Positions 1 through 64,000 of a DNA stretch of 64,000 nucleotides are shown here, piece by piece (positions within the stretch are counted from its first letter, which is position 1; each line of letters starts with the position of its first letter). The translations under genes were made by a program, and so were the position numbers. The notes beneath the pieces are model-generated. The model saw only the letters and a program-made list of their open reading frames with translations, was not told the origin of the DNA and did no database searches. This stretch comes from Cetobacterium sp. NK01 (lineage in GTDB: Bacteria; Fusobacteriota; Fusobacteriia; Fusobacteriales; Fusobacteriaceae): contig NZ_JANIBO010000001.1 in NCBI RefSeq assembly GCF_024506395.1, positions 1,798,001 to 1,862,000 on the forward strand. Reading direction: 5' to 3'.

Positions 1-531
1 AAAAAGGAACTATTAGATAAAAAAGATTTAAAAGAAGCAGATAAAAAATCTCCAATTGATCCAACTAAAGATATAACAATTTCCAAAGAAGACACAGTTT
101 TAGATAAAAGTATGGAGTATCAATTAGATGATAATACTAAAGATTTAGCTTTTCAAGGAGAGGGAGAAGAGGATCTAGGATTTAAAACTATGGTAGAAAA
201 AAATGGAACAGATGGACTTCCAAGTGGTTATAGATTAGGTGTAGAAGATGGAGATGTAATTGCTAAATGGGATCAAAACAATAGAGAACCAAGATATCCA
301 GAAGAAGCACAATTAAGGGGTATGCAAGGAAAAGTCTTATTAAAAATACAAATAGATGAAACAGGAAAAGTTACATCAGTATTTATAGAAAAGGGTAGTG
401 GAGTTCCAGAAATAAATTTAGCTATAGAGGAGATAGCAAGAACTTGGAGAATATATTTAACTAAAAATGGATTAAATATAGAGGGAAATGTTAACTTAGA
501 ATACAGCTTTAAATTGTTAGGAGCTTCATAA
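1..531 (+). CDS. TonB C-terminal domain protein (5' end outside window)
   Basis: The reading frame is open from base 1, so the gene starts upstream of the window; the ATG at 112 is internal. The visible part begins with a charged Lys/Asp/Glu-rich linker (first ~60 residues), as in the periplasm-spanning region of TonB proteins. It ends in a TonB C-terminal domain of ~85 residues with the typical pattern 'PRYPEEAQLRGMQGKVLLKI'. TonB couples the inner-membrane proton motive force, through ExbB/ExbD, to outer-membrane receptors, so its presence implies a diderm cell. The stop is 34 bases before the next gene on the same strand, so the two may be cotranscribed. The N-terminal membrane anchor cannot be seen. 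Confidence 0.85.
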   Translation, partial: KKELLDKKDLKEADKKSPIDPTKDITISKEDTVLDKSMEYQLDDNTKDLAFQGEGEEDLGFKTMVEKNGTDGLPSGYRLGVEDGDVIAKWDQNNREPRYPEEAQLRGMQGKVLLKIQIDETGKVTSVFIEKGSGVPEINLAIEEIARTWRIYLTKNGLNIEGNVNLEYSFKLLGAS

Positions 532-565
532 ATTAGAAGTAAAAATTAGAGGATGGTGAAGAGAT

Positions 566-1957
566 TTGACTCTTTTAGGATTTAGATTAGAAAATGAATT
601 AAAAGACGAGTTAGAAAGTAATTTTGAAAATGAGTTGAGATTTGCAGAAAATATAAGCTCTTTTATGGAATTATTAAAAGAGAGAAAGTATGAAGCTGTT
701 GTAATAGATGAAACAAATTTACAACAAGATGCTTTGGTAAATCTTGTAAAAAAAATTACAGAAACACATAAAAGATCAGTAATTATAATAATGGGAGAAA
801 CTTCAAATTTAAAATTAGTTGCAGGAGTTATAAAAGCAGGTGCGTATGACTATATTTTAAAACCAATTAGTCCAAAAGATGTTAATAAAATCTTAGAAAA
901 AGCAGTAAAAGACCATAAATTATTAGCTGAAAGAGTTGATAGAAACAAAAATACTGGAGATAAGTTAATAGGGCAAACAAAAGAGATTGTAGAAGTCTAC
1001 AAGATGATAGGGAGAGTTTCAAATAGTAGAATACCTGTTCTGGTAGTGGGAGAAAAAGGAACAGGAAAAAGTAGTGTTGCAACAGCAATACATCAATTTA
1101 GTGATTGGAGTGCAAAGCCATTTTTATCTGTAAATTGTACATCATTTCAAAATAATCTTTTAGAGAGAAAATTATTTGGATATGAAAAAGGAGCTTTTGA
1201 AGGAGCAGCATTTTCTCAAATTGGAGATTTAGAAAAAGCGAATGGTGGAACATTGCATCTAGGAAATATAGAATCTTTAAGTTTAGATATGCAGTCAAAG
1301 ATTTTATATTTATTACAAGAGGGAGAGTTCTTCAGAATGGGTGGATCAGAGCCTATAGAGATGGACATCAGAATTGTAGCTACAACAAGTGAAAACTTAG
1401 AAGAGTTAATAAATAAGAAATTATTTATAGATGAACTATATAATAAGCTAAAGATTTTAGAAATTAATATTCCTCCTTTGAGAGACAGAAAAGATGATAT
1501 ACCATTTATTATAGATCATTATTTAGCTAGTTGTAATGAGGAGTTACATAAAGCAGTAAAAGGTGTTAGTAAACCTGCTATGAAAAAAATAATGAGATAT
1601 GATTGGCCTGGAAATGTAAATGAATTAAAAAATGCTATTAAATCAGCAGTAGCTTTATGTAGAGGAAGTTCTATATTAGTTGAAGAGTTACCTGGAAATG
1701 TAACTGGAAATAAAATATCTAAAAGAAAAGGAGATAACCAAAGTTGGGTATTGACTGATTGGATAGAAGGTGAACTTTTAGGGCTAAAAAATAATAAACA
1801 AAATAACTATTATGGAATAATAATATCAAAAGTTGAAAAAGAGTTAATACGTCAAGTATTAGAGATAACAAGTGGTAAAAAAGTAGAAACAGCAGAATTA
1901 CTTGGAATAACAAGAAATACACTGAGAACAAAGATGAATAACTATGGTTTAGAGTAA
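566..1957 (+). CDS. NtrC-like AAA+ regulator with degenerate catalytic motifs
   Basis: The layout is that of an NtrC-family sigma-54 activator: an N-terminal receiver-like region (1-125, ending 'YILKPISPKDV'), an AAA+ domain (~135-375) and a C-terminal Fis-type helix-turn-helix ('VETAELLGITRNTLRTKM'). Walker A is present (GEKGTGKS, ~161-168). Other key motifs are altered: GAFTGA is GAFEGA, the Walker B Asp-Glu in 'GGTLxLDEI' is Gly-Asn ('GGTLHLGNIE'), and both arginine-finger positions of 'FRxDLYxRL' are lost ('FIDELYNKL'). The receiver also lacks the N-terminal acidic pair. I infer that ATP hydrolysis and sigma-54 remodelling are unlikely and that it acts as a nucleotide-binding or plain DNA-binding regulator. 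The start is TTG; no in-frame ATG fits. dnaX follows 25 bases downstream. Confidence 0.75.
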   Translation: MTLLGFRLENELKDELESNFENELRFAENISSFMELLKERKYEAVVIDETNLQQDALVNLVKKITETHKRSVIIIMGETSNLKLVAGVIKAGAYDYILKPISPKDVNKILEKAVKDHKLLAERVDRNKNTGDKLIGQTKEIVEVYKMIGRVSNSRIPVLVVGEKGTGKSSVATAIHQFSDWSAKPFLSVNCTSFQNNLLERKLFGYEKGAFEGAAFSQIGDLEKANGGTLHLGNIESLSLDMQSKILYLLQEGEFFRMGGSEPIEMDIRIVATTSENLEELINKKLFIDELYNKLKILEINIPPLRDRKDDIPFIIDHYLASCNEELHKAVKGVSKPAMKKIMRYDWPGNVNELKNAIKSAVALCRGSSILVEELPGNVTGNKISKRKGDNQSWVLTDWIEGELLGLKNNKQNNYYGIIISKVEKELIRQVLEITSGKKVETAELLGITRNTLRTKMNNYGLE

Positions 1958-1982
1958 AACTCTAGACCTTAGGAGGAAAAAA

Positions 1983-3443
1983 ATGCACGTAACATTATAT
2001 AGAAAATATAGACCTAAGGATTTTGAAGAGATTGCAGGAGAACAAGAGATTGTTCAAACATTAAAAAATTCATTAAAATCAAACAGATTAGCTCACGCTT
2101 ATTTATTTACAGGACCTAGAGGAGTTGGAAAAACATCTATAGCTAGACTTATGGCAAAAGGTGTGAATTGTTTAACAAATGGGGTAACAGATACACCTTG
2201 CAATATATGTGAAAATTGTAAAGAAATTTCAGCAGGAAATTTCTTAGATTTAATAGAGATAGATGCAGCTTCGAATAGAGGAATTGATGAAATAAGGCAA
2301 CTAAAAGAAAAAATAAACTATAGTCCTACAAAGGGAAGAAAAAAGGTCTATATAATAGACGAGGTTCATATGCTGACAAAAGAGGCTTTTAATGCTTTAT
2401 TAAAAACATTAGAAGAACCACCAGAGCATGTATTGTTTATATTAGCAACAACAGAACCAGATAAAATTTTACCAACGATTATTTCAAGATGTCAAAGATA
2501 TGATTTTAAAAGTGTTAATTATAGAGATATGAGAGAAAAACTTATGTATATAATAGACAATGAAGGATATAAAATTGATGAACCTAGTTTAGTAGCTATT
2601 TACGAAGCATCTGGTGGAAGTATGAGAGATTCAATATCTATATTAGAAAGATTGATGATAAATACAGAAAATAAAGATATTGTGATTGAAAAAACTGAAG
2701 ATGTGTTAGGAATAACTCCAATAAAAATAATAGATCAATTTATAGAGATTATAGAGAAAAAAAATCAATCAGAGGGAGTTGAACTTTTAGAAGAGATTTG
2801 GAAAAATTCAATTGATATTGAAATATTTTTTAAAGATCTAGCTAAAAGAGCCAAAGATAGAATAGTAAAAATTGATTTAAAAACAGAGATCGGTTTAGAA
2901 ATAATAGATACAGTTTATGATATATTATCTAAATTTCGTTATGAAGAAGATAAAAGATTAGTAGGATATGTTATCCTAAATAGATTAACTGAAAAAGTTG
3001 AAAAAGAAGTTATAGTTGAAAAGATAATAGAAAGAGTTCAAAATCCACAAGAAACTTTAGAGATTGAGACTTCAATAGATTATAGCGAATCAGAAAATAT
3101 ATCTAAAATTAGTTATGAGGAAGTAAAAAAATCTTGGAATACTATAATAGAAGAGGCTAAAAAAGTAAAAATGACTTTTGGAGCGTTTTTAATTAAAGCT
3201 TATTTTAAGGATTTTTCAAATAATACTTTAGTTATTGGATTTGCAAATGATCAAAGCTTTGCAAAAAATATGATGGAAACAGAACCATATAGAACATTAT
3301 TTTTAGAGACAGTTAGGAAGGTTCTTAAATCTAAAATCATGATAAAATATGAATTACAAGAGGTTAATAAGAGTAAAGATAGAGTAGAAGGAGAAGACTT
3401 TTCTAAAAAGATAATAGATTTTTTTGGAGGAGAAATAATATAG
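1983..3443 (+). CDS. dnaX: DNA polymerase III subunit gamma/tau
   Basis: Clamp-loader ATPase of the replicative DNA polymerase, loading the beta clamp together with delta and delta'. The N-terminus carries the DnaX signature 'LYRKYRPKDFEEIAGEQ', Walker A GPRGVGKT (44-51), a four-cysteine zinc module (residues ~63-80, 'CNICENC'), Walker B 'DEVHML' and the sensor 1/SRC region 'ISRCQRYDFK'. At 486 residues it is a short tau-like form with a modest C-terminal extension. A strong AGGAGG ribosome-binding site precedes the ATG. I saw no obvious programmed-frameshift slippery site, but did not search exhaustively. It probably shares a transcript with the upstream NtrC-like gene; a separate promoter lies just after its stop. 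Confidence 0.96.
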   Translation: MHVTLYRKYRPKDFEEIAGEQEIVQTLKNSLKSNRLAHAYLFTGPRGVGKTSIARLMAKGVNCLTNGVTDTPCNICENCKEISAGNFLDLIEIDAASNRGIDEIRQLKEKINYSPTKGRKKVYIIDEVHMLTKEAFNALLKTLEEPPEHVLFILATTEPDKILPTIISRCQRYDFKSVNYRDMREKLMYIIDNEGYKIDEPSLVAIYEASGGSMRDSISILERLMINTENKDIVIEKTEDVLGITPIKIIDQFIEIIEKKNQSEGVELLEEIWKNSIDIEIFFKDLAKRAKDRIVKIDLKTEIGLEIIDTVYDILSKFRYEEDKRLVGYVILNRLTEKVEKEVIVEKIIERVQNPQETLEIETSIDYSESENISKISYEEVKKSWNTIIEEAKKVKMTFGAFLIKAYFKDFSNNTLVIGFANDQSFAKNMMETEPYRTLFLETVRKVLKSKIMIKYELQEVNKSKDRVEGEDFSKKIIDFFGGEII

Positions 3444-3444
3444 C

Positions 3445-3473
3445 TTAACAAAACTCTACCTTTATGGTATAAT
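3445..3473 (+). promoter_or_regulatory. Sigma-70-type promoter for the DUF2232-rplI-dnaB unit
   Basis: TTAACA and a perfect TATAAT are separated by 17 bases, immediately after the dnaX stop and 28 bases before the next ATG. Confidence 0.7.
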
Positions 3474-3500
3474 TATCCTGATAAAGTTTTAGGAGGATTA

Positions 3501-4298
3501 ATGTTTTTAATAACAGGAATTATAATAGCAGCATTATTTTTAGTTTCTACATCGATGCCTTTTCTAAGTTGGGTATTACCTTTTTATAAAATAAAAAAAT
3601 TAGAAAATGCAGATTTAAAAACTAAAGTTATAGCCAATATAGTTGCTTTAGCTGCTATAGGTTGGGTAGATATAAAGTTTTTAATAACTTATATAGGAGT
3701 TTTTAGTTCAATAGAAGTTTTATACTATCTATTTAAAAAACATGGTTACAAAATAGCATATTTTGATAGAATTTTTATAACAAGTTTATTAATAGGTATA
3801 GGAATTTCTATTTATATGTATTTTAATAGAGTTGGATTAAATATAGGATTTGAACAATTAAAAAATTTATATTTACAAAAGACAACATTTTCGCAATATG
3901 AAGTAGATATGGCTTTTAAATACATAAAAGATAACTTTGTATATTTAATATTTATATATATAAATATGACAGTGTTCTTAACTTATTATTTCTTGAATAA
4001 AGAGACGTTTGTTAAATGGGATGTGTCGTATTTATGGTTAATTCCATATGTAATAGTTTTCTTTATAAACAAATATACATCTTTAGGTGGAAGCTTAACA
4101 GAAAACATTTTAGAGATTTTGAAAATTGTTTATATAATGTATTTCATGAGAATTGTTACTGGAATATTAAATGAAAAAATAAAAAAACAATCACTATGTT
4201 TTACAGTAGGAGTGTTTCTAGCTTTAATTTCTCCAGAGTTTGCATTTATTTTTGGAGCATTAGCTAGTTGTATAAGAATAAAAATAGTAAAATCATAA
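3501..4298 (+). CDS. DUF2232/YybS-like multi-pass membrane protein
   Basis: The 265-residue protein is almost entirely hydrophobic, with about seven or eight membrane segments and short basic loops. The position directly before rplI and dnaB matches the yybS-type gene of Firmicutes and related genomes (DUF2232), whose function is unknown; some DUF2232 relatives resemble ECF-type substrate-binding membrane proteins. The family call rests on this context plus topology, not on a strong motif. The start is well fixed by AGGAGG six to seven bases before the ATG. It has its own promoter upstream and lies 20 bases before rplI. Confidence 0.6.
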   Translation: MFLITGIIIAALFLVSTSMPFLSWVLPFYKIKKLENADLKTKVIANIVALAAIGWVDIKFLITYIGVFSSIEVLYYLFKKHGYKIAYFDRIFITSLLIGIGISIYMYFNRVGLNIGFEQLKNLYLQKTTFSQYEVDMAFKYIKDNFVYLIFIYINMTVFLTYYFLNKETFVKWDVSYLWLIPYVIVFFINKYTSLGGSLTENILEILKIVYIMYFMRIVTGILNEKIKKQSLCFTVGVFLALISPEFAFIFGALASCIRIKIVKS

Positions 4299-4318
4299 AA
4301 TAATCAGGAGGAGTTTTT

Positions 4319-4765
4319 ATGTCAAAAATACAAGTAATTTTAACAGCAGATGTAGCAGGTCAAGGAAGAAAAGGAGAGATTGTAAGTGTTTCTGAAGGAT
4401 ATGCAAAAAACTTCCTATTAAAAAATAACAAAGGGATTATTGCCACTCCAGAGGAGTTAAAAAAGATAGAGAATAAAAAGGTAAGAGATGCAAAAAAAGC
4501 TGAAGAAGAAAAGAAAAAATCAATTGAAATAAAAGCTTTATTAGAAAGTAAAAAATTAACAATTGTTGGAAAAACAGGAGATAACGGAAAGTTATTTGGA
4601 GCAATAACAAACAAAGAGATTTCAGCAGAATTAAAAAAAGAGTTTGGATTAGATATAGATAGAAAAAAAATAGAGTGCACTATTAAAAGCTTAGGAGAGC
4701 ATAAAGCAATTGTAAAATTACATACAGATGTAAAGGCTGAGGTTTTAGTAGTAATAAAAGGATAG
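4319..4765 (+). CDS. rplI: Large ribosomal subunit protein bL9
   Basis: Structural protein of the 50S subunit that binds 23S rRNA near the L1 stalk and helps maintain reading frame. The N-terminal globular domain has the family signature ('GRKGEIVSVSEGYAKNFLLK', residues ~17-36). It is followed by a Lys/Glu-rich connecting helix (~55-75) and the C-terminal RNA-binding domain ('GKLFGAITNKEI'). The length of 148 residues is standard. An AGGAGG site precedes the ATG. The stop lies six bases before dnaB, the usual bacterial rplI-dnaB pair. Confidence 0.97.
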   Translation: MSKIQVILTADVAGQGRKGEIVSVSEGYAKNFLLKNNKGIIATPEELKKIENKKVRDAKKAEEEKKKSIEIKALLESKKLTIVGKTGDNGKLFGAITNKEISAELKKEFGLDIDRKKIECTIKSLGEHKAIVKLHTDVKAEVLVVIKG

Positions 4766-4771
4766 TGAAAT

Positions 4772-6112
4772 ATGGAAGATATAGAAAAACTTAGAAAGAT
4801 TCCAAGCAGTTTAGAAGCTGAAAGATCAGTTCTAGGTGGTATTTTTTTGAAGCCAGATATATTCAGTGAGGTAATAGAAATTATTACCTCAAGTGATTTT
4901 TATAAAATGGCTCATAAATTAATTTTTGAAGTAATGCAAGAGATATATGGAACAGGAGAATCAATAGATCCAATAATTGTCATGGATAGGTTAAAAAGAA
5001 AAGATAAGTTTGAGGATATTGGAGGAGAAGCTATATTTTATGAAATAATAGAGGAAGTTCCAACTGCAGCTAATATTTTAACTTATGCAAGAATTATAAA
5101 AGAAAAAGCCACTTTAAGAAAACTTGGTGATATAGGAACTAAAATAGTTGAAATGACTTATGAAGGATATGAAGATGTAGATACTATTTTAGATAAGGCT
5201 GAAGGAATGATTTTTAAAGTTGCTGAAAGCAAGGAATCAAAAGATATTGTTAGTTTAAAAGAAGTTGTGACAAATGAGTTTGAAAGATTAGAACAACTTC
5301 TTCAAAATAAAGGTGTTACAACGGGAATTTCTAGTGGATTTAAACATTTTGATGAAATGACAAGTGGATTTCATCCGTCAGATTTAGTTATTTTAGCAGC
5401 AAGACCTTCAATGGGAAAAACAGCATTTGCTCTAAACTTGGCATTAAATGCAGCTATGAAAGCTGATAAAGGAGTTTTAGTATTTAGTTTAGAGATGTCA
5501 AGTTCACAGTTATTACAAAGACTTTTGGCAATAGAGGCAGGAATTGGACTTCAAAAGATTAGAAATGGTTTTTTAGGAGAAGATGACTGGGGGAAATTAG
5601 GTATTGCCAGTGGTAAGTTAGCAAATGCTGAAATAAATATAGCTGATGTACCAAATGTAAATGTTTTAGAAATAAGATCTATAGCTAGAAGATTAAAAGC
5701 AGCAGGAAAGTTAGATATGATCTTGATTGACTACTTACAGCTTATAAAAGGAACAAGTGGAAAATCAGATAATAGACAACAGGAGATCTCTGATATTTCT
5801 AGATCATTAAAAGGAATAGCTAGAGAGTTAGATATACCGATAATTGCATTATCACAGCTTTCTCGTGCTCCAGAACAAAGAGCTGATAGAAGACCAATGC
5901 TATCAGACTTAAGAGAATCAGGAGCTATTGAGCAAGATGCTGATATGGTTGTATTTTTATATAGAGATGATTATTATAATGATGAATCAGAACAAAAGGG
6001 TATAACAGAAGTTATCATAGGAAAGCAAAGAAATGGACCAGTTGGAACTGTAAACTTGAAATTCTTCCACGAGATTACCAAGTTTGGAGATTATACGACT
6101 AAGGTTGAATAG
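4772..6112 (+). CDS. dnaB: Replicative DNA helicase DnaB
   Basis: Hexameric 5'-3' helicase that unwinds DNA at the replication fork. The N-terminal domain (1-~150) starts with the typical 'IPSSLEAERSVLGGIFLKPD'. The C-terminal RecA-like core carries Walker A 'ARPSMGKTAFALN' (~209-221), Walker B 'MILIDYLQLI' and the family motif 'LSDLRESGAIEQDAD'. No intein interrupts it, and 446 residues is the normal length. It sits six bases after rplI and 15 bases before the U32 gene, so the three are probably cotranscribed from the promoter at 3445-3473. Confidence 0.97.
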   Translation: MEDIEKLRKIPSSLEAERSVLGGIFLKPDIFSEVIEIITSSDFYKMAHKLIFEVMQEIYGTGESIDPIIVMDRLKRKDKFEDIGGEAIFYEIIEEVPTAANILTYARIIKEKATLRKLGDIGTKIVEMTYEGYEDVDTILDKAEGMIFKVAESKESKDIVSLKEVVTNEFERLEQLLQNKGVTTGISSGFKHFDEMTSGFHPSDLVILAARPSMGKTAFALNLALNAAMKADKGVLVFSLEMSSSQLLQRLLAIEAGIGLQKIRNGFLGEDDWGKLGIASGKLANAEINIADVPNVNVLEIRSIARRLKAAGKLDMILIDYLQLIKGTSGKSDNRQQEISDISRSLKGIARELDIPIIALSQLSRAPEQRADRRPMLSDLRESGAIEQDADMVVFLYRDDYYNDESEQKGITEVIIGKQRNGPVGTVNLKFFHEITKFGDYTTKVE

Positions 6113-6127
6113 AAAGGTGAGAAAAAA

Positions 6128-7357
6128 ATGAAAAGAGCAGAATTATTAGCTCCAGCAGGTAATATGGAAAAGTTAAAAATGGCTTTCCATTATGGAGCAG
6201 ACGCAGTATTTTTAGGTGGAAAGATGTTTAACCTAAGAGCTGGAAGTCATAACTTTAATGATGAGGAGTTAAAGGAAGCTGTTGAATATGCACATTCAAT
6301 GGAAAAAAGAGTATATGTAGCACTAAATATAATACCTCATAATAATGAATTAGAGTTATTACCTGATTATGTGAAGTATTTAGAAGAGATTGGAGTAGAC
6401 GGAGTTATAGTTGCAGACTTAGGAGTATTCCAAGTTGTAAAGGAAAATACTAATTTAAATATAAGTGTAAGTACTCAGGCAAGTAATACAAACTGGCGTT
6501 CAGTAAAAATGTGGAAAGATTTAGGAGCTAAGAGAGTAGTTTTAGCAAGAGAGATATCTTTAGATAATATTGCTGAAATAAGAGCTAAAGTTCCTGATAT
6601 AGAGTTAGAAGTATTTGTACATGGAGCTATGTGTATGTCTGTTTCTGGAAGATGTCTTCTAAGTAACTATATGACTGGTAGAGATGCAAATAGAGGAGAT
6701 TGTGCTCAATCATGCAGATGGAAATATAATTTAGTTGAAGAAACAAGACCAAATGAATATATGCCAGTTTATGAAGATGAGAGAGGAACTTATATATTTA
6801 ACTCAAAAGATCTATGTACAATAGAGATAATCGATAAGATTTTAGATTTAGGAGTAGATTCTTTAAAAATTGAAGGTAGAATGAAGGGTATTTATTACGT
6901 TTCAAATGCTGTAAAAGTTTATAAAGATGCAATAAATAAATACTATGCAGGTGAGTTTGAATATGATCCTACATGGATGGAAGAGATTCAATCTACATCT
7001 AATAGATCTTATACTCAAGGATTCTATCATGGACAACCTGGAGCAGAAGCTAATAACTATAACGATAGAAATTCATATAGCCAAACTCATCAGTTAGTAG
7101 CTAAAATTGAAGAAAAAATTGGAGAAAATGAATATATTTTAGGAATTAGAAACAGAGTTTTATCAGGAGAGAGTTTAGAAGTTATAACTACATCTGGAAA
7201 ACCTAGAGAAATAATTATGCCTAAAATGACTTTAATAACTAAATCTGGTGAAGAAGTTGTTGAAGCAGCAAATCCTAATTCAACTGTAAGAGTAGTTTTA
7301 GATGGTGGATTTGAAGCAATGGATATGATAAGAAGAGTTAAAACAACTCAAGAGTAA
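6128..7357 (+). CDS. U32 family protein, probable tRNA hydroxylation factor TrhP-type
   Basis: The opening 'RAELLAPAGNMEKLKMAFHYGADAVFLGG' region and the cysteine cluster at ~168-197 (C-M-S-V-S-G-R-C ... G-D-C-A-Q-S-C-R-W) are diagnostic of the U32 family; the cysteines may ligate an Fe-S cluster. Despite the 'peptidase U32' label, several members (E. coli TrhP/YegQ, B. subtilis TrhP1/P2, RlhA) are RNA hydroxylation factors acting with prephenate-derived chemistry. The 409-residue length and C-terminal beta domain fit the TrhP subgroup, but which RNA it modifies is not visible. AAGGTGAG precedes the ATG. It is the last gene of its run; a bidirectional terminator begins at the stop. Confidence 0.85.
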   Translation: MKRAELLAPAGNMEKLKMAFHYGADAVFLGGKMFNLRAGSHNFNDEELKEAVEYAHSMEKRVYVALNIIPHNNELELLPDYVKYLEEIGVDGVIVADLGVFQVVKENTNLNISVSTQASNTNWRSVKMWKDLGAKRVVLAREISLDNIAEIRAKVPDIELEVFVHGAMCMSVSGRCLLSNYMTGRDANRGDCAQSCRWKYNLVEETRPNEYMPVYEDERGTYIFNSKDLCTIEIIDKILDLGVDSLKIEGRMKGIYYVSNAVKVYKDAINKYYAGEFEYDPTWMEEIQSTSNRSYTQGFYHGQPGAEANNYNDRNSYSQTHQLVAKIEEKIGENEYILGIRNRVLSGESLEVITTSGKPREIIMPKMTLITKSGEEVVEAANPNSTVRVVLDGGFEAMDMIRRVKTTQE

Positions 7358-7386
7358 AAAAAAAAGAGGCATTGCCTCTTTTTTTT
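7356..7386. terminator. Bidirectional intrinsic terminator
   Basis: A hairpin (AAGAGGC / GCCTCTT) is flanked by A-runs on one side and T-runs on the other. It serves both the U32 gene (+) and the cyclophilin gene (-). Confidence 0.9.
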
Positions 7387-7387
7387 A

Positions 7388-8173
7388 TTAATTATTTTTA
7401 GCTTCTTTTATTTTCTTCTCAGTAGCTCTAATGAATCTAGGAATAAACCATTCTTTTTCATCTTGAGATTTTTCATCTTTTTTAGTATAAATTCCTTTTA
7501 ATTCATCATAGTATTCTTGAACTTCACCACTGAATTCACTTTTATCTTTAATTGGGTATTTTTTTAGATTAGGGAAGTTTTTATCTAATGTAGCATTCCA
7601 CTCTTCAACTTGTGATTTATGAAGTGATAAGAATAAATCAACATCTCCTGTAAATTTAATCTCCTTAATAACATCTCCAACTTCTAATTTCTTAATATTG
7701 TTAAAATCTTTTTCTTCTACATACTCTCCAAATATAGTATGCTTATTGTTTAACCAATCAGCAGGATATAAAGTAAAGAAGAATTGTGATCCTCCAGTTT
7801 CAGGTCCTGTATTCGCCATAGCTAACATACCAGGTTGATAGAAGTCTAGCCATTTAGAGAACTCATCAGGAATAGTATAACCTGGGCCTCCATCTCCTCT
7901 TCCAGTAGGGTCTCCACCTTGAACAACAAAGTTTTCAACAGCTCTATGGATCTTAGTGTTGTCATAGAATCCTCTTTTAGCAAGATTTATAAAATTAGCT
8001 ACAGTGATAGGTGAAGCTTCTGGATACAAGTAGAATGTGATATCCCCTTGAGTTGTCACAAAAGTAGCTCTAATATCGTTATACTTTACTGCTTGAGTCT
8101 TTTTAGTAGATGAACATCCGATCATAATAGCGAATAGCACTACTAGAGATAGTAATTTAATGATTTTTTTCAT
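7388..8173 (-). CDS. Cyclophilin-type peptidyl-prolyl isomerase lipoprotein
   Basis: The N-terminus is a lipoprotein signal: basic residues, a hydrophobic stretch and a lipobox-like 'IMIGC' with Cys at ~20, so export and lipidation are expected. Residues ~35-175 form a cyclophilin domain with 'FHRA'-like 'IHRAVENFVVQGGDP', 'GSQFFFTL' and 'LNNKHTIFGE', the residues lining the prolyl isomerase pocket. The C-terminal ~75 residues are charged and show no recognised domain. The likely role is folding of envelope proteins. A promoter (TTGTAA/TATAAT) overlaps the end of potC, so it need not depend on the pot operon. Confidence 0.92.
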   Translation of the reverse strand: MKKIIKLLSLVVLFAIMIGCSSTKKTQAVKYNDIRATFVTTQGDITFYLYPEASPITVANFINLAKRGFYDNTKIHRAVENFVVQGGDPTGRGDGGPGYTIPDEFSKWLDFYQPGMLAMANTGPETGGSQFFFTLYPADWLNNKHTIFGEYVEEKDFNNIKKLEVGDVIKEIKFTGDVDLFLSLHKSQVEEWNATLDKNFPNLKKYPIKDKSEFSGEVQEYYDELKGIYTKKDEKSQDEKEWFIPRFIRATEKKIKEAKNN

Positions 8174-8200
8174 ATATGCCCTCCTGTTTTTACTGTTAGT

Positions 8201-8229
8201 ATTATACTATATAAAAACCTATTTTACAA
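8201..8229 (-). promoter_or_regulatory. Promoter of the cyclophilin gene, overlapping the potC stop
   Basis: On the minus strand TTGTAA and a perfect TATAAT are separated by 17 bases. The -35 box lies inside the last codons of potC. Confidence 0.6.
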
Positions 8230-8995
8230 AGTACTTTTGTAAACTTTTTGTGGATAGTGTTAAAGCAATAGATAAAACAATAAGTAATACCGATAATGCA
8301 TTTACCACAGGAGAAACTCCTAGTCTTATCATTGAGTAGATTCTAAGTGGTAAAGTAGAAGAACCTGGTCCTGCTACAAAGAATGTTGTAACAAAATCAT
8401 CAAATGATAATGTAAGAGCCATTAAAAATCCTGATACAATAGCAGGTGTAAGCATCGGTAATATGACTTTTTTTAATGTTTGAAATTCATTTGCTCCTAA
8501 ATCATATGCAGCCTCAACAATAGAGTAATCGAACTCTCCAAGTCTAGATAAAACAATAAATAAAACAAATGGTATATTAAAAGTTGTATGAGCTATAAAT
8601 ATACTTGTTAAACCTAACTCTAATTTAACTGTTGCAAACATAATTAAAAGAGAAACTCCTAAAATAATATCAGGTATAACTAAAGGTAAAAAAGTTATAA
8701 CTTTAAGATAATTTTTATGTTTAAAGTGATACCAATGAATTCCAATTGCACCTAAAGTTCCAATTAAAGTTGAAGTTGTACTAGATAAAATACCTATTAT
8801 TAAACTATATTTAAAAGCTTTCCAAATGTTATCTGAATATAAAAATAACTCTTTATACCATTTCATTGAAAACCCTTGCCAAGCACTTGATCTTCCCTCA
8901 TTAAAAGAGTAAATTACAAGAATTAGCAGTGGTAAATAAAAGAATATCATAGAAAGAATAAAGAAAAATAAAGATGTTCTTCTTTTATTCATCAC
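8219..8995 (-). CDS. potC: Spermidine/putrescine ABC transporter permease PotC
   Basis: Inner-membrane permease of a type I polyamine importer. It shows six hydrophobic segments and the cytoplasmic EAA loop 'EAAYDLGANEFQTLKKVILP' that contacts the ATPase. The PotC-like order (after PotB) and 258-residue length support the assignment over other members of the family. The start overlaps the end of potB by 11 bases, indicating translational coupling. No periplasmic binding protein gene (potD) follows, contrary to the usual potABCD order; a cyclophilin lipoprotein gene sits there instead. Substrate (putrescine, spermidine or another cation) is inferred from family only. Confidence 0.9.
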   Translation of the reverse strand: MMNKRRTSLFFFILSMIFFYLPLLILVIYSFNEGRSSAWQGFSMKWYKELFLYSDNIWKAFKYSLIIGILSSTTSTLIGTLGAIGIHWYHFKHKNYLKVITFLPLVIPDIILGVSLLIMFATVKLELGLTSIFIAHTTFNIPFVLFIVLSRLGEFDYSIVEAAYDLGANEFQTLKKVILPMLTPAIVSGFLMALTLSFDDFVTTFFVAGPGSSTLPLRIYSMIRLGVSPVVNALSVLLIVLSIALTLSTKSLQKYFVK

Positions 8996-9830
8996 TTACC
9001 TCCTTAGACTTTTTTTCTGCTCTCATAAAAATAAGAAGAGCTATAGATGTAACTAAGATAAGCATAGCAGATATAGCTGAAGCTAATGGCCAGTTTCTTG
9101 TTACAGTTAAGTGTTGTGCAATGATATTTCCAAGCATTGTAGCTTGTGTACCACCAACAAGTTTAGGAATCGCATATGATCCCATAGCTGGAATAAAGGT
9201 AAATAAAATAGCTGTTATAATACCAGATTTTATATTAGGTAAAAAAACTTTTCTAAAAGCTTGGCTATTAGTTGCACCTAAATCTCTTGCTGCTTCAACT
9301 AGTGAAAAATCAAATTTTTCAATAATAGCATAAAGAGGAAGTATAGCAAATGGTAAACTAGTGTAAACTGTAATTAAAATAACAGATCCAGTGTTGTATA
9401 GTAGCTTCAGTGGAGTTTCAATAATACCTAATTTAAGTAAGAAGGTATTTAAAAATCCGTTAGAACCTAGAATTGATATCCAAGCATATATTCTTATTAA
9501 AAAATTAGTCCAAAATGGAATAATAACTAGGATAAGAAGTTCTTGCTTAAACTTAGATCGAGCTATAAAGTAGGCTGTTGGAACAGCTAAAATAACAGTT
9601 AAAATAGTTACAACCACAGATATATATATTGTTCTAAATAATATTTTTAAAAATACAGGTTCAAAAAATACATTGAAATTTTTTAAAGTGAAGATCATTT
9701 GAACTCCACCATAAGTCCCTTTTGTTAAAAAAGCATAACTTAAAACAATAAGCATAGGAATAACAAAGAATACAGACATCCAAAGAGTCAAAGGGATGCT
9801 ATAAAAGCTTCCAGAAGATATTTTTTTCAA
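8985..9830 (-). CDS. potB: Spermidine/putrescine ABC transporter permease PotB
   Basis: Second permease of the polyamine importer, 281 residues with six membrane segments and the EAA loop 'EAARDLGATNSQAFRKVFLP'. The ATG lies directly after the potA stop with no spacer, and the gene overlaps potC by 11 bases, so potA-potB-potC form one transcript. The motif 'AYAWISILGSNGFLN' and the downstream conserved region are typical of PotB. Confidence 0.9.
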   Translation of the reverse strand: MKKISSGSFYSIPLTLWMSVFFVIPMLIVLSYAFLTKGTYGGVQMIFTLKNFNVFFEPVFLKILFRTIYISVVVTILTVILAVPTAYFIARSKFKQELLILVIIPFWTNFLIRIYAWISILGSNGFLNTFLLKLGIIETPLKLLYNTGSVILITVYTSLPFAILPLYAIIEKFDFSLVEAARDLGATNSQAFRKVFLPNIKSGIITAILFTFIPAMGSYAIPKLVGGTQATMLGNIIAQHLTVTRNWPLASAISAMLILVTSIALLIFMRAEKKSKEVSDE

Positions 9831-10949
9831 TTATATCACCTCAACTAAAAAACTATCGTCAGCATGCCAAGATATGTAAGCATCTTCATCCCAGTGTATC
9901 GTATCGTTATCTTCTTCATCAAAATAAACAGCGTGCTGTTTAAAAGCTTTGAATAAAAGATTTTTATCTCCATTTATCCATACAAAGTATTTACTTTGGA
10001 ATCCTGAATAAATAAGTTCATCAACGTAAACTTTTAAAGTGTTATGTTTTTCAGAAAGACCAGTTGGAATATGTTTTGAAACTCTAATTTTTTCAGGTCT
10101 TATAGAAACTCTAACTTTATCTCCTACTTTGATAGGTTTGTCTAATTCGAAAATTAATTCACCTAAAGCATCACTTTGAAGTTTACCGTAAGTTTTATCA
10201 AAAATTTCTGTAACAACACCTTCAAAGAAATTGTTTTCACCAATAAAATCAGCTACAAATGAATCAGCAGGAGCTTCATAAACTTCAGCAGGAGTTCCTA
10301 CTTGTAAAATCTGTCCCTTATTCATAACGGCTATTCTATCTGAAATAGAAAGAGCTTCTTGCTGATCATGAGTGATAAAAATAAAAGTTATTCCTACTTC
10401 ATCATGAATATTGTCAAGTTCAATTAAAAGATTTTGTCTTAATTTGGCATCTAGTGCTGATAGCGGTTCATCAAGAAGTAAAACACCAGGTTTATTAATA
10501 AGTGCTCTAGCTATTGAAACTCTCTGTTGTTGCCCTCCTGAAAGTTGATTTGGTTTTTTATACATATGATCCTTTAGGTCTACAAGTTCAATAAACTTTT
10601 TAACTTCTGCATCAATTGTTTTTTCATCAACTTTTTTTAGTCTAAGAGGAAAAGCTACATTCTCATAAACTGTTAAATGGGGAAATAGTGCATATTTTTG
10701 AAAAATTGTGTTAACGTTCCTTTTATTTGGGGCTAAATCAACTATATTCTCATCTCCTAGATAAATTGCTCCACTATCAGGAGTTATAAATCCTGCTATC
10801 ATTCTTAAAAGAGTAGTTTTACCACATCCAGATGGACCCAAAATAGAAAAAAACTCTCCATCTTTAATATTTAAGTTAATATTTTTTAAAACATCAACAC
10901 CGTCGAAACTTTTTTTGATATCGACAATTTTAATATCTGTTTTTTTCAA
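9831..10949 (-). CDS. potA: Spermidine/putrescine ABC transporter ATP-binding protein PotA
   Basis: ATPase of the polyamine importer. Walker A GPSGCGKTT (~38-46), the signature 'LSGGQQQR' (~137-144), Walker B 'VLLLDEPLSALD' and the switch His in 'FITHDQQEAL' are intact. The C-terminal ~130 residues form a TOBE-type regulatory domain ('VRVSIRPEKIRVS'), as in PotA proteins of ~370 residues. A good ribosome-binding site (AGGAGG) precedes the ATG. It is the first gene of the potABC operon. A long inverted repeat lies just upstream, over the promoter region. Confidence 0.94.
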   Translation of the reverse strand: MKKTDIKIVDIKKSFDGVDVLKNINLNIKDGEFFSILGPSGCGKTTLLRMIAGFITPDSGAIYLGDENIVDLAPNKRNVNTIFQKYALFPHLTVYENVAFPLRLKKVDEKTIDAEVKKFIELVDLKDHMYKKPNQLSGGQQQRVSIARALINKPGVLLLDEPLSALDAKLRQNLLIELDNIHDEVGITFIFITHDQQEALSISDRIAVMNKGQILQVGTPAEVYEAPADSFVADFIGENNFFEGVVTEIFDKTYGKLQSDALGELIFELDKPIKVGDKVRVSIRPEKIRVSKHIPTGLSEKHNTLKVYVDELIYSGFQSKYFVWINGDKNLLFKAFKQHAVYFDEEDNDTIHWDEDAYISWHADDSFLVEVI

Positions 10950-11004
10950 TTTTACCTCCTAATATATAATAAATTTGTTCACAATAATAATATTCTATCA
11001 CATT

Positions 11005-11035
11005 TAACAAATAAAATAAACCTGTTTATTTGTTA
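11005..11035. promoter_or_regulatory. Inverted repeat upstream of potA, candidate operator
   Basis: Perfect 11-bp arms TAACAAATAAA / TTTATTTGTTA are separated by 9 bases. On the minus strand they cover about -20 to -50 relative to a TAGAAT box (10992-10997). Without a T-run next to it, the repeat looks more like a protein-binding site than a terminator. Confidence 0.4.
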
Positions 11036-11040
11036 TAAAT

Positions 11041-11072
11041 AAAAAAAGAATCCTAGCTAGACTAGGATTCTT
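11041..11072 (-). terminator. Intrinsic terminator downstream of hpf
   Basis: An 11-bp stem (AAGAATCCTAG / CTAGGATTCTT) is followed on the minus strand by a run of T. It ends the recQ-lol-hpf run. Confidence 0.85.
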
Positions 11073-11080
11073 AAATTTTT

Positions 11081-11641
11081 TTAGAAAACAGCTGGTTCTA
11101 CGTGACCGTAATCACCATTTCTTTTTTTATAAACGATATTCATATCTCCTGTTTCAGAGTTTGTAAATACGTAGAAGTCTTTGTTTAAAGCTTCTAGTTG
11201 TAATATAGCTTCTTCAACATCCATAGGTCTAGGATTAACTGTGATACTTTCAATTTTTTTAGTAGATTGTACAGTAATTGAATTATCAGAAGACTCAAAC
11301 GTAATCTTTTTAGGATTAGAAATATTAGGAAGAGAATGATTATTATCTCTTAATTTTTCCTTATGTTTCTTGATTTGTTTAGCCAAAATTTCAGTTACAC
11401 GATCTATAGCGTTATAAAGGTCATCATCAGTATAAACACCCTTAATTACTGTTCCGTTTACATGAACTCTTGCATCAACTCTTTGTAGAGGCCCTGTTTT
11501 TGATTTTGTAGCTGATAATGTAACATTCACTGTTAAAATGTTATCAAAGAATTTTTTTAATTTAGAAAAATTCTTTTCGCAATGATTTTTGATTGCATCA
11601 GTAAGAACAAGATCTCCGTTAGTATTATAGTTTATTCTCAT
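11081..11641 (-). CDS. hpf: Long-form ribosome hibernation promoting factor
   Basis: HPF dimerises 70S ribosomes into inactive 100S particles in stationary phase. The N-terminal S30AE domain (1-~100, 'LKKFFDNILTVNVTLSATK') is joined by a linker to the C-terminal dimerisation domain ('DVEEAILQLEALNKDFYVF ... GHVEPAVF'), which defines the long form. I place the start at the ATG at 11641, giving 186 residues, because AAGGGG lies eight bases before it; the GTG three codons upstream would overlap that site. It is the last gene before a terminator, 52 bases downstream of the LolD-type ATPase gene. Confidence 0.93.
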   Translation of the reverse strand: MRINYNTNGDLVLTDAIKNHCEKNFSKLKKFFDNILTVNVTLSATKSKTGPLQRVDARVHVNGTVIKGVYTDDDLYNAIDRVTEILAKQIKKHKEKLRDNNHSLPNISNPKKITFESSDNSITVQSTKKIESITVNPRPMDVEEAILQLEALNKDFYVFTNSETGDMNIVYKKRNGDYGHVEPAVF

Positions 11642-11693
11642 ACAAACCACCCCTTATGGATATTTATGTAGCTTTCTTACTCTATCTATACCT

Positions 11694-12374
11694 TTATTCT
11701 GAAAGGATTCCTTTTTTTAAGAATAATTTTTTATTAGATATCTCAGCAAGCTCTCTTGAATGTGTTACTGTTATAATTGTTTGACGTTTTTTGCTATTAA
11801 TTTGTTTGAAAATATTAAAAATCTTTTCGCTAGTCTCATTATCCAAGTTACCAGTAGGTTCATCTAAAAGTAATATTTTAGGATCATTTATTAAGGCTCT
11901 AGCTATTGCAACTCTTTGTTTTTCTCCTCCAGAAAGTTCTGTTGGTTTATGGTTAGCTCGATGATCAACACCCACTTCTTTAAGAAGTGCTAAAGCTTTT
12001 TTTTCTATCTCAGCTTTCTTTGAATAATCTTGTGTAAGAGCTGGGATCATAACGTTTTCTAACGCAGTAAATTCAGGTAAAAGATAGTGGAACTGAAAAA
12101 CAAATCCAATCTTTTTATTTCTAACTAAATCAATATTAGAGCTATTTACAGATATCTTTTCATTATCAATGAAGATATCTCCAGAAGTAGGAGAGTCTAA
12201 GAGCCCAATTAAATTTAGAAGAGTTGTTTTTCCAGAGCCTGATTGTCCAAGAATAGAGATAAAATCGCCCTCTTCAATCTGCAAATTTAAATTTTTTATT
12301 ATTTCTAAAGTTTCTGTTTTTGTAGAATAATTTTTACAAATATTTTTAAGTTCAAGTACAATATTTTTAGTCAT
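11694..12374 (-). CDS. ABC transporter ATPase, LolD/MacB-like
   Basis: A 226-residue ATPase with Walker A GQSGSGKTT, Q-loop 'FVFQFHYLLPEFTALENV', signature 'LSGGEKQRVAIARAL' and Walker B 'ILLLDEPTGNLD'. These features place it in the MacB/LolD/FtsE group that powers mechanotransmission rather than transport of soluble solutes. It overlaps the neighbouring FtsX-type permease gene by eight bases, so the pair forms one complex. In a diderm with TonB, lipoprotein release (Lol system) is the natural candidate, but antibiotic or peptide export (MacB-like) cannot be excluded. Confidence 0.85.
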   Translation of the reverse strand: MTKNIVLELKNICKNYSTKTETLEIIKNLNLQIEEGDFISILGQSGSGKTTLLNLIGLLDSPTSGDIFIDNEKISVNSSNIDLVRNKKIGFVFQFHYLLPEFTALENVMIPALTQDYSKKAEIEKKALALLKEVGVDHRANHKPTELSGGEKQRVAIARALINDPKILLLDEPTGNLDNETSEKIFNIFKQINSKKRQTIITVTHSRELAEISNKKLFLKKGILSE

Positions 12375-13533
12375 GTCTTAAGGCCTCCACGATTTTTAAT
12401 TTACCAGCTCTATAAGCAGGAAAAACACTTGATAAAAAGATTAATAAAGTATTAGCTCCTACAATAGTTAAAAGCTCTTTAAGAGACAGCTCAATAGGAA
12501 CTTTTGTTAGATAGTATATAGATGATATACCAGGAAGAGAGTAGGTTTTAATATACCAAAGTAGGAATAAAGATATAAAAACACCGATTATGATACCAGT
12601 TAACCCAAGAATAACTCCTTGAATTAAAAATATTTTAATAATAGATCCGTGAGATATTCCAACAGATCTCATAATTCCAATATATCTAATTTTTTCTCTA
12701 ACCATTGTATTTAAAATAACCCATACAACGAAACCTGCTATGATAACAATTAATGAAAAACCAATTATCATAACTGTTTTTTCAAGAGTTAAGGCTTTTA
12801 GAAGATTTTGATTTAAGCTACCCCAAGTTCTGTTGTAAAGACCAGTATCATTGTAAACTTTATTAGAAACTTTATCAGCATCATATGGATTTTTTAAAAT
12901 AAGATCCATAGAACTAAGAGTATTATCTCTTTCTGTTATATATTGAGCAGTTTTAAGAGGTAAAATAATCATAGATAAATCATAATCATAATATCCACTT
13001 TGGAAAGTTCCCATAATTTCAAGTTGAAGCTCTTTATTATTAGCAGATATTATATTTATTGGATCTCCAATATTACCACCAATTCTATTCAGAAGTTCCT
13101 CTCCAATAAGGACACCTTTCATATTTTTAAAGTCTATACTACCACGTTTTATTTTAGATTGGAGATTAAGAGCAGGTATAGCTTTTTCTAAATCTAAACC
13201 ATCTAATTTAACTCCAGAGATATACGTACCTAAAATACCATTATATTTAACAATTCCTTGACTAGATACCTTAGGAATAACACCCTTAACCTCAGGATAC
13301 GTACTTAAAATATTTTCTAGTTTTTCATAATCTTTAAGATTTTCATTGCCTATAACTGTAACATGACTAGATAGAGAAAGAATACTATCAATCATATTTT
13401 TATTTAATCCATTAGATATTCCAATAGAAACAGTTAAAACGATAATACCTATAGCAATACCAATAATTCCAATAAAGCTTTGTTTTTTGTGTTCAAAAAT
13501 ATGTTTTTTTGCTATAAAAAACTCAAATAACAT
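12367..13533 (-). CDS. FtsX-type ABC permease, LolC/LolE-like
   Basis: The 388-residue membrane protein has one N-terminal membrane segment (~20-40), a large extracytoplasmic domain (~45-250) and three C-terminal segments. This is the four-segment topology of the LolC/E and MacB permeases. The 'FIAKKHIFEHKKQSFIGIIG' N-terminus and the final 'FPAYRAGKLKIVEALRHD' are typical. There is only one permease gene, so the complex would be a homodimer with two copies of the ATPase, as in LolF-type or MacB systems. The start is 14 bases after the recQ stop. Confidence 0.82.
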   Translation of the reverse strand: MLFEFFIAKKHIFEHKKQSFIGIIGIAIGIIVLTVSIGISNGLNKNMIDSILSLSSHVTVIGNENLKDYEKLENILSTYPEVKGVIPKVSSQGIVKYNGILGTYISGVKLDGLDLEKAIPALNLQSKIKRGSIDFKNMKGVLIGEELLNRIGGNIGDPINIISANNKELQLEIMGTFQSGYYDYDLSMIILPLKTAQYITERDNTLSSMDLILKNPYDADKVSNKVYNDTGLYNRTWGSLNQNLLKALTLEKTVMIIGFSLIVIIAGFVVWVILNTMVREKIRYIGIMRSVGISHGSIIKIFLIQGVILGLTGIIIGVFISLFLLWYIKTYSLPGISSIYYLTKVPIELSLKELLTIVGANTLLIFLSSVFPAYRAGKLKIVEALRHD

Positions 13534-13547
13534 TAGTTCACCTCGCC

Positions 13548-15467
13548 TTAGTTAGTAAAAAGAGTTTTAATTAGAATCTCTTTTAATTCATCAGTTGTAA
13601 TTTCAATATTTAAATGTTTTTTTAAATCTGTAAGCTGTTTCTCTCCGAGATATTTTTCGTCAATTATATTATCAACATGGAGCATATCAACTTCTTGTGG
13701 GGAGAGTTTATTAATAGTTTTTAAGAAGAGTTCTCCATAGTTTTTAAATTTTTGATTTCCTATACCTCTAATTTTAAGCATCTCCCAACGATTTTGAGGC
13801 TTTTTTTCAGCCATTTCCATAAGAGTTAAATCAGATAAGATTATATAAGGTGGAACTCCCTCTTTTTGTGCAATCTCTTTTCTTAAAGCATTTAGAGTTT
13901 CAAAGAGTGGATCTTCAAAATAATCAAATGTAACAGATTCATTAATTCTTCTAAATACAGCTTTAATATTTTTTAAAACATCAAAAGCTTTAGATGTTAA
14001 TTTTAAAGTTGGGAAACTTCCAGCACTTTGTTCTAAATAATTTTCAGATATTAAATAATATATAAATTCTTCAAGGTTACTTCTAGAGTAAGATGACATA
14101 ATTCCAAAAGTAGAAAGTTTAAAGTATTCTTTTCTTTCAATTTTAGAATCAACCTTCCCCATTAAAATATTTGTTAAAGTAGAAATACCTATACTCTCTT
14201 TAGTACGACCAATACAAGAAAAAACCTTTTGAGCATCTAAAGTAAAAGATTTAACATCTTTAAAATTTTTGCAATTTCCACAGTTTCCACAATAGTTTTT
14301 AATCCGCTTATCTCCAAAATATTTCAAAATATATTCTCTATAGCAGCTTTCTAAATATGCATAATCAACCATTTGATCTAATTTTTTTCGCTTCTTTTGC
14401 TTTAATTCATTAGAACTCTCTTCATTTTGCTCTATTAAAAACTCTTGAGTAGAAACATCCTCTTCAAAAAATAAAAGAATAGCTTCAGAAGGAGCACCAT
14501 CTCTACCGGCTCTACCAGCTTCTTGATAATAACTTTCCAAATCCTTAGGTATATTTCTATGAATAACATACCTAACATTGGATTTATCAATTCCCATTCC
14601 AAAAGCATTAGTTGCAATCATTATTTTAATATCGTCATTTAAAAATTGCTCTTGAAAATTAGACCGCTCTTTTTCACTTAAGCCAGCGTGATATTTACCT
14701 ACATTAAATCCTTTAAGAGTTAAATAGCTGTATAAATTATCAACTTCTTTTCTAGTTGCAGCATAGATTATACCAGACTTCTTAGAGTTTCTTTTGAGAT
14801 ATTCAGTTATGAAAGCTTCTGGAACAATGCCTTTTTCAACTTTGAAAGTGATATTATCACGATCAAATCCATCTACAGATATTTTAGGATTGTGAAGGTT
14901 TAACTTTTCAATTATATCTTGCCGAACTTTACCAGTAGCAGTAGCAGTAAGAGCTAAAATTTGAGGTCTTTGATTTATTTTTTGTAAAAAGTTTGGTATT
15001 TCAAGATAACTTTTTCTAAAATCATGTCCCCATTGAGATATACAATGAGCTTCATCAACTGCAACCATAGAAATCTGAATATTTTTGATGAAATTTATAA
15101 AATTTTCACTGATTAATCTTTCAGGAGCAATATAGAGAATTTTAATACTTTTATTTCTAATTCCTTGAATTAATTTAAGATATTCCTCTTTATTTAAAGT
15201 TGAATTTAAAAAACCAGCTCTAACGCCAAGATATTTTAAAGAATCAACTTGATCTTTCATTAAAGATATAAGAGGAGATATTACTATAGTAAGATGTGGA
15301 TAAAGTAAAGCAGGTATTTGATAACAGATAGACTTTCCTCCTCCTGTTGACATTACACCTAATGTATCTTTTTTAGAAAGGGTGTGATTAATAATTATCT
15401 CTTGTCCTTTTCTAAAATTATTATATCCATAAATAGTTTTTAATAACTCTTTTGCTTTTGTTTTCAT
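13548..15467 (-). CDS. recQ: ATP-dependent DNA helicase RecQ
   Basis: 3'-5' SF2 helicase acting in recombination repair and fork restart. Motif 0 'YGYNNFRKGQ', Walker A 'STGGGKS', 'DEAHCISQWGHDFR' (motif II plus the aromatic-rich loop), motif III 'LALTATA' and motif VI 'QEAGRAGRDG' are present. They are followed by the zinc-binding RQC region (Cys cluster 'CYREYILKYF ... CGNCGNC') and a C-terminal HRDC domain (~510-590). A further ~45 residues follow HRDC. At 639 residues it is a full RecQ. It probably heads a transcript with the Lol-type genes and hpf. Confidence 0.95.
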   Translation of the reverse strand: MKTKAKELLKTIYGYNNFRKGQEIIINHTLSKKDTLGVMSTGGGKSICYQIPALLYPHLTIVISPLISLMKDQVDSLKYLGVRAGFLNSTLNKEEYLKLIQGIRNKSIKILYIAPERLISENFINFIKNIQISMVAVDEAHCISQWGHDFRKSYLEIPNFLQKINQRPQILALTATATGKVRQDIIEKLNLHNPKISVDGFDRDNITFKVEKGIVPEAFITEYLKRNSKKSGIIYAATRKEVDNLYSYLTLKGFNVGKYHAGLSEKERSNFQEQFLNDDIKIMIATNAFGMGIDKSNVRYVIHRNIPKDLESYYQEAGRAGRDGAPSEAILLFFEEDVSTQEFLIEQNEESSNELKQKKRKKLDQMVDYAYLESCYREYILKYFGDKRIKNYCGNCGNCKNFKDVKSFTLDAQKVFSCIGRTKESIGISTLTNILMGKVDSKIERKEYFKLSTFGIMSSYSRSNLEEFIYYLISENYLEQSAGSFPTLKLTSKAFDVLKNIKAVFRRINESVTFDYFEDPLFETLNALRKEIAQKEGVPPYIILSDLTLMEMAEKKPQNRWEMLKIRGIGNQKFKNYGELFLKTINKLSPQEVDMLHVDNIIDEKYLGEKQLTDLKKHLNIEITTDELKEILIKTLFTN

Positions 15468-15599
15468 AACTTCCTTTCTAATATAAAAGTTGAATTCTTA
15501 ATAGATTTTATCATAAGAACGATATTTTTTATATAAATAATATTCAATTTTATTAAAAATCATAGTAGAATATAATAAGCATAAAAAATGGAGGAAAAA

Positions 15600-16640
15600 A
15601 TGATTTTAGTAAAATATGAAGATTTGTTGAAGGAGAAGAACTATACTTTAATAGATGTAAGAACTCCAAAAGAGTTTAAAGAGGAGCCTATTCCAGGGGC
15701 TATAAATATACCGTTACTTTTAGATGAAGAAAGAATAGATGTAGGAACTGCATATAAGCAAGTATCTCCAGAAAAGGCAAAGGAGTTAGGAGTAGAAGCT
15801 ATTGCCAAAAGACTGCCAGATATATTTAGAGAAGTTCAGAAACATGCAAAGGGAAGATTGGCATTTTATTGTGCTCGTGGAGGTATGAGAAGTGGTTCAA
15901 TGGCAGCTCTATTTGAAGCCTTAGGATATACAACTTGGAAGTTAGATGGAGGATATAGAGCATATAGACAGTATATACTAGATAATGTAAAAACTTATAA
16001 TAAAGATGTAAAATATATTGTACTACACGGAAAAACAGGAATTGGGAAAACAAAGATTTTACAAAAGTTAGAGAAAAAAGGTTATTCTGTTTTAGATTTA
16101 GAGAAAATAGCAAATCATAAAGGTTCTTTTTTTGGAGGAGTTTGCGAGAAAGAGGAGCAGAGTCAAAAGAAATTTGATTCACTAATTTTTGATTATTTCT
16201 ATAAAAATAAACCAGATTATGTTATAGCTGAAAGCGAAAGTAAAAGAATAGGAAATGTATATGTACCTGAAGATGTATTCCAATCTTTAAGAGCGGGAAT
16301 TCATTTATCTTTAGAGACTCCTATAAAACATAGAGTAGAAATAATAAGAGATGATTATGCAGGAGCTAGTATAGATGAGCTTCAGGCTTGTCTGGATAAA
16401 GTTTCAAGATATATAGGAAAAGATAAATATCAAGAGTATTCAAATATGTTAAAGGAAAATAAGATAGATGAATTATCAGAAGTACTGATGATAGAGTATT
16501 ACGATCCTCTTTATCAAAAAAGTATAGATAAGTACGTTTATGATTCAGAGATATTCTATGAGACTCTAGATGAGGGAGTTGAGAAAGTGGTGAGATATCT
16601 AAATGAGAAGGGTATTTTTGGAAAAGAGGTCACTGAATAA
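15600..16640 (+). CDS. mnmH: tRNA 2-selenouridine synthase
   Basis: MnmH (SelU/YbbB) replaces sulfur by selenium at the wobble 2-thiouridine of tRNAs for Lys, Glu and Gln, using selenophosphate from SelD. The N-terminal rhodanese domain (~1-125) carries the family's cysteine loop 'FYCARGGMRSGS'. The C-terminal P-loop domain begins with 'HGKTGIGKT' (~145-153). An ATG lies at 15588, but GGAGG sits inside that reading and six bases before the ATG at 15600, so I use 15600 (346 residues). Two start codons in frame make this the only uncertainty. It supports active selenium use, consistent with the sel genes 10-17 kb away. Confidence 0.93.
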   Translation: MILVKYEDLLKEKNYTLIDVRTPKEFKEEPIPGAINIPLLLDEERIDVGTAYKQVSPEKAKELGVEAIAKRLPDIFREVQKHAKGRLAFYCARGGMRSGSMAALFEALGYTTWKLDGGYRAYRQYILDNVKTYNKDVKYIVLHGKTGIGKTKILQKLEKKGYSVLDLEKIANHKGSFFGGVCEKEEQSQKKFDSLIFDYFYKNKPDYVIAESESKRIGNVYVPEDVFQSLRAGIHLSLETPIKHRVEIIRDDYAGASIDELQACLDKVSRYIGKDKYQEYSNMLKENKIDELSEVLMIEYYDPLYQKSIDKYVYDSEIFYETLDEGVEKVVRYLNEKGIFGKEVTE

Positions 16641-17178
16641 AATTTTTATAGTGTTGTCATCGTTTGCTTTAGCAGTGATAATATATTTGTTGTTTAGAAG
16701 TAGAAAACTTTTTTATTATCAAATAGTTGAAATGATGAATTTAGATCCCCATGTTAGGTCTATAAGAAAAATAGTATGGGTTTATAGAAAGTACATTCCA
16801 AATTGGGTAATATATTCATTGCCTGATGGCTTATGGTTATTTTCAATGGGAGTTTCTATTTTACACAATAGAGTTTTTTATAAAAAAGCTCAAAATATAT
16901 TTAATATAATATTTCTTATCATGGTTGGAATAGAAATATTCCAAGGAATTTTTGGAGGACATGGAACTTTTATAGGGACATTTGATGGAGCTGATGTTAT
17001 CTGCTATACAATAGGGTATATTATTGCGTCTCTTTTAAGCTATTTAAATTGGAAAAAAAATCATAAAGACCAAGAAGTAGAAAATGAAGTTGAAGTACTA
17101 AAAAATGAAAGAAAAAAAATCCTAATAATTGTAATTGTCTTTACAATATTAGGATTCTTTCCAGCACTAGTTACTTAA
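16603..17178 (+). CDS. VanZ-like membrane protein
   Basis: A 191-residue protein with about five hydrophobic segments. The region 'EIFQGIFGGHGTFIGTFDGAD' followed by 'YTIGYIIASLLSYL' resembles the conserved core of VanZ-like proteins (E-x2-Q ... D-x2-D ... G); function is unknown. The start is uncertain: ATG at 16603 lies within mnmH, and TTG at 16618 or CTG at 16633 have better-placed purine-rich stretches. Its last ~60 bases double as a strong terminator for the convergent purine operon (17112-17156). The stop abuts the xpt stop with no spacer. Confidence 0.5.
   Translation: MRRVFLEKRSLNKIFIVLSSFALAVIIYLLFRSRKLFYYQIVEMMNLDPHVRSIRKIVWVYRKYIPNWVIYSLPDGLWLFSMGVSILHNRVFYKKAQNIFNIIFLIMVGIEIFQGIFGGHGTFIGTFDGADVICYTIGYIIASLLSYLNWKKNHKDQEVENEVEVLKNERKKILIIVIVFTILGFFPALVT
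17112..17156 (-). terminator. Terminator of the purine/xanthine dehydrogenase operon, inside the convergent gene
   Basis: On the minus strand a 16-bp stem (9-bp AATCCTAAT / ATTAGGATT plus a 7-bp inner stem ATTGTAA / TTACAAT, one bulged base) is followed by eight T. The element lies wholly within the 3' coding part of the VanZ-like gene. Confidence 0.85.
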
Positions 17179-17745
17179 TTATTTTAAAGTAATTGTATTA
17201 TTTTCTAAAGATTCAATAACAGCAAGGGATTCAAGGTGGATTCCTTGCTCTTTTAATATAGTCCCTCCAGGTTGGAATCCTTTTTCAATAACGATTCCAA
17301 CTCCTTGTAAATTAGCACCAGCTTGTTCAATTATATTTTTTAGTCCAATAATAGCATTTCCCATAGCTAAAAAATCATCTACAACAAGAATATTATCTTC
17401 AGGTGATAAAAATTCTTTAGAAACAGTTATATTGTAATCAGTTTTTTTTGTAAATGAGTGTACATTTGCATTGTACGAGTCTCCCATTGTAGATGGTTTT
17501 TTCTTTTTTGCAAAAACCATAGGAACTTTAAATGCATATGCAGCAGCTATACCTATAGCAATACCAGAAGCTTCAATAGTAAGAATTTTATTTATATTTT
17601 TTCCTTCAAAACGTTTTTTTAACTCTTCACCAATTTCTATCATTAAAATAGGGTCAATTTGATGATTGATAAAGCTATCTACTTTTAAAATTGAACTATC
17701 AGTAACTGATCCGTATTTTTCAATATATTCTTTTAATAATTTCAT
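17179..17745 (-). CDS. xpt: Xanthine phosphoribosyltransferase
   Basis: Salvage enzyme converting xanthine and PRPP to XMP. The 188-residue protein shows the Xpt pattern: 'GSVTDSSILKVDSFINHQID' near the N-terminus, 'EASGIAIG' and the PRPP-binding loop 'ILVVDDFLAMGNAI'. It is the last gene of the riboswitch-led operon; its ATG overlaps the stop of the YqeC-MocA fusion gene by four bases. In this setting it competes with xanthine dehydrogenase for the same substrate, so the operon can send imported xanthine either to nucleotides or to oxidation. Confidence 0.95.
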   Translation of the reverse strand: MKLLKEYIEKYGSVTDSSILKVDSFINHQIDPILMIEIGEELKKRFEGKNINKILTIEASGIAIGIAAAYAFKVPMVFAKKKKPSTMGDSYNANVHSFTKKTDYNITVSKEFLSPEDNILVVDDFLAMGNAIIGLKNIIEQAGANLQGVGIVIEKGFQPGGTILKEQGIHLESLAVIESLENNTITLK

Positions 17746-19019
17746 ATTTGTTCCTCCAATATTTCTAATTTTTTTAAATCTTCTTGTGTATCAATATCAA
17801 AAAACTCCAAAGAGTTTTCAAAGTTACATTTAATAAAGCTTTCTTTTTTTAAAATTTCTCTTCCTCCGCTATCTCCCTTCAGATTTATAAGGTCTTCAAA
17901 ATACCTTTGTGGAAATAAAACAGGAGCTTTTTTATGACCATTAACAAAGGGAACTATAATCTCATCATATAATTGAAAATTATAAATAATTTTTATTATA
18001 GTTTGTTTTGATAAAAAAGGCATATCCCCTGGAATAAAAAGATATCCTTGCAAAGTAGAATTGAGAGTTCCTAAAACTACAGAATAACTTTGTCCTAAAT
18101 GAGCGCTATCATTATTTATATACTTAAATCCATATTTCTTACTTAGAGCTTCATAAAGATTATCTCTTCCAACTAATATCTTTTCTTTAAAACTTAAATG
18201 AGTAATATTAAATAAAGTTTCTTCTAAGATGCTTCTATTATTTTTTAGTTTAAAAGACAATTTATTCTCCAAAAATCTTTTTGAAAATCCAGAGGCTAAA
18301 ACTACAGGAGTGATACTTTTATAAAGAACAAATTTTTCTTCAAAAATAGATCCGAAATATATTTTTGAAGGAGAATTTAAATTGTTTACAATATTAAAAA
18401 ATTCTTCAAACATTTCAATATTTTCAATTTTATTAAAAAATATAATAGTTTCTCCTAAAGAATTTTTAAAGAAGTTATTTGAATTAATATACTCTATATA
18501 GTCGATTTTTTCAATAATTTTGTTAGAATTAAAGTATTGATTTTGAAAAAGTTCAAATCGATGAATGTTGTGTTCGTTTTTTTCTTTATTTAAAGCTGTA
18601 ATATCTACAATGGCAATAGTTTTAGTAGTGAGCGTGTAGATTCTAGGTTCATTTTCTCGCCAGCCTTTAAGAGATTTATTAGAGCTTCCGTCAGCTTCAA
18701 TTAATATATAATCAAAATAGTCTCTCAATCTATTTAAATCATAAAAACTAGTATCACAAATTTTATCATTTTCAACTTTTGAGCAAAAAATGTGTATAAA
18801 ATTATCCTGAGGAGATAAAGAGCCAATCTCCTCAGGATATATGAAAATAAAACTATTATTTTCTTTAATTTCAGGTTTGAAAATTTTAGTAGTGGTAGCA
18901 ATTAAAACAGTACCAGTTTTTTTTAGTTTATTAGCTAGATAAAACATTAAAGAAGTTTTACCACCAGCTCCTGTAATGGAGATTATATCTCCTTTTTTTA
19001 TATTAAAAAGTTCAGGCAT
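17742..19019 (-). CDS. YqeC-MocA/YgfJ fusion, selenium-dependent hydroxylase accessory protein
   Basis: Residues ~1-220 match YqeC, a P-loop protein ('ISITGAGGKTSLMFYLA') found with selenium-dependent molybdenum hydroxylases. Residues ~235-425 are a MobA-like nucleotidyltransferase of the MocA/YgfJ type ('TPVVLASGFSKRF', 'FIPGDMPFLSKQT'), which would add CMP to molybdopterin (forming molybdopterin cytosine dinucleotide). In other genomes these are usually separate genes; here they are one 425-residue polypeptide. The gene lies 24 bases after the molybdenum subunit of xanthine dehydrogenase. From the known families I infer that the enzyme's cofactor carries non-selenocysteine selenium; YqeB is not in the window. 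Confidence 0.85.
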   Translation of the reverse strand: MPELFNIKKGDIISITGAGGKTSLMFYLANKLKKTGTVLIATTTKIFKPEIKENNSFIFIYPEEIGSLSPQDNFIHIFCSKVENDKICDTSFYDLNRLRDYFDYILIEADGSSNKSLKGWRENEPRIYTLTTKTIAIVDITALNKEKNEHNIHRFELFQNQYFNSNKIIEKIDYIEYINSNNFFKNSLGETIIFFNKIENIEMFEEFFNIVNNLNSPSKIYFGSIFEEKFVLYKSITPVVLASGFSKRFLENKLSFKLKNNRSILEETLFNITHLSFKEKILVGRDNLYEALSKKYGFKYINNDSAHLGQSYSVVLGTLNSTLQGYLFIPGDMPFLSKQTIIKIIYNFQLYDEIIVPFVNGHKKAPVLFPQRYFEDLINLKGDSGGREILKKESFIKCNFENSLEFFDIDTQEDLKKLEILEEQI

Positions 19020-19043
19020 ATTATCCTCCTATTGAAAATAATT

Positions 19044-21296
19044 TTATATATTTAAAATACCCATTAGAACTTTTTCAGATGTTACAGGTAAATTTCTAAC
19101 TCTAACTTTAGTAGCATTGTAAACAGCATCAGCTATTGCAGGTGCTGGAGTGTTAACAACAACTTCACCTACAGATTTAGCACCAAAAGGTCCTGTTTTT
19201 TCATAAGAATTAGAAAATTCCACTTTTATATTTTTACAATCTAGTCTTGAAGGTATTTTATATTGCATTAAAGAATCAGATATAACTCTTCCTCTTCTAT
19301 CATACTTAATATCTTCAAAAAGAGCAAGTCCAATTCCTTGTACAGCTCCACCTTCAACTTGAACTTTCACTAGATTAGGATTTATATGAGTTCCACAATC
19401 AACAACAGATAAATAGTCAAGAATAGCTATTTCTCCAGTTAAAGTGTCCACCTCAACCTCAGCAAAACCTGCAATGAAAGGTGGAGGAGAAGTTTCACCA
19501 CCCCAAGTACCTGTAGTAGTAATTTGGTTCATGCCTTCAAATGATATAGAACGTTGAGCAAATTCCTCTAAAGTTATAATTTTATCAACTACTTTTAATG
19601 AAGTTCCAAGATATTCAATATCATTAATATCAATATTAAATAATTTAGAAGCACCTTTTAAAATTTCTTCTTTCATATTATTTGCAGCAATGATAACAGC
19701 GTTTCCTGTAACATAAGTACCACTAGAAGCATAAGCTCCTGGATCATATGGAGAAAGATCAGTATCTGCAGAATGAATAGTTATTTTATCCATAGGAACT
19801 TCTAAAACTTCAGCAGCTATTTGAGTTAATACAGTATCACATCCTTGTCCCATATCAGTAACTCCAACCATAAGATTAAAATCACCTCTATCACCAAGCT
19901 TTATTGTAGCAGCAGCAGTATCGATTCCAGCAATTCCAGATCCTTGCATTGTAACAGCCATTCCAGCAGCTCTAACTTTATTAGGGCTAATCTCTCTAGG
20001 CTTCGATCTTTCATCCCAGTTAAATTTTTCTTTTCCAATTTCTATACATTTTTTTATATCTCCGCTAGTTATATATTTCCCATCACCAGGCTCGACTAAG
20101 TTCTTCATTCTAACTTCAGTAGGATCAAGATTTAGTTGATGAGCTAATTCATTAATGATAGATTCAACAGCAAAAGTACCTTGAGTAGCACCATAACCTC
20201 TAAAAGCTCCAGCATTCATAGTATTAGAGTAAACGATGTTAGCGTTAAATCTCATAGGAACAGTATCATATAAAGGAAAAGTTTTATATGATACAAGAGA
20301 AGTAACTGTTGGAGCATGTTCTCCATAAGCTCCAGCATTTGAAAGAGCATTTATATCTATAGCTTTTATATTTCCCTCTAAATCAGCACCAATTTTAACA
20401 TCAAGTCTCATTCCATATCTTGTAGTTGTACAAGTATGAGTCTCTTTTCTGTTGTAAATTATTTTAGAAGGTTTACCAGTTTTTAAAGTTACAAAAGCAG
20501 AATATATTTCACAAACAGCTGTTTGTTTACCTCCAAAACCGCCACCTACTCTAGGTTTAATAACTCTTATTTTACTGCTAGGAATCTCTAATGCTCTAGC
20601 TAAATGTCTTCTAACATGAAATGGAATTTGAGTTGAGCTTACAGTAGTTAATCTTCCATTTACATCAAAATAACTATATGATCTATATGTTTCCATCATT
20701 GCATGCATCTGAGGTTGTGTGTAGTATGTTCTTTCAAGGATCACATCACTATTTTTAAATCCTTCATCAACACCAGGTTTTTCAGCATAGGCTTTAGAAG
20801 CTATATTTCTTTTTCTTTCATATCCAATTTCAAAATTAGTATGAACCTCTTCAGGATGGATAATAATGTGAGAATCAATAGCTTTTTCAAAATCTAAGAT
20901 AGGTTCTAAAATTTCATATTGTACTTTAATTAATTTCATCGCTTTTTCAGCACATCTTTCATCTTCAGCAGCAATAATAGCTACAGGATCGCCAACATAT
21001 CTAACATACTCATCAAGAATTCTTCTGTCATATGGTGAAGGTTCAGGAAAACTTTGTCCAGCAAGTGTAAATCTAGTTTTAGGTGTATCTTCATGAGTGT
21101 AGATAGCTTCAACACCAGGAACTTTTAAAGCTATAGAAGTGTCAATGGCTTTAATTTTAGCAAAAGGATGTGGTGATCTTAGAAGTTTTATAGTTAAAAC
21201 ATTATTATTTAAAATTAGATCTTCAGTGTAAGCTGGATTACCAGTTACAACGCCTATTCCATCTACTTTTCTCACAGATGTGTTAACAATTTTCAT
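19044..21296 (-). CDS. Xanthine dehydrogenase, molybdenum-binding subunit
   Basis: Large catalytic subunit (750 residues) of a three-subunit molybdenum hydroxylase. It shows the 'TGNPAYTEDL' N-terminal region, the molybdopterin motif 'VGGGFGGKQ' (~250), 'GAFRGYGATQGTFAVE', 'MGQGCDTVLTQIAAE' and the C-terminal 'GPFGAKSVGE' containing the presumed catalytic Glu. Substrate xanthine is inferred from the operon (purine permease, xpt, guanine riboswitch). The YqeC-MocA partner suggests the selenium-dependent class. No in-frame TGA interrupts it. The start overlaps the end of the Fe-S subunit gene by 14 bases. Confidence 0.9.
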   Translation of the reverse strand: MKIVNTSVRKVDGIGVVTGNPAYTEDLILNNNVLTIKLLRSPHPFAKIKAIDTSIALKVPGVEAIYTHEDTPKTRFTLAGQSFPEPSPYDRRILDEYVRYVGDPVAIIAAEDERCAEKAMKLIKVQYEILEPILDFEKAIDSHIIIHPEEVHTNFEIGYERKRNIASKAYAEKPGVDEGFKNSDVILERTYYTQPQMHAMMETYRSYSYFDVNGRLTTVSSTQIPFHVRRHLARALEIPSSKIRVIKPRVGGGFGGKQTAVCEIYSAFVTLKTGKPSKIIYNRKETHTCTTTRYGMRLDVKIGADLEGNIKAIDINALSNAGAYGEHAPTVTSLVSYKTFPLYDTVPMRFNANIVYSNTMNAGAFRGYGATQGTFAVESIINELAHQLNLDPTEVRMKNLVEPGDGKYITSGDIKKCIEIGKEKFNWDERSKPREISPNKVRAAGMAVTMQGSGIAGIDTAAATIKLGDRGDFNLMVGVTDMGQGCDTVLTQIAAEVLEVPMDKITIHSADTDLSPYDPGAYASSGTYVTGNAVIIAANNMKEEILKGASKLFNIDINDIEYLGTSLKVVDKIITLEEFAQRSISFEGMNQITTTGTWGGETSPPPFIAGFAEVEVDTLTGEIAILDYLSVVDCGTHINPNLVKVQVEGGAVQGIGLALFEDIKYDRRGRVISDSLMQYKIPSRLDCKNIKVEFSNSYEKTGPFGAKSVGEVVVNTPAPAIADAVYNATKVRVRNLPVTSEKVLMGILNI

Positions 21297-21747
21297 GTTT
21301 CATATCCTCCATAAAGTTTCTAATTGCTCTAAGCTGAGAAACGTATCCACTACATCTGCAAAGATTTCCATTTAAATAGTGCATAATTTCATCATCAGTA
21401 GGATTTTCAAGTTCTTTTATCATAGCAATTACTGTTAAAGTAAATCCTGGAGAACAAAAACCACATTGTTCAGCACCTTCACTAGTCATAAAAGATGCAA
21501 ATTTTTTAGCTTCAAGGGGAAAGTGCTCAATAGTAGAGATATGTTTTCCTTGAGCTCTAGCTGCAAGAGTACTGCATGAAAGGATAGGAGATCCATTTAA
21601 AAGGACAGTACAAAGGCCACAAGCTCCAGTATCACATCCTCTTTTAACACTAAGATATCCCTCTTTTCTTAAAACATCAAGTAGATAGTCATCATCTTTA
21701 ATAAGAATCTCTTTTTTTCTACCATTTATAGTAGTTGTTAATAACAT
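21283..21747 (-). CDS. Xanthine dehydrogenase, [2Fe-2S] subunit
   Basis: Small electron-transfer subunit, 154 residues. The plant-ferredoxin-type cluster is bound by 'CDTGACGLCTVLLNG' with a further Cys in 'SCSTLA'. The second cluster is bound by 'CGFCSPGF' and 'CRCSGY' in the C-terminal helical domain. Electrons pass from the molybdenum site through these clusters to FAD. It shares one base with the stop of the FAD subunit gene upstream and overlaps the molybdenum subunit gene, so all three subunits are translationally coupled. Confidence 0.94.
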   Translation of the reverse strand: MLLTTTINGRKKEILIKDDDYLLDVLRKEGYLSVKRGCDTGACGLCTVLLNGSPILSCSTLAARAQGKHISTIEHFPLEAKKFASFMTSEGAEQCGFCSPGFTLTVIAMIKELENPTDDEIMHYLNGNLCRCSGYVSQLRAIRNFMEDMKHENC

Positions 21748-22541
21748 TAATTTAAAACCTCCTGAATTCCTTTTCTAAGTAATGCTGCTAGGAGAAGCTC
21801 TCTATAAGATTTAGAGCCTCTCATGTTTGAATCTAAAGGAATTTCATCTCCAATATATTTCATAGCATTAACAATCTCTTTTTCAATATCTTCACTTTTA
21901 TTAAATAGATCCATAGTTTTTTTTGCTAATATAGCTTTTCCAGGTCTTGAACCCACAGCTATAGTTATATTATTATCAAAATTACAAATAGCTAAGTTTA
22001 TAATAGAATAATCAGTCTTACTTTTTCTAACACATTGAAAAGATGTTTGACAAACCTTTTTAGGAATTAGAATTTCAACTAATATATCTCTTCTAATATC
22101 TGTTTCATTTAAAAACTTTTCTAGATCTATAATACCGCCATTGAAAAGTTTAACTTTACTATCTAAAGCTAATAGAACTGGAACTAAATCAGAGAAACCA
22201 TATTTACTAAAAACTGTTGCTCCAACAGTAACATTTGTTCTAAATTGTACACCAATAATATCCCTTAAGGCTGTAGTAAAAATTTCTCCAAAATATCTAT
22301 TTAAAAGAGAGCTTGTCTCTAAGTTCCTAAAGTTAGTCATAGCACCAATAGAGATAAAATTATCTTCATCTGAAATATAATCCAGCTTTAAATTTGATAA
22401 GTCAATAGCCGTGTTCCAAGAGGTATTTCCCATTCTTAAATAGGAAGTTCCACCTAAAATAATATTTTTTTTATTTTTTAAAAGTTCTGAGTAAGCTTCT
22501 TCAAGAGAAGATGCTAAGAAAAATTTTGAAAAAGAAAACAA
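21747..22541 (-). CDS. Xanthine dehydrogenase, FAD-binding subunit
   Basis: The 264-residue protein fits the medium (FAD) subunit of molybdenum hydroxylases: 'ILGGTSYLRMG' in the first FAD-binding segment, 'ISIGAMTNFRNLE', then 'RTNVTVGATVFSKYGFSDLVP' (read as two pieces around residue 105) in the position of the family's 'GNLANASPAAD'. The latter is divergent from the classic sequence, as is common in the smaller anaerobic enzymes. The start has a clear GGAGG. It lies 27 bases after the permease gene in the same operon. Confidence 0.87.
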   Translation of the reverse strand: MFSFSKFFLASSLEEAYSELLKNKKNIILGGTSYLRMGNTSWNTAIDLSNLKLDYISDEDNFISIGAMTNFRNLETSSLLNRYFGEIFTTALRDIIGVQFRTNVTVGATVFSKYGFSDLVPVLLALDSKVKLFNGGIIDLEKFLNETDIRRDILVEILIPKKVCQTSFQCVRKSKTDYSIINLAICNFDNNITIAVGSRPGKAILAKKTMDLFNKSEDIEKEIVNAMKYIGDEIPLDSNMRGSKSYRELLLAALLRKGIQEVLN

Positions 22542-22568
22542 GTTAAAACCTCCAATTAATCTAATTTA

Positions 22569-23918
22569 TTATGCAACTTTTTTGCTTAATTCAACTTCTT
22601 CAGTTGCTTTTTCAGTAACTGTTTCATCCTCTAGAGGTAAAATTATATTTAAAAATACAGCAATTGTACCAGAAACAACAATTCCAGATCCACCAAATAT
22701 AAGTTTTATACTTTCAGGAAAAACAGTTAAAGCTTCAGGAACATTTCCAAGACCGTACCCAAGTCCTAATGAAACTGCTAAAATAACAGAATTTCTACCT
22801 TTTAAAGGCTCTTTTGTAATTAAGTTTATACCGCTGATAGAGATCATAGCAAAAACCATAACTAAACTTCCGCCAATAACACTAGCAGGAATTATAGTGA
22901 AAAGAGCTCCGATCTTAGGAATAAATGCTCCTACAACTAAGAACATAGCACCAGTAGCTACAACAAATCTACTCATGATACCAGTCATAGCAATGATACC
23001 TGTATTTTGGCTAAAAGATGTTGTTGGTAAAACTGAGAATACAGCAGCTAAAGCACTACCTAATCCATCTGCAAGTATTCCACCAGATAGCTCTCTATCT
23101 GTAGTTTCTCTTCCAGCTCCACCCATAGTAACTCCAGACATATCTCCAACTGTTTCAACAGCAGAAACAATAAACATTAAAATCATAGCTAATATAGCAT
23201 CAAAATGAAAAGCAAATCCAAACATTAACGGTTTAGGTAAAGTTAAATAATCCGCTTGAATAAGAGGCTGTAAATTAACTTTTCCAAATATTAATGCTAC
23301 AATAAATCCTACAATAGTTCCAATAAAAATAGATCCAGTACTTAAAATACCTTTTGTGAATTGTTTAAAGAAAACAACAGTTATAAGAACAACAGTTCCA
23401 ATAAGTAAGTTTTCTAAAGAACCAAAATCAGGTGCACCTACTCCTCCTGCAAAGCTTTTAATTCCAACAGGTAACAGTGAAAGACCTATAGAAAGTACAA
23501 CAACACCAGTAACAATAGGTGGAAAAAACTTTCTAACTCTTTTAATAATAAGTCCTAGAAGTCCTTCGAAAATTCCTCCAATTAAAGCAGCTCCTAAAAC
23601 ACCTTCAAAGCCATATCTAGTTCCAATAGAAATTGCAACAGGAACAAAGGCAAAACTAGTTCCAACAACAATAGGTAATCTAGCTCCTATAGGACCAATT
23701 GTGTAAGCTTGGATTAGAGTATTTAATCCTGCAACAAACATAGAAGCTTGAATAAGAAGTGTTTTTTGTTCAGGTGATATTCCTAAAACACCAGCAACAA
23801 TGATAATAGGTGTAATATTACTAACAAACATAGCTAAAATGTGTTGTAAACCTAGAGGTAGGGCTGTTTTTAATTCAGGAACTCCGTCTAAGTGATAAGG
23901 TGATCTGTTCTTTTCCAT
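22569..23918 (-). CDS. NCS2 family purine (xanthine/uracil-type) permease
   Basis: A 449-residue transporter with about 14 hydrophobic segments and the NCS2 substrate motif 'SFSQNTGIIAMTG' (QNxG). The N-terminal 'LPLGLQHILAMFVSNITPII' is typical of xanthine/urate permeases, which import purines with protons or sodium. It is the first gene of the six-gene purine operon. A guanine riboswitch and terminator hairpin occupy the ~220 bases upstream, so its expression should fall when guanine or related purines are abundant. Confidence 0.92.
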   Translation of the reverse strand: MEKNRSPYHLDGVPELKTALPLGLQHILAMFVSNITPIIIVAGVLGISPEQKTLLIQASMFVAGLNTLIQAYTIGPIGARLPIVVGTSFAFVPVAISIGTRYGFEGVLGAALIGGIFEGLLGLIIKRVRKFFPPIVTGVVVLSIGLSLLPVGIKSFAGGVGAPDFGSLENLLIGTVVLITVVFFKQFTKGILSTGSIFIGTIVGFIVALIFGKVNLQPLIQADYLTLPKPLMFGFAFHFDAILAMILMFIVSAVETVGDMSGVTMGGAGRETTDRELSGGILADGLGSALAAVFSVLPTTSFSQNTGIIAMTGIMSRFVVATGAMFLVVGAFIPKIGALFTIIPASVIGGSLVMVFAMISISGINLITKEPLKGRNSVILAVSLGLGYGLGNVPEALTVFPESIKLIFGGSGIVVSGTIAVFLNIILPLEDETVTEKATEEVELSKKVA

Positions 23919-23993
23919 TGATAATAATCCTCCTAAAATTCTTTTTTTGAATTTTACTCAATATATAGTTGGGATTAAACTATTGTAGAAAAT

Positions 23994-24042
23994 AAAAAAA
24001 GATTATCTATTTTCATCTTCTACAAGTGAAAAATAGATAATC
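23994..24042 (-). terminator. Riboswitch-controlled intrinsic terminator
   Basis: On the minus strand a stem (GATTATCTATTTTTC / GAAAATAGATAATC) is followed by seven T, between the aptamer and the permease gene. The 5' arm (TCTATTTTTCAC) can also pair with the 3' strand of aptamer helix P1 and its extension (GTGAAATAAATAGA). This gives the mutually exclusive antiterminator expected for a transcriptional OFF switch. Confidence 0.85.
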
Positions 24043-24073
24043 TAAAAAATCTAGATCAAAAAATCTATTTATT

Positions 24074-24142
24074 TCACCCATAGTGGCTAATTTAAGGTTA
24101 GCCGTAGAAACTTCCGACCGTATTACGGATATATATGAGTAA
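24074..24142 (-). promoter_or_regulatory. Guanine-class purine riboswitch aptamer
   Basis: Read on the minus strand the segment has all purine-aptamer parts. P1 is TTACTCATA / TATGGGTGA. P2 is TCCG / CGGA with loop TAATACGG. J2/3 is AGTTTCTAC. P3 is GGCTAA / TTAGCC with loop CCTTAAA. J3/1 is ACTATGGG. The specificity base (position 74 of the B. subtilis xpt aptamer) is C at 24083, which selects guanine/hypoxanthine/xanthine over adenine. It heads the purine permease-xanthine dehydrogenase-xpt operon. Confidence 0.95.
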
Positions 24143-24366
24143 CTATTTAACAAAGTTTATAAATAAAGACTTTGTTTAAAACTTTTTAACTTATGCACTT
24201 AAATTGCACTTTAAAATAATTGTTATCTCAATTACGTGAATTTAAGAACTTTTCGTTTAAAAAATAATATCATAAATTTCCCAACATTTCAACACTTTTT
24301 TAACATACAAAAAAATAAGTGCACCAAATAAATACAACGCATAACAAAATATTTTAAAATAAAAGT
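24143..24366. other. AT-rich intergenic stretch upstream of the riboswitch
   Basis: No coding region or further aptamer is evident. It contains a 7-bp inverted repeat (ACAAAGT / ACTTTGT) near 24150-24177, close to where the minus-strand promoter of the purine operon must lie. I could not fix a convincing -35/-10 pair for that promoter. Confidence 0.5.
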
Positions 24367-24395
24367 TTGACAAACAAATAACTTTATATTAAACT
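24367..24395 (+). promoter_or_regulatory. Promoter of a candidate small RNA
   Basis: TTGACA and TAAACT are separated by 17 bases. The transcript would start near 24401, with no gene before the terminator at 24444-24469. Confidence 0.5.
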
Positions 24396-24400
24396 ATAAA

Positions 24401-24469
24401 AGTAAATGCTGTTATTTACGCCAACCAAAAATTAGTCAAAATGGAAGACCTTTCCCAGGTCTTCTTTTT
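24401..24469 (+). ncRNA. Candidate ~70-nt small RNA with its own promoter and terminator
   Basis: The predicted transcript begins with a short hairpin (GTAAAT / ATTTAC) and passes through a single-stranded A-rich segment. It ends in a strong intrinsic terminator (GAAGACCT / AGGTCTTC, loop TTCCC, then five T). It has no start codon with a ribosome-binding site and no useful ORF. A separate, near-perfect promoter follows for the downstream reductase gene, so this is not simply that gene's leader. I recognise no known RNA family; it could also be a leader-type attenuator if transcripts read through. Confidence 0.45.
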
Positions 24470-24476
24470 GCATTAA

Positions 24477-24505
24477 TTGACAATTTTATATTTTAGTAAT
24501 ATACT
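24477..24505 (+). promoter_or_regulatory. Promoter of the aldo/keto reductase gene
   Basis: TTGACA, 17 bases, TATACT; 38 bases before the ATG. Confidence 0.75.
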
Positions 24506-24543
24506 TAGATCAACAAAAATTTCAGAAATTAAGGAGGCTTTTT

Positions 24544-25443
24544 ATGAAATATGTAGAAATCAGTGAAAAATTAAAAATGTCAAAAATAGCATTAGGTTTT
24601 TGGCGTTTAAACAGCTGGAATATGTCTAAAGAGGAATTATTAGAGTATATAGAAAAATCGATAGATATGGGTGTAACAACTTTTGATCATGCAGATATTT
24701 ATGGAAGTTACACATGTGAGAAAATTTTCGGAGAAGCACTATCATTAAAGCCAGAATTAAGAGAAAAGATACAATTAGTTAGTAAAGTAGGAATAAAATT
24801 AGTATCAAAAAATATGCCTGAAAATACGTTCCATTGCTATGACACTAGCTATAATCATATAGTTAAAAGTGTGGAAAAATCTTTAAAAAACTTAAATGTA
24901 GAATATTTAGATTTAGTTTTAATTCATAGACCAGATATGTATATGAATGCAGATGAAACAGCAAAGGCATTGACATATTTAAGAGAATCAGGAAAAGTTT
25001 TAGAATGGGGAGTTTCTAATTTTTTACCCTCAGATTTTAATCTTTTACAGAGTAGATTAGATTTTAAATTAGTTACAAATCAAATAGAGCTATCTCCTAT
25101 AAGAACACAACATTTTTATGACGGAACAATAAATTTAATGCAAGAAAAAAGGGTTCCTATGATGATTTGGTCTCCTTTAGCTGGAGGGGAGATATTTACA
25201 TCTGGAGATGGAAATACAGTGGAGTTAAGAAAGGTTTTAGAAAGGTTAGCTGAAAAATATAACTGTGAACCAGATACGATAGTTTATGCATGGCACTTAG
25301 CTCATCCAGCTAATTTAATTCCTATTTGTGGAAGTGGTAAAATAGAAAGACTGAAATCTGCAGTAGCAGCTTGTGATATTAATTTAACTAGAGAAGAATG
25401 GTTTGAAATACTTGTGAATGGTATGGGTAACGATATTCCGTAA
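24544..25443 (+). CDS. Aldo/keto reductase, YdhF-like
   Basis: NADPH-dependent TIM-barrel oxidoreductase of 299 residues. The catalytic tetrad is recognisable: Asp in 'TFDHADIYG', Tyr of the same motif, Lys in 'LVSKVGI' and His in 'LVLIHRPD'. The cofactor region near the C-terminus ('IPICGSGKIERLKSAV') fits the family. The overall pattern, including 'GFWRLNSWNMS' at the N-terminus, resembles E. coli YdhF. The physiological substrate is unknown. It stands alone, with its own promoter (24477-24505) and GGAGG site, and converges on the selC gene. Confidence 0.9.
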   Translation: MKYVEISEKLKMSKIALGFWRLNSWNMSKEELLEYIEKSIDMGVTTFDHADIYGSYTCEKIFGEALSLKPELREKIQLVSKVGIKLVSKNMPENTFHCYDTSYNHIVKSVEKSLKNLNVEYLDLVLIHRPDMYMNADETAKALTYLRESGKVLEWGVSNFLPSDFNLLQSRLDFKLVTNQIELSPIRTQHFYDGTINLMQEKRVPMMIWSPLAGGEIFTSGDGNTVELRKVLERLAEKYNCEPDTIVYAWHLAHPANLIPICGSGKIERLKSAVAACDINLTREEWFEILVNGMGNDIP

Positions 25444-25473
25444 AATAAAAAAGCCTCACTTTTAAGTGAGGCT
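25444..25473 (-). terminator. Terminator for selC, possibly bidirectional
   Basis: The hairpin AGCCTCACT / AGTGAGGCT is followed on the minus strand by TTTTTATTTTA. On the plus strand the T-run after the stem is weak, so it mainly serves selC. Confidence 0.75.
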
Positions 25474-25486
25474 GAACTTTTAAAAT

Positions 25487-25580
25487 TGGCGGAAGCGTAT
25501 AGGAATCGAACCTACCAGCGATTTAACTCGCCAAGACAGTTTTGAAGACTGCTGAGTACACCAGTAACTCATCCGCTTCC
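25487..25580 (-). tRNA. selC: tRNA-Sec (anticodon TCA)
   Basis: On the minus strand a 94-base tRNA runs from GGAAGCG to CGCTTCC-G-CCA, with CCA encoded. The anticodon loop CTTCAAA contains TCA, decoding UGA, on stem GCAGT / ACTGT. The D stem is TGAGT / ACTCA. A long variable arm (GGCGA / TCGCT) and T arm with loop TTCGATT complete the selenocysteine-tRNA shape. The eighth acceptor pair is G opposite A, unlike the 8-bp E. coli helix. It sits 28 bases after the DUF3343 gene and may be cotranscribed with it and yedF. Confidence 0.96.
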
Positions 25581-25608
25581 AATTTCAACTTTATTATATC
25601 ATAAAAAA

Positions 25609-25884
25609 TTAAAAATTAAAAGCAGAAAAGTTCTTTTTAAAACCATTTTTTTCACAAAGATAGAAATTGTATATATTTTTATCAATATTGTTATCAATTA
25701 AAAGTTTTAATATTTCATTAGCATCCTCAATTTTTGCTTTTAGAGAAAGTCCACAACTAGCTTTTAATTCTCCTGGAAGTGGAATAATTCTAACATCAAT
25801 ATTATTGTCAATTAAAAGTTTCTCTACTTTCATAACTAAATGAGTTGAATCGATTGTTATAACTAAAAATTTTTCTGAATTCAT
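25609..25884 (-). CDS. DUF3343 protein, putative Se/S carrier-like
   Basis: A 91-residue protein with a ferredoxin-like alternating pattern and a single conserved-looking cysteine in 'ELKASCGLSLKAK'. DUF3343 proteins are annotated as putative Se/S carrier-like and recur beside yedF and sel genes. Its ATG overlaps the yedF stop by one base (TAATG), so the two are translationally coupled. It lies just upstream of selC. I infer delivery or protection of reduced selenium; no enzymatic motif is visible. The C-terminus has extra Lys/Phe-rich residues. Confidence 0.75.
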   Translation of the reverse strand: MNSEKFLVITIDSTHLVMKVEKLLIDNNIDVRIIPLPGELKASCGLSLKAKIEDANEILKLLIDNNIDKNIYNFYLCEKNGFKKNFSAFNF

Positions 25885-26474
25885 TATGGTCTAATCACCT
25901 TGCTAGCTTTCATCTGCTTATCTATAATATTGTACATATTAGTAATAGTTCCAACAGATACATTATTTTCTAAATGGTAAAAGTTAAGACAAGCTCCACA
26001 AGATAAAATTTCAACTCCTCTTTCCTCTAAAATCTTTAAATCTTTTATAGTTGTCTCATTAGAAGCAGTTAAAAAAACTCCTTTGTTGTAGAAAAGAATG
26101 GCTTTTGGTAGAGTTTCCATCTCTGTAAGAGTATAGATAAATCCTTTCATTAAAGTCTCTCCAAGGGCAGCATCTCCATCTCCCATTTTATCAGAAGCAA
26201 TAACTATAATAGTATTATTTTCTTGATTAGAAGTACTAATTTCTGGTAAAGTTTTAGATGTAGTTTTATATATTTCAATATAAAATACTTCATTCTCTTC
26301 TTTTGTATTAAAAGAAAATCCCATCTCTTTAGCAAATTTTTCGATATTTTCTTTAGAAATCTTGTTATCTATAGATACTTCAACAACTCCATCTGTGATC
26401 TCTTTTAAAGCATTTTTTGTCATAATAACTGGAATAGGACAAGTTTGTCCAATAGCATTAACCTTTATCACCAT
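25884..26474 (-). CDS. yedF: Selenium metabolism protein YedF
   Basis: Residues 1-~70 form a TusA-like domain with the 'GQTCPIPVIMTK' Cys-Pro motif. Residues ~85-195 form a DsrE-like domain ('IIVIASDKMGDGDAALGE') with a CGAC site ('VEILSCGACLNFY'). This two-domain form of 196 residues is the YedF group associated with selenium utilisation, thought to hand selenium to SelD or to the selenium-dependent hydroxylase pathway. It is divergent from the permease gene upstream and coupled to DUF3343 and probably selC downstream. Confidence 0.9.
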   Translation of the reverse strand: MVIKVNAIGQTCPIPVIMTKNALKEITDGVVEVSIDNKISKENIEKFAKEMGFSFNTKEENEVFYIEIYKTTSKTLPEISTSNQENNTIIVIASDKMGDGDAALGETLMKGFIYTLTEMETLPKAILFYNKGVFLTASNETTIKDLKILEERGVEILSCGACLNFYHLENNVSVGTITNMYNIIDKQMKASKVIRP

Positions 26475-26636
26475 TACACACTCCTTGAAAAATTATATTT
26501 CTTTTAATTATACAATATTTATACAAAAAATTATACTTTAAAATTGGAGAATTAGATAACAAAATATTTGATTTTTTTTATCAAAGGTGTTATTATAAAA
26601 ATTGTTTCAAATATAATACAGTATGAGGAGTTGAGA

Positions 26637-28061
26637 ATGAAAAAGAAGTATCTATCTGTGTCATCACTAGTAATGATGATATTCTTGGGAGTATTTGGAT
26701 TTGGAAATATTGCCAATAATTTTAAAGAAGTAGGAATGTCATCCGCCACAATGCTGGTAATAGGGATTATTTTTTACTTTTTACCACTTTGTTTAATAAT
26801 GGCAGAGTTTGGAGCATATGCTCAGGATAGAACGAGCGGAATATACTCATGGATAGAGATAGGATTAGGAAAAAAGATGGCATATTTTGCAATATGGTCA
26901 TATTTTATAGCAAATATATTTTATTTACCAACGTTAGCAACAAGAGTACCAACATATTTTAGCTTTGGGTTGTTTGGAGATGCGAATATATCAAATACCC
27001 AAACGGCTATTCTATCATTAGTAGCTTTAGTTATATCATTGATAATAGGAGTAAAATATCAAAAAGCAATAGGAGCACTATCAAAACCGATAGGTTACGT
27101 TTCATTATTCACTGTTTTAATATTTTTAGTAGCTGGAATATATCTTCACTTAACTGGTCAAGGAGCTACAGATTTAACAACAGAGATGTTTGTAATAAAA
27201 ACTACTTCAAAGTCAGACTTAGCAAGATCTTTAGGAACATTTTCATGGATACTATTTGCTTTTGGTGGTGGAGAGGTCGTAGGACCTTATGTAAATCAAG
27301 TTGAGAATCCAGAGAAAAATTTTGTAAAAGGATTACTTGTAGCATCAATGTTAATAGGAATACTTTATGTTTTAGGAATTGTATCTGTTTCGGCTTTTGG
27401 AACGCAGGAAGATTTCTCAAAGATATCTTTAATAAATGCCGTTTTAGCAGGATTTAAATTTATGGGTGATAAAATAGGATTAGGAATATGGTTTGTGAAG
27501 TTAATGGGAATAGCTTATTCTCTTATAACTTTAGTAGCTCTTATTCTTTGGGGAAGCTCTTTAGCAGCAGGGGTGTTTAGTGAAGCTCCTAAGGGAACTT
27601 TTCCAGATTGGTTAACTAAAAAATCAGACAAAAATGGAATTTTAAGAAATGCTTTAATATTCCAAACTATATTGGCGTTTTTATTTATAGCTTTAACAAC
27701 ATTTGGTGGTGAAGCGGCAGGAGAACTATACTATAGAGTTTATGATATGACAACAATGGCTTTAATAGTACCGTATTTCTGTCTAGGAATAAGTTATATA
27801 TTCTTTAGAAAAAGAGGTTATATATCACCGTTTCAGATATCAAAAGGAAACTTTATACCTATTTTAGCAGGAGTATCAGTTTCAGCGATGACATTTATAG
27901 CTTTTATTTTTGCAGGGTATGATTTTACAGTACCAATAGTAAAGCAATTAGATAAGATGAAACTATATTATGGTGGATTATTAATGTTTATGCTAATTGG
28001 TGTACTTATTAAGTTTCTAAGTGGAATGAGTCACAAATCTAAAGAAAATAAAAAGAAATAA
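26637..28061 (+). CDS. APC family amino acid permease
   Basis: A 474-residue transporter with about 12 membrane segments and APC features ('MIFLGVFGFGNIANNFKEVG', 'FSWILFAFGGGEVVGPYVNQ'). The overall pattern resembles the glutamate:GABA antiporter/YjeM subgroup, so an amino acid exchanger is likely, substrate unknown. I place the start at the ATG at 26637, where GAGGAG lies six to seven bases upstream; the longer frame from 26568 has no ribosome-binding site. It is divergent from yedF and ends at a bidirectional terminator. Confidence 0.85.
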   Translation: MKKKYLSVSSLVMMIFLGVFGFGNIANNFKEVGMSSATMLVIGIIFYFLPLCLIMAEFGAYAQDRTSGIYSWIEIGLGKKMAYFAIWSYFIANIFYLPTLATRVPTYFSFGLFGDANISNTQTAILSLVALVISLIIGVKYQKAIGALSKPIGYVSLFTVLIFLVAGIYLHLTGQGATDLTTEMFVIKTTSKSDLARSLGTFSWILFAFGGGEVVGPYVNQVENPEKNFVKGLLVASMLIGILYVLGIVSVSAFGTQEDFSKISLINAVLAGFKFMGDKIGLGIWFVKLMGIAYSLITLVALILWGSSLAAGVFSEAPKGTFPDWLTKKSDKNGILRNALIFQTILAFLFIALTTFGGEAAGELYYRVYDMTTMALIVPYFCLGISYIFFRKRGYISPFQISKGNFIPILAGVSVSAMTFIAFIFAGYDFTVPIVKQLDKMKLYYGGLLMFMLIGVLIKFLSGMSHKSKENKKK

Positions 28062-28070
28062 GGTAAATAA

Positions 28071-28105
28071 AAAATGGAAGAGCTTAAATTCTTCCATTTT
28101 TATTT
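28071..28105. terminator. Bidirectional terminator
   Basis: Stem AAAATGGAAG / CTTCCATTTT with T-rich sequence on both outer sides, between the permease and the SRPBCC gene. Confidence 0.8.
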
Positions 28106-28108
28106 TAT

Positions 28109-28576
28109 TTATTTTGTTTTGTTAAATTCAGTTTCAGCAACAACTTTTAATCTAGTTAATTGATCCTCTAAAACTTTTTTATTGAAAACATTAAATAGTT
28201 TATGTAATGAAGTTCCTTTTAATGTCCACGCTGTTATTATTAAATGAGTCTTGTTTGTATTAACTTCTTCAAAGTCATACTCAATTTTGAAATCAACCCA
28301 TTTATCTCCAATTTCAATTTGATATAATTTACCTTCTTCATAAGCTAAAATCTTTCCACAATATTCATCTTTAAAGCCATACATTTTAATATTTTCACAG
28401 AAAGTAGAACCAACAACTTCTGGCGTATCTGTATGTTTTTCACCTTCTAAACCTGTAATCCAAAGACCGTGTTTGCTATAATCAGATATAAATTTGAATA
28501 CAAAATCTTTAGGTGCTTCAATATCAACGCCCTGAACAAAAAATGGTATTTTTTCGTTTAATTCTTTTAGTTCCAT
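28109..28576 (-). CDS. SRPBCC family protein
   Basis: The 155-residue protein fits the START/SRPBCC fold: an N-terminal strand-helix ('DIEAPKDFVFKFISDYSKHGLW'), alternating strands and a long C-terminal helix. Family members bind hydrophobic ligands or act as cyclases/dehydratases; no specific function can be read here. I use the ATG at 28576, which has GGGAG six to seven bases before it, rather than an upstream in-frame codon. It lies 66 bases downstream of selB and may be on the same transcript. Confidence 0.65.
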   Translation of the reverse strand: MELKELNEKIPFFVQGVDIEAPKDFVFKFISDYSKHGLWITGLEGEKHTDTPEVVGSTFCENIKMYGFKDEYCGKILAYEEGKLYQIEIGDKWVDFKIEYDFEEVNTNKTHLIITAWTLKGTSLHKLFNVFNKKVLEDQLTRLKVVAETEFNKTK

Positions 28577-28642
28577 ACAAATCACTCCCATTTAATAGAA
28601 TATAATATATTATTATATTGTTTTATGGAATTTCCTTTAAGA

Positions 28643-30484
28643 TTAAATATTATTTTTTACTCTGTAGTTATCAATTTTTTTAGTAACTTTTTTTTCATCA
28701 AAATTTTCAAGATATATTAGAGCCATTTTTCTATTAGATTTTAAAATATCTCTGAATTCTGCTAGAGTAATTTTAGAATTTTTTTCAAAAAATAGTTGTA
28801 ATCTGCTTAATGCTTCTTGATAAAAACCTTTTAATACATAGTAATCATCTAAATTTAAAACTAATCCCTCACTTAAGAGATATTGAAAAACATTTTTAAA
28901 ATTTCTGTTAGACTTAAAGTGTTCATTTAAAATTTCAAAACTTAAGCCGTTAAATTCATGTTTTTTTAAAAGAACTAAAATTTCATCTTTAATTTTTTTC
29001 TCATCTTTAGAAAGTTTTATTTTAAAGTTTTTAAGAGAAACAAAGTTATTTTGTTCTTGAAAATCATCTTGAAATTCAATTGTAAGATTTTGTCCTTTAA
29101 AGAAAAGGTTGTTAACTGTTGCTAAAGGAACTCCTTTTTTCAAAGGATTTTTATTGTGAAAATCTTCTAAATATATTTTAATATCTAATTTTAATTTTTC
29201 CAAGATGGTTTTATGAATGATTGCATTGATCGATTTAAAGGTGAAGATATTCTCATCAAATGAGCTCTGATTTAAAGTTAAATTAAACTCTTTATTTAGA
29301 TCATTTATATAAACAAAATCTTTTTTAGTTGAAAGATACTCAACAAGATTGAGGTCTTTATTCAAAAGATAGTTTAATTTTTGTAAATATATATAGTTGT
29401 TTTTTTTAGTAGGAACACCAAAAGGTGTTAAAATTCTTACTCCACCAATTAAAGAAGAGGTGCTAAGAGTTCTTAAAATTCCAATATCATCGAAATCTAC
29501 TGGTATATCCTTATCCATAATCAATTGAAAGAAAATAGGATCTGTTTCTATTTCATGTAAATATTTAATTTTTCCAAAATACTCACCAGTACCAATATTT
29601 AAACGAATTTTAGTATTGTTTTTAGGAAGTTCCCCTCCTGATAATCGATTGAATAAAACATCTATAATTTTACTATTCATAATAGTTTGACTATTAGTTA
29701 AAAGATTTCCTCTTTCAATCTCTTTAGCTGTAGTTCCTGTTATATTTAAAGCGCATCTTTGGTGAGAAGAGATTTCTTCTAAATCTTTACCATGATTTTG
29801 AATACCTTTGATTTTAATACTTATTTTTTGAGGATAAAGTGTTAAGGTATCTCCTTTTTTGATATTTCCTATTGTAGTACCACTAACAATAGTTCCAATA
29901 CCTTTTGGTGAGTATATTTTATCTATATCTAAACGAAAAAAGTTCTCTTCTTTATTTGAGTCTAATATTTTTAAGTTATTAATCTCTTTTAAAATTATAT
30001 TATAAAGAGTTTTGTAAGTTGATGAATCTTTGCTAGTAACTTCTACAATAGGAAAAGACTTAAAAAAACTATCTTGAAAAGACTCTTCAATTTCAATTTT
30101 TAATTCTTGAATTCTTTCAGAGGTAACTAAATCAGTTTTTGATAAGACAATAATTCCATTTTTAACCCCAAGTAGTTTAAGAATCTCTTTATGCTCAATG
30201 GTTTGAGGCATAATCCCATCATCACAGGCAATTAAAAATAGAACGAAATCAATTCCTTTTGCTCCAGCAACCATATTTTTTATAAATTTTTCATGTCCCG
30301 GAACATCAATAATACTGATAATATCTCCAGAGGGAGTATTTAAAGGGGCAAAACCAAGATCAATGGTCATACCCCTTTCTTTTTCCTCTTTCATAGTATC
30401 GGTATTTATATCTGTTAACATTTTAACTAAAGTTGTTTTTCCGTGATCAATATGACCAGCAGTACCAATTACTATATTTTTCAT
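28643..30484 (-). CDS. selB: Selenocysteine-specific elongation factor SelB
   Basis: SelB delivers selenocysteinyl-tRNA to UGA codons by binding a SECIS hairpin in the mRNA. The GTPase domain begins 'GTAGHIDHGKTT' (residues 5-16), with 'DVPGHEKFIKNM' and 'LSKTDL'. EF-Tu-like domains II-III follow, and then C-terminal winged helices (~400-613) that read the hairpin. I use the ATG at 30484 (613 residues), one base after the selA stop; an upstream GTG lies within selA. Together with selA, selC and selD it completes the selenocysteine pathway. A target SECIS is present in selD. Confidence 0.96.
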   Translation of the reverse strand: MKNIVIGTAGHIDHGKTTLVKMLTDINTDTMKEEKERGMTIDLGFAPLNTPSGDIISIIDVPGHEKFIKNMVAGAKGIDFVLFLIACDDGIMPQTIEHKEILKLLGVKNGIIVLSKTDLVTSERIQELKIEIEESFQDSFFKSFPIVEVTSKDSSTYKTLYNIILKEINNLKILDSNKEENFFRLDIDKIYSPKGIGTIVSGTTIGNIKKGDTLTLYPQKISIKIKGIQNHGKDLEEISSHQRCALNITGTTAKEIERGNLLTNSQTIMNSKIIDVLFNRLSGGELPKNNTKIRLNIGTGEYFGKIKYLHEIETDPIFFQLIMDKDIPVDFDDIGILRTLSTSSLIGGVRILTPFGVPTKKNNYIYLQKLNYLLNKDLNLVEYLSTKKDFVYINDLNKEFNLTLNQSSFDENIFTFKSINAIIHKTILEKLKLDIKIYLEDFHNKNPLKKGVPLATVNNLFFKGQNLTIEFQDDFQEQNNFVSLKNFKIKLSKDEKKIKDEILVLLKKHEFNGLSFEILNEHFKSNRNFKNVFQYLLSEGLVLNLDDYYVLKGFYQEALSRLQLFFEKNSKITLAEFRDILKSNRKMALIYLENFDEKKVTKKIDNYRVKNNI

Positions 30485-30485
30485 T

Positions 30486-31871
30486 TTACACACTCTCTAA
30501 AAATCTTTTGAAGTTTTTTACAATTATAGAATATTCATCATCATGAATAGTTTTTAAATCTATAAAAAACTGATTGTTTTGAACTCTTCCAACAACAGGG
30601 ATATCCTCTTTTAAAAAGGCAGTTTCTATGCTTTTTCCATCTAAGGATGTAATTACAACTCCATAACTATCAATAGTTGCATCTGGCATTGAACCTCCAC
30701 CAATAATAGCTTTAGTTTCAATTACTTCACTATCTATATCAATCTCTTTTAAAAGATTTTTTAAAATCTCAGCTCTTTTAAAAACTTCAGAGATTGGTTC
30801 TAAAATTCTATTTAAAGTTGGATTTTTTTCTACAGCTACTTTTTCATCAATATATTGTTTAAAAGTAAATTCTAAAGCACTTATTGTCATTTTACAAACT
30901 CTAAAGGCTCTTAAAAATTGATTCTTTTTTAATCTTGAGATTAATTCCTTCTTTCCAATTATAATTCCACATTGGGGACCACCTAGAAGTTTATCTCCGC
31001 TGAAAGTTATTAGATCTATTCCAGAATTTAAAGATTCAAAAATTGTAGGTTCTTTTTTCAAACCATATTTTGAAAAATCAACAAGAACTCCGCTACCTAA
31101 ATCCTCCATAGATATTATTCCATTTTCTCTTGCTAGTTCAGCAATCTCTTTATTAGAAACAGATTTTGTAAAACCTGATATATGATAGTTTGAAGTATGA
31201 ACTTTTAAAAGCATTGAGGTATTTTCAGTGATAGCTTTTTCGTAATCTTTTAGATGCGTTCTGTTAGTAGTTCCAACTTCAACAAGCTTAGCGCTAGATA
31301 GTTCCATAATGTCAGGAATTCTAAATGAACCTCCAACTTCAACGAGTTCTCCTCTAGATATAACCACCTCTGTATTTTGGCTAAATTCGTTTAAACAAAG
31401 CATAACAGCAGCAGCATTGTTATTAACAACTAGTGCTCCTTCAGCTCCAGTAACTTTAGCAATTAAATCCTCAACATGTGAGTATCTACTACCTCTTTCT
31501 CCTGTTTTTAAATCAAACTCAAGATTACTATAACCACATAGAGAGTTTTGAAGATGTTCAATAAGATCTTTAGAAAAAAGAGCTCTTCCTAAATTTGTAT
31601 GTAAAATAGTACCAGTACCATTAATAACTCTTTTGAAATTATATTCTAAATTTCTAGTTAGAGACTTAGTTATCTCTTTTTCAATATCTTCTATTGTATA
31701 AGTAGTAATACTTCCTTCAAGGATTCCTTTTCTAAAAAGGTTAATTCCTTCGTTAACGGCGTCATAAACCTCTTTGTAAGGTTTGTCTTTAAAAAACTCT
31801 TTCTCCTTTAAAAGATCGATAATTTTATCTACTTTAGGAAGGTTTCTTAGAAGAGATTGTCTATCATTCAT
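30486..31871 (-). CDS. selA: L-seryl-tRNA(Sec) selenium transferase
   Basis: PLP enzyme converting Ser-tRNA(Sec) to Sec-tRNA(Sec) with selenophosphate. At 461 residues it is full length. Signatures include 'RVINGTGTILHTNLGRALFS', 'GSRYSHVEDL', 'MEDLGSGVLVD' and the PLP-lysine site 'FSGDKLLGGPQCG' (Lys ~293). The N-terminal 'LLRNLPKVDKII' helix, which contacts tRNA-Sec, is present. The start is ten bases after the selD stop, and selB follows one base after its own stop, so the order is selD-selA-selB. Confidence 0.97.
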   Translation of the reverse strand: MNDRQSLLRNLPKVDKIIDLLKEKEFFKDKPYKEVYDAVNEGINLFRKGILEGSITTYTIEDIEKEITKSLTRNLEYNFKRVINGTGTILHTNLGRALFSKDLIEHLQNSLCGYSNLEFDLKTGERGSRYSHVEDLIAKVTGAEGALVVNNNAAAVMLCLNEFSQNTEVVISRGELVEVGGSFRIPDIMELSSAKLVEVGTTNRTHLKDYEKAITENTSMLLKVHTSNYHISGFTKSVSNKEIAELARENGIISMEDLGSGVLVDFSKYGLKKEPTIFESLNSGIDLITFSGDKLLGGPQCGIIIGKKELISRLKKNQFLRAFRVCKMTISALEFTFKQYIDEKVAVEKNPTLNRILEPISEVFKRAEILKNLLKEIDIDSEVIETKAIIGGGSMPDATIDSYGVVITSLDGKSIETAFLKEDIPVVGRVQNNQFFIDLKTIHDDEYSIIVKNFKRFLESV

Positions 31872-31881
31872 AATATTCCCC

Positions 31882-32907
31882 TTATCTAACTACAATATAT
31901 TTTCCGTTGTATTTATCTACTGTTCCAATTAAAGATGATTTAATTTTAAGAGTATTAAGCTTTTCCATAATTTCAGATGCATATTTAGAAGGAACTGAGA
32001 ATAGTAAACCTCCAGATGTTTGTGGATCTAGCATAATCTCTTGTAACCAGAAAGGAACAGCTGAGATATCAACTTTATCATTTAAATAGTTTCTGTTTTT
32101 TTGTCCCATAGAGTTTATATAAAACTCTTTAGCGAATTCCTTAGCAATATCTAAATAAGGAATTAATTCTTGTTCTAAGGTAAATGTTTTCTCAGAAGCC
32201 ACTGCCATTTCGTAAGCATGTCCTAAAAATCCAAAACCTGTAATATCTGTACAAGCTGTAACTGGATAATTTTTAATAATTTCAGCAGAGTATTTGTTTA
32301 AAGTTGTCATTACTTCGATCCACTCTGTTTTTACCTCTTCAGGAAGTGTTTCAACTTTAGAAGCTGTAGATATAATACCTGTTCCTAGTGGTTTTGTTAT
32401 AATTAAAACATCTCCATCTTCAGAACCGTAATTTTTTAAGACTTTATCTGGATGAACAAGACCAGTAACTGAAAGTCCATATTTAACTTCAGGATCATGA
32501 ATAGAGTGCCCTCCACTTAGAACAGCTCCAGATTCTGCGATTTTTTCAGCTCCACCTCTTAAAATCTCACCTAGAATCTCAATATTTTCTTTTTCAGGAA
32601 AACAAACTATATTCATAGCAGTTTTTGGTTCTCCACCCATTGCATAAACATCACTTAAAGAGTTTGCTGCAGCTATTTGTCCAAATACATATGGATCATC
32701 AATCATAGGTGTAAAAAAATCTAAAGTTTGAATTAAAGCTATATCATCTGTTAATTTGTATATAGCAGCATCATCTGATTTTTCGAAACCAACGATTAAA
32801 TTTTTATCCTCCACACTTGGAAGATTTTTTAATAAATTTGAAAGGACCTCCGGTCCTATTTTGCTTGCTCAACCACCAATCGAGCATCTATCTAATAAAA
32901 GTTTCAT
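31882..32907 (-). CDS. selD: Selenide, water dikinase SelD, a selenoprotein (TGA = Sec at codon 13)
   Basis: Makes selenophosphate from selenide and ATP. An ordinary reading starts at 32814 and misses the active site. Reading through the in-frame TGA at 32869-32871 gives a 341-residue protein that starts at an ATG with GAGGAGG six bases upstream. Its N-terminus is M-K-L-L-L-D-R-C-S-I-G-G-Sec-A-S-K-I-G-P, the family's redox motif with selenocysteine in the catalytic Cys/Sec position, followed by the essential Lys. A SECIS-like hairpin follows. 'SDDAAIYKL', 'QTLDFFTPM' and 'DITGFGFLGHA' complete the AIR-synthase-like fold. SelD thus needs its own product, a known autogenous arrangement in some bacteria. 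Confidence 0.96.
32844..32871 (-). promoter_or_regulatory. UGA codon and bacterial SECIS-like hairpin in selD
   Basis: On the minus strand the TGA is followed after 12 bases by GGACC-GGA-GGTCC: a perfect 5-bp stem, extendable by A-T, with a GGA loop. The loop lies 17 bases after the TGA, inside the spacing known for bacterial SECIS elements, and presents the guanines SelB recognises. Confidence 0.9.
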
Positions 32908-32952
32908 TGCGTACCTCCTCATAAAAAAATGAACCTATAAATTATACCACAA

Positions 32953-34932
32953 TTATATATTTAATACCATACCACCTTCAAGATTATCAACAGTAGATAC
33001 TGTGATGCTACTTTTATTTAAAATGTCTAAAAGTGTTATTAAAATTAAATTTCCAGCAATAATTACATCAGCTCTATTAGGCTCTAATCCAATAATTTTT
33101 TTACGATCCTCTAATGTTTTACTTAAGAATAGAAAAAGGTTTTCTTCTAAATCCATTTTAGTTAAAATAAATTCATTAATCTCTTTTTCTACAAATTTTG
33201 GTAACTTTTTAATAATAGAAACATTTGTAGTAACTGTGCCAGCAACACCAATTATTTTAAAGTTGCTATTTTCAAATTTGCTTAACTCGTTAAAAAATCC
33301 TTTTAAATAGTTACGAGCAGACAAAAGTGTCTCTTCGTTATAGTTTTCTTCAGCAAAAAACATCTCAGTAAGCTTTACAACACCTATAGGAAAACTTTTA
33401 ACGTAATCAATACCATTGTAATCACCAATAGTGACTTCACTACTTCCACCACCAACATCAATAGTGGCTATTTTTTCTTTATAGATATTGCTGTTACCAT
33501 TAAAACTAAGTTTAGCTTCAATCTCTCCTGGGATAACAAGAGTATTTATATTAAATTCATTTTTGATTCCTTGAACAAATAAACTTCCGTTACTAGCCTC
33601 TCTAGTAGCTGCTGTAGCAAAAGCAATAAGTTCTGTAACTCCCATAGAATCAGCTTTTTCTTTAAATCTTTTAATAATATGATAAGTTTTTTCTATTGAT
33701 TCTTTAGAAAGAACTCCTGTTTGATTAAGATTTTTTCCAAGCCTAGAAACATCTAAGTCTTTATATATTGGAGTTACAATTTCAATTTTATTATTAGATT
33801 TTTCTATTTCAGCTATAAAAATTCTACAAGAATTAGTTCCTATATCGATAACACCCTTTAAAATTCTATTTTTAAATGAGTGGTTAGCTTGACATATAAG
33901 TTCTTTAGTAATAGGCATATTTTCGAGAATACCATTTTTATCAACTATAAATTTTATTTTATCGTTAGAGTTCTTTTTATCTTTTTTCATAACATTGATC
34001 AAAGTCTCACTCTCAATATATATAGGAGTACAATCAATTTTGTAAAGAGAAAAAATCTCTTTTATAGATTTAACATAATCTTCTGTTATAAATCCTAAAA
34101 GTTTAGATATTTCCATTTCAAAGATAATTCCTTTAGCTACTCCTTCACCGTGAGACATGTACTGATAATCAAATAGAGTTTCAAGAGCATGACCGTATGT
34201 GTGACCTAAATTTAAAAATGCTCTATCTCCTTTTTCAAATTCATCTTTCTCAACAAACTCTTTCTTTATTTTACAAGACTCGTAGATCATCTCAATTAAA
34301 ACTTCAGATTTTAATTTTAAAATATCTCTGTGGTTTTCTATTAAGAAATTGAAGTAAGATTTATCTTTGTTTATAATACTGTGTTTTATAACTTCACCCA
34401 TTCCAGATTTAAATTGATAGTCTGGTAATGTTTTTAAAAAATCAATATCTATAATAACACCGATAGGTTGTTTAAAAGATCCAATTAAATTTTTTCCTAG
34501 AGGGTGATTAATAGCTACTTTTCCTCCGATACTAGCATCAACTTGAGCTAATAACGATGTGGGAACTTGTAAAAAATCTAATCCTCTCATAAAAGTAGAA
34601 GCAATAAATCCTCCAAGATCGCAAACTACTCCGCCTCCAACACATATAATTAGAGAGTTTCTAGAGAAGTTATGTTCTATTAAAAAAGAAAATATCTTCA
34701 TAGATGTATCTATATTTTTGTAGATTTCACCATCTTCGATCTCAAATTTATAAGTTTTCTTTTTAGGCAAATTACTAGAAAGTTTATGACTGTATAAATT
34801 GCTAATAGTCTTATTTGTAAGTAGCAATATTTTATCGTAATTTTCAGTAAATTCATTAAGCTTAGTTATCGTATTTTGCCCAATAAGAATGTCGTATGAA
34901 TTTATAGAAGTCTTCATAACTAGATTTTTCAT
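32953..34932 (-). CDS. AroB-Ppx/GppA fusion: 3-dehydroquinate synthase with exopolyphosphatase-like domain
   Basis: Residues ~1-345 are 3-dehydroquinate synthase, the second shikimate-pathway enzyme: 'CVGGGVVCDLGGFIASTFMR', 'PTSLLAQVDASIGGKVAIN', 'GEVIKH' and 'NLGHTYGHALE' keep NAD- and zinc-binding residues. Residues ~362-659 are a Ppx/GppA phosphatase of the ASKHA fold: 'GVIDIGTNSCRIFIAEI' (phosphate 1), 'ATAATREA' and 'ATIDVGGGSSEVTIG' (phosphate 2). The second half would hydrolyse polyphosphate or pppGpp. The join is in one open frame without a stop. It heads the transcript that continues into selD, selA and selB (45 bases to selD). The start has GGAG at normal spacing. Confidence 0.92.
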   Translation of the reverse strand: MKNLVMKTSINSYDILIGQNTITKLNEFTENYDKILLLTNKTISNLYSHKLSSNLPKKKTYKFEIEDGEIYKNIDTSMKIFSFLIEHNFSRNSLIICVGGGVVCDLGGFIASTFMRGLDFLQVPTSLLAQVDASIGGKVAINHPLGKNLIGSFKQPIGVIIDIDFLKTLPDYQFKSGMGEVIKHSIINKDKSYFNFLIENHRDILKLKSEVLIEMIYESCKIKKEFVEKDEFEKGDRAFLNLGHTYGHALETLFDYQYMSHGEGVAKGIIFEMEISKLLGFITEDYVKSIKEIFSLYKIDCTPIYIESETLINVMKKDKKNSNDKIKFIVDKNGILENMPITKELICQANHSFKNRILKGVIDIGTNSCRIFIAEIEKSNNKIEIVTPIYKDLDVSRLGKNLNQTGVLSKESIEKTYHIIKRFKEKADSMGVTELIAFATAATREASNGSLFVQGIKNEFNINTLVIPGEIEAKLSFNGNSNIYKEKIATIDVGGGSSEVTIGDYNGIDYVKSFPIGVVKLTEMFFAEENYNEETLLSARNYLKGFFNELSKFENSNFKIIGVAGTVTTNVSIIKKLPKFVEKEINEFILTKMDLEENLFLFLSKTLEDRKKIIGLEPNRADVIIAGNLILITLLDILNKSSITVSTVDNLEGGMVLNI

Positions 34933-34969
34933 AATTGGTCTCCTTTTAATTTAATTTATATATATTTAA

Positions 34970-34998
34970 AGTATAATAGTTTTGTAAAAAAAAAGCAA
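34970..34998 (-). promoter_or_regulatory. Promoter for the aroB-ppx/selD-selA-selB transcript
   Basis: On the minus strand TTGCTT and TATACT are separated by 17 bases, 38 bases before the fusion gene's ATG. No other promoter or terminator is evident before selD. Confidence 0.6.
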
Positions 34999-35090
34999 AT
35001 TTAGTAAAAAATTAAATATGCTGCTGTTTGTTTACAAAAAATAAAAAATATGATATTTTATAGAAAAGTCAAAAAGACTGGAGGTAAAAA

Positions 35091-35927
35091 ATGCAAGGTT
35101 TTAAAACATTTATATTGATGCTAGTAATGACCTTATTGCTATTATTTATAGGGGGGGCTCTAGGAGGAAGAGCTGGTATGACAATAGCTTTAGTTTTAGC
35201 AGGAGTAATGAATTTTGTATCATATTGGTTTAGTGATAAGATAGTACTTTCAATGTATAGTGCTCAAGAGTTACCTGAGAATCACAAAGTATATTGGATA
35301 ACAAAAAAATTAGCTGAGAGCGCAGGATTACCAATGCCAAAAGTGTATATGATAAACCAAAGTCAGCCAAATGCATTTGCAACAGGAAGAAATCCACATC
35401 ATGCAGCAGTAGCTGTAACAAGAGGATTAGTAGAACTTATGGATGACAATGAGCTCGCAGGAGTAATAGGGCATGAGTTAGGACATGTATCTCATAGAGA
35501 TATTTTAATACAAAGTGTAGCAGCTACTTTGGCAGGAGCAATAGCTTATATGGCAAATATGGCAAAATGGGCAGCTATATTTGGTGGTGGAAGAAGAGAT
35601 GAGGATGATAATCACGGAGGGATTTTTGGACTATTAGCAATAAGTATTTTTGCTCCATTAGCAGCAATGTTAGTTCAAATGGCCATATCTAGAAGTAGGG
35701 AGTATAAAGCTGATAACTTTGGAGGCAAAGTTTGTGGACATCCAAGATATTTAGCAAATGCTTTAAGAAAGTTAGAGTCGTATTCTACAAGAATTCCTAT
35801 GGATGCAGCACCAGCTACAGAAAATATGTTTATTGTATCACCTTTAGCAGGTAGTAAAATGGCAAATTTATTTAGTACACATCCAAGTACAGCAGATAGA
35901 ATAAGAAGATTAGAAGAGATGGAATAA
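35091..35927 (+). CDS. htpX: Zinc metalloprotease HtpX
   Basis: Membrane-bound M48 metalloprotease that degrades misfolded membrane proteins. The N-terminus has two membrane segments. The catalytic 'VIGHELGHVSHRD' holds the HExxH zinc site at about residues 128-132, with the third ligand Glu in 'SRSREYKADNFGG'. 'MPKVYMINQSQPNAFATGRN' is typical of HtpX, and 278 residues is the usual length. Start: GGAGG six bases before ATG. It is transcribed alone, divergent from the aroB-sel operon; a possible TTTACA/TATTTT promoter lies near 35033-35061. Confidence 0.95.
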   Translation: MQGFKTFILMLVMTLLLLFIGGALGGRAGMTIALVLAGVMNFVSYWFSDKIVLSMYSAQELPENHKVYWITKKLAESAGLPMPKVYMINQSQPNAFATGRNPHHAAVAVTRGLVELMDDNELAGVIGHELGHVSHRDILIQSVAATLAGAIAYMANMAKWAAIFGGGRRDEDDNHGGIFGLLAISIFAPLAAMLVQMAISRSREYKADNFGGKVCGHPRYLANALRKLESYSTRIPMDAAPATENMFIVSPLAGSKMANLFSTHPSTADRIRRLEEME

Positions 35928-35936
35928 AATTAAAAT

Positions 35937-35965
35937 TTGACAAAAGTCAAAACATAAAGTAAATA
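35937..35965 (+). promoter_or_regulatory. Promoter of a small membrane ORF
   Basis: TTGACA, 17 bases, TAAATA; 28 bases before the small ORF's ATG. Confidence 0.55.
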
Positions 35966-35993
35966 TAAAAAGTAAAGAGGTGGAGGAATAGTT

Positions 35994-36146
35994 ATGGAAA
36001 AAAATGTTATTTCTCAAAGGGTTTTTATACTGTTTATATTTATATTGTTGACTTATCTTGTTGTAATTTTATTTGAAAAAGATATTAATAATTTTGATGA
36101 TTTAGAGAGTATACTACTTTTTAGACATTTTAGATTACATATGTGA
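35994..36146 (+). CDS. Small membrane protein of 50 residues, unknown function
   Basis: This short frame is supported by a promoter (35937-35965), a GGTGGAGG ribosome-binding site nine bases before ATG, and an intrinsic terminator starting two bases after the stop: a complete single-gene unit. The product begins M-E-K-N-V-I-S-Q-R, continues with one hydrophobic segment (~10-28) and ends in an acidic then basic tail. No homologue family is recognised. The isolated transcription unit argues for a real small protein; it could alternatively be a dual-function small RNA. Confidence 0.65.
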   Translation: MEKNVISQRVFILFIFILLTYLVVILFEKDINNFDDLESILLFRHFRLHM

Positions 36147-36147
36147 G

Positions 36148-36174
36148 GAGTCAGATATATTTCTGACTCTTTTT
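36148..36174 (+). terminator. Terminator after the 50-residue ORF
   Basis: Stem GAGTCAGA / TCTGACTC, loop TATATT, then five T. Confidence 0.9.
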
Positions 36175-36177
36175 AAT

Positions 36178-36206
36178 TTGACAGTAAAGCCTTATTGGTA
36201 TATACT
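36178..36206 (+). promoter_or_regulatory. Promoter of the DUF2156-pepA unit
   Basis: TTGACA, 17 bases, TATACT; 30 bases before the chosen ATG at 36237. Confidence 0.75.
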
Positions 36207-36236
36207 TGCAATAGTATATTAAGGTGGTGTAGAATA

Positions 36237-37085
36237 ATGAACTGGAAAAAGTTGACGATAGACAGCAGAGATGAGCTACAAGAATTTTTAAAAAATAGAT
36301 TTGAAACTTCAGATATGAACTTTACAAATCTTTTTTTATGGAGTTTTAGTGAAAATATTCAATATTCAATATATGATGACGTACTTTATATAAAAGGGTT
36401 TTATGAAGGAAATGAGTATTACTTTTCACCTGTTTCAAAATTTGATGATAAAGAGAATATAGTAAAAGCTGTAGAAAAAATTAAGGAAAATGGCGGAAAA
36501 ATAGTTTTTATACCAGAAAGTTATGAAAAGTTTTTAAAGGATGTTTATCCTATTAAAGAGGAGAGAGACTCTTTTGATTATATATATTTACAAGAGGATT
36601 TAGCAGAACTAAAGGGAAGAAAATTTTCTTCTAAGAAGAATAAAATAAATAAATTTAAAAAAACATATAACTTTACTTATGAAAAGATTTCAAAAGAGAA
36701 TATAGAGGAGATTAGAATTTTTCAAAGAGAGTGGACTGAAAATAGAAAAGAGGACTCTATTATAATCTCAGAAACTATGGGGATAGAGGAACTTCTTAAT
36801 AACTATGAAAATCTTGGATTAAGAGGTGGAATAATAAAAGTTGATAAAAAAATAGTAGCATATGCTATTGGAGAAAAATTAACAGCAGATATGGGAGTTA
36901 TACATATAGAAAAAGGAATTTTTGATTATCAAGGAAGTTATCAAATGATAAATATGTATGTTGCAAAAGAGGAGTTTTCAGATGTTCAGTATATAAATAG
37001 GGAAGATGACTTTGGAAGCTTAGGTCTAAGAGAAGCAAAACTTTCATATCAACCAATAAAACTTATAAAAAAATACAGTATATAG
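36237..37085 (+). CDS. DUF2156 family protein
   Basis: A 282-residue soluble protein of the DUF2156 type, whose GNAT-like double fold is shared with the catalytic part of phosphatidylglycerol lysyltransferases. The N-terminal 'FTNLFLWSFSENIQYSIYDD' and the central 'SKKNKINKFKK' segment fit this family. There is no membrane domain, so transfer to a soluble acceptor or a non-enzymatic role is possible; the substrate is unknown. I use the ATG at 36237, seven bases after AAGGTGGTG; the frame extends upstream through the promoter and that part is not coding. pepA follows after 12 bases. Confidence 0.75.
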   Translation: MNWKKLTIDSRDELQEFLKNRFETSDMNFTNLFLWSFSENIQYSIYDDVLYIKGFYEGNEYYFSPVSKFDDKENIVKAVEKIKENGGKIVFIPESYEKFLKDVYPIKEERDSFDYIYLQEDLAELKGRKFSSKKNKINKFKKTYNFTYEKISKENIEEIRIFQREWTENRKEDSIIISETMGIEELLNNYENLGLRGGIIKVDKKIVAYAIGEKLTADMGVIHIEKGIFDYQGSYQMINMYVAKEEFSDVQYINREDDFGSLGLREAKLSYQPIKLIKKYSI

Positions 37086-37097
37086 AGGAGGAGTGCC

Positions 37098-38516
37098 ATG
37101 TTTAAAGTTATTAACAAAATAGAAAAAGGTTATGATTTAAATGTTGTATTAAATTTTGAAGGACAAATAGATATTTGTGAACATATATCTGTAGGGAATA
37201 AAGAACTAATAGAAAAATTAATGAATAAAAAAGAGTTTACTGGAAAAAAAGGTGAGACTTTAAAAGTTGAATTTTTAGAAGGAACTTATTTAATATCAAT
37301 GCTTTTTGTAGGTATGGGAAAAGAAGAAGATTTTAATTTAAACATATACAGAGAGGTCATGTTTGATGTTTTATCTAAAGAAAAAGGAAGTATTTTAATA
37401 TCTGCTCAAAATGAAAAGTTATTAGATTATAACGTATTAGGAGAGATTGTATCAAATGTAAATTATAATTTTGATACATTTAAAGAGAAAAAAGGCGAAA
37501 CATTAGATGTTGAATTATTTATCCCTGGTGAAGAAAAGGATTTCTCAGAGACTATATTTTTAGGAGAGGCAACAAATATAGCTAGAGATTTAGTAGACCA
37601 ACCTGCAAATATTATAAATCCAATAACTCTTGCAGAAAAAGCTGTAGATTTAGGAAAGAAATATGGATTTGAAGTTGAAGTTTTAGATGAGAAGGATATT
37701 GAGAAATTAGATATGAATCTATTACTAGCTGTAGGAAGAGCATCTATAACAAAACCAAGACTTATTGTAATGAGATATTTAAATGGAAAAGATAATAATG
37801 AAAAAATAGGATTAATAGGAAAAGGGTTAACATATGATACAGGTGGACTTTGCATAAAACCAGCTGATTCTATGTTTGAAATGAAAAGCGATATGGCAGG
37901 AGCAGCGTCTGTCATAGGAGCTATGTGTGCTATTGCTAAGGGAAAAGTTGAAAGAAATGTAGTTGCAGTTGTTCCAGCATGTGAAAATGCTATAAATGAA
38001 AATGCATATAGACCTGGAGATATTATAAAATCTATGAATGGTAAGACTGTTGAGATTATAAATACAGATGCAGAAGGAAGATTAGCCTTAGCAGATGCTA
38101 TAACTTATGCTGTAAGAAATGAGAAAGTTACAGAGATAGTTGATTTAGCAACTTTAACTGGAGCGATACTTGTTGCTTTAGGAACAATAACTACTGGAGT
38201 ATTTTCAAATAATGATGAAAAATATAGTATGTTAGAAAAAAGCAGTAAATTATATGGTGAAAAAGTTTGGAGAATGCCAACATTTGATGAGTATGATGAG
38301 TTGTTAAAATCAACAGTTGCAGATGTAAAACATACAGGTGGAAGAATGGGTGGATCAATAACAGCTGCAAAGTTTTTAGAAGGATTTGTAGAAGGACTAC
38401 CATGGATACATATGGATATAGCTGGAACAGCTTTTAATAGTGGAGTTAAATGGCTTAAAAAAGGTGCTACTGGAGTAGGAGTAAAAGCACTATATAGTTA
38501 TGTTAAAAATAGATAA
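37098..38516 (+). CDS. pepA: Leucyl aminopeptidase (M17 family)
   Basis: Hexameric, two-metal aminopeptidase that removes N-terminal residues from peptides. The C-terminal catalytic domain (~165-472) has 'GLIGKGLTYDTGGLCIKP', 'MKSDMAGAASV' and the family signature 'NTDAEGRLALADA' (~320). The metal-binding Lys, Asp and Glu residues are in place. At 472 residues it is full length; the N-terminal domain is divergent, as usual. In a peptide- and amino-acid-fermenting organism it would supply free amino acids. It ends at a terminator and shares its promoter with the DUF2156 gene. Confidence 0.95.
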   Translation: MFKVINKIEKGYDLNVVLNFEGQIDICEHISVGNKELIEKLMNKKEFTGKKGETLKVEFLEGTYLISMLFVGMGKEEDFNLNIYREVMFDVLSKEKGSILISAQNEKLLDYNVLGEIVSNVNYNFDTFKEKKGETLDVELFIPGEEKDFSETIFLGEATNIARDLVDQPANIINPITLAEKAVDLGKKYGFEVEVLDEKDIEKLDMNLLLAVGRASITKPRLIVMRYLNGKDNNEKIGLIGKGLTYDTGGLCIKPADSMFEMKSDMAGAASVIGAMCAIAKGKVERNVVAVVPACENAINENAYRPGDIIKSMNGKTVEIINTDAEGRLALADAITYAVRNEKVTEIVDLATLTGAILVALGTITTGVFSNNDEKYSMLEKSSKLYGEKVWRMPTFDEYDELLKSTVADVKHTGGRMGGSITAAKFLEGFVEGLPWIHMDIAGTAFNSGVKWLKKGATGVGVKALYSYVKNR

Positions 38517-38521
38517 AATAA

Positions 38522-38550
38522 AAAAGGGTGAGAATTTCTCACCTTTTCTT
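38522..38550 (+). terminator. Terminator after pepA
   Basis: Stem AAAAGGGTGAGAA / TTCTCACCTTTT followed by a T-rich tail. Confidence 0.85.
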
Positions 38551-38569
38551 ATATAAGGTGGTGATTAAA

Positions 38570-39712
38570 GTGATAAAAAATCAATTAAAAGATTTATGGA
38601 AAGATCTTTTTAATGATGAAGTAGAATATATAGAGTGGTATTTTAATAATATTTATAAAGAAAAAAATACAAAGTTATGTATTGAAGAAAATGAAGTTTT
38701 TGGAATGCTATTTGAAAATAAATACCATCTATCAGTTGATAGTGAAAGGTTGATGGGAAGATACCTTGTTGGAGTGGGAGTAACACCTGAACGAAGAGGA
38801 GAGGGAGTTATGAAGGAGCTTCTTTTGCAAAGTATAGAAGAAGCATATAGTTATGGGGAAGAGTTTATATATTTAACTCCAATAGATAAAAACATATATG
38901 AACGATTTGGATTTTCTTATATTTCAGCACTTTCAAAATATGAAGTGGACTTTTTAGGATTAAAAGATTTTAAAAAAGAGTTTAAAATAAAAAAAATTAA
39001 AAATGAAAATTATAAAGAGGATGTTTTAATACAATTAAGAGATTTTTATGAAGATATTTCTCAAGAATATTTTGTAAAAGTGGCAAGAGAGAAGGAAGAT
39101 TATAGAAAAACTCTTTCAGAACTATTTTGTGAAAATGGATTAATATATGTAAGTTATGATATATTTGGTAAAATAAATGGATATATGATGCTAGTAAAAG
39201 ATAAAAATATAATAGTGAAAGAGCTTTTGTTTAAAGAGAGAGATACCTTAGAGGGACTACTATCTATTTTATATGGTTATAAAGACTACTATGAAAAAAT
39301 AGAGATTATATTACCTGAAAATACATATCTAGAAGATTATTTAAAGAGTGAAAAAGGGTTGAAAAAAACTATTAAAAATAAAGTACAGGTCAGAATATTA
39401 AATGTGGATAAAACATTAAAAAGATTAAGCAAAAAATTTAAAGAAAATGAAGAGCTTAAAATTTATATCCAAGATAGATATATAGAAAAAAACACAGGAA
39501 TTTATAAAATTAGTAAAAATACAGTTGAAAAAATAGAGGGTGATTTTGATTTAAGCTTGAATATAAAAGATTTAGCAACTTTAGCTTACGGTTTTAGAGA
39601 TTATAACTCTTTAAAAAAAATAGAAAGTTTTTATTTAAAAAATAAGGATAAAGAGAAAATACTGAGTAATATATTTATAAGAAAAATTAATTATTTTAAT
39701 CAAGATTTTTAA
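38570..39712 (+). CDS. GNAT family N-acetyltransferase, Eis-like architecture
   Basis: The 380-residue protein has an N-terminal GNAT domain with the acetyl-CoA loop 'VGVTPERRGEGVMKELLLQS' (~75-94) and 'YERFGFSYIS'. A second GNAT-like region and a C-terminal sterol-carrier-like segment ('KIEGDFDLSLNIKDLATLAY') follow, the arrangement of Eis-type acetyltransferases. The acceptor is unknown. The start is GTG at 38570 with AAGGTGGTG seven bases before it; an in-frame ATG at 38528 lies within the pepA terminator hairpin and is rejected. Confidence 0.8.
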   Translation: MIKNQLKDLWKDLFNDEVEYIEWYFNNIYKEKNTKLCIEENEVFGMLFENKYHLSVDSERLMGRYLVGVGVTPERRGEGVMKELLLQSIEEAYSYGEEFIYLTPIDKNIYERFGFSYISALSKYEVDFLGLKDFKKEFKIKKIKNENYKEDVLIQLRDFYEDISQEYFVKVAREKEDYRKTLSELFCENGLIYVSYDIFGKINGYMMLVKDKNIIVKELLFKERDTLEGLLSILYGYKDYYEKIEIILPENTYLEDYLKSEKGLKKTIKNKVQVRILNVDKTLKRLSKKFKENEELKIYIQDRYIEKNTGIYKISKNTVEKIEGDFDLSLNIKDLATLAYGFRDYNSLKKIESFYLKNKDKEKILSNIFIRKINYFNQDF

Positions 39713-39743
39713 AAATAATATATAAAATTAAGGAGGCGGGACC

Positions 39744-40217
39744 ATGGAAAGTAAAGTAGATTATGTAGAAAAACATTTAGGAAGTCTAGAAGATTTTGTA
39801 AAGAAAAACTCAGGATATTACATAGAAAGTTGGAAAAGTGAAAAGGTAAAATTTAATTTTGCAGCTTTTCTATTTGAAACACTATGGTTCGCCTATAGAA
39901 AGATGTATAAAGGAGCGGTAGCTCTTTTAATTTTAAATTTGCTTATAAATCTATTTACATTTTTAATTTTAATAAAAACTAAATTTTTTATGGGTGGTAC
40001 AATATTAGTTTTATTTATTAGAATATATATTGGATTTAAAGCTAATGATTTTTATTTTGATAGAGCAAAAAATGTTTTGGAAAAATCAAATTACCAACCT
40101 GAAGAAAAAGAGTGTGGAACTAGTCTTTTAGGTGTATCAGTATTGATATTTATAGCAGTACTATTTCAAGTTTTATTGGATTTTTATTTGGGAGTGACAT
40201 TGTATTATCAAAATTAA
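39744..40217 (+). CDS. DUF2628-like small membrane protein
   Basis: A 157-residue protein: a charged N-terminus (~1-45), then an aromatic-rich 'FNFAAFLFETLWFAYRKMYK' segment, three or so membrane segments and a short tail. This matches DUF2628-type proteins, which carry an N-terminal amphipathic segment before membrane helices and have no known function. Start: AGGAGG seven to eight bases before ATG. It is the last gene in its run and converges on the SIMPL gene. Confidence 0.6.
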   Translation: MESKVDYVEKHLGSLEDFVKKNSGYYIESWKSEKVKFNFAAFLFETLWFAYRKMYKGAVALLILNLLINLFTFLILIKTKFFMGGTILVLFIRIYIGFKANDFYFDRAKNVLEKSNYQPEEKECGTSLLGVSVLIFIAVLFQVLLDFYLGVTLYYQN

Positions 40218-40220
40218 TAT

Positions 40221-40259
40221 AAAAAGCAGAGCGTATAAAAAGCTCTGCTTTATTTTTTT
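40221..40259. terminator. Bidirectional terminator
   Basis: Stem AAAGCAGAGC / GCTCTGCTTT with T-runs to both outer sides; the plus-strand side overlaps the last base pairs of the SIMPL stop region. Confidence 0.85.
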
Positions 40260-40935
40260 ATTTCTCCATATAGAAGATAACATTCATACTAGCTGTAACA
40301 TCAACATCATTAGGAACTGTAACGGGTATTGGAGTATTATCAGCTTTAGCTGCAGTATTTAACATAAATGATATAGGTCTTGGCATAGAGTAATTTAAAT
40401 CAATATTTTTAGGAGATATTTTAAAATTATCTATTCCAGCAATTAAACTAGCTTTAGCTTTAGCGTTTTCGTAAGCTAATTTATAAGCCTTATCTTCAAG
40501 TTCTTTTCTATCAGCAATAAAGAAATTAATTTCACCGATATTATTAACTCCACCATTGTTTAAAGCTGTAAGAACAGTTCCAGCTTTATCTATATCATTA
40601 CTAGTAATCATAATTTGATTTCTAACATAATATTTCATCTCGCCGTCTTTAGCGTTATAATCGTTTCTATAATTTAAAGAGTAGTTTTCAGTTTTTATAT
40701 TATTTTCTTTTAAACCAGTCTTTTTTAATAGATTAATAGCATTGGTGATAATAGTTGTATTTTCATTAATAGCAGTTTGTGAATTTTTATTTATAGTTTC
40801 AACTGTAGCAACTATATTAAAGGTATCTGGCTTTCCTGAAACAGAACCTGTACCTGTAACAGATATTGTAGGCGTTTCATTAGCTAAAGTTAAAGCTGAT
40901 GTCAAAAGAAATAAAGTCCCAAATGTTTTTTTCAT
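40258..40935 (-). CDS. SIMPL domain (DUF541) exported protein
   Basis: The first ~18 residues ('MKKTFGTLFLLTSALTLA') are a signal peptide with an Ala-Asn cleavage region, so the protein is periplasmic. The rest is a SIMPL domain: 'ISVTGTGSVSGKPDTFNI' at the start, a central 'YSLNYRNDYN' region, and 'AYKLAYENAKAKASLIA'. Family members form oligomeric rings and are linked to stress tolerance; the biochemical role is unclear. At 225 residues it is normal length. The ATG lies nine bases after the nitroreductase stop, suggesting one transcript. Confidence 0.88.
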   Translation of the reverse strand: MKKTFGTLFLLTSALTLANETPTISVTGTGSVSGKPDTFNIVATVETINKNSQTAINENTTIITNAINLLKKTGLKENNIKTENYSLNYRNDYNAKDGEMKYYVRNQIMITSNDIDKAGTVLTALNNGGVNNIGEINFFIADRKELEDKAYKLAYENAKAKASLIAGIDNFKISPKNIDLNYSMPRPISFMLNTAAKADNTPIPVTVPNDVDVTASMNVIFYMEK

Positions 40936-40944
40936 AAAATCCTC

Positions 40945-41523
40945 CTAGAATTTTTTTAAGATTAAAGTATCTAAAGAAAGTTTAGGTACATAGTGGATAT
41001 TTTTCTCCACATCTCTATGGTACTTTAAATCATGAATATTTCCTTTCGTTAAAACAACTTTATCAGTAGGTTTACCTAAAGCTATTAATATTTGAGGAAT
41101 ATAAGTTTCCATATCTAAATCAAGAGTTCTTGAAACATCTAGTTTATTGAAGGCTCCAATTAAACACCCACCAAGTTCTAGTTCAGTAGCTTTTAAAAGA
41201 ATATTTTGACAGGCAATACCAATATCAATTCCTAAGGTAACTGGTGACAAAGAGTTTTCCTTTAAAGTACTAACAAGTATATAAGCCTTTGGACCATCTT
41301 CTAAAGTTGGGCTCCATGGTATAGCTCCAGCCCAAGCAGTATGAGGAAATATTTTATGACATAGACTTTGAGAAGTTACAAGAGTGTATCTAAGCGTTTG
41401 ACTATTCCTAGCAGAACCTCCTAAGTGAGCGGCATTAATTAGACTCTCCAAAGTTTCCATTTCAATCTCTGTGGAGTCAAAAGTTCTGTGAGAACGAGTT
41501 TTGATTAAAAGTTCATTTAACAT
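40945..41523 (-). CDS. Nitroreductase family protein
   Basis: FMN-dependent oxidoreductase fold, 192 residues. The N-terminal 'KTRSHRTFDSTEIEME' and 'GGSARNSQTLRYTLVT' supply the FMN-phosphate contacts; 'DIGIACQNILLKATELELGGCLIGAFN' region forms the dimer helix and second FMN site. The natural substrate is unknown. The ATG at 41523 has GAGGAGG six bases before it; the in-frame TTG five codons upstream overlaps that site and is rejected. Confidence 0.88.
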   Translation of the reverse strand: MLNELLIKTRSHRTFDSTEIEMETLESLINAAHLGGSARNSQTLRYTLVTSQSLCHKIFPHTAWAGAIPWSPTLEDGPKAYILVSTLKENSLSPVTLGIDIGIACQNILLKATELELGGCLIGAFNKLDVSRTLDLDMETYIPQILIALGKPTDKVVLTKGNIHDLKYHRDVEKNIHYVPKLSLDTLILKKF

Positions 41524-41598
41524 GGCTAACCTCCTCAATTATTTTAAGACAATACTACTTTATAAATACTAAAAAGTCAACATGTTAAGAGGAAAAAG

Positions 41599-41627
41599 TA
41601 GACAATTGCTGTAAGTTATTATAGAAT
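41599..41627 (+). promoter_or_regulatory. Promoter of the first acyl-ACP synthetase fusion gene
   Basis: TAGACA, 17 bases, TAGAAT; 39 bases before the ATG. Confidence 0.5.
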
Positions 41628-41666
41628 AAGTTATTATTTTTACAAAATAGGGAGGGAAATATTTTT

Positions 41667-44177
41667 ATGAATTTTATATATGACAGAAAGAAAACCGCAG
41701 TAATTTATAAAGATAAAGAGTATTCATACTACGAAATTATAAAGATGGCTAAAATATACTCAAGCCTGCTAGATATAAAAAAAGAGGATAGAGTAGTTGT
41801 ATTCATGGAGAATAGACCAGAATACATGGGAGCTGTACTGGGAATATGGGATAAAAAAGGGACATGTACAAACTTAGATGCAAGTTATAATGATGAACAG
41901 TTATCTTATGTATTTAAAGACTCGTATCCTAAATTTATAATAACATCTAATGAAAATTTGGAAGTTGTAAAAAAAGCTAAAAGTGATTCTAACTCAGATA
42001 TAACTATATTAAATGTGGATGAGATAGATATTACAAAAGAGATTGAGATGGAAAATGTAGGTGTTGAGTGTTTAGATAAAGATGCTATAGCAGTTATGCT
42101 TTATACATCTGGAACAACTGGAAATCCAAAAGGAGTTATGTTAACATTTGACAATATAATGTCAAATGTAGATGCTATAGAAGAGATAAAAATGGTTTTA
42201 CCAGAGGATAGATTGCTAGCACTATTACCATTTCACCATATATTGCCACTATCTTTTACAGTATTAATGCCTTTAAAGTTTGGGTGCCTAGTTGTTATCC
42301 TAGACGAGTTATCATCTGATGCTATAAAGAGAAATTTACAAAAGTATAAGATAACTATAGTTATAGGTGTGCCAAGAGTTTGGGAGATGTTCCACAAAGG
42401 TATTATGGGTAAAATAAAAGCTAGCCCAGCAAGTCATAAGTTATTTAAAATTTGTAAATCTTTAAATATAATACCATTGAACAAAATTATATTTAAAAAG
42501 ATACAAGAAGCTTTTGGAGGAAATATAAAGTTCCTAGTTTCAGGAGGGGCTAAATTAGATAAGGAGATTTGTGAAGATTTTAATACCTTTGGATTTAAAA
42601 TGTTAGAGGGGTATGGATTAACAGAAACATCACCAATTATAGCATTCAATAGACTTGATAATATAATTCCAGGAACAGTGGGAACAGCACTTCCTGGAGT
42701 AAAGGTAAAGCTTGAAGAGGATGGAGAGATTGTTGTAAAGGGTAGAAATGTAATGAAAGGTTACTATAATAAACCTGAGGCAACAGCTGAAGCTATAGAT
42801 AAAGATGGATGGTTTCATACAGGAGATTTAGGACAGTTTGACGGAGATCATTTAAAGATAATTGGAAGAAAAAAAGAGATGATAGTTTTATCTAACGGTA
42901 AAAATATCAACCCTTCAGATATAGAAGTTGAAATTATGAAGGGAACAGACTTAATTCAAGAGGTAGCTATAACTGAGGATGAAAAACGTCTAATAGCTAT
43001 TATATACCCTAACTTCAAAGTTTTAGAAGAGAAGAAAATTGCCAATGCAAAAGAAGCTATAAAGTGGGAAGTTATTGATAAGTATAATGTAACAGCACCT
43101 AAATATAGAAAGATACTTGATATAGTTATAGTAAAAGAAGAACTTCCTAAAACTAAATTAGGAAAACTTAGAAGATTTATGTTAAAGGATCTTTTAAAAG
43201 GAACAACACTAAAAAAAGCTGCTCCAGATGAGGTAGTAGTTGAAAAAACTGTGGAAAAGAGAGTTTCAACGTCAAAAGAATTAAATACTCAGGAGTTTAT
43301 AGCAATTTCAAAATTTATAGGAACTTTACACGATGAGATAGATATAATACCAGAATCTCATTTAGAGATAGATTTAGGATTAGACTCTTTAGATGTTGTA
43401 GAGATTATAACTTTTATTCAAAATACCTTTGCTGTAAATATTTCTGAAGAGGATTTCTCAAGAATAAAAACTGTAGAAGCTCTTTGTCAATATGTTAGAG
43501 AAAAGGGTGGAAATTATGAAGAGAAAGAGATAAATTGGAAAAAAATATTTGAAGAACCTGTAGATTTAAAAATGCCATCTTCAAAGTATGTTATACCAAT
43601 AACAAATATATTTAAGCCTCTATTTAGTTGGTATGTAAAATTAGATAAAAATACTGATAAGCTAGATAAAACATCTCCTGTTATATATATAGGAAATCAT
43701 CAAAGTATGTTAGATGCTTTTGCCTTTGGACAAGCATTACCAAAAGATATACTTAAAAATACATATTTCTTAGCTATAAATATACATTTTGAAGGTAGAG
43801 TAAAAAAATATTTAGCAGAAAATGGAAATGTTATTTTAATAGATGTTAATAAAAATCTGAAAGAGACTTTAAAAATTGCAGCAAAAGTTTTAAAAGAGGG
43901 AAAAAATCTGGTTATATTCCCAGAGGGAGCTAGAACAAGAGATGGAGAGTTACAGGAGTTTAAAAAGACATTTGCTATTTTATCAAAAGAGTTAGATGTA
44001 CCAGTAGTTCCATTTGCTATAAAGGGAGCTTACGAACTTATGCCTTATGGAAAAGGAGTTCCTAGTTCTGGTAAAATGAGTATCACTATATTAGATAAAA
44101 TTCTTCCAGAAAATAGATCAGTAGAAGAGATTGTAAAAGTTACTAGAAACGCTATAGAGAAGAGTATAAATAACTAA
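41667..44177 (+). CDS. Trifunctional acyl-acid ligase/ACP/PlsC acyltransferase fusion, copy 1
   Basis: Three domains in one 836-residue chain. Residues ~1-510 are an AMP-forming acyl-CoA/acyl-ACP synthetase ('LYTSGTTGNPKGVML' ~144-158, 'GYGLTETSPII', 'GWFHTGDLG'). Residues ~545-620 form an acyl carrier domain with the phosphopantetheine Ser in 'LGLDSLD' (~571). Residues ~650-836 are a PlsC-type acyltransferase ('GNHQSMLDAF', 'FPEGARTRDGE'). I infer that it activates a free fatty acid, loads it on its own ACP and transfers it to a (lyso)phospholipid or glycerol-phosphate acceptor. E. coli Aas has the opposite domain order and no ACP. A paralogue follows in tandem after a terminator. Confidence 0.9.
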   Translation: MNFIYDRKKTAVIYKDKEYSYYEIIKMAKIYSSLLDIKKEDRVVVFMENRPEYMGAVLGIWDKKGTCTNLDASYNDEQLSYVFKDSYPKFIITSNENLEVVKKAKSDSNSDITILNVDEIDITKEIEMENVGVECLDKDAIAVMLYTSGTTGNPKGVMLTFDNIMSNVDAIEEIKMVLPEDRLLALLPFHHILPLSFTVLMPLKFGCLVVILDELSSDAIKRNLQKYKITIVIGVPRVWEMFHKGIMGKIKASPASHKLFKICKSLNIIPLNKIIFKKIQEAFGGNIKFLVSGGAKLDKEICEDFNTFGFKMLEGYGLTETSPIIAFNRLDNIIPGTVGTALPGVKVKLEEDGEIVVKGRNVMKGYYNKPEATAEAIDKDGWFHTGDLGQFDGDHLKIIGRKKEMIVLSNGKNINPSDIEVEIMKGTDLIQEVAITEDEKRLIAIIYPNFKVLEEKKIANAKEAIKWEVIDKYNVTAPKYRKILDIVIVKEELPKTKLGKLRRFMLKDLLKGTTLKKAAPDEVVVEKTVEKRVSTSKELNTQEFIAISKFIGTLHDEIDIIPESHLEIDLGLDSLDVVEIITFIQNTFAVNISEEDFSRIKTVEALCQYVREKGGNYEEKEINWKKIFEEPVDLKMPSSKYVIPITNIFKPLFSWYVKLDKNTDKLDKTSPVIYIGNHQSMLDAFAFGQALPKDILKNTYFLAINIHFEGRVKKYLAENGNVILIDVNKNLKETLKIAAKVLKEGKNLVIFPEGARTRDGELQEFKKTFAILSKELDVPVVPFAIKGAYELMPYGKGVPSSGKMSITILDKILPENRSVEEIVKVTRNAIEKSINN

Positions 44178-44181
44178 ACTA

Positions 44182-44213
44182 AAAAAAGCTGGTATGTTTA
44201 ATACCAGCTTTTT
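44182..44213 (+). terminator. Terminator between the two acyl-ACP synthetase fusions
   Basis: Stem AAAGCTGGTAT / ATACCAGCTTT with T-run. Confidence 0.85.
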
Positions 44214-44228
44214 GCGTGCTTCATTATA

Positions 44229-44257
44229 TTGAAATAATAACACAATTATGCTATAAT
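44229..44257 (+). promoter_or_regulatory. Promoter of the second acyl-ACP synthetase fusion gene
   Basis: TTGAAA, 17 bases, TATAAT; 46 bases before the TTG start. The second copy is therefore separately transcribed. Confidence 0.75.
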
Positions 44258-44303
44258 CACTTGTGGATTTAAAAAACACCTGTAATAATTTGGGAGGAAA
44301 AAA

Positions 44304-46766
44304 TTGGAATTTGTAAAGAATCATAATAAAACAGCGATATTTTATGAGGGGAAAGAATATTCGTATAAAGAGTTAATAGCGGGAGCTAAAGAGTATGCAT
44401 CTCTTTTAGAGTTAGAAAAAGAGGGAAAAGCAGTAATATTTATGGAGAATAGGCCTGAATTACTGTATGCATTTTTAGGTATCTGGGATAAAAAAGGAAC
44501 GTGTGTGTGTTTAGATGCAGCTTCGAAAGTATCAGAGTTTCAATATTTTATAGAGGACTGTACACCTAAGTATGTATTTGTTTCAAATAATACTTATGAA
44601 ATAGCTAAGGAAGCAGTAGACTTATCAGGAGTACCAACAACAATTTTAAATGTAGATAATATTGATTTATCAAAAGCTGATAAAGAGGGAATTATCTATG
44701 CTCCAGATAGAGAAGCAGTAGCTTTAATACTTTATACTTCTGGAACAACTGGAAGTCCAAAAGGAGTAATGTTGACATTTGACAACATCTTAGTTAACAT
44801 AGAGGGATTAAATAAATATAAAATGTATGAACCAACAGATAGAGTTTTAGCATTATTACCAATGCATCACATATTTCCACTTTTAGGTTCAGGAATAGTT
44901 CCTTTACAACAAGGAGCAACTATAGCATTTTTAAAAGAGTTATCATCACAAGCTATGGTAGAAGCATTAAAAAGTTATAAAATAACAATGATGATTGGAG
45001 TACCAAGACTTTGGGAGATGCTTCATAAAAAAATAATGGAAAAAATAAATTCAAATAAAGTTATAAAGACTTTGTTTAAAATGTGTGAAAAGCTTGATAA
45101 TAAAGAACTGAGTAAAAAGATATTTAAAAAAGTTCATGAAGGATTTGGAGGAAATATAAGATTTTTCGTATCAGGAGGATCAAAATTAAATCCAGAAGTT
45201 TCAAGAGACTTTAAAACTTTAGGAATAGACGTATGTGAAGGATACGGACTTACTGAAACAGCACCGATGATATCATTTACTCCAATAAATCAAGTTGTAC
45301 CAGGATCAGCTGGAAAAATAATGGATGGAGTTCAGGTAAAAATAGCCGAAGATGGTGAAATTTTAGCTAAAGGTAGAAACCTAATGAAAGGTTACTACAA
45401 TAAACCTGAAGCAACTGCAGAGGTTATAGATTCAGAGGGATGGTTCCATACAGGGGATTTAGGAGAGTTAAAAAATGACTATCTTTTTGTAACTGGAAGA
45501 AAAAAAGAGATGATAGTTTTATCAAATGGAAAGAATATAAATCCAGTTGAAATAGAGCAGTTTATTTTATCAAAAACAGATTTAATAGAAGAGATGGTTG
45601 TAATAGAGTATGATTCATTGCTAACAGCAGTTGTATACCCTAATTTTACTAAGGTAAAAGAGCATAGAGTTACAAATATAGCAGAGACATTAAAAACTGG
45701 TGTAATAGATAAATACAATGGATCTACACCTAATTATAAAAAGATTTTAGATTTAAAGATAGTACAGCAAGAGTTACCAAAAACAAAGATTGGAAAGATA
45801 AGAAGATTTATGGTTCCAGCTCTTTTAGAGGGTAAAATTGAAGAGGAAAAAGAGGAGAATACACCAACATTTAAAGAGTATACAGCAATTGCAGAGTACC
45901 TAACTAACTTAAAAGGTAAAAAAGTCATGTCAAATGCTCACCTTGAATTAGATTTAGGATTAGATTCTCTAGATTTAGTTGAATTTATAGCCTTTGTTGA
46001 AAATAGTTTTGGAGTTAGTTTAACAGAGGAGATTCTAACAGAAAATCCAACAGTTATAAAAATAGCTGAGTATTTAAAAGAGAATGCAACAAGTTTAGAG
46101 ATAAAAGATGTGGATTGGAAAAAAATATTAGAAAAAGATAACTTTGAAGGAATGCCAAAATCTAACTCTATGGGAAGAGTTATGAAGGCTCTATTCAAAC
46201 CTATTTTCTCAATGTATATAAAGATTGAAAAAGAGGGTGTAGAAAATTCGAAAGTTTCAAAACCAACAGTATTTATAGGAAATCACCAAAGTTTCTTAGA
46301 TGGATTTATATTAACTCAAAGTTTAGATAATAAAACTTTAGATAACACATATTTCTTAGCTAAAGTAGCGCACTTTAAAAAAGGATTTATGAGTTACTTA
46401 GGAGAGAACTCAAATATCATGTTAATTGATATTAACAAAAACTTAGCAGAAACACTTCAATGTGCAGCAACAGCTTTAAGAGAGGGAAAAAATATTGTTA
46501 TATTCCCTGAAGGAACAAGAAGTAGAGATGGAGAGATGAGAGAGTTTAAAAAGTTTTATGGAATATTAGCTAAGGAGTTAAATGCAGATGTAGTTCCTTT
46601 TGGAATAAAAGGAGCGTATGAGTTATTCCCAGCTCATAGAAAGATGCCAAAGAGTGGAACTGTAAAGATAAAGTTCTTCCCAAAAGTATCTTGTGACAAT
46701 GTAATTGTTGATGAATTAGTGGCTAAAAACTTTAATGAAATTAAAGAGTGGGTAGATAAGAGATAA
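44304..46766 (+). CDS. Trifunctional acyl-acid ligase/ACP/PlsC acyltransferase fusion, copy 2
   Basis: An 820-residue paralogue of the preceding gene with the same three domains: AMP-forming ligase ('LYTSGTTGSPKGVML' ~141-155, 'GYGLTETAPMI'), ACP with Ser in 'LGLDSLDLVEF' (~551), and PlsC acyltransferase ('GNHQSFLDGF' ~657, 'FPEGTRSRDGE' ~732). Many motifs are identical between copies but linkers differ, which points to an old duplication with possible division of acyl-chain or acceptor range. The start is TTG, six bases after GGGAGG. It has its own promoter and terminator. Confidence 0.9.
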   Translation: MEFVKNHNKTAIFYEGKEYSYKELIAGAKEYASLLELEKEGKAVIFMENRPELLYAFLGIWDKKGTCVCLDAASKVSEFQYFIEDCTPKYVFVSNNTYEIAKEAVDLSGVPTTILNVDNIDLSKADKEGIIYAPDREAVALILYTSGTTGSPKGVMLTFDNILVNIEGLNKYKMYEPTDRVLALLPMHHIFPLLGSGIVPLQQGATIAFLKELSSQAMVEALKSYKITMMIGVPRLWEMLHKKIMEKINSNKVIKTLFKMCEKLDNKELSKKIFKKVHEGFGGNIRFFVSGGSKLNPEVSRDFKTLGIDVCEGYGLTETAPMISFTPINQVVPGSAGKIMDGVQVKIAEDGEILAKGRNLMKGYYNKPEATAEVIDSEGWFHTGDLGELKNDYLFVTGRKKEMIVLSNGKNINPVEIEQFILSKTDLIEEMVVIEYDSLLTAVVYPNFTKVKEHRVTNIAETLKTGVIDKYNGSTPNYKKILDLKIVQQELPKTKIGKIRRFMVPALLEGKIEEEKEENTPTFKEYTAIAEYLTNLKGKKVMSNAHLELDLGLDSLDLVEFIAFVENSFGVSLTEEILTENPTVIKIAEYLKENATSLEIKDVDWKKILEKDNFEGMPKSNSMGRVMKALFKPIFSMYIKIEKEGVENSKVSKPTVFIGNHQSFLDGFILTQSLDNKTLDNTYFLAKVAHFKKGFMSYLGENSNIMLIDINKNLAETLQCAATALREGKNIVIFPEGTRSRDGEMREFKKFYGILAKELNADVVPFGIKGAYELFPAHRKMPKSGTVKIKFFPKVSCDNVIVDELVAKNFNEIKEWVDKR

Positions 46767-46795
46767 AAAAAGGTTGCCAAAAGGCAACCTTTTTA
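46765..46795. terminator. Bidirectional terminator
   Basis: Stem AAAAAGGTTGCC / GGCAACCTTTTT with a four-base loop; serves the second fusion gene (+) and the HIT gene run (-). Confidence 0.9.
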
Positions 46796-46803
46796 AATTA
46801 CTA

Positions 46804-47148
46804 TTAAATTGATAACATAGGACCAAGGTGTTGTCCACCTAATAAGTGAAAATGTAGGTGAAATACCTCTTGTCCACCGTGAGAATTACAGTTTGTAATT
46901 ACTCTGTATCCATCTTCAGAAATATTTAAATCTTTAGCAATATCTTTAATAGCTAGATACATAGCAGTTAAATACTCAGAATCCTCAGCAGATATATCAT
47001 TTAATGTTGGAATCTCCTTTTTAGGAACAACTAAAATATGAATTGGTGCTTGAGGATTGATATCCTTAAAAGCTATAACTTTATCATTTTCAAAAACGAT
47101 AGAAGCTGGAATCTCTCTATTTATAATTTTAGTAAATATAGTAGCCAT
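46804..47148 (-). CDS. HIT family protein (HinT-like)
   Basis: A 114-residue purine nucleoside phosphoramidase-type protein of the histidine triad family: 'CIFCKI'-type N-terminus is replaced by 'FTKIINREIPASIVFENDK', lacking the zinc cysteines. The triad 'HLHFHLLGG' (H-x-H-x-H) near the C-terminus provides the nucleotidylated histidine. Length and ending ('GGQHLGPMLS'-like) fit HinT. It is the third gene of a run slyD-rpiB-hinT with 25-35 base gaps. Confidence 0.93.
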   Translation of the reverse strand: MATIFTKIINREIPASIVFENDKVIAFKDINPQAPIHILVVPKKEIPTLNDISAEDSEYLTAMYLAIKDIAKDLNISEDGYRVITNCNSHGGQEVFHLHFHLLGGQHLGPMLSI

Positions 47149-47173
47149 TGTATTTTACTCCTTTAATAAAAGA

Positions 47174-47602
47174 TTAAAGTTCGATAGCTTGGATTCTTGT
47201 TAAGTGTCTTCCACCTAGGAATTCAGTTTTTAAGAATTCGTCTACAATCTCAAGAGCTAAGATATCTCCAGTCATTCTAGCACCAAGAGCAAGAATGTTA
47301 GCGTCGTTGTGTTCTCTAGTTAACTTAGCCATAGTAGTATTAGAACATAAAGCTGCTCTTATACCTTTAAATCTATTTGCTGCAATTGAAATACCAATTC
47401 CAGTACCACAAATAAGGATACCACAATCTGCTTCTTTATTAAGAATAGAATTAGCTACAGCTTTTGCGTAAACTGGATAGTCAACTGATTCAGTTGAGTA
47501 ACATCCTTTATCTAAAACTTCAAAACCTTTATCTTCTAAATGTTTCTTAACAATCTCTTTTAAAGCAAATCCACCATGATCTGCACCTAAAGCTATTTTC
47601 AT
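47174..47602 (-). CDS. rpiB: Ribose-5-phosphate isomerase B
   Basis: Interconverts ribose 5-phosphate and ribulose 5-phosphate (pentose phosphate pathway). The 142-residue protein starts 'MKIALGADHGGFALKE'; the catalytic cysteine is in 'DCGILICGTGIGIS' and the anion-hole region follows in 'ANRFKGIRAAL'. 'LREHNDANIL'-type segment ('LTREHNDANILALGAR') closes the active site. The related allose-6-phosphate isomerase is unlikely because no allose genes are nearby. Confidence 0.95.
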   Translation of the reverse strand: MKIALGADHGGFALKEIVKKHLEDKGFEVLDKGCYSTESVDYPVYAKAVANSILNKEADCGILICGTGIGISIAANRFKGIRAALCSNTTMAKLTREHNDANILALGARMTGDILALEIVDEFLKTEFLGGRHLTRIQAIEL

Positions 47603-47636
47603 ATGTATCTATACTCCTTAATTCTTATAGTAATAA

Positions 47637-48122
47637 TTAGTCTTCAAAACCGTGGAAGTGTGGATGTCCGTGCTCGATCTCCTCTTCAGTAGCTTCTCTA
47701 ACGTCAGAAACTGTAACTTCAAATCTTAAATCTTTACCAGCAAATGGATGGTTTCCATCAGCAGTGATAACTTCATCTTCGATTTTTGTGATAATAAATG
47801 ATTGCTCAGAACCATCATCCATATCTGCTATAAAGTCAAGTCCTTCATAGATATCATCAAATTCAACAAACTCAGATTTTTCCATATCAACGATTAAATC
47901 TTCGTCGTACTCTCCGTATCCTTCTTCTGGAGTTAATTCAATAGTAGTAGTATATCCTTTTTCTTTTCCTTCTAAAGCTTCTTCAATAGCTGGAACAAAG
48001 TTTCCAAATCCGTGGATATAGAAAAATGGTCCCACATCTTGTGTGTCCTCTAAAAGTTCTCCGTTGTTTTTGTCGTAAACTTTAAACTCAAGTGTTACTA
48101 CTTTTCCTTCTTCTATTTTCAT
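47637..48122 (-). CDS. slyD: FKBP-type peptidyl-prolyl isomerase, SlyD-like
   Basis: A 161-residue SlyD-type chaperone/isomerase: FKBP halves ('VVTLEFKVYDKNNGELLEDT', 'IHGFGNFVPAIEEALEGKEKG') flank an inserted chaperone flap (~70-125). The acidic protein ends in a short His-rich tail (H-G-H-P-H-F-H-G), a reduced form of the metal-binding tail of E. coli SlyD. The ATG at 48122 has GAGGTG before it; the frame runs on upstream without a ribosome-binding site. Confidence 0.9.
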   Translation of the reverse strand: MKIEEGKVVTLEFKVYDKNNGELLEDTQDVGPFFYIHGFGNFVPAIEEALEGKEKGYTTTIELTPEEGYGEYDEDLIVDMEKSEFVEFDDIYEGLDFIADMDDGSEQSFIITKIEDEVITADGNHPFAGKDLRFEVTVSDVREATEEEIEHGHPHFHGFED

Positions 48123-48217
48123 ATAAAACACCTCACTAAAATCCCTATACAAGATAGGGTTATTTGACACTTTAAAGCATAACATAAAATACAAGAAATT
48201 TCATTAAAAATCTTAAA

Positions 48218-48811
48218 TTATTTAAAAAATCCCATATTTTTTTTGACAACAATACAGTTTTCTTTATCTGTTAAAATTTCTAAAAGATAAAAAGCAACAT
48301 CAATAGCTGTACTTGGTCCAGAAGAGGTAATAATATTTTCCCAAATAACAATATCTTCTCGAATAGATTTAGCACCATATTTTTCAAGTTGATTAAAATA
48401 TCGATTATTATCTAAGAGATATGTAGTAGCTGGAATATTCTTTAAATACCCATGAATTCCAATAGCTAAAGCTCCAGTACAGATTCCAATTACAATCTTT
48501 TTATTTAAAATAAAATGATTTAACAAGGATTTTAATACTTCTGATTGAATATCATTAAAGAATCCTGCTTTACCAAATCCACCAGGAATAACTAAAGCTT
48601 GAAATTCATTTAGATCAATAGAGTTATTAGTAAGGTTAACTTCAGGAATTATTTTTAAATTCCAAGTGGCATAAACCTCGTCGTGAATAGCACAGATTGT
48701 GGGAAAAATTTTTTTATTTCCAACGATATTATTCCAACCAAAAACATCAATGAATGGCGATAATTCGAGGCTTTCAAAGCCATTTGATGCAAAAATTAAA
48801 ATTTTTTTCAT
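48218..48811 (-). CDS. DJ-1/PfpI family protein
   Basis: The 197-residue protein has the class I glutamine-amidotransferase-like fold: 'ILIFASNGFESLELSPFID' with the conserved Glu, 'ALVIPGGFGKAGF', and the nucleophile elbow 'VIGICTGALAIG' (Cys ~107). Members of the YajL/DJ-1 group are linked to oxidative or carbonyl stress; exact activity here is unknown. I use the ATG at 48811, which follows AAGGAAA at slightly long spacing; an upstream in-frame TTG overlaps that site. Confidence 0.87.
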   Translation of the reverse strand: MKKILIFASNGFESLELSPFIDVFGWNNIVGNKKIFPTICAIHDEVYATWNLKIIPEVNLTNNSIDLNEFQALVIPGGFGKAGFFNDIQSEVLKSLLNHFILNKKIVIGICTGALAIGIHGYLKNIPATTYLLDNNRYFNQLEKYGAKSIREDIVIWENIITSSGPSTAIDVAFYLLEILTDKENCIVVKKNMGFFK

Positions 48812-48839
48812 AAATTTTATATTTCCTTTCAAAAAATAG

Positions 48840-48868
48840 TTGACTTAATTTCCAAAAAGCTCTACAAT
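48840..48868 (+). promoter_or_regulatory. Promoter of the decarboxylase-arginase gene
   Basis: TTGACT, 17 bases, TACAAT; about 100 bases before the ATG, so a ~95-base 5' leader is expected. No known riboswitch is recognised in that leader. Confidence 0.65.
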
Positions 48869-48968
48869 ATCTCGTATTTTAAAAGAAATTAATAATGTAA
48901 ATTATATATTATTTTATAACTTTTTGATATCATTTTTAAGAACAAAATTTATTAAACAAGGAGGTAAG

Positions 48969-51320
48969 ATGACTAAATTAAATCAATATCAAACACCTAT
49001 ATTCTCAACACTGAAGGACGTATATGCGAAAAGAGACATAATTCCTTTCCATGTTCCAGGGCATAAGAGAGGAAAGGGAATGGATAAAGAGTTTTACGAG
49101 TTTATGGGACCTAATCCCTTCTCAATTGATGTAACTATCTTTAAGATGGTTGATGGATTACACAATCCAAAGAGTTGTATAAAAGAAGCACAAGAGTTAG
49201 CAGCTGACGCTTATGGAGTAAAGAAAACCTTTTTCGCTGTCAATGGAACATCAGGAGCAATTCAAGCTATGATTATGTCTGTTGTAAAGCCAGGAGAGAA
49301 AATATTAGTCCCTAGAAATGTACATAAGTCAGTTTCTGGTGGAATTATATTAAGTGGATCAGTTCCAGTATATATGAATCCTGAAGTAGATGACGAATTA
49401 GGAATAGCTCATGGAGTTAGACCAGAAGTTGTTGAAAATATGCTTAAGCAGCATCCAGATACAAAGGCTGTTTTAATCATTAACCCAACATACTATGGAG
49501 CTGCAACTGATATCAAAAAGATTGCAGATATAGTTCATAGCTATGATATTCCTTTAATAGTTGATGAGGCTCACGGAGCTCACTTACACTTCCATGAAGA
49601 GTTACCTATATCAGCAATAGATGCAGGAGCAGATATTTGCTGTCAAAGTACTCATAAAATAATTGGAGCAATGACACAGATGTCAATGTTACATGTAAAC
49701 TCAACAAGAGTTGATGTAAATAGAATACAACAGATATTAAGTATTTTACATACAACATCACCTTCATATCCACTTATGGCATCATTAGACTGTGCTAGAA
49801 GACAGATTGCTACAGAGGGAAGAGAGTTATTAACAAGAACATTGAAATTAGCAAGAGATTTAAGAGCAGAAGTTAATAAAATACCAGGTATTTTCTCTTT
49901 TGGAAAAGAGATTGTAGGAAGATATGGAATTCATGATTTTGATGAAACAAAACTTTCTATATCAGCAAGAGAGTTAGGATTAACAGGATTTGAGTTAGAG
50001 ACATTACTTGTTGATGACTATAATATTCAAGTTGAGTTATCCGATTTCTATAATGTATTAGGATTAATAACATTAGGAGATGACGAAGTAAGTACAGGTA
50101 AATTACTTGATGCTTTAAAAGACATAAGTAAAAGATTCTTTGGAAAAGGAAAGAAAATAGCAGAATCTGTTGGTAAAATGCCAACAATTCCAGAGTCTAT
50201 ATTAATTCCAAGAGAGGCTTTCTACAGTGAAAACAATAAGGTTAAATTCTTAGAGAGTGAAGGAAAAATTTGTGCTGAGATGATTATGGCATATCCACCA
50301 GGAATTCCAGTAATCTATCCAGGAGAAAGAATAACAAAAGATATAATAACATATATTCAAAACTTAAAGGCAGCTAAGCTTCACGTTCAAGGAATGGAAG
50401 ATCCTGAGTTAGAATATGTTAAAGTTATAGATGAAGAGGATGCAGTATACCTATATACAGAGAAGATGAAAAATAAAATGTTTGCTGTTCCAATGAACTT
50501 AGGTGCAAATAAAGCAGGTATTGAATTTGGACCAGAAGTTTTAGAAGAATATTTCCCAGATACATTTGGAGAGATGACTTACATTGATATTGAAAAGCAA
50601 AGAGAAAACTTTAACGAGTGGTCATTAAAGTATAAAAATACAATACTTAATACTTGTGAAAAGTTAGCATCAGCAGTAAATGAAGCTGTAAGAGATGGAT
50701 ATAGACCAATAACAATTGGTGGAGATCATTCAATAGCTTTAGGATCTATATCAGGAGTTGCATTAGAAAAAGAAGTTGGGGTAGTGTGGATTGATGCTCA
50801 TGGAGATATGAACACTGACGAAACAACAATGTCAGGAAACATCCATGGTATGCCACTAGCACTTTTACAAGGAGCTGGAGACAGAGACTTAGTTAACTGT
50901 TTCTACGAAGGAGCTAAAATTGACAGCAAAAATGTTGTAATTTTAGGAGCAAGAGATTTAGATGTAAAAGAAAGAGACGTTATAGAGGAATTAGGAGTTA
51001 AAGTAATCCCTTATGATGAGGTTGTGCATAAAGGATTAGACAATGTTCTAGAGGAAATTAAAGATTACTTAAAAATCGATAATATTCATATAAGTTTCGA
51101 TGTGGATTCTGTTGATCCAGAGTTTGCACCAGGGGTAAGTACACCAGTTAGAAATGGATTTACTCCAGAAGAGATGTTTAAAACATTTAGATTCTTATTT
51201 AAAAACTACTCTATAACATCAGTAGATATAGTGGAATACAATCCAGTAAACGATAAAAATGAGAAAACTATGAATTTTGTAAATGATTTAACGGAGTTTG
51301 TATTAAATCCAAACGTATAA
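48969..51320 (+). CDS. Arginine/ornithine/lysine decarboxylase fused to arginase
   Basis: Residues ~1-480 are a fold-I PLP decarboxylase of the Orn/Lys/Arg class: 'PFHVPGHKRGKGMD', 'NGTSGAIQAMI', 'VDEAHGAHLHFHEELP' and the PLP lysine in 'STHKIIGAMTQ'. Residues ~495-783 are a complete ureohydrolase: 'GGDHSIALGS', 'WIDAHGDMNT' and 'SFDVDSVDPEFAPG' supply all manganese ligands. 'SGNIHGMPLALL' resembles arginases rather than agmatinases. Arginine cleavage to ornithine plus urea followed by decarboxylation, or the reverse order via agmatine, would both give putrescine; I favour arginase then ornithine decarboxylase. The ATG at 48969 has GGAGG five bases upstream. An RpiR regulator follows 17 bases downstream. 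Confidence 0.9.
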   Translation: MTKLNQYQTPIFSTLKDVYAKRDIIPFHVPGHKRGKGMDKEFYEFMGPNPFSIDVTIFKMVDGLHNPKSCIKEAQELAADAYGVKKTFFAVNGTSGAIQAMIMSVVKPGEKILVPRNVHKSVSGGIILSGSVPVYMNPEVDDELGIAHGVRPEVVENMLKQHPDTKAVLIINPTYYGAATDIKKIADIVHSYDIPLIVDEAHGAHLHFHEELPISAIDAGADICCQSTHKIIGAMTQMSMLHVNSTRVDVNRIQQILSILHTTSPSYPLMASLDCARRQIATEGRELLTRTLKLARDLRAEVNKIPGIFSFGKEIVGRYGIHDFDETKLSISARELGLTGFELETLLVDDYNIQVELSDFYNVLGLITLGDDEVSTGKLLDALKDISKRFFGKGKKIAESVGKMPTIPESILIPREAFYSENNKVKFLESEGKICAEMIMAYPPGIPVIYPGERITKDIITYIQNLKAAKLHVQGMEDPELEYVKVIDEEDAVYLYTEKMKNKMFAVPMNLGANKAGIEFGPEVLEEYFPDTFGEMTYIDIEKQRENFNEWSLKYKNTILNTCEKLASAVNEAVRDGYRPITIGGDHSIALGSISGVALEKEVGVVWIDAHGDMNTDETTMSGNIHGMPLALLQGAGDRDLVNCFYEGAKIDSKNVVILGARDLDVKERDVIEELGVKVIPYDEVVHKGLDNVLEEIKDYLKIDNIHISFDVDSVDPEFAPGVSTPVRNGFTPEEMFKTFRFLFKNYSITSVDIVEYNPVNDKNEKTMNFVNDLTEFVLNPNV

Positions 51321-51337
51321 GTATATAGAGGTGTGAG

Positions 51338-52183
51338 ATGAAAAAGGCGGTATTAGCTAACTTAGAGCAAAATTATTCAACATATAGTAAAAGTTTCAAG
51401 AAAATTGTAGACTTTATAAAACATAATCAAAGCATAGTATCATTTATCTCAATAAATGAATTAGCTAAAGAGACAGGGACTAGTCCAGCTACAATTACAA
51501 GATTTTCAAAAAGTTTAGGTTTTAAAGGATATCCTGATTTCCAAAGAGTGTTCCAAAAAGATGTTGAAATATCAACTTCTCAAATGAAAGAGTTTAGAGA
51601 AGAGATTGATTCAGTATCTAGAGATGGAATATTAGGAGAGATTATAACTACAAATATAGAACTTTTAGAAGAGATGGATATTGTAACTATAGAGGATCAA
51701 CTAGAAAAAGCTATGGAAATGATAAAAAATAGTAGAAAATTATATATCTTAGGAGCAAGAGGATCTTACGCATTAGCATATTATCTATATTTTATGCTAA
51801 AAGAGTTAAGAGAGGATGTAGAGTTAATGATATCAGGAGCATCTGATTTTACAGATAAAATATTATATTCAAGTCCTGATGATGTGCTATTTACAATATC
51901 ATTCCACCCATATACAAACTTTACTTGTCAAGTAACTGAATTTTTTAAAGAGCAAGGAAACAAAATAATTACTATGACTGATAAGAAAGACTCTGTTTTA
52001 GGTAATATATCTGATTTGGTAATCACAACTAAAAATGGAGGAAAAGCTTATACTTTTGTTCCAGGAATAATTATCTTAAATGCTTTACTTTTAAAATTTG
52101 GAAAACAAAATAAAGAGGAAAGTATTGAAAGATTAGATAAATTAAAGAAAATAACAGATAGATTTAATATCTACCAAAGATAA
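51338..52183 (+). CDS. MurR/RpiR family transcriptional regulator
   Basis: A 281-residue regulator: N-terminal HTH_6 domain (~1-77, 'ISINELAKETGTSPATITRF' with the recognition helix) and a C-terminal SIS domain (~115-250, 'KLYILGARGSYALAYYLYFM'), which normally binds a phosphosugar. The position 17 bases after the decarboxylase-arginase gene and before an amino acid permease suggests control of arginine/polyamine metabolism instead of sugar use, but this is inference. Its start has GAGGTGTG. It ends in a terminator. Confidence 0.88.
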   Translation: MKKAVLANLEQNYSTYSKSFKKIVDFIKHNQSIVSFISINELAKETGTSPATITRFSKSLGFKGYPDFQRVFQKDVEISTSQMKEFREEIDSVSRDGILGEIITTNIELLEEMDIVTIEDQLEKAMEMIKNSRKLYILGARGSYALAYYLYFMLKELREDVELMISGASDFTDKILYSSPDDVLFTISFHPYTNFTCQVTEFFKEQGNKIITMTDKKDSVLGNISDLVITTKNGGKAYTFVPGIIILNALLLKFGKQNKEESIERLDKLKKITDRFNIYQR

Positions 52184-52211
52184 AAAAAGAGAGCGAGAGC
52201 TCTCTTTTTTA
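52183..52211. terminator. Bidirectional terminator
   Basis: Stem AAAAAAGAGAGC / GCTCTCTTTTTT with a GAGA loop; ends the RpiR gene (+) and overlaps the stop of the small minus-strand ORF. Confidence 0.85.
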
Positions 52212-52346
52212 TCTTTGATATTTTAACTTTATAAATAGATTATCTAAACTTCTTAATATAAGACCAATTAAAAGTAGCGGAAATAAGTAGAACTTTGCTG
52301 AATAATCCACTATAGAGTTATTATTAGTTCTTTTCTTTTCTAACAT
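52209..52346 (-). CDS. Small basic membrane protein of 45 residues, unknown function
   Basis: A short frame in the 343-base space between the RpiR and permease genes. The product starts M-L-E-K-K-R-T-N-N-N, has one hydrophobic segment (~19-31, 'FYLFPLLLIGLIL') and a basic end. AAAAGGGGTG lies 12 bases before the ATG, a little far; an in-frame GTG five codons upstream overlaps that site. A terminator sits at the stop codon. Coding status is likely but unproven. Confidence 0.45.
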   Translation of the reverse strand: MLEKKRTNNNSIVDYSAKFYLFPLLLIGLILRSLDNLFIKLKYQR

Positions 52347-52424
52347 TTTTATTTTGTTCACCCCTTTTATTTACAAAAGTAATTATATACCACTTTTTCC
52401 ATTTATGCAAGAAATAAAAAATAC

Positions 52425-52453
52425 TTGTCTTGAAAGGTAAATTATGCTAAAAT
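52425..52453 (+). promoter_or_regulatory. Promoter of the APC permease gene
   Basis: TTGTCT, 17 bases, TAAAAT; 73 bases before the ATG. Confidence 0.55.
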
Positions 52454-52526
52454 GTTTAATCGAAAAGTACTTTTAATTAAGTAAGTAAATACTAAAAAAA
52501 TAGAATACATTAACAAGGAGAAAGAA

Positions 52527-53855
52527 ATGAGTGAGAATTTAGAAAAAAGATATGGCTTTTCAGTTGCCTTTTCCATGGTTGTAGGAATAGTTATTGGAAT
52601 AGGAATTTTCTTTAAAGCTGGTCAAATATTAGTAGCATCTAATATGAATCCTAAAATAGCCATAGCAGCTTGGGTACTTGGAGGTATAATCTCTATATTA
52701 TCAGGTCTTACAGCGGCAGAAGTAGGAGCAGCTATTCCTGAAACTGGTGGAATGATTGCATGGATTAAGAAAATCTATGGAAAAAAAATAGCATTTTTAG
52801 TTGGGTGGGCTCAACTTATAATATATTTTCCAGCTTTAATAGGATTAATTGCATACTATTTTGCAGTATTCACAGGAAATTTTTTAAATATAGATCCTAG
52901 TAATACTATGTTTTTAGGTGGAACAGCTTTTGTAGCTATAACGTTCCTATTTGCAATAAATATTTTTACAAAAAATGTAGGTGGAAAAATTCAAACTATA
53001 GCTACAGCAGCTAAAATTGTACCACTTTTACTAATAACTGTATTTGGTTTTTTATCTGGAGATAATCAATCAGGAATGTTTTATATGACAGAGATTACAA
53101 AAGAAGCGACATCTTCATCACCTTTGGTTTTACTTGGTTTATCTCTTGTACCAATTATGTTTGCTTTTGATGGATGGATATATGTTGGAACAATAGCAGG
53201 AGACTTAAAAAATGTAAAAAAAGATCTTCCTAGAGCTATAATATTGGGATTAGGATTTATAGCTGTATTTTATGTAGGTTTAAATTTAGCTTTATTAAAT
53301 GTATTCACAGCTGAAGAGATTGTACAAGTTGGTATGTTTGGAGTTGCAACAAAGTTATTTGGACCAATGGGAGCTAAATTTATATTCTTAGGAATTATGG
53401 TTTCAGCTTTTGGAGGCTTAAATGGTATGATATTAGCATCTACAAGAATACCTTATACTTTAGCAATAGAGGGACATCTTCCAAAGAAAGAGTTCTTTGC
53501 TAAAATAGATGATAAGCACAAACAACCGATAAACTCATCAGTAGTTATGTATTTATTATCAGTTTTCTTCTTAATTGCTATGATAATAACAGGTAATCCA
53601 GATGTATTTGGAGATATACCAGTAGCATTATTCTGGTTATTCTATTGTTTAGTATTTTTAGGGTTATTTATTTTAAGAAAAAATGAGCCAAATTTAGAAA
53701 GACCATATATAGTACCATTCTATCCAGTAGTACCAATATTGGCACTAATAGGTGGAGCATCAATATTTATTTATGCAGCTATATCAAATCCAACATATAT
53801 GGGAATATCAGTTGCTTTAACACTAACAGGTCTTTTTGTTTATAGAGAAAATTAA
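52527..53855 (+). CDS. APC family amino acid permease, SteT/LAT-like
   Basis: A 442-residue, 12-segment transporter. The N-terminal 'SMVVGIVIGIGIFFKAGQIL' is the classic substrate-binding unwound helix of APC exchangers, and 'AAIPETGGMIAWIKKIYGKK' is shared with the L-type/serine-threonine exchanger group. Its position after the decarboxylase-arginase and RpiR genes makes an arginine, ornithine or other amino acid exchanger possible, but the sequence does not fix the substrate. It has its own promoter and a bidirectional terminator. Confidence 0.85.
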   Translation: MSENLEKRYGFSVAFSMVVGIVIGIGIFFKAGQILVASNMNPKIAIAAWVLGGIISILSGLTAAEVGAAIPETGGMIAWIKKIYGKKIAFLVGWAQLIIYFPALIGLIAYYFAVFTGNFLNIDPSNTMFLGGTAFVAITFLFAINIFTKNVGGKIQTIATAAKIVPLLLITVFGFLSGDNQSGMFYMTEITKEATSSSPLVLLGLSLVPIMFAFDGWIYVGTIAGDLKNVKKDLPRAIILGLGFIAVFYVGLNLALLNVFTAEEIVQVGMFGVATKLFGPMGAKFIFLGIMVSAFGGLNGMILASTRIPYTLAIEGHLPKKEFFAKIDDKHKQPINSSVVMYLLSVFFLIAMIITGNPDVFGDIPVALFWLFYCLVFLGLFILRKNEPNLERPYIVPFYPVVPILALIGGASIFIYAAISNPTYMGISVALTLTGLFVYREN

Positions 53856-53867
53856 TAAAAATATATA

Positions 53868-53899
53868 TAAAAAAGGTTGCTAAAAAAGCAACCTTTTTT
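53868..53899. terminator. Bidirectional terminator
   Basis: Stem AAAAAAGGTTGC / GCAACCTTTTTT between the permease (+) and atoE (-). Confidence 0.88.
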
Positions 53900-53902
53900 C
53901 AT

Positions 53903-55285
53903 TTATAAGAAAGTTAATCCTAACATGATAATGATACCAGAGTAAATTGTAATAATAACTCCATATCCCATAATATCTTTTGCCCCTAATTTTGCAATAC
54001 CTAAAGCAGGTAGAGCCCAGAATGGTTGAATCATATTAGTCCAAGCATCTCCCCAGGCAATAGCCATACCAGTTCTAGCTGTTGAAACTCCAAGTTCCAC
54101 ACTTGCTGGCATCATAATTGGAGCTTGAACAGCCCATTGCCCTCCACCAGATGGAACAAAGAAGTTTACAATTCCAGCACTAAGGAAAGTTAAGCTTGGG
54201 AATGAAAGTGCAGTAGATGAACTAATAAAACTTTGTGATATCATACCTGCTAAAGAAGCTCCTGCACTATTTTGTCCAACCATCATTCCCATTATTCCAG
54301 CATAAAAAGGAAATTGAAGTATAATACCAGCGGCTCCTTTACATGCATTTCCAAAAGCTGTAAGAAGATTTTTTGGAGTTTTATGAGCTATAATTGCAGT
54401 AACTAAAAATATCATATTAACAATATTTAAGTTTAAATCAAATCCTTTTTGGATAAAATATCCAATTATATATGTATATCCAAGAGCACCAATAAGCATA
54501 TTAACAACAGGACTGTTTTCAATTTTATCAGCAGGAGTCATAGTGTCTTTATCAAAGGTAAAGGTTTGTACATCATCCTCTAATAAAGCTGGGTCAACTT
54601 GGAAAACATCCTCTTTATTTTTAGGGTGCATAGCAGCATTTAATAATGGTAGAGTAAATAGTAGTGTAAAAAGAATAATCAAATTATATGATGAAAAAAG
54701 AGTTTGAGATGTACTAATCCCTTTATCTAAAGCACCAGCAGTAGCTTTAGAAAGGTTTCCAGAAGCTAAAGTAAGAGGGATAGAACCAGATATTCCTCCA
54801 TGCCATAATAAAAAACCTGAATAAGCTGAAGCTATAAGAAGACGATAATCAACACCTCTAATTTTTTTAGCAATCTCTTTCGCATAAATAGCTCCAATAA
54901 CAAGTCCAAATCCCCAGTTTAAAATACAAGCCACTCCAGATATAAAAGTAACATATATGATTGCTTGAAGTGGTGACTTAGGAAGATGAGATAGTTTATC
55001 TAGAATTTTTTTAAAAAAAGGTGCAGTTGCCAAAGTGTGCCCAGTAACAAGAACCATAACCATCTGCATAGAAAAAGCAAGTAAAGACCAAACACCATTT
55101 CCCCAGTGCATAGCAATTTGGAAAGGAGATTGTTTAGTCATAATAGTTGCAGCAATGAAAACTATAAAGGTAAGAATAGCTGCAAAAAGAAAAGCATCAG
55201 GAAGATATTTTTGCATTATAGTAACACAAAGATGAGTGAATTTTTCAAAAATATTAAATTGTTTATTATTTGCTGTATTGTTCAA
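53903..55285 (-). CDS. atoE: Short-chain fatty acid transporter AtoE
   Basis: A 460-residue membrane protein of the AtoE family with about 12 segments: 'YLPDAFLFAAILTFIVFIAA', 'CILNWGFGLVIGAIYAKEIA', 'LLWHGGISGSIPLTLAS' and 'FFVPSGGGQWAVQAPIMMP'. In E. coli AtoE serves short-chain fatty acid uptake with AtoDA; next to a butyrate-forming operon it may import or export butyrate/acetoacetate. Only 25 bases separate its ATG from the terminator hairpin that follows etfA, leaving little room for a promoter, so expression may rely on read-through of that hairpin. Confidence 0.92.
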   Translation of the reverse strand: MNNTANNKQFNIFEKFTHLCVTIMQKYLPDAFLFAAILTFIVFIAATIMTKQSPFQIAMHWGNGVWSLLAFSMQMVMVLVTGHTLATAPFFKKILDKLSHLPKSPLQAIIYVTFISGVACILNWGFGLVIGAIYAKEIAKKIRGVDYRLLIASAYSGFLLWHGGISGSIPLTLASGNLSKATAGALDKGISTSQTLFSSYNLIILFTLLFTLPLLNAAMHPKNKEDVFQVDPALLEDDVQTFTFDKDTMTPADKIENSPVVNMLIGALGYTYIIGYFIQKGFDLNLNIVNMIFLVTAIIAHKTPKNLLTAFGNACKGAAGIILQFPFYAGIMGMMVGQNSAGASLAGMISQSFISSSTALSFPSLTFLSAGIVNFFVPSGGGQWAVQAPIMMPASVELGVSTARTGMAIAWGDAWTNMIQPFWALPALGIAKLGAKDIMGYGVIITIYSGIIIMLGLTFL

Positions 55286-55310
55286 TTTTTATACCTCCAG
55301 TATCTTATTT

Positions 55311-55344
55311 AAAAAAGCAAAGGATATCAACTATCCTTTGCTTT
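55311..55344 (-). terminator. Terminator after etfA, before atoE
   Basis: A 13-bp stem (AAAGCAAAGGATA / TATCCTTTGCTTT), five-base loop, then T-run on the minus strand. It lies between etfA and atoE on the same strand, so it may act as a partial attenuator. Confidence 0.85.
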
Positions 55345-55364
55345 AAAGTAGTAACTGTTAAGAT

Positions 55365-56372
55365 TTATTTTTCAGCTTTTGCTTTTCTAATCTCGTCAAC
55401 TAAGTAAGTTGCTGTTTTTCCTAAATCAGTTACTAATCCTAAATCTGCTACTCCAAAAATAGGTGCTCCTTTATCTTTATTTATAGCTATTATGTACTCT
55501 GATTCTTCCATTCCAGCTAAGTGCTGTATTGCTCCAGAGATTCCAAATGCAAAGTATACATCTGGTCTAACTGTTTTTCCTGTTTGTCCAACTTGTCTGT
55601 CATGACTTACTATTCCAGCATCAACTAACGCTCTAGAAGCTGCTGCTACTCCACCAAGTTCATTTGCAAGAAGTTCTAAGTTGTCAAATCCACCTTGAGC
55701 TCCAACTCCTCTTCCTCCTGAAACTAAGATCTTAGCTTCTGTAATGTCCACTTTTGCTTTTGCTTCTTTTATTATATTTAAAACTTTTACTTTCATTTTT
55801 GAGTGGTCAAAGTTAACTTTAAAATCTATAATTTTTCCATCTCTTTTCTCATCTCTTGATAATCTTGTCATAACTCCAGGTCTAACCGTAGACATTTGAG
55901 GTCTATGATCAGGACAGATGATAGTAGCCATTAAGTTTCCACCAAAAGCTGGTCTTGTCATTAGAAACTCTCTATTTTCTCCAATCTCTAACATTGTACA
56001 GTCAGCTGTAAGCCCTGTTTCAATTCTAGATGAGATTCTAGGTCCTAAGTCTCTTCCAAGTGTAGTCGCTCCAATTAATACAATTTCAGGTTTTTTCTCA
56101 TTAATAACTGCTGAAAACGCTTGCGTGTAAGCTTCTGTATCATAGATTGCTAACTCTTTAGAATCTACAACAACAACTTCATCAGCACCGTAAGCAACTA
56201 ACTCTTTAGCTAAATTTTGAATATTATATCCTAAAAGTACAGCAGTAACTTTCTCATCAAGAGATTTAGCTAACTCTTTTCCTTTACCGATTAACTCTAA
56301 TCCAACATTTTGTAGTACTCCCTCTCTTTGCTCAGCAAAAACAAGGATCCCTCTATATTCATTTAAATTCAT
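55365..56372 (-). CDS. etfA: Electron transfer flavoprotein subunit alpha
   Basis: FAD-binding alpha subunit (335 residues) of the EtfAB heterodimer. 'LVSGGRGVGAQGGFDNLELL' and the C-terminal FAD site 'QVGQTGKTVRPDVYFAFGIS' plus 'GAIQHLAGM' are canonical. With EtfB and the acyl-CoA dehydrogenase encoded upstream it would form a Bcd-Etf complex; in butyrate-forming anaerobes this complex bifurcates electrons from NADH to crotonyl-CoA and ferredoxin. Bifurcation here is inference from context. Gap to etfB: 22 bases. Confidence 0.95.
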   Translation of the reverse strand: MNLNEYRGILVFAEQREGVLQNVGLELIGKGKELAKSLDEKVTAVLLGYNIQNLAKELVAYGADEVVVVDSKELAIYDTEAYTQAFSAVINEKKPEIVLIGATTLGRDLGPRISSRIETGLTADCTMLEIGENREFLMTRPAFGGNLMATIICPDHRPQMSTVRPGVMTRLSRDEKRDGKIIDFKVNFDHSKMKVKVLNIIKEAKAKVDITEAKILVSGGRGVGAQGGFDNLELLANELGGVAAASRALVDAGIVSHDRQVGQTGKTVRPDVYFAFGISGAIQHLAGMEESEYIIAINKDKGAPIFGVADLGLVTDLGKTATYLVDEIRKAKAEK

Positions 56373-56394
56373 GACATTCTCCTTCTTTAAAATT

Positions 56395-57180
56395 TTAGAT
56401 TATAAATTTTTCCTTTAATTTTTCAATGATGATTTTTGCTGCTTCTTGAGGGTCAACTTCATAAAGTTGTCCAGCTGCTTTAACACCTTTAGTGAACGAT
56501 TTCTTAACCTTTGTTGGAGAACCTTTAAGTCCTAATTTCTCCTCATCTACATCAGATAATCTATCTACTCCCCAAACCTCAACCTCTTTATTGAAGGCTT
56601 CTACAATGTTTTTAACGTTCATGTATCTAGGTTTGTTTGCTTCAGCTAAGATTGTCATTAAACAAGGCTTTTGAACTTGAAGTAACATATATCCTTCTTC
56701 AGTAGCTCTTTTTACTTCAAATGTATCTTTTCCATCAAACTTAATATCATTTACATACGTAATTTGTGGAAGGTTTAAAAACTCAGCAATCTGTGGACCA
56801 ACTTGTGCAGTATCTCCATCAATAGCTTGTCTTCCTGCGATAATAAGATCATAATCTAACTCTTTTAAAGCTGCTGATATCGCGTGAGATGTAGCAAGTG
56901 TATCAGCTCCTGCAAATTTTCTATCAGTTAAAAGTATCGCTCTATCTACTCCCATAGCAATAGCTTCTCTTAAAGCTGAATCAGCTTGAGGAGGTCCCAT
57001 TGTTATAGCAGTAACGTGCGCTCCAAACTCATCTTTTAATCTTAATGCTTCTTCTAATCCACCTTTATCATCTGGATTTATGATACTAGGTACTCCATCT
57101 CTAATAAGAGTTCCTTTAACAGGATCTAATCTAATCTCTGTAGTATCAGGTACTTGTTTTATACATACAACTATTTTCAT
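56395..57180 (-). CDS. etfB: Electron transfer flavoprotein subunit beta
   Basis: Beta subunit of 261 residues: 'MKIVVCIKQVPDTTEIRLDP' at the N-terminus and 'GRQAIDGDTAQVGPQIAEFL' as the family signature, followed by the C-terminal arm that reaches over the alpha subunit. The ATG at 57180 has GGGAGG ten bases upstream; an in-frame TTG six codons earlier overlaps that site. It lies between the acyl-CoA dehydrogenase and etfA genes. Confidence 0.95.
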   Translation of the reverse strand: MKIVVCIKQVPDTTEIRLDPVKGTLIRDGVPSIINPDDKGGLEEALRLKDEFGAHVTAITMGPPQADSALREAIAMGVDRAILLTDRKFAGADTLATSHAISAALKELDYDLIIAGRQAIDGDTAQVGPQIAEFLNLPQITYVNDIKFDGKDTFEVKRATEEGYMLLQVQKPCLMTILAEANKPRYMNVKNIVEAFNKEVEVWGVDRLSDVDEEKLGLKGSPTKVKKSFTKGVKAAGQLYEVDPQEAAKIIIEKLKEKFII

Positions 57181-57199
57181 TCTGTTTAATCCTCCCAAT

Positions 57200-58345
57200 T
57201 TACTTTAGTAATGATCCTGCAATAACCATTCTTTGAACTTCTGAAGTTCCCTCATAAATCTCAGTAATCTTAGCGTCTCTCATCATTCTCTCAACAGGAT
57301 ACTCTCTTGTATATCCGTATCCTCCGTGAAGTTGAACAGCTTTTGTAGTTACATCCATAGCTGTTTCAGCAGCAAATAGCTTTGCAGTAGCAGCATCAAC
57401 TGAGTAGTTCTCTTTTCTAGATTTTTTCCAAGCAGCTTTGTAAACTAGGTGTTTTGAAGCTTCAACTTTTGCATACATATCAGCAATTTGGAACTGTGTA
57501 TTTTGGAATTGAGAAAGAGATCTTCCAAACTGTTTTCTCTCTTTTACATATTTAATAGTTTCATCTAAAGCTCCACCAGCAATTCCAAGAGCTTGAGCAG
57601 CAATTCCAATTCTTCCACCATCAAGAGTCATCATAGCAATTTTAAAACCTTTTCCTAAAGCACCAATTAAATTTTCCTTTGGAATTCTACAATCTTCAAA
57701 GATTAACTCACAAGTTGCAGAACCTTTAATTCCAAGTTTTTTCTCTTTTTTACCTACAGAGAATCCAGGAGTATCACCTTCAACTATGAAAGTTGAGATA
57801 CCTTTTAAACCAGCTGATTTATCAGTCATAGCAAATATAATATAAACGTGAGCATATCCAGCGTTTGTTATAAATATTTTAGAACCATTTAATACCCACT
57901 CATTAGTTTTTTCATCAAACCAAGCAGTAGTTTGTTGTCCAGCAGCGTCAGTACCAGCGTTTGGTTCAGTTAAACCAAAAGCACCAATCCATTCACCAGA
58001 AGCCATTTTAGGAAGATACTTTTGCTTTTGCTCCTCAGTTCCAAACTCTAAAATAGGAGCAACTCCTAAAGAAGTATGAGCAGAAAGGATAACTCCAGTA
58101 GTACCACAAACTTTTGAAAGCTCTTCAACAGCCATAGTATACATAATTTGGTCTCCACCAGCACCACCGTACTGAGTAGGAATAACAATTCCCATAAGAC
58201 CAGTTTTACTCATTTTTTCAACAGTTTCAACAGGGAATCTCTCTTCCTCATCAATTTCAGCAGCAAGAGGTTTAACTTCATTTTCAGCAAAAGCCGTTAT
58301 CATTTGCTTAAAAAGTTCTTGCGATTTAGTTAATGTAAAATCCAT
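57200..58345 (-). CDS. bcd: Acyl-CoA dehydrogenase, probably butyryl-CoA dehydrogenase
   Basis: FAD enzyme of 381 residues reducing crotonyl-CoA to butyryl-CoA. Signatures: 'GAFGLTEPNAGTDAAG', 'FITNAGYAHVYIIFA', 'RKQFGRSLSQFQNTQFQIAD', and the C-terminal 'QLHGGYGYTREYPVERMMRD' with catalytic Glu in 'IYEGTSEVQ'. The short-chain type fits the pathway genes around it (thiolase, hbd, crt, etfAB, atoDA). The bcd symbol is inferred from context because sequence alone does not settle chain length. Confidence 0.9.
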   Translation of the reverse strand: MDFTLTKSQELFKQMITAFAENEVKPLAAEIDEEERFPVETVEKMSKTGLMGIVIPTQYGGAGGDQIMYTMAVEELSKVCGTTGVILSAHTSLGVAPILEFGTEEQKQKYLPKMASGEWIGAFGLTEPNAGTDAAGQQTTAWFDEKTNEWVLNGSKIFITNAGYAHVYIIFAMTDKSAGLKGISTFIVEGDTPGFSVGKKEKKLGIKGSATCELIFEDCRIPKENLIGALGKGFKIAMMTLDGGRIGIAAQALGIAGGALDETIKYVKERKQFGRSLSQFQNTQFQIADMYAKVEASKHLVYKAAWKKSRKENYSVDAATAKLFAAETAMDVTTKAVQLHGGYGYTREYPVERMMRDAKITEIYEGTSEVQRMVIAGSLLK

Positions 58346-58365
58346 TTATTTCCTCCTAATATATT

Positions 58366-59574
58366 TTATTGAACATTTTTTACTATTATTGCAGTCCCCA
58401 TTCCTCCACCGATACAAAGACTTGCTAAACCATATTCAGATTTTCTTTTTTTCATTTCATGTACAAGAGTAGTTAGTATTCTAGCTCCACTAGCACCAAC
58501 AGGGTGTCCTAAAGCGATTGCTCCACCATTTACATTAGTTTTATCATTAAACCAAGTAGGATCTATTGAGTACATTTCGCAAAGCTCTTTCATAACTCCA
58601 AGAGACTGAACTGCAAAAGCTTCATTAAGTTCTAAGATATCCATATCTTCTAATTTCATTCCAGTTTTATCTAAAACATTTTTTATAGCTGGAACAGGTC
58701 CAAGTCCCATAACTAAAGGATCAACTCCTCCTTGTCCAACTCCAACAATTTCAACTAAAGGAGTTAAGTTATATTTTTTAACAGCTGATTCAGAAGCTAT
58801 AAGTAAAATTGCAGCTCCATCATTTATACCAGAAGCATTTCCAGCTGTAACAGAACCATCTTTTTTAAATGCCGGTCTAAGTTGAGAAAGCTTTTCTAAA
58901 GATGTTTTTCTATTTGGATATTCATCTGTATCAACAACTATTGTTTCTTTTCTATCTTTTACTTCAATAGGAACAATTTCATCTTTGAAACGTCCACTAT
59001 CAATTGCAGCAATTGCTTTTTGTTGAGATTCTATAGAGAACTGATCTTGTGCTTCTCTAGAGATATTGTGCTTTTCAGCGATATTTTCAGCAGTTATTCC
59101 CATGTGAACTCCATGGAAAGCATCTGTTAAAGCATCTAAAATCATATGATCTTTAGCTAAAGAGTCTCCCATTTTAATTCCTGTTCTAATGTTATGGTTA
59201 AGTAGATGTGGAGCTTGTGACATAGATTCAGTTCCACCTGCTAAAATAAGAGAAGCTTCACCAGATTTTATAATTTGATATGCTGACATAACAGCCTTCA
59301 TTCCACTTCCACAGATAATATTTAAAGAGTAAGCTGGAACTGAGTAAGGAACTCCTCCTCTAACAGCTGATTGTCTTCCAACCCCTTGAGCATGACCAGC
59401 AGATAAAACATTTCCAACAATTACTTCATCCAAGTTATTAGGATCAACTTTAGTTTCTTCAAGAATATTTTTTATAACTTCTCCAGCTAAATGACTTGGA
59501 GATACTTTGTTTAAAGAACCTAAAAAAGATCCAATGGGAGTTCTTTTTGCAGCTACAATATAGATTTTTTCCAT
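58366..59574 (-). CDS. Acetyl-CoA acetyltransferase (thiolase)
   Basis: Condenses two acetyl-CoA to acetoacetyl-CoA, the first step of the butyrate pathway. At 402 residues it is a full thiolase with the acylated cysteine in 'LNIICGSGMKAV' (~90), 'NVNGGAIALGHPVGASG' with the catalytic His, and 'SLCIGGGMGTA' with the second Cys. 'KRTPIGSFLGSL' opens the protein as in biosynthetic thiolases. It lies between atoA and the dehydrogenase gene with 20-24 base gaps. Confidence 0.95.
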   Translation of the reverse strand: MEKIYIVAAKRTPIGSFLGSLNKVSPSHLAGEVIKNILEETKVDPNNLDEVIVGNVLSAGHAQGVGRQSAVRGGVPYSVPAYSLNIICGSGMKAVMSAYQIIKSGEASLILAGGTESMSQAPHLLNHNIRTGIKMGDSLAKDHMILDALTDAFHGVHMGITAENIAEKHNISREAQDQFSIESQQKAIAAIDSGRFKDEIVPIEVKDRKETIVVDTDEYPNRKTSLEKLSQLRPAFKKDGSVTAGNASGINDGAAILLIASESAVKKYNLTPLVEIVGVGQGGVDPLVMGLGPVPAIKNVLDKTGMKLEDMDILELNEAFAVQSLGVMKELCEMYSIDPTWFNDKTNVNGGAIALGHPVGASGARILTTLVHEMKKRKSEYGLASLCIGGGMGTAIIVKNVQ

Positions 59575-59598
59575 TTATTTAAAAACCTCCTAGTAATT

Positions 59599-60264
59599 TT
59601 ATACTTCCATAATTTTTAAATTTTCGCTGATGATTAATTCTGCTTCAGTAGAATTTTTTATATCTTCAATTGAAGAGTATGGGCTAAGCTCTTTTAAAAC
59701 AATACCTTTGTCAGTTACTTCCATAACTCCCTTTTCTGTAACAATCAGATTAACTTCATTAGCTGCAGTAAGTGGTAAAGTACAGTTTTTTAAGATCTTT
59801 GGAGCTCCCTTAGCTGTATGTTCCATAGCGATAATAACCTTTTTAGCTCCTACAACTAAATCCATAGCTCCTCCCATTCCAGGAACCATTTTCCCAGGAA
59901 CCATCCAGTTAGCTAAGTTTCCTTTTTCATCAACTTGTAAAGCACCTAAAACAGTTGCATCCACATGTCCACCACGAATTATTCCAAATGATGTGAAGCT
60001 ATCAAAGAAGCAACCTCCAGGAGCAATAGTTACTAATGATCCACCTGCATTAGATATTCTACAATCCTCTTCAGCTTCACAAGGTGTAGGCCCCATACCA
60101 ATTAGACCATTTTCAGATTGTAGTGCAACATATATATCTTTAGGGATGTAGTTAGCTACTTCAGTTGGTAGTCCAATTCCTAAGTTAACAACATCTCCAT
60201 CTTCAAACTCTTTTGCTACTCTTCTAGCAATAATCTCTCTAATTTTTTCTTTAGTAAGTTCCAT
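59599..60264 (-). CDS. atoA: Acetate CoA-transferase subunit beta (AtoA)
   Basis: Beta subunit (221 residues) of a family I CoA transferase. The nucleophilic glutamate lies in '[14 protein letters not shown]', the 'SENG' signature of the family. With AtoD it moves CoA from butyryl-CoA or acetoacetyl-CoA to acetate. Its ATG follows the atoD stop directly, with no spacer. In this operon it is the likely terminal enzyme releasing butyrate. Confidence 0.95.
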
Positions 60265-60915
60265 TTATCTTCCTCCCTTAACGATATAATCCACAAATAT
60301 ACCTGGAATAACTACTTCGTTAGGATCTAAATATCCATCTATAATCTCTTCAGCTTCAACAATTACTGTATCAGCAGCAGTAGCCATTATAGTATTAAAG
60401 TTTCTAGTTGAACCGTGGAAAGATACATTTCCAAGAGAGTCTACTTTTGTACCATAAATAAGTGCTACATCAGCTTTTAATGGCTTTTCAAGAAGATATT
60501 TTTTTCCATCTATTTCAATAACTTCTTTTCCTTCCTGAACAACAGTTCCAACACCAGTAGGAGTTAAAATACCACCAAGACCAGCTCCAGCAGCTCTAAT
60601 TCTTTCTGCTAAAGTTCCTTGAGGAACTAGCTCAACCTCCATCTCTCCACTGTGCATTTGTTTACCAGTTTCAGGATTAGTTCCAATGTGAGAAACGATG
60701 GCTTTTTTAATTCTTTTATTTACCACTAGTTTTCCTCTTTCAAAATCTGGAAAACTTGTATCGTTGGCAATAAGAGTTAAATCTTTTGTACCATTTTCCA
60801 ATAACTTTTCAATAACCTCTTTAGGAGAACCACACTTTAAAAACCCTCCAGTCATAAGAGATGAACCGTCTTTAATAAGTGATGCTGCAAAATCAACAGA
60901 GACCAATTTTTTCAT
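60265..60915 (-). CDS. atoD: Acetate CoA-transferase subunit alpha (AtoD)
   Basis: Alpha subunit (216 residues) with the family I CoA-transferase signature 'LMTGGFLKCGSPKEVIEKLL' near the N-terminus and 'GVGTVVQEGKEVIEIDGKKY' in the middle. It is the first gene of the operon atoD-atoA-thiolase-bcd-etfB-etfA. The promoter at 60972-61001 and the inverted repeat at 60940-60955 lie in front of it, divergent from a TetR-family gene. AGGAG precedes the ATG. Confidence 0.95.
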   Translation of the reverse strand: MKKLVSVDFAASLIKDGSSLMTGGFLKCGSPKEVIEKLLENGTKDLTLIANDTSFPDFERGKLVVNKRIKKAIVSHIGTNPETGKQMHSGEMEVELVPQGTLAERIRAAGAGLGGILTPTGVGTVVQEGKEVIEIDGKKYLLEKPLKADVALIYGTKVDSLGNVSFHGSTRNFNTIMATAADTVIVEAEEIIDGYLDPNEVVIPGIFVDYIVKGGR

Positions 60916-60939
60916 AACTTCACTCCTTTGTTTAAGTTA

Positions 60940-60955
60940 GCAAGTACATACTTGC
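60940..60955. promoter_or_regulatory. 16-bp inverted repeat in the atoD leader, candidate operator
   Basis: GCAAGTA-CA-TACTTGC, perfect 7-bp arms, located about +10 to +25 of the predicted atoD transcript. A related repeat (11 of 16 bases identical) lies at 63692-63707 in the same position relative to another promoter. Confidence 0.6.
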
Positions 60956-60971
60956 CTATTTTCAGTATGAA

Positions 60972-61001
60972 TATATACCTCATACGGAAACTAAATGTCA
61001 A
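60972..61001 (-). promoter_or_regulatory. Promoter of the atoD operon, TGAGG-type
   Basis: On the minus strand TTGACA, 18 bases ending in TGAGG, then TATATA. The block also forms a GTATGA / TCATAC inverted repeat across the -10 box. Confidence 0.8.
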
Positions 61002-61108
61002 TAGTGAAATAAAAAATATTTTTTTCGAACATAAAAAAGGTGTTATAAACACATAATTAGAGAGAGGTTTAAAAAATAAAAATTTTTTTTTATTTTGTAA
61101 AAAAATAT

Positions 61109-61138
61109 TTGACAAAAGAGTCAAAAGTGAGGTATATA
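61109..61138 (+). promoter_or_regulatory. Promoter of the TetR-family gene, TGAGG-type
   Basis: TTGACA, 18 bases ending in GTGAGG, then TATATA; same design as the divergent atoD promoter 110 bases away. Confidence 0.78.
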
Positions 61139-61179
61139 TTGGGATAACATTTAAAAATATGGGCAGAATTGGAGGAATG

Positions 61180-61752
61180 ATGAAAACACGGGATAAGATT
61201 TTAGATTGTGCACAAAGACTCTTTTCAGAAGAGGGGTTTGATAAAGTTTCAACAAAACGTATTGCCAAGGAAGCAGAGTGTAATGAAGTAACTATTTTTA
61301 GATTATTTGGAACGAAAAATAGAGTTTTAGAAGAGATAATAAATAAATTTGTAGAGGAAAGTAAAATTATTCGATCTCTACATGAGAGTCTAACGGGGGA
61401 ATTAGAGCAAGATATAGCAAAGAGTATGCTACTCTATCAAAACTTTTTACACCAGCATGAAGTTATTTTTAGACTTCAATTAAAGCTTTCAGACAGTGAA
61501 AATCAAAAGTTTTTAAGAACAATTGATTTTAAAAACTATTTAGTGGATCATTTTATAGGAGTTTTTTATGAAAATAAAGTTCATTATTCTCCAGAGAGCT
61601 TTGTAAATGATATGTTAAGTAGTGTAATGGGAAGTTTTCTTTTAAAAATTTTAACGCAAGGGAAATTCACAGGGGAAAGGGATGGGCATTTTTTAAGTGA
61701 AAAAATTAAATTTTATCAGAATTCGATTAATCAGTATAAAAAAACAAAATAA
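61180..61752 (+). CDS. TetR family transcriptional regulator
   Basis: A 190-residue repressor-type protein: helix-turn-helix at ~5-50 ('KILDCAQRLFSEEGFDKVST', 'IAKEAECNEVTIFRLFG') and a helical ligand domain. It is divergent from the atoD operon and shares its promoter motif, so it is the best candidate regulator of the butyrate genes; a fatty acid or acyl-CoA ligand is plausible. I place the start at the ATG at 61180 because GGAGGA ends four bases before it; ATG at 61177 and 61159 are also in frame. Confidence 0.88.
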   Translation: MKTRDKILDCAQRLFSEEGFDKVSTKRIAKEAECNEVTIFRLFGTKNRVLEEIINKFVEESKIIRSLHESLTGELEQDIAKSMLLYQNFLHQHEVIFRLQLKLSDSENQKFLRTIDFKNYLVDHFIGVFYENKVHYSPESFVNDMLSSVMGSFLLKILTQGKFTGERDGHFLSEKIKFYQNSINQYKKTK

Positions 61753-61763
61753 AGAGAGATAAA

Positions 61764-61804
61764 AAAGAGAAAACCAATGAAAGCAGGTTTTCTCTTTGTT
61801 TTTT
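61764..61804. terminator. Bidirectional terminator
   Basis: Stem AAAGAGAAAACC / GGTTTTCTCTTT with T-rich flanks, between the TetR gene (+) and hbd (-). Confidence 0.85.
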
Positions 61805-61806
61805 TA

Positions 61807-62646
61807 TTAATATTTATAGAATCCTTCTCCAGTTTTTCTTCCAAGTTTTCCAGCTCTAACCATTTTCTTTAAAAGTGAATGCGCTCTATATTTTGGATCA
61901 CCAAACTCTGTAGCTAAAACATCCATAATTGCTAAAACAACGTCAAGTCCAACTAAATCTCCTAAAGCCAATGGTCCAATAGGATGATTAGCACCATACT
62001 TCATAGCATTATCAATATCTTCAGCAGTGGCAACACCATCAGCTAAAATTCCAATAGCTTCGTTAATCATAGGAATTAAAATTCTATTTACAACAAATCC
62101 AGGAGCTTCTTCACATAAAACAGGCTCTTTTCCAAGTTCCTTAGAAAGTTTTAAAATAGTTTCATAAACCTCTTGGCTTGTAGTGTATCCCTTTATAATT
62201 TCAATAAGTTTCATAACAGGAGCAGGATTGAAGAAGTGCATTCCTATTACTCTTTCAGGATGTTTTGTAGCACATGCAATCTCAGTTATAGAAAGAGAAG
62301 ATGTATTAGTAGCAAATATAGCTTTCTCAGAACAGATTCCATCTAAGTTAGAAAATAGCTCTTTTTTAATATTCATTCTTTCAGATACAGCTTCAATAAC
62401 TAAATCTGCATCTTTAGCATCTTCAATATTTGAAGTTGTATGGATCTTTGCTAAAATCTCATTTTTTCTGTCCTCTGTGATCTTTTCTTTTTCAACTAAC
62501 TTACTTAAACTTTTAACAAATCCTTTTTTAGCTTTTTCAAGAGCTTCAGCACAAATATCTGTCATTAAAACATCATGCCCACCAGTTGCAAAAACTTGAG
62601 CAATCCCGCTCGCCATAACTCCAGCACCAACAATAAATACTTTCAT
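61807..62646 (-). CDS. hbd: 3-hydroxybutyryl-CoA dehydrogenase
   Basis: NAD(P)-dependent enzyme reducing acetoacetyl-CoA to 3-hydroxybutyryl-CoA. At 279 residues it has the Rossmann start '[18 protein letters not shown]', the catalytic His in '[19 protein letters not shown]', and '[19 protein letters not shown]' leading into the C-terminal dimer domain. It lies 27 bases after crt, and the two share a promoter carrying the TGAGG block. Confidence 0.96.
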
Positions 62647-62673
62647 TTTTCCTCCTTATAACTTCTGTATAAT

Positions 62674-63453
62674 TTATTTGTTAATAAAGTTTGCTTTTCT
62701 TTTTTCTAAAAATGCAGTCATTCCCTCTTTTTGATCTTCTGTTGAGAAGCAAAGACCAAATAAACTACTTTCAATGAACATAGATGTAGTTTCGTCCACT
62801 TGAATTCCTTTGTTTATAGCTTCTTTTGAATATTGAACAGCTAATCTAGCATTAGAGCTAATTTTATTTGCCATATTTAGTGCATATTCCATAAGTTTAT
62901 CGTGCTCGATTACTTGGTTAACTAATCCAATAGCTTTAGCTTCATGAGCATCTATAATATTTCCTGTAAAGATTAGCTCTTTAGCCTTAGCTAGACCAAC
63001 TAATCTAGGAAGTCTTTGAGTTCCTCCAGAACCAGGAGTTATACCAAGAGTAACCTCAGGTTGACCAAGTTTAGCTTTATCAGAAGCTATTCTAATATCA
63101 CAAGACATAGCAAGTTCGCAACCTCCCCCTAAAGCAAATCCGTTTATAACAGCAATAACAACTTTATTGATGTTTTCCACTGCGTTAAAGGCGTTAGTTC
63201 CTAAGATACCAAAGTCTTTAGCTTCTTTTGTGCTTAAATCTCTCATAAAAGAGATGTCTGCTCCAGCAACGAAAGAACGTCCTTCCCCAGTAAGTAGGAT
63301 AACATCAATTTCATCATTTTTTTCTAACTGAGAAAAGCATTGATGAATCTCTTTGTAAGTTTCTTCATTTAGTGCGTTTAAAGATTCAGGTCTGTTGATT
63401 TTAACTATACAGACTTTACCGTGAATCTCAGTTAAAAGATTTTTAAATACCAT
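62674..63453 (-). CDS. crt: 3-hydroxybutyryl-CoA dehydratase (crotonase)
   Basis: Dehydrates 3-hydroxybutyryl-CoA to crotonyl-CoA. The 259-residue enoyl-CoA hydratase-fold protein has the oxyanion-hole segment 'RSFVAGADISFM', 'NGFALGGGCELAMSCDIRIA' with the first catalytic Glu, and 'QPEVTLGITPGSGGTQRLPR' with the second. It is the first gene of the crt-hbd unit; the chain-length assignment follows from the pathway genes around it. Confidence 0.94.
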   Translation of the reverse strand: MVFKNLLTEIHGKVCIVKINRPESLNALNEETYKEIHQCFSQLEKNDEIDVILLTGEGRSFVAGADISFMRDLSTKEAKDFGILGTNAFNAVENINKVVIAVINGFALGGGCELAMSCDIRIASDKAKLGQPEVTLGITPGSGGTQRLPRLVGLAKAKELIFTGNIIDAHEAKAIGLVNQVIEHDKLMEYALNMANKISSNARLAVQYSKEAINKGIQVDETTSMFIESSLFGLCFSTEDQKEGMTAFLEKRKANFINK

Positions 63454-63505
63454 TTTTTTCCTCCTTGCTAACTAAATTGTAGTTAAAAAATACTTAACGA
63501 GACCC

Positions 63506-63535
63506 TTATTACCTCATGAAACTTAAATTTGTCAA
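63506..63535 (-). promoter_or_regulatory. Promoter of the crt-hbd unit, TGAGG-type
   Basis: On the minus strand TTGACA, 18 bases ending in ATGAGG, then TAATAA. Immediately downstream is a GTTAA / TTAAC inverted repeat (63482-63498). Confidence 0.7.
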
Positions 63536-63642
63536 ATTTTTTTTATTTTTTTTAAATTTTTTTTATATGCGAAAAGTGTCTGTAATAGGAAGTTATAGTA
63601 CTGAAATAAAACTAAAAAAATGAAAATAATTTAAAAATACTA

Positions 63643-63671
63643 TTGACTTAAAAAAAAACGTGAGGTATATA
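63643..63671 (+). promoter_or_regulatory. Promoter of the NhaC-like gene, TGAGG-type
   Basis: TTGACT, 17 bases ending in GTGAGG, then TATATA. The 301-base space before this gene otherwise holds only the divergent crt promoter and the repeat at 63692-63707. Confidence 0.72.
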
Positions 63672-63691
63672 TAGCTAATGACAAAACTAAA

Positions 63692-63707
63692 GTAAGCACT
63701 CACTTAC
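63692..63707. promoter_or_regulatory. 16-bp inverted repeat in the leader of the NhaC-like gene
   Basis: GTAAGCAC-TCACTTAC (arms GTAAG / CTTAC), at about +14 to +29 of the predicted transcript. It fits a shared consensus G-Y-A-A-G-Y-A-C-W-Y-A-C-T-T-R-C with the atoD repeat. Confidence 0.45.
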
Positions 63708-63754
63708 ATCCTACTGAAAATTTTATGAGAAAATAAACATTCTAGGAGGAAAAT

Positions 63755-64000
63755 ATGGGAACGGTAACGGCGATAATAAAGCTTAGTCCAGTTTTAGTTT
63801 TGGCAGGACTAATGATGAGTGGGTATGATGCATTATTAGCAGCACCAATAGCAACAGTATATGCAGCACTTGTGGCATCACTTGTGGCAAAGAAAAAAAT
63901 AAGTGATATTATAGATGCCTGTATTAAAAATGCAAGAGAGATGCAAATAGCCTTTTTTATCCTAATGATGGCCTATGCAATGGCGGAAGCTTTTATGTCA
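63755..64000 (+). CDS. NhaC/ArsB-type ion transporter, N-terminal part (runs off the window)
   Basis: The first 82 residues are visible, starting at an ATG with AGGAGG six bases upstream. They contain hydrophobic segments at ~8-25, 27-45 and 65-80 ('LSPVLVLAGLMMSGYDALLA', 'APIATVYAALVASLVAKKKI', 'MQIAFFILMMAYAMAEAFM'). The pattern resembles NhaC-like Na+/H+ antiporter or related carboxylate transporter families in anaerobes. The promoter motif it shares with the butyrate genes suggests a role in short-chain fatty acid physiology. The C-terminal ~80% is missing, so substrate and family are uncertain. Confidence 0.55.
   Translation, partial: MGTVTAIIKLSPVLVLAGLMMSGYDALLAAPIATVYAALVASLVAKKKISDIIDACIKNAREMQIAFFILMMAYAMAEAFMS

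Follow-up and report, generated by a model that had tools for sequence, protein, structure and literature searches.

It is very probable that the selD gene of Cetobacterium sp. NK01, found in a stretch of 64,000 nucleotides (hereafter the window), is a normal Cetobacterium selD whose catalytic residue would be encoded as selenocysteine (Sec), the decoding of its UGA codon being presumably guided by SelB and a hairpin, and which would belong to a selD-selA-selB unit of its own. The Sec-SelD of the window is a real and well-conserved feature of a kind already known from many bacteria. The initial sequence-only reading, which stated that Sec-containing SelD is known in some bacteria, was correct, and such proteins are widespread: Sec occurs in 19% of prokaryotic SelD (PMC4561486), and among bacterial selenoprotein families SelD ranks second by breadth of occurrence, having been recorded in 383 organisms (PMC5029168). 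Our literature search found no published account of Cetobacterium selenoproteins or of Sec-SelD in this lineage.

Table 1. Features of the window related to selD and to selenium metabolism
Feature	Position	Strand	Basis
mnmH (ybbB), tRNA 2-selenouridine synthase, second selenophosphate consumer	15588..16640	+	protein match
YqeC-MocA-type Se/Mo cofactor protein by the xanthine dehydrogenase set, likely third consumer	17742..19019	-	domain match
tRNA-Sec (selC), anticodon TCA	25487..25580	-	RF01852, 68.6 bits
yedF, selenium metabolism protein	25884..26474	-	TIGR03527, 227 bits
Terminator-like hairpin (both strands), downstream of the unit	28070..28101	-	hairpin scan
SRPBCC/polyketide-cyclase-like gene, end of the unit	28109..28591	-	domain match, locus comparison
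selB, Sec-specific elongation factor	28643..30493	-	TIGR00475, 285 bits
selA, Ser-tRNA(Sec) selenium transferase	30486..31871	-	TIGR00474, 578 bits
selD, 341 codons + stop, in-frame TGA as predicted Sec13	31882..32907	-	TIGR00476, structure alignment, relatives
bSECIS-like hairpin AGGACC-GGA-GGUCCU	32843..32857	-	folding, 35-sequence comparison
TGA codon for predicted catalytic Sec13, motif GGU-ASK-IGP	32869..32871	-	alignment, conservation
Shine-Dalgarno GAGGAGG of selD	32914..32920	-	sequence inspection
Extended -10 element TGGTATAAT, conserved 5' of selD, candidate promoter	32941..32949	-	motif comparison
AroB-Ppx fusion gene 5' of selD, probably transcribed separately	32953..34932	-	ORF and domain matches

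An in-frame UGA at the catalytic position of SelD

The genome holds a single copy of selD, and the TGA at codon 13 is the sole interruption of its 341-codon frame, which opens with an ATG at 32907 located 6 nt downstream of the Shine-Dalgarno motif. A standard ORF call starts instead at GTG 32814 and delivers a protein of 310 amino acids that omits both Sec and the K16 motif. These observations bear out what had been read from the letters, namely that a TGA stands at the redox Cys/Sec position of SelD, that a ribosome-binding site and an ATG lie 12 codons upstream of it, and that an ordinary gene call loses the active site. The read-through protein matches the equivalog family TIGR00476 with 383.8 bits (cut-off 125), which predicts a role as selenophosphate synthetase, and its residue 13 aligns with the active-site-motif Cys of the solved SelD structures from Aquifex (2yye/2zod) and E. 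coli (3u0o). The succession of a Cys or Sec and xxK, typical of the catalytic position, is found as U13-A-S-K16. Were the UGA a true stop, SelD would be made from the internal GTG, as the mechanical ORF call has it, and the first 12 codons would be a leader or a relic; this is most improbable, since the protein would be deprived of its catalytic residue and of K16, no Shine-Dalgarno is seen 5' of the GTG, and the residues around and after the UGA are conserved at the protein level in 48 genomes.

The conservation of codon 13 was followed across the order Fusobacteriales in 96 genomes, of which 56 possess a true SelD. The codon is TGA in 48/56 and TGT or TGC in the other 8/56, no other codon being encountered, and within Cetobacterium itself TGA is found in 11/11 SelD genes. 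The in-frame UGA is thus conserved and aligned with Cys in homologues, as expected of a selenoprotein gene. The sequence-only reading had itself considered that the TGA might be a sequencing error; such an error, or a pseudogene, deserves practically no credence, because the same TGA is found throughout the genus and in 48 separate genomes of the order while the rest of the frame is intact, and no point in favour of this explanation was found. Weak SelD-like matches with a TGA in G004, G008, and G010 were set aside: they are different members of the AIRS family, and in each the TGA precedes the true start.

The presence of the Sec machinery follows that of Sec-SelD. SelA, SelB, tRNA-Sec, and SelD are all present in the genome of the window; SelA scores over the cut-off in 48/48 Sec-SelD genomes and is missing at this cut-off in 44/48 other genomes (Fisher p 8e-23, kinship ignored), and tRNA-Sec is found over the cut-off in 46/48, the two genomes without it being incomplete drafts (G023, 71%; G048, 85%). 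It is worth adding that two selA matches in otherwise Sec-SelD genomes (G017:C8:413482-414815 and G026:C1:615186-616513) contain in-frame stops and come with a second piece, a pattern resembling a frameshift, which could be assembly error or decay. Altogether, the selD UGA is almost certainly read as selenocysteine, and we infer that Sec is inserted at codon 13.

The eight genomes with Cys-SelD are instructive in this respect. All of them encode MnmH (8/8); five lack SelA over the cut-off, and three (G040-G042) possess SelA, tRNA-Sec, and a UGA-containing FdhA. Judged by these gene contents, Cys therefore appears to be enough for SelD even in bacteria that make Sec. The claim that the enzyme needs selenocysteine was too strong, because Cys-SelD is the form that these three sister genomes employ alongside a full Sec machinery. 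In a tree of 80 SelD proteins, whose branches are long and whose root is arbitrary so that the direction of Sec/Cys change is not firm, the Sec/Cys label changes five times, three of these changes being forced by well-supported branches.

A conserved hairpin after the UGA

A bacterial SECIS element (bSECIS) is a stem-loop located directly downstream of the UGA with a G at the start of its loop. The window hairpin lies just past the UGA; the first base of its stem is the 12th past the TGA, its loop occupies bases 18-20 and opens with a G at base 18, and the minimum free energy is -7.9 kcal/mol. The position and the GGA loop are those announced by the sequence-only reading, and the stem counts 6 bp instead of the 5 it gave. 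Taken alone, the window fold is not exceptional against shuffles (z -1.40) and is borderline against synonymous recoding (p=0.053, not significant at 5%). What supports the hairpin is its conservation and covariation in 35 distinct Sec-SelD sequences rather than this fold alone: the stem is paired in 91.4% of cells versus 36-70% in registers slid by 1-3 columns, and one pair (columns 18-26) has changed on both sides in 8/35 sequences from A-U to G-C, through a Val-to-Ala change combined with a synonymous GGA-to-GGG change (Fisher p 1.2e-4, kinship ignored). Against synonymous recoding, Sec genes folded on average slightly more stably than expected, with a mean z of -1.34 over 56 unique related sequences, most of them not significant singly (17/56 at p<=0.05). 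The non-TGA rows showed this less, with a mean z of -0.56 (1/18 at p<=0.05); two of them, L015 and L032, have mis-parsed start regions, which leaves 16 sequences for the comparison with Cys genes. A SECIS role of the hairpin is putative but well supported by its position and conservation, and the hairpin would be the site bound by SelB. Like other bSECIS elements it is a short stem-loop directly after the UGA and inside the coding sequence, and it differs from them by its short 6-bp stem and its loop of 3 nt. Searching the sel region with Rfam at a relaxed threshold returned nothing relevant.

The selD-selA-selB unit and its probable promoter

The three genes are tightly packed, selA starting 10 nt past the selD stop and selB overlapping the end of selA, and this spacing is kept within the genus. 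Their order is conserved in Fusobacteriaceae and in Peptostreptococcaceae, and yedF follows closely in most Fusobacteriaceae; judged by this gene order, selD-selA-selB(-yedF) is a conserved unit. The small SRPBCC-like gene past selB is present in several Cetobacterium and missing in others.

The sequence-only reading saw its special point in an aroB-ppx-selD-selA-selB transcript, which our comparison leaves without support, the linkage of aroB-ppx being patchy and a conserved extended -10 element preceding selD. What had been taken for separate aroB and ppx genes is a single fused gene of 659 aa, and all relatives checked keep its two parts in one reading frame. This fusion of AroB with Ppx/GppA is seen in all Cetobacterium and in several Fusobacterium-type loci checked. 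The fused gene adjoins selD in most Cetobacterium, lies near it in some Fusobacterium, and is absent there in others. The element TGGTATAAT sits past the aroB-ppx stop and before selD. Its pattern, TGNTATWAT, was found in the 100-nt region preceding selD in 24/44 distinct Fusobacteriaceae loci, each time at a distance of 39-55 nt from the selD start, where dinucleotide shuffles would give 1.07 loci, and is missing 5' of selD in the F. mortiferum/varium-type group. One could argue that transcription of selD depends entirely on a promoter lying 5' of aroB-ppx, as both genes lie on the same strand with a gap of 45 nt and no terminator-like site was found between them; we consider this unlikely in view of the abundance and narrow range of positions of the -10 pattern and of the many relatives without aroB-ppx next to selD, including the Cetobacterium genome L032 in which about 1.5 kb separates the two. 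Some transcriptional read-through from aroB-ppx into selD is possible. Based on the conserved extended -10 past the aroB-ppx stop and on the patchy linkage of aroB-ppx, selD is most likely the first gene of a selD-selA-selB unit with its own promoter, the extended -10 being the predicted site of promoter use, and this unit likely comprises selD-selA-selB and the small SRPBCC-like gene, ending at the terminator-like hairpin.

Such an arrangement brings up the question of regulation. Readthrough of the UGA might act as a selenium sensor that sets the level of SelD and, via translational coupling or polarity, those of SelA and SelB. This addition to the Sec-SelD reading is possible but less likely than not. 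In its favour, the UGA lies only 12 codons from the start and the spacing of selD, selA, and selB is close and kept in the genus. Against it, many bacterial operons have genes packed as closely, selenium dependence is a property of any Sec-SelD and does not make it a regulator, and the sister genomes that possess the full Sec machinery manage with Cys-SelD. Nor is the feedback reading new, since selD autoregulation was put forward in 1996 by Guimaraes et al., as cited in PMC8659212.

Selenium utilization in the window and in related genomes

The window gathers mnmH, the YqeC-MocA fusion, selA, selB, selC, and selD, i.e., genes for all three known selenium uses, within the same 64 kb. As Sec genes, mnmH, and a YqeC-MocA-type protein are found together in the window, SelD probably supplies three selenium uses. 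A xanthine dehydrogenase set (19044-22541, minus strand) stands beside the YqeC-MocA fusion, and a purine riboswitch (24061-24158, minus strand) immediately precedes a gene for a xanthine permease (22569-23918). A scan of the window for TGA codons in long frames gave one other candidate Sec gene, at 21302, which proved to be a frame artefact before the xanthine dehydrogenase start ATG at 21296, and no other large candidate. The genome of the window encodes one FdhA with and one without UGA, and neither GrdA nor GrdB/PrdB gave a match.

The picture differs in 28/48 Sec-SelD genomes, a group to which the window's genome does not belong, in which UGA-FdhA, GrdA, and GrdB/PrdB were all not found and 26 of which encode MnmH. 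In 11 of these 28 genomes and in G000, searches for SelW or HesB-type selenoproteins likewise gave no match, and the AhpC/TSA and MsrA matches contained no UGA. Judging from these searches, SelD may be the chief consumer of what it produces in the 28 genomes. This pattern agrees with the suggestion of Zhang et al. 2006 (PMC1794560) that, in the absence of FdhA, the Sec trait can be kept up by SelD. Because only a handful of the more than 110 known selenoprotein families (PMC13188914) were covered, "SelD only" should be taken as a lead. Going one step further, SelD might be the only or nearly only selenoprotein in many Cetobacterium and Fusobacterium genomes, forming a closed loop whose output is selenouridine (in the window perhaps together with a Se-cofactor) and whose gate is UGA readthrough; we regard this as doubtful, and it fails for the window's own genome, where a UGA-containing FdhA is also present.

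Discussion

The following scheme may be proposed for the window selD. Ribosomes would start at the ATG at 32907, and SelB, guided by the hairpin just downstream, would deliver Sec-tRNA(Sec) to the UGA at codon 13. Translation past the UGA would yield a selenophosphate synthetase of 341 residues, in which Sec13 and Lys16 would take part in selenophosphate formation. The selenophosphate would then go to SelA for Sec and to MnmH for selenouridine; a molybdenum hydroxylase that contains Se is a probable further recipient.

Several known systems resemble this one. With the Sec-SelD of Haemophilus influenzae and Clostridioides difficile, the window protein shares the UxxK catalytic motif, a hairpin just after the UGA, and a single selD gene. 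The selD-selA-selB operon is the one known from C. difficile (PMC5677094), as also seen in the Peptostreptococcaceae loci that we compared, and the SelD proteins of this family show about 50% identity with that of the window. In contrast with known bacterial Sec-SelD loci, the window has a different upstream gene and carries yedF and selC close by. The Cys-SelD of E. coli and Aquifex belong to the same protein family and share the motif and the aligned residue, whereas they have Cys in place of Sec and no UGA.

For the annotation of genomes in this lineage, the active site of SelD is lost if the UGA is treated as a stop. Finally, if SelD proves to be the sole selenoprotein in some Fusobacteria, these bacteria would provide a natural system for asking why a cell maintains four genes for the insertion of a single selenium atom and whether the loop is adjusted to the selenium available.
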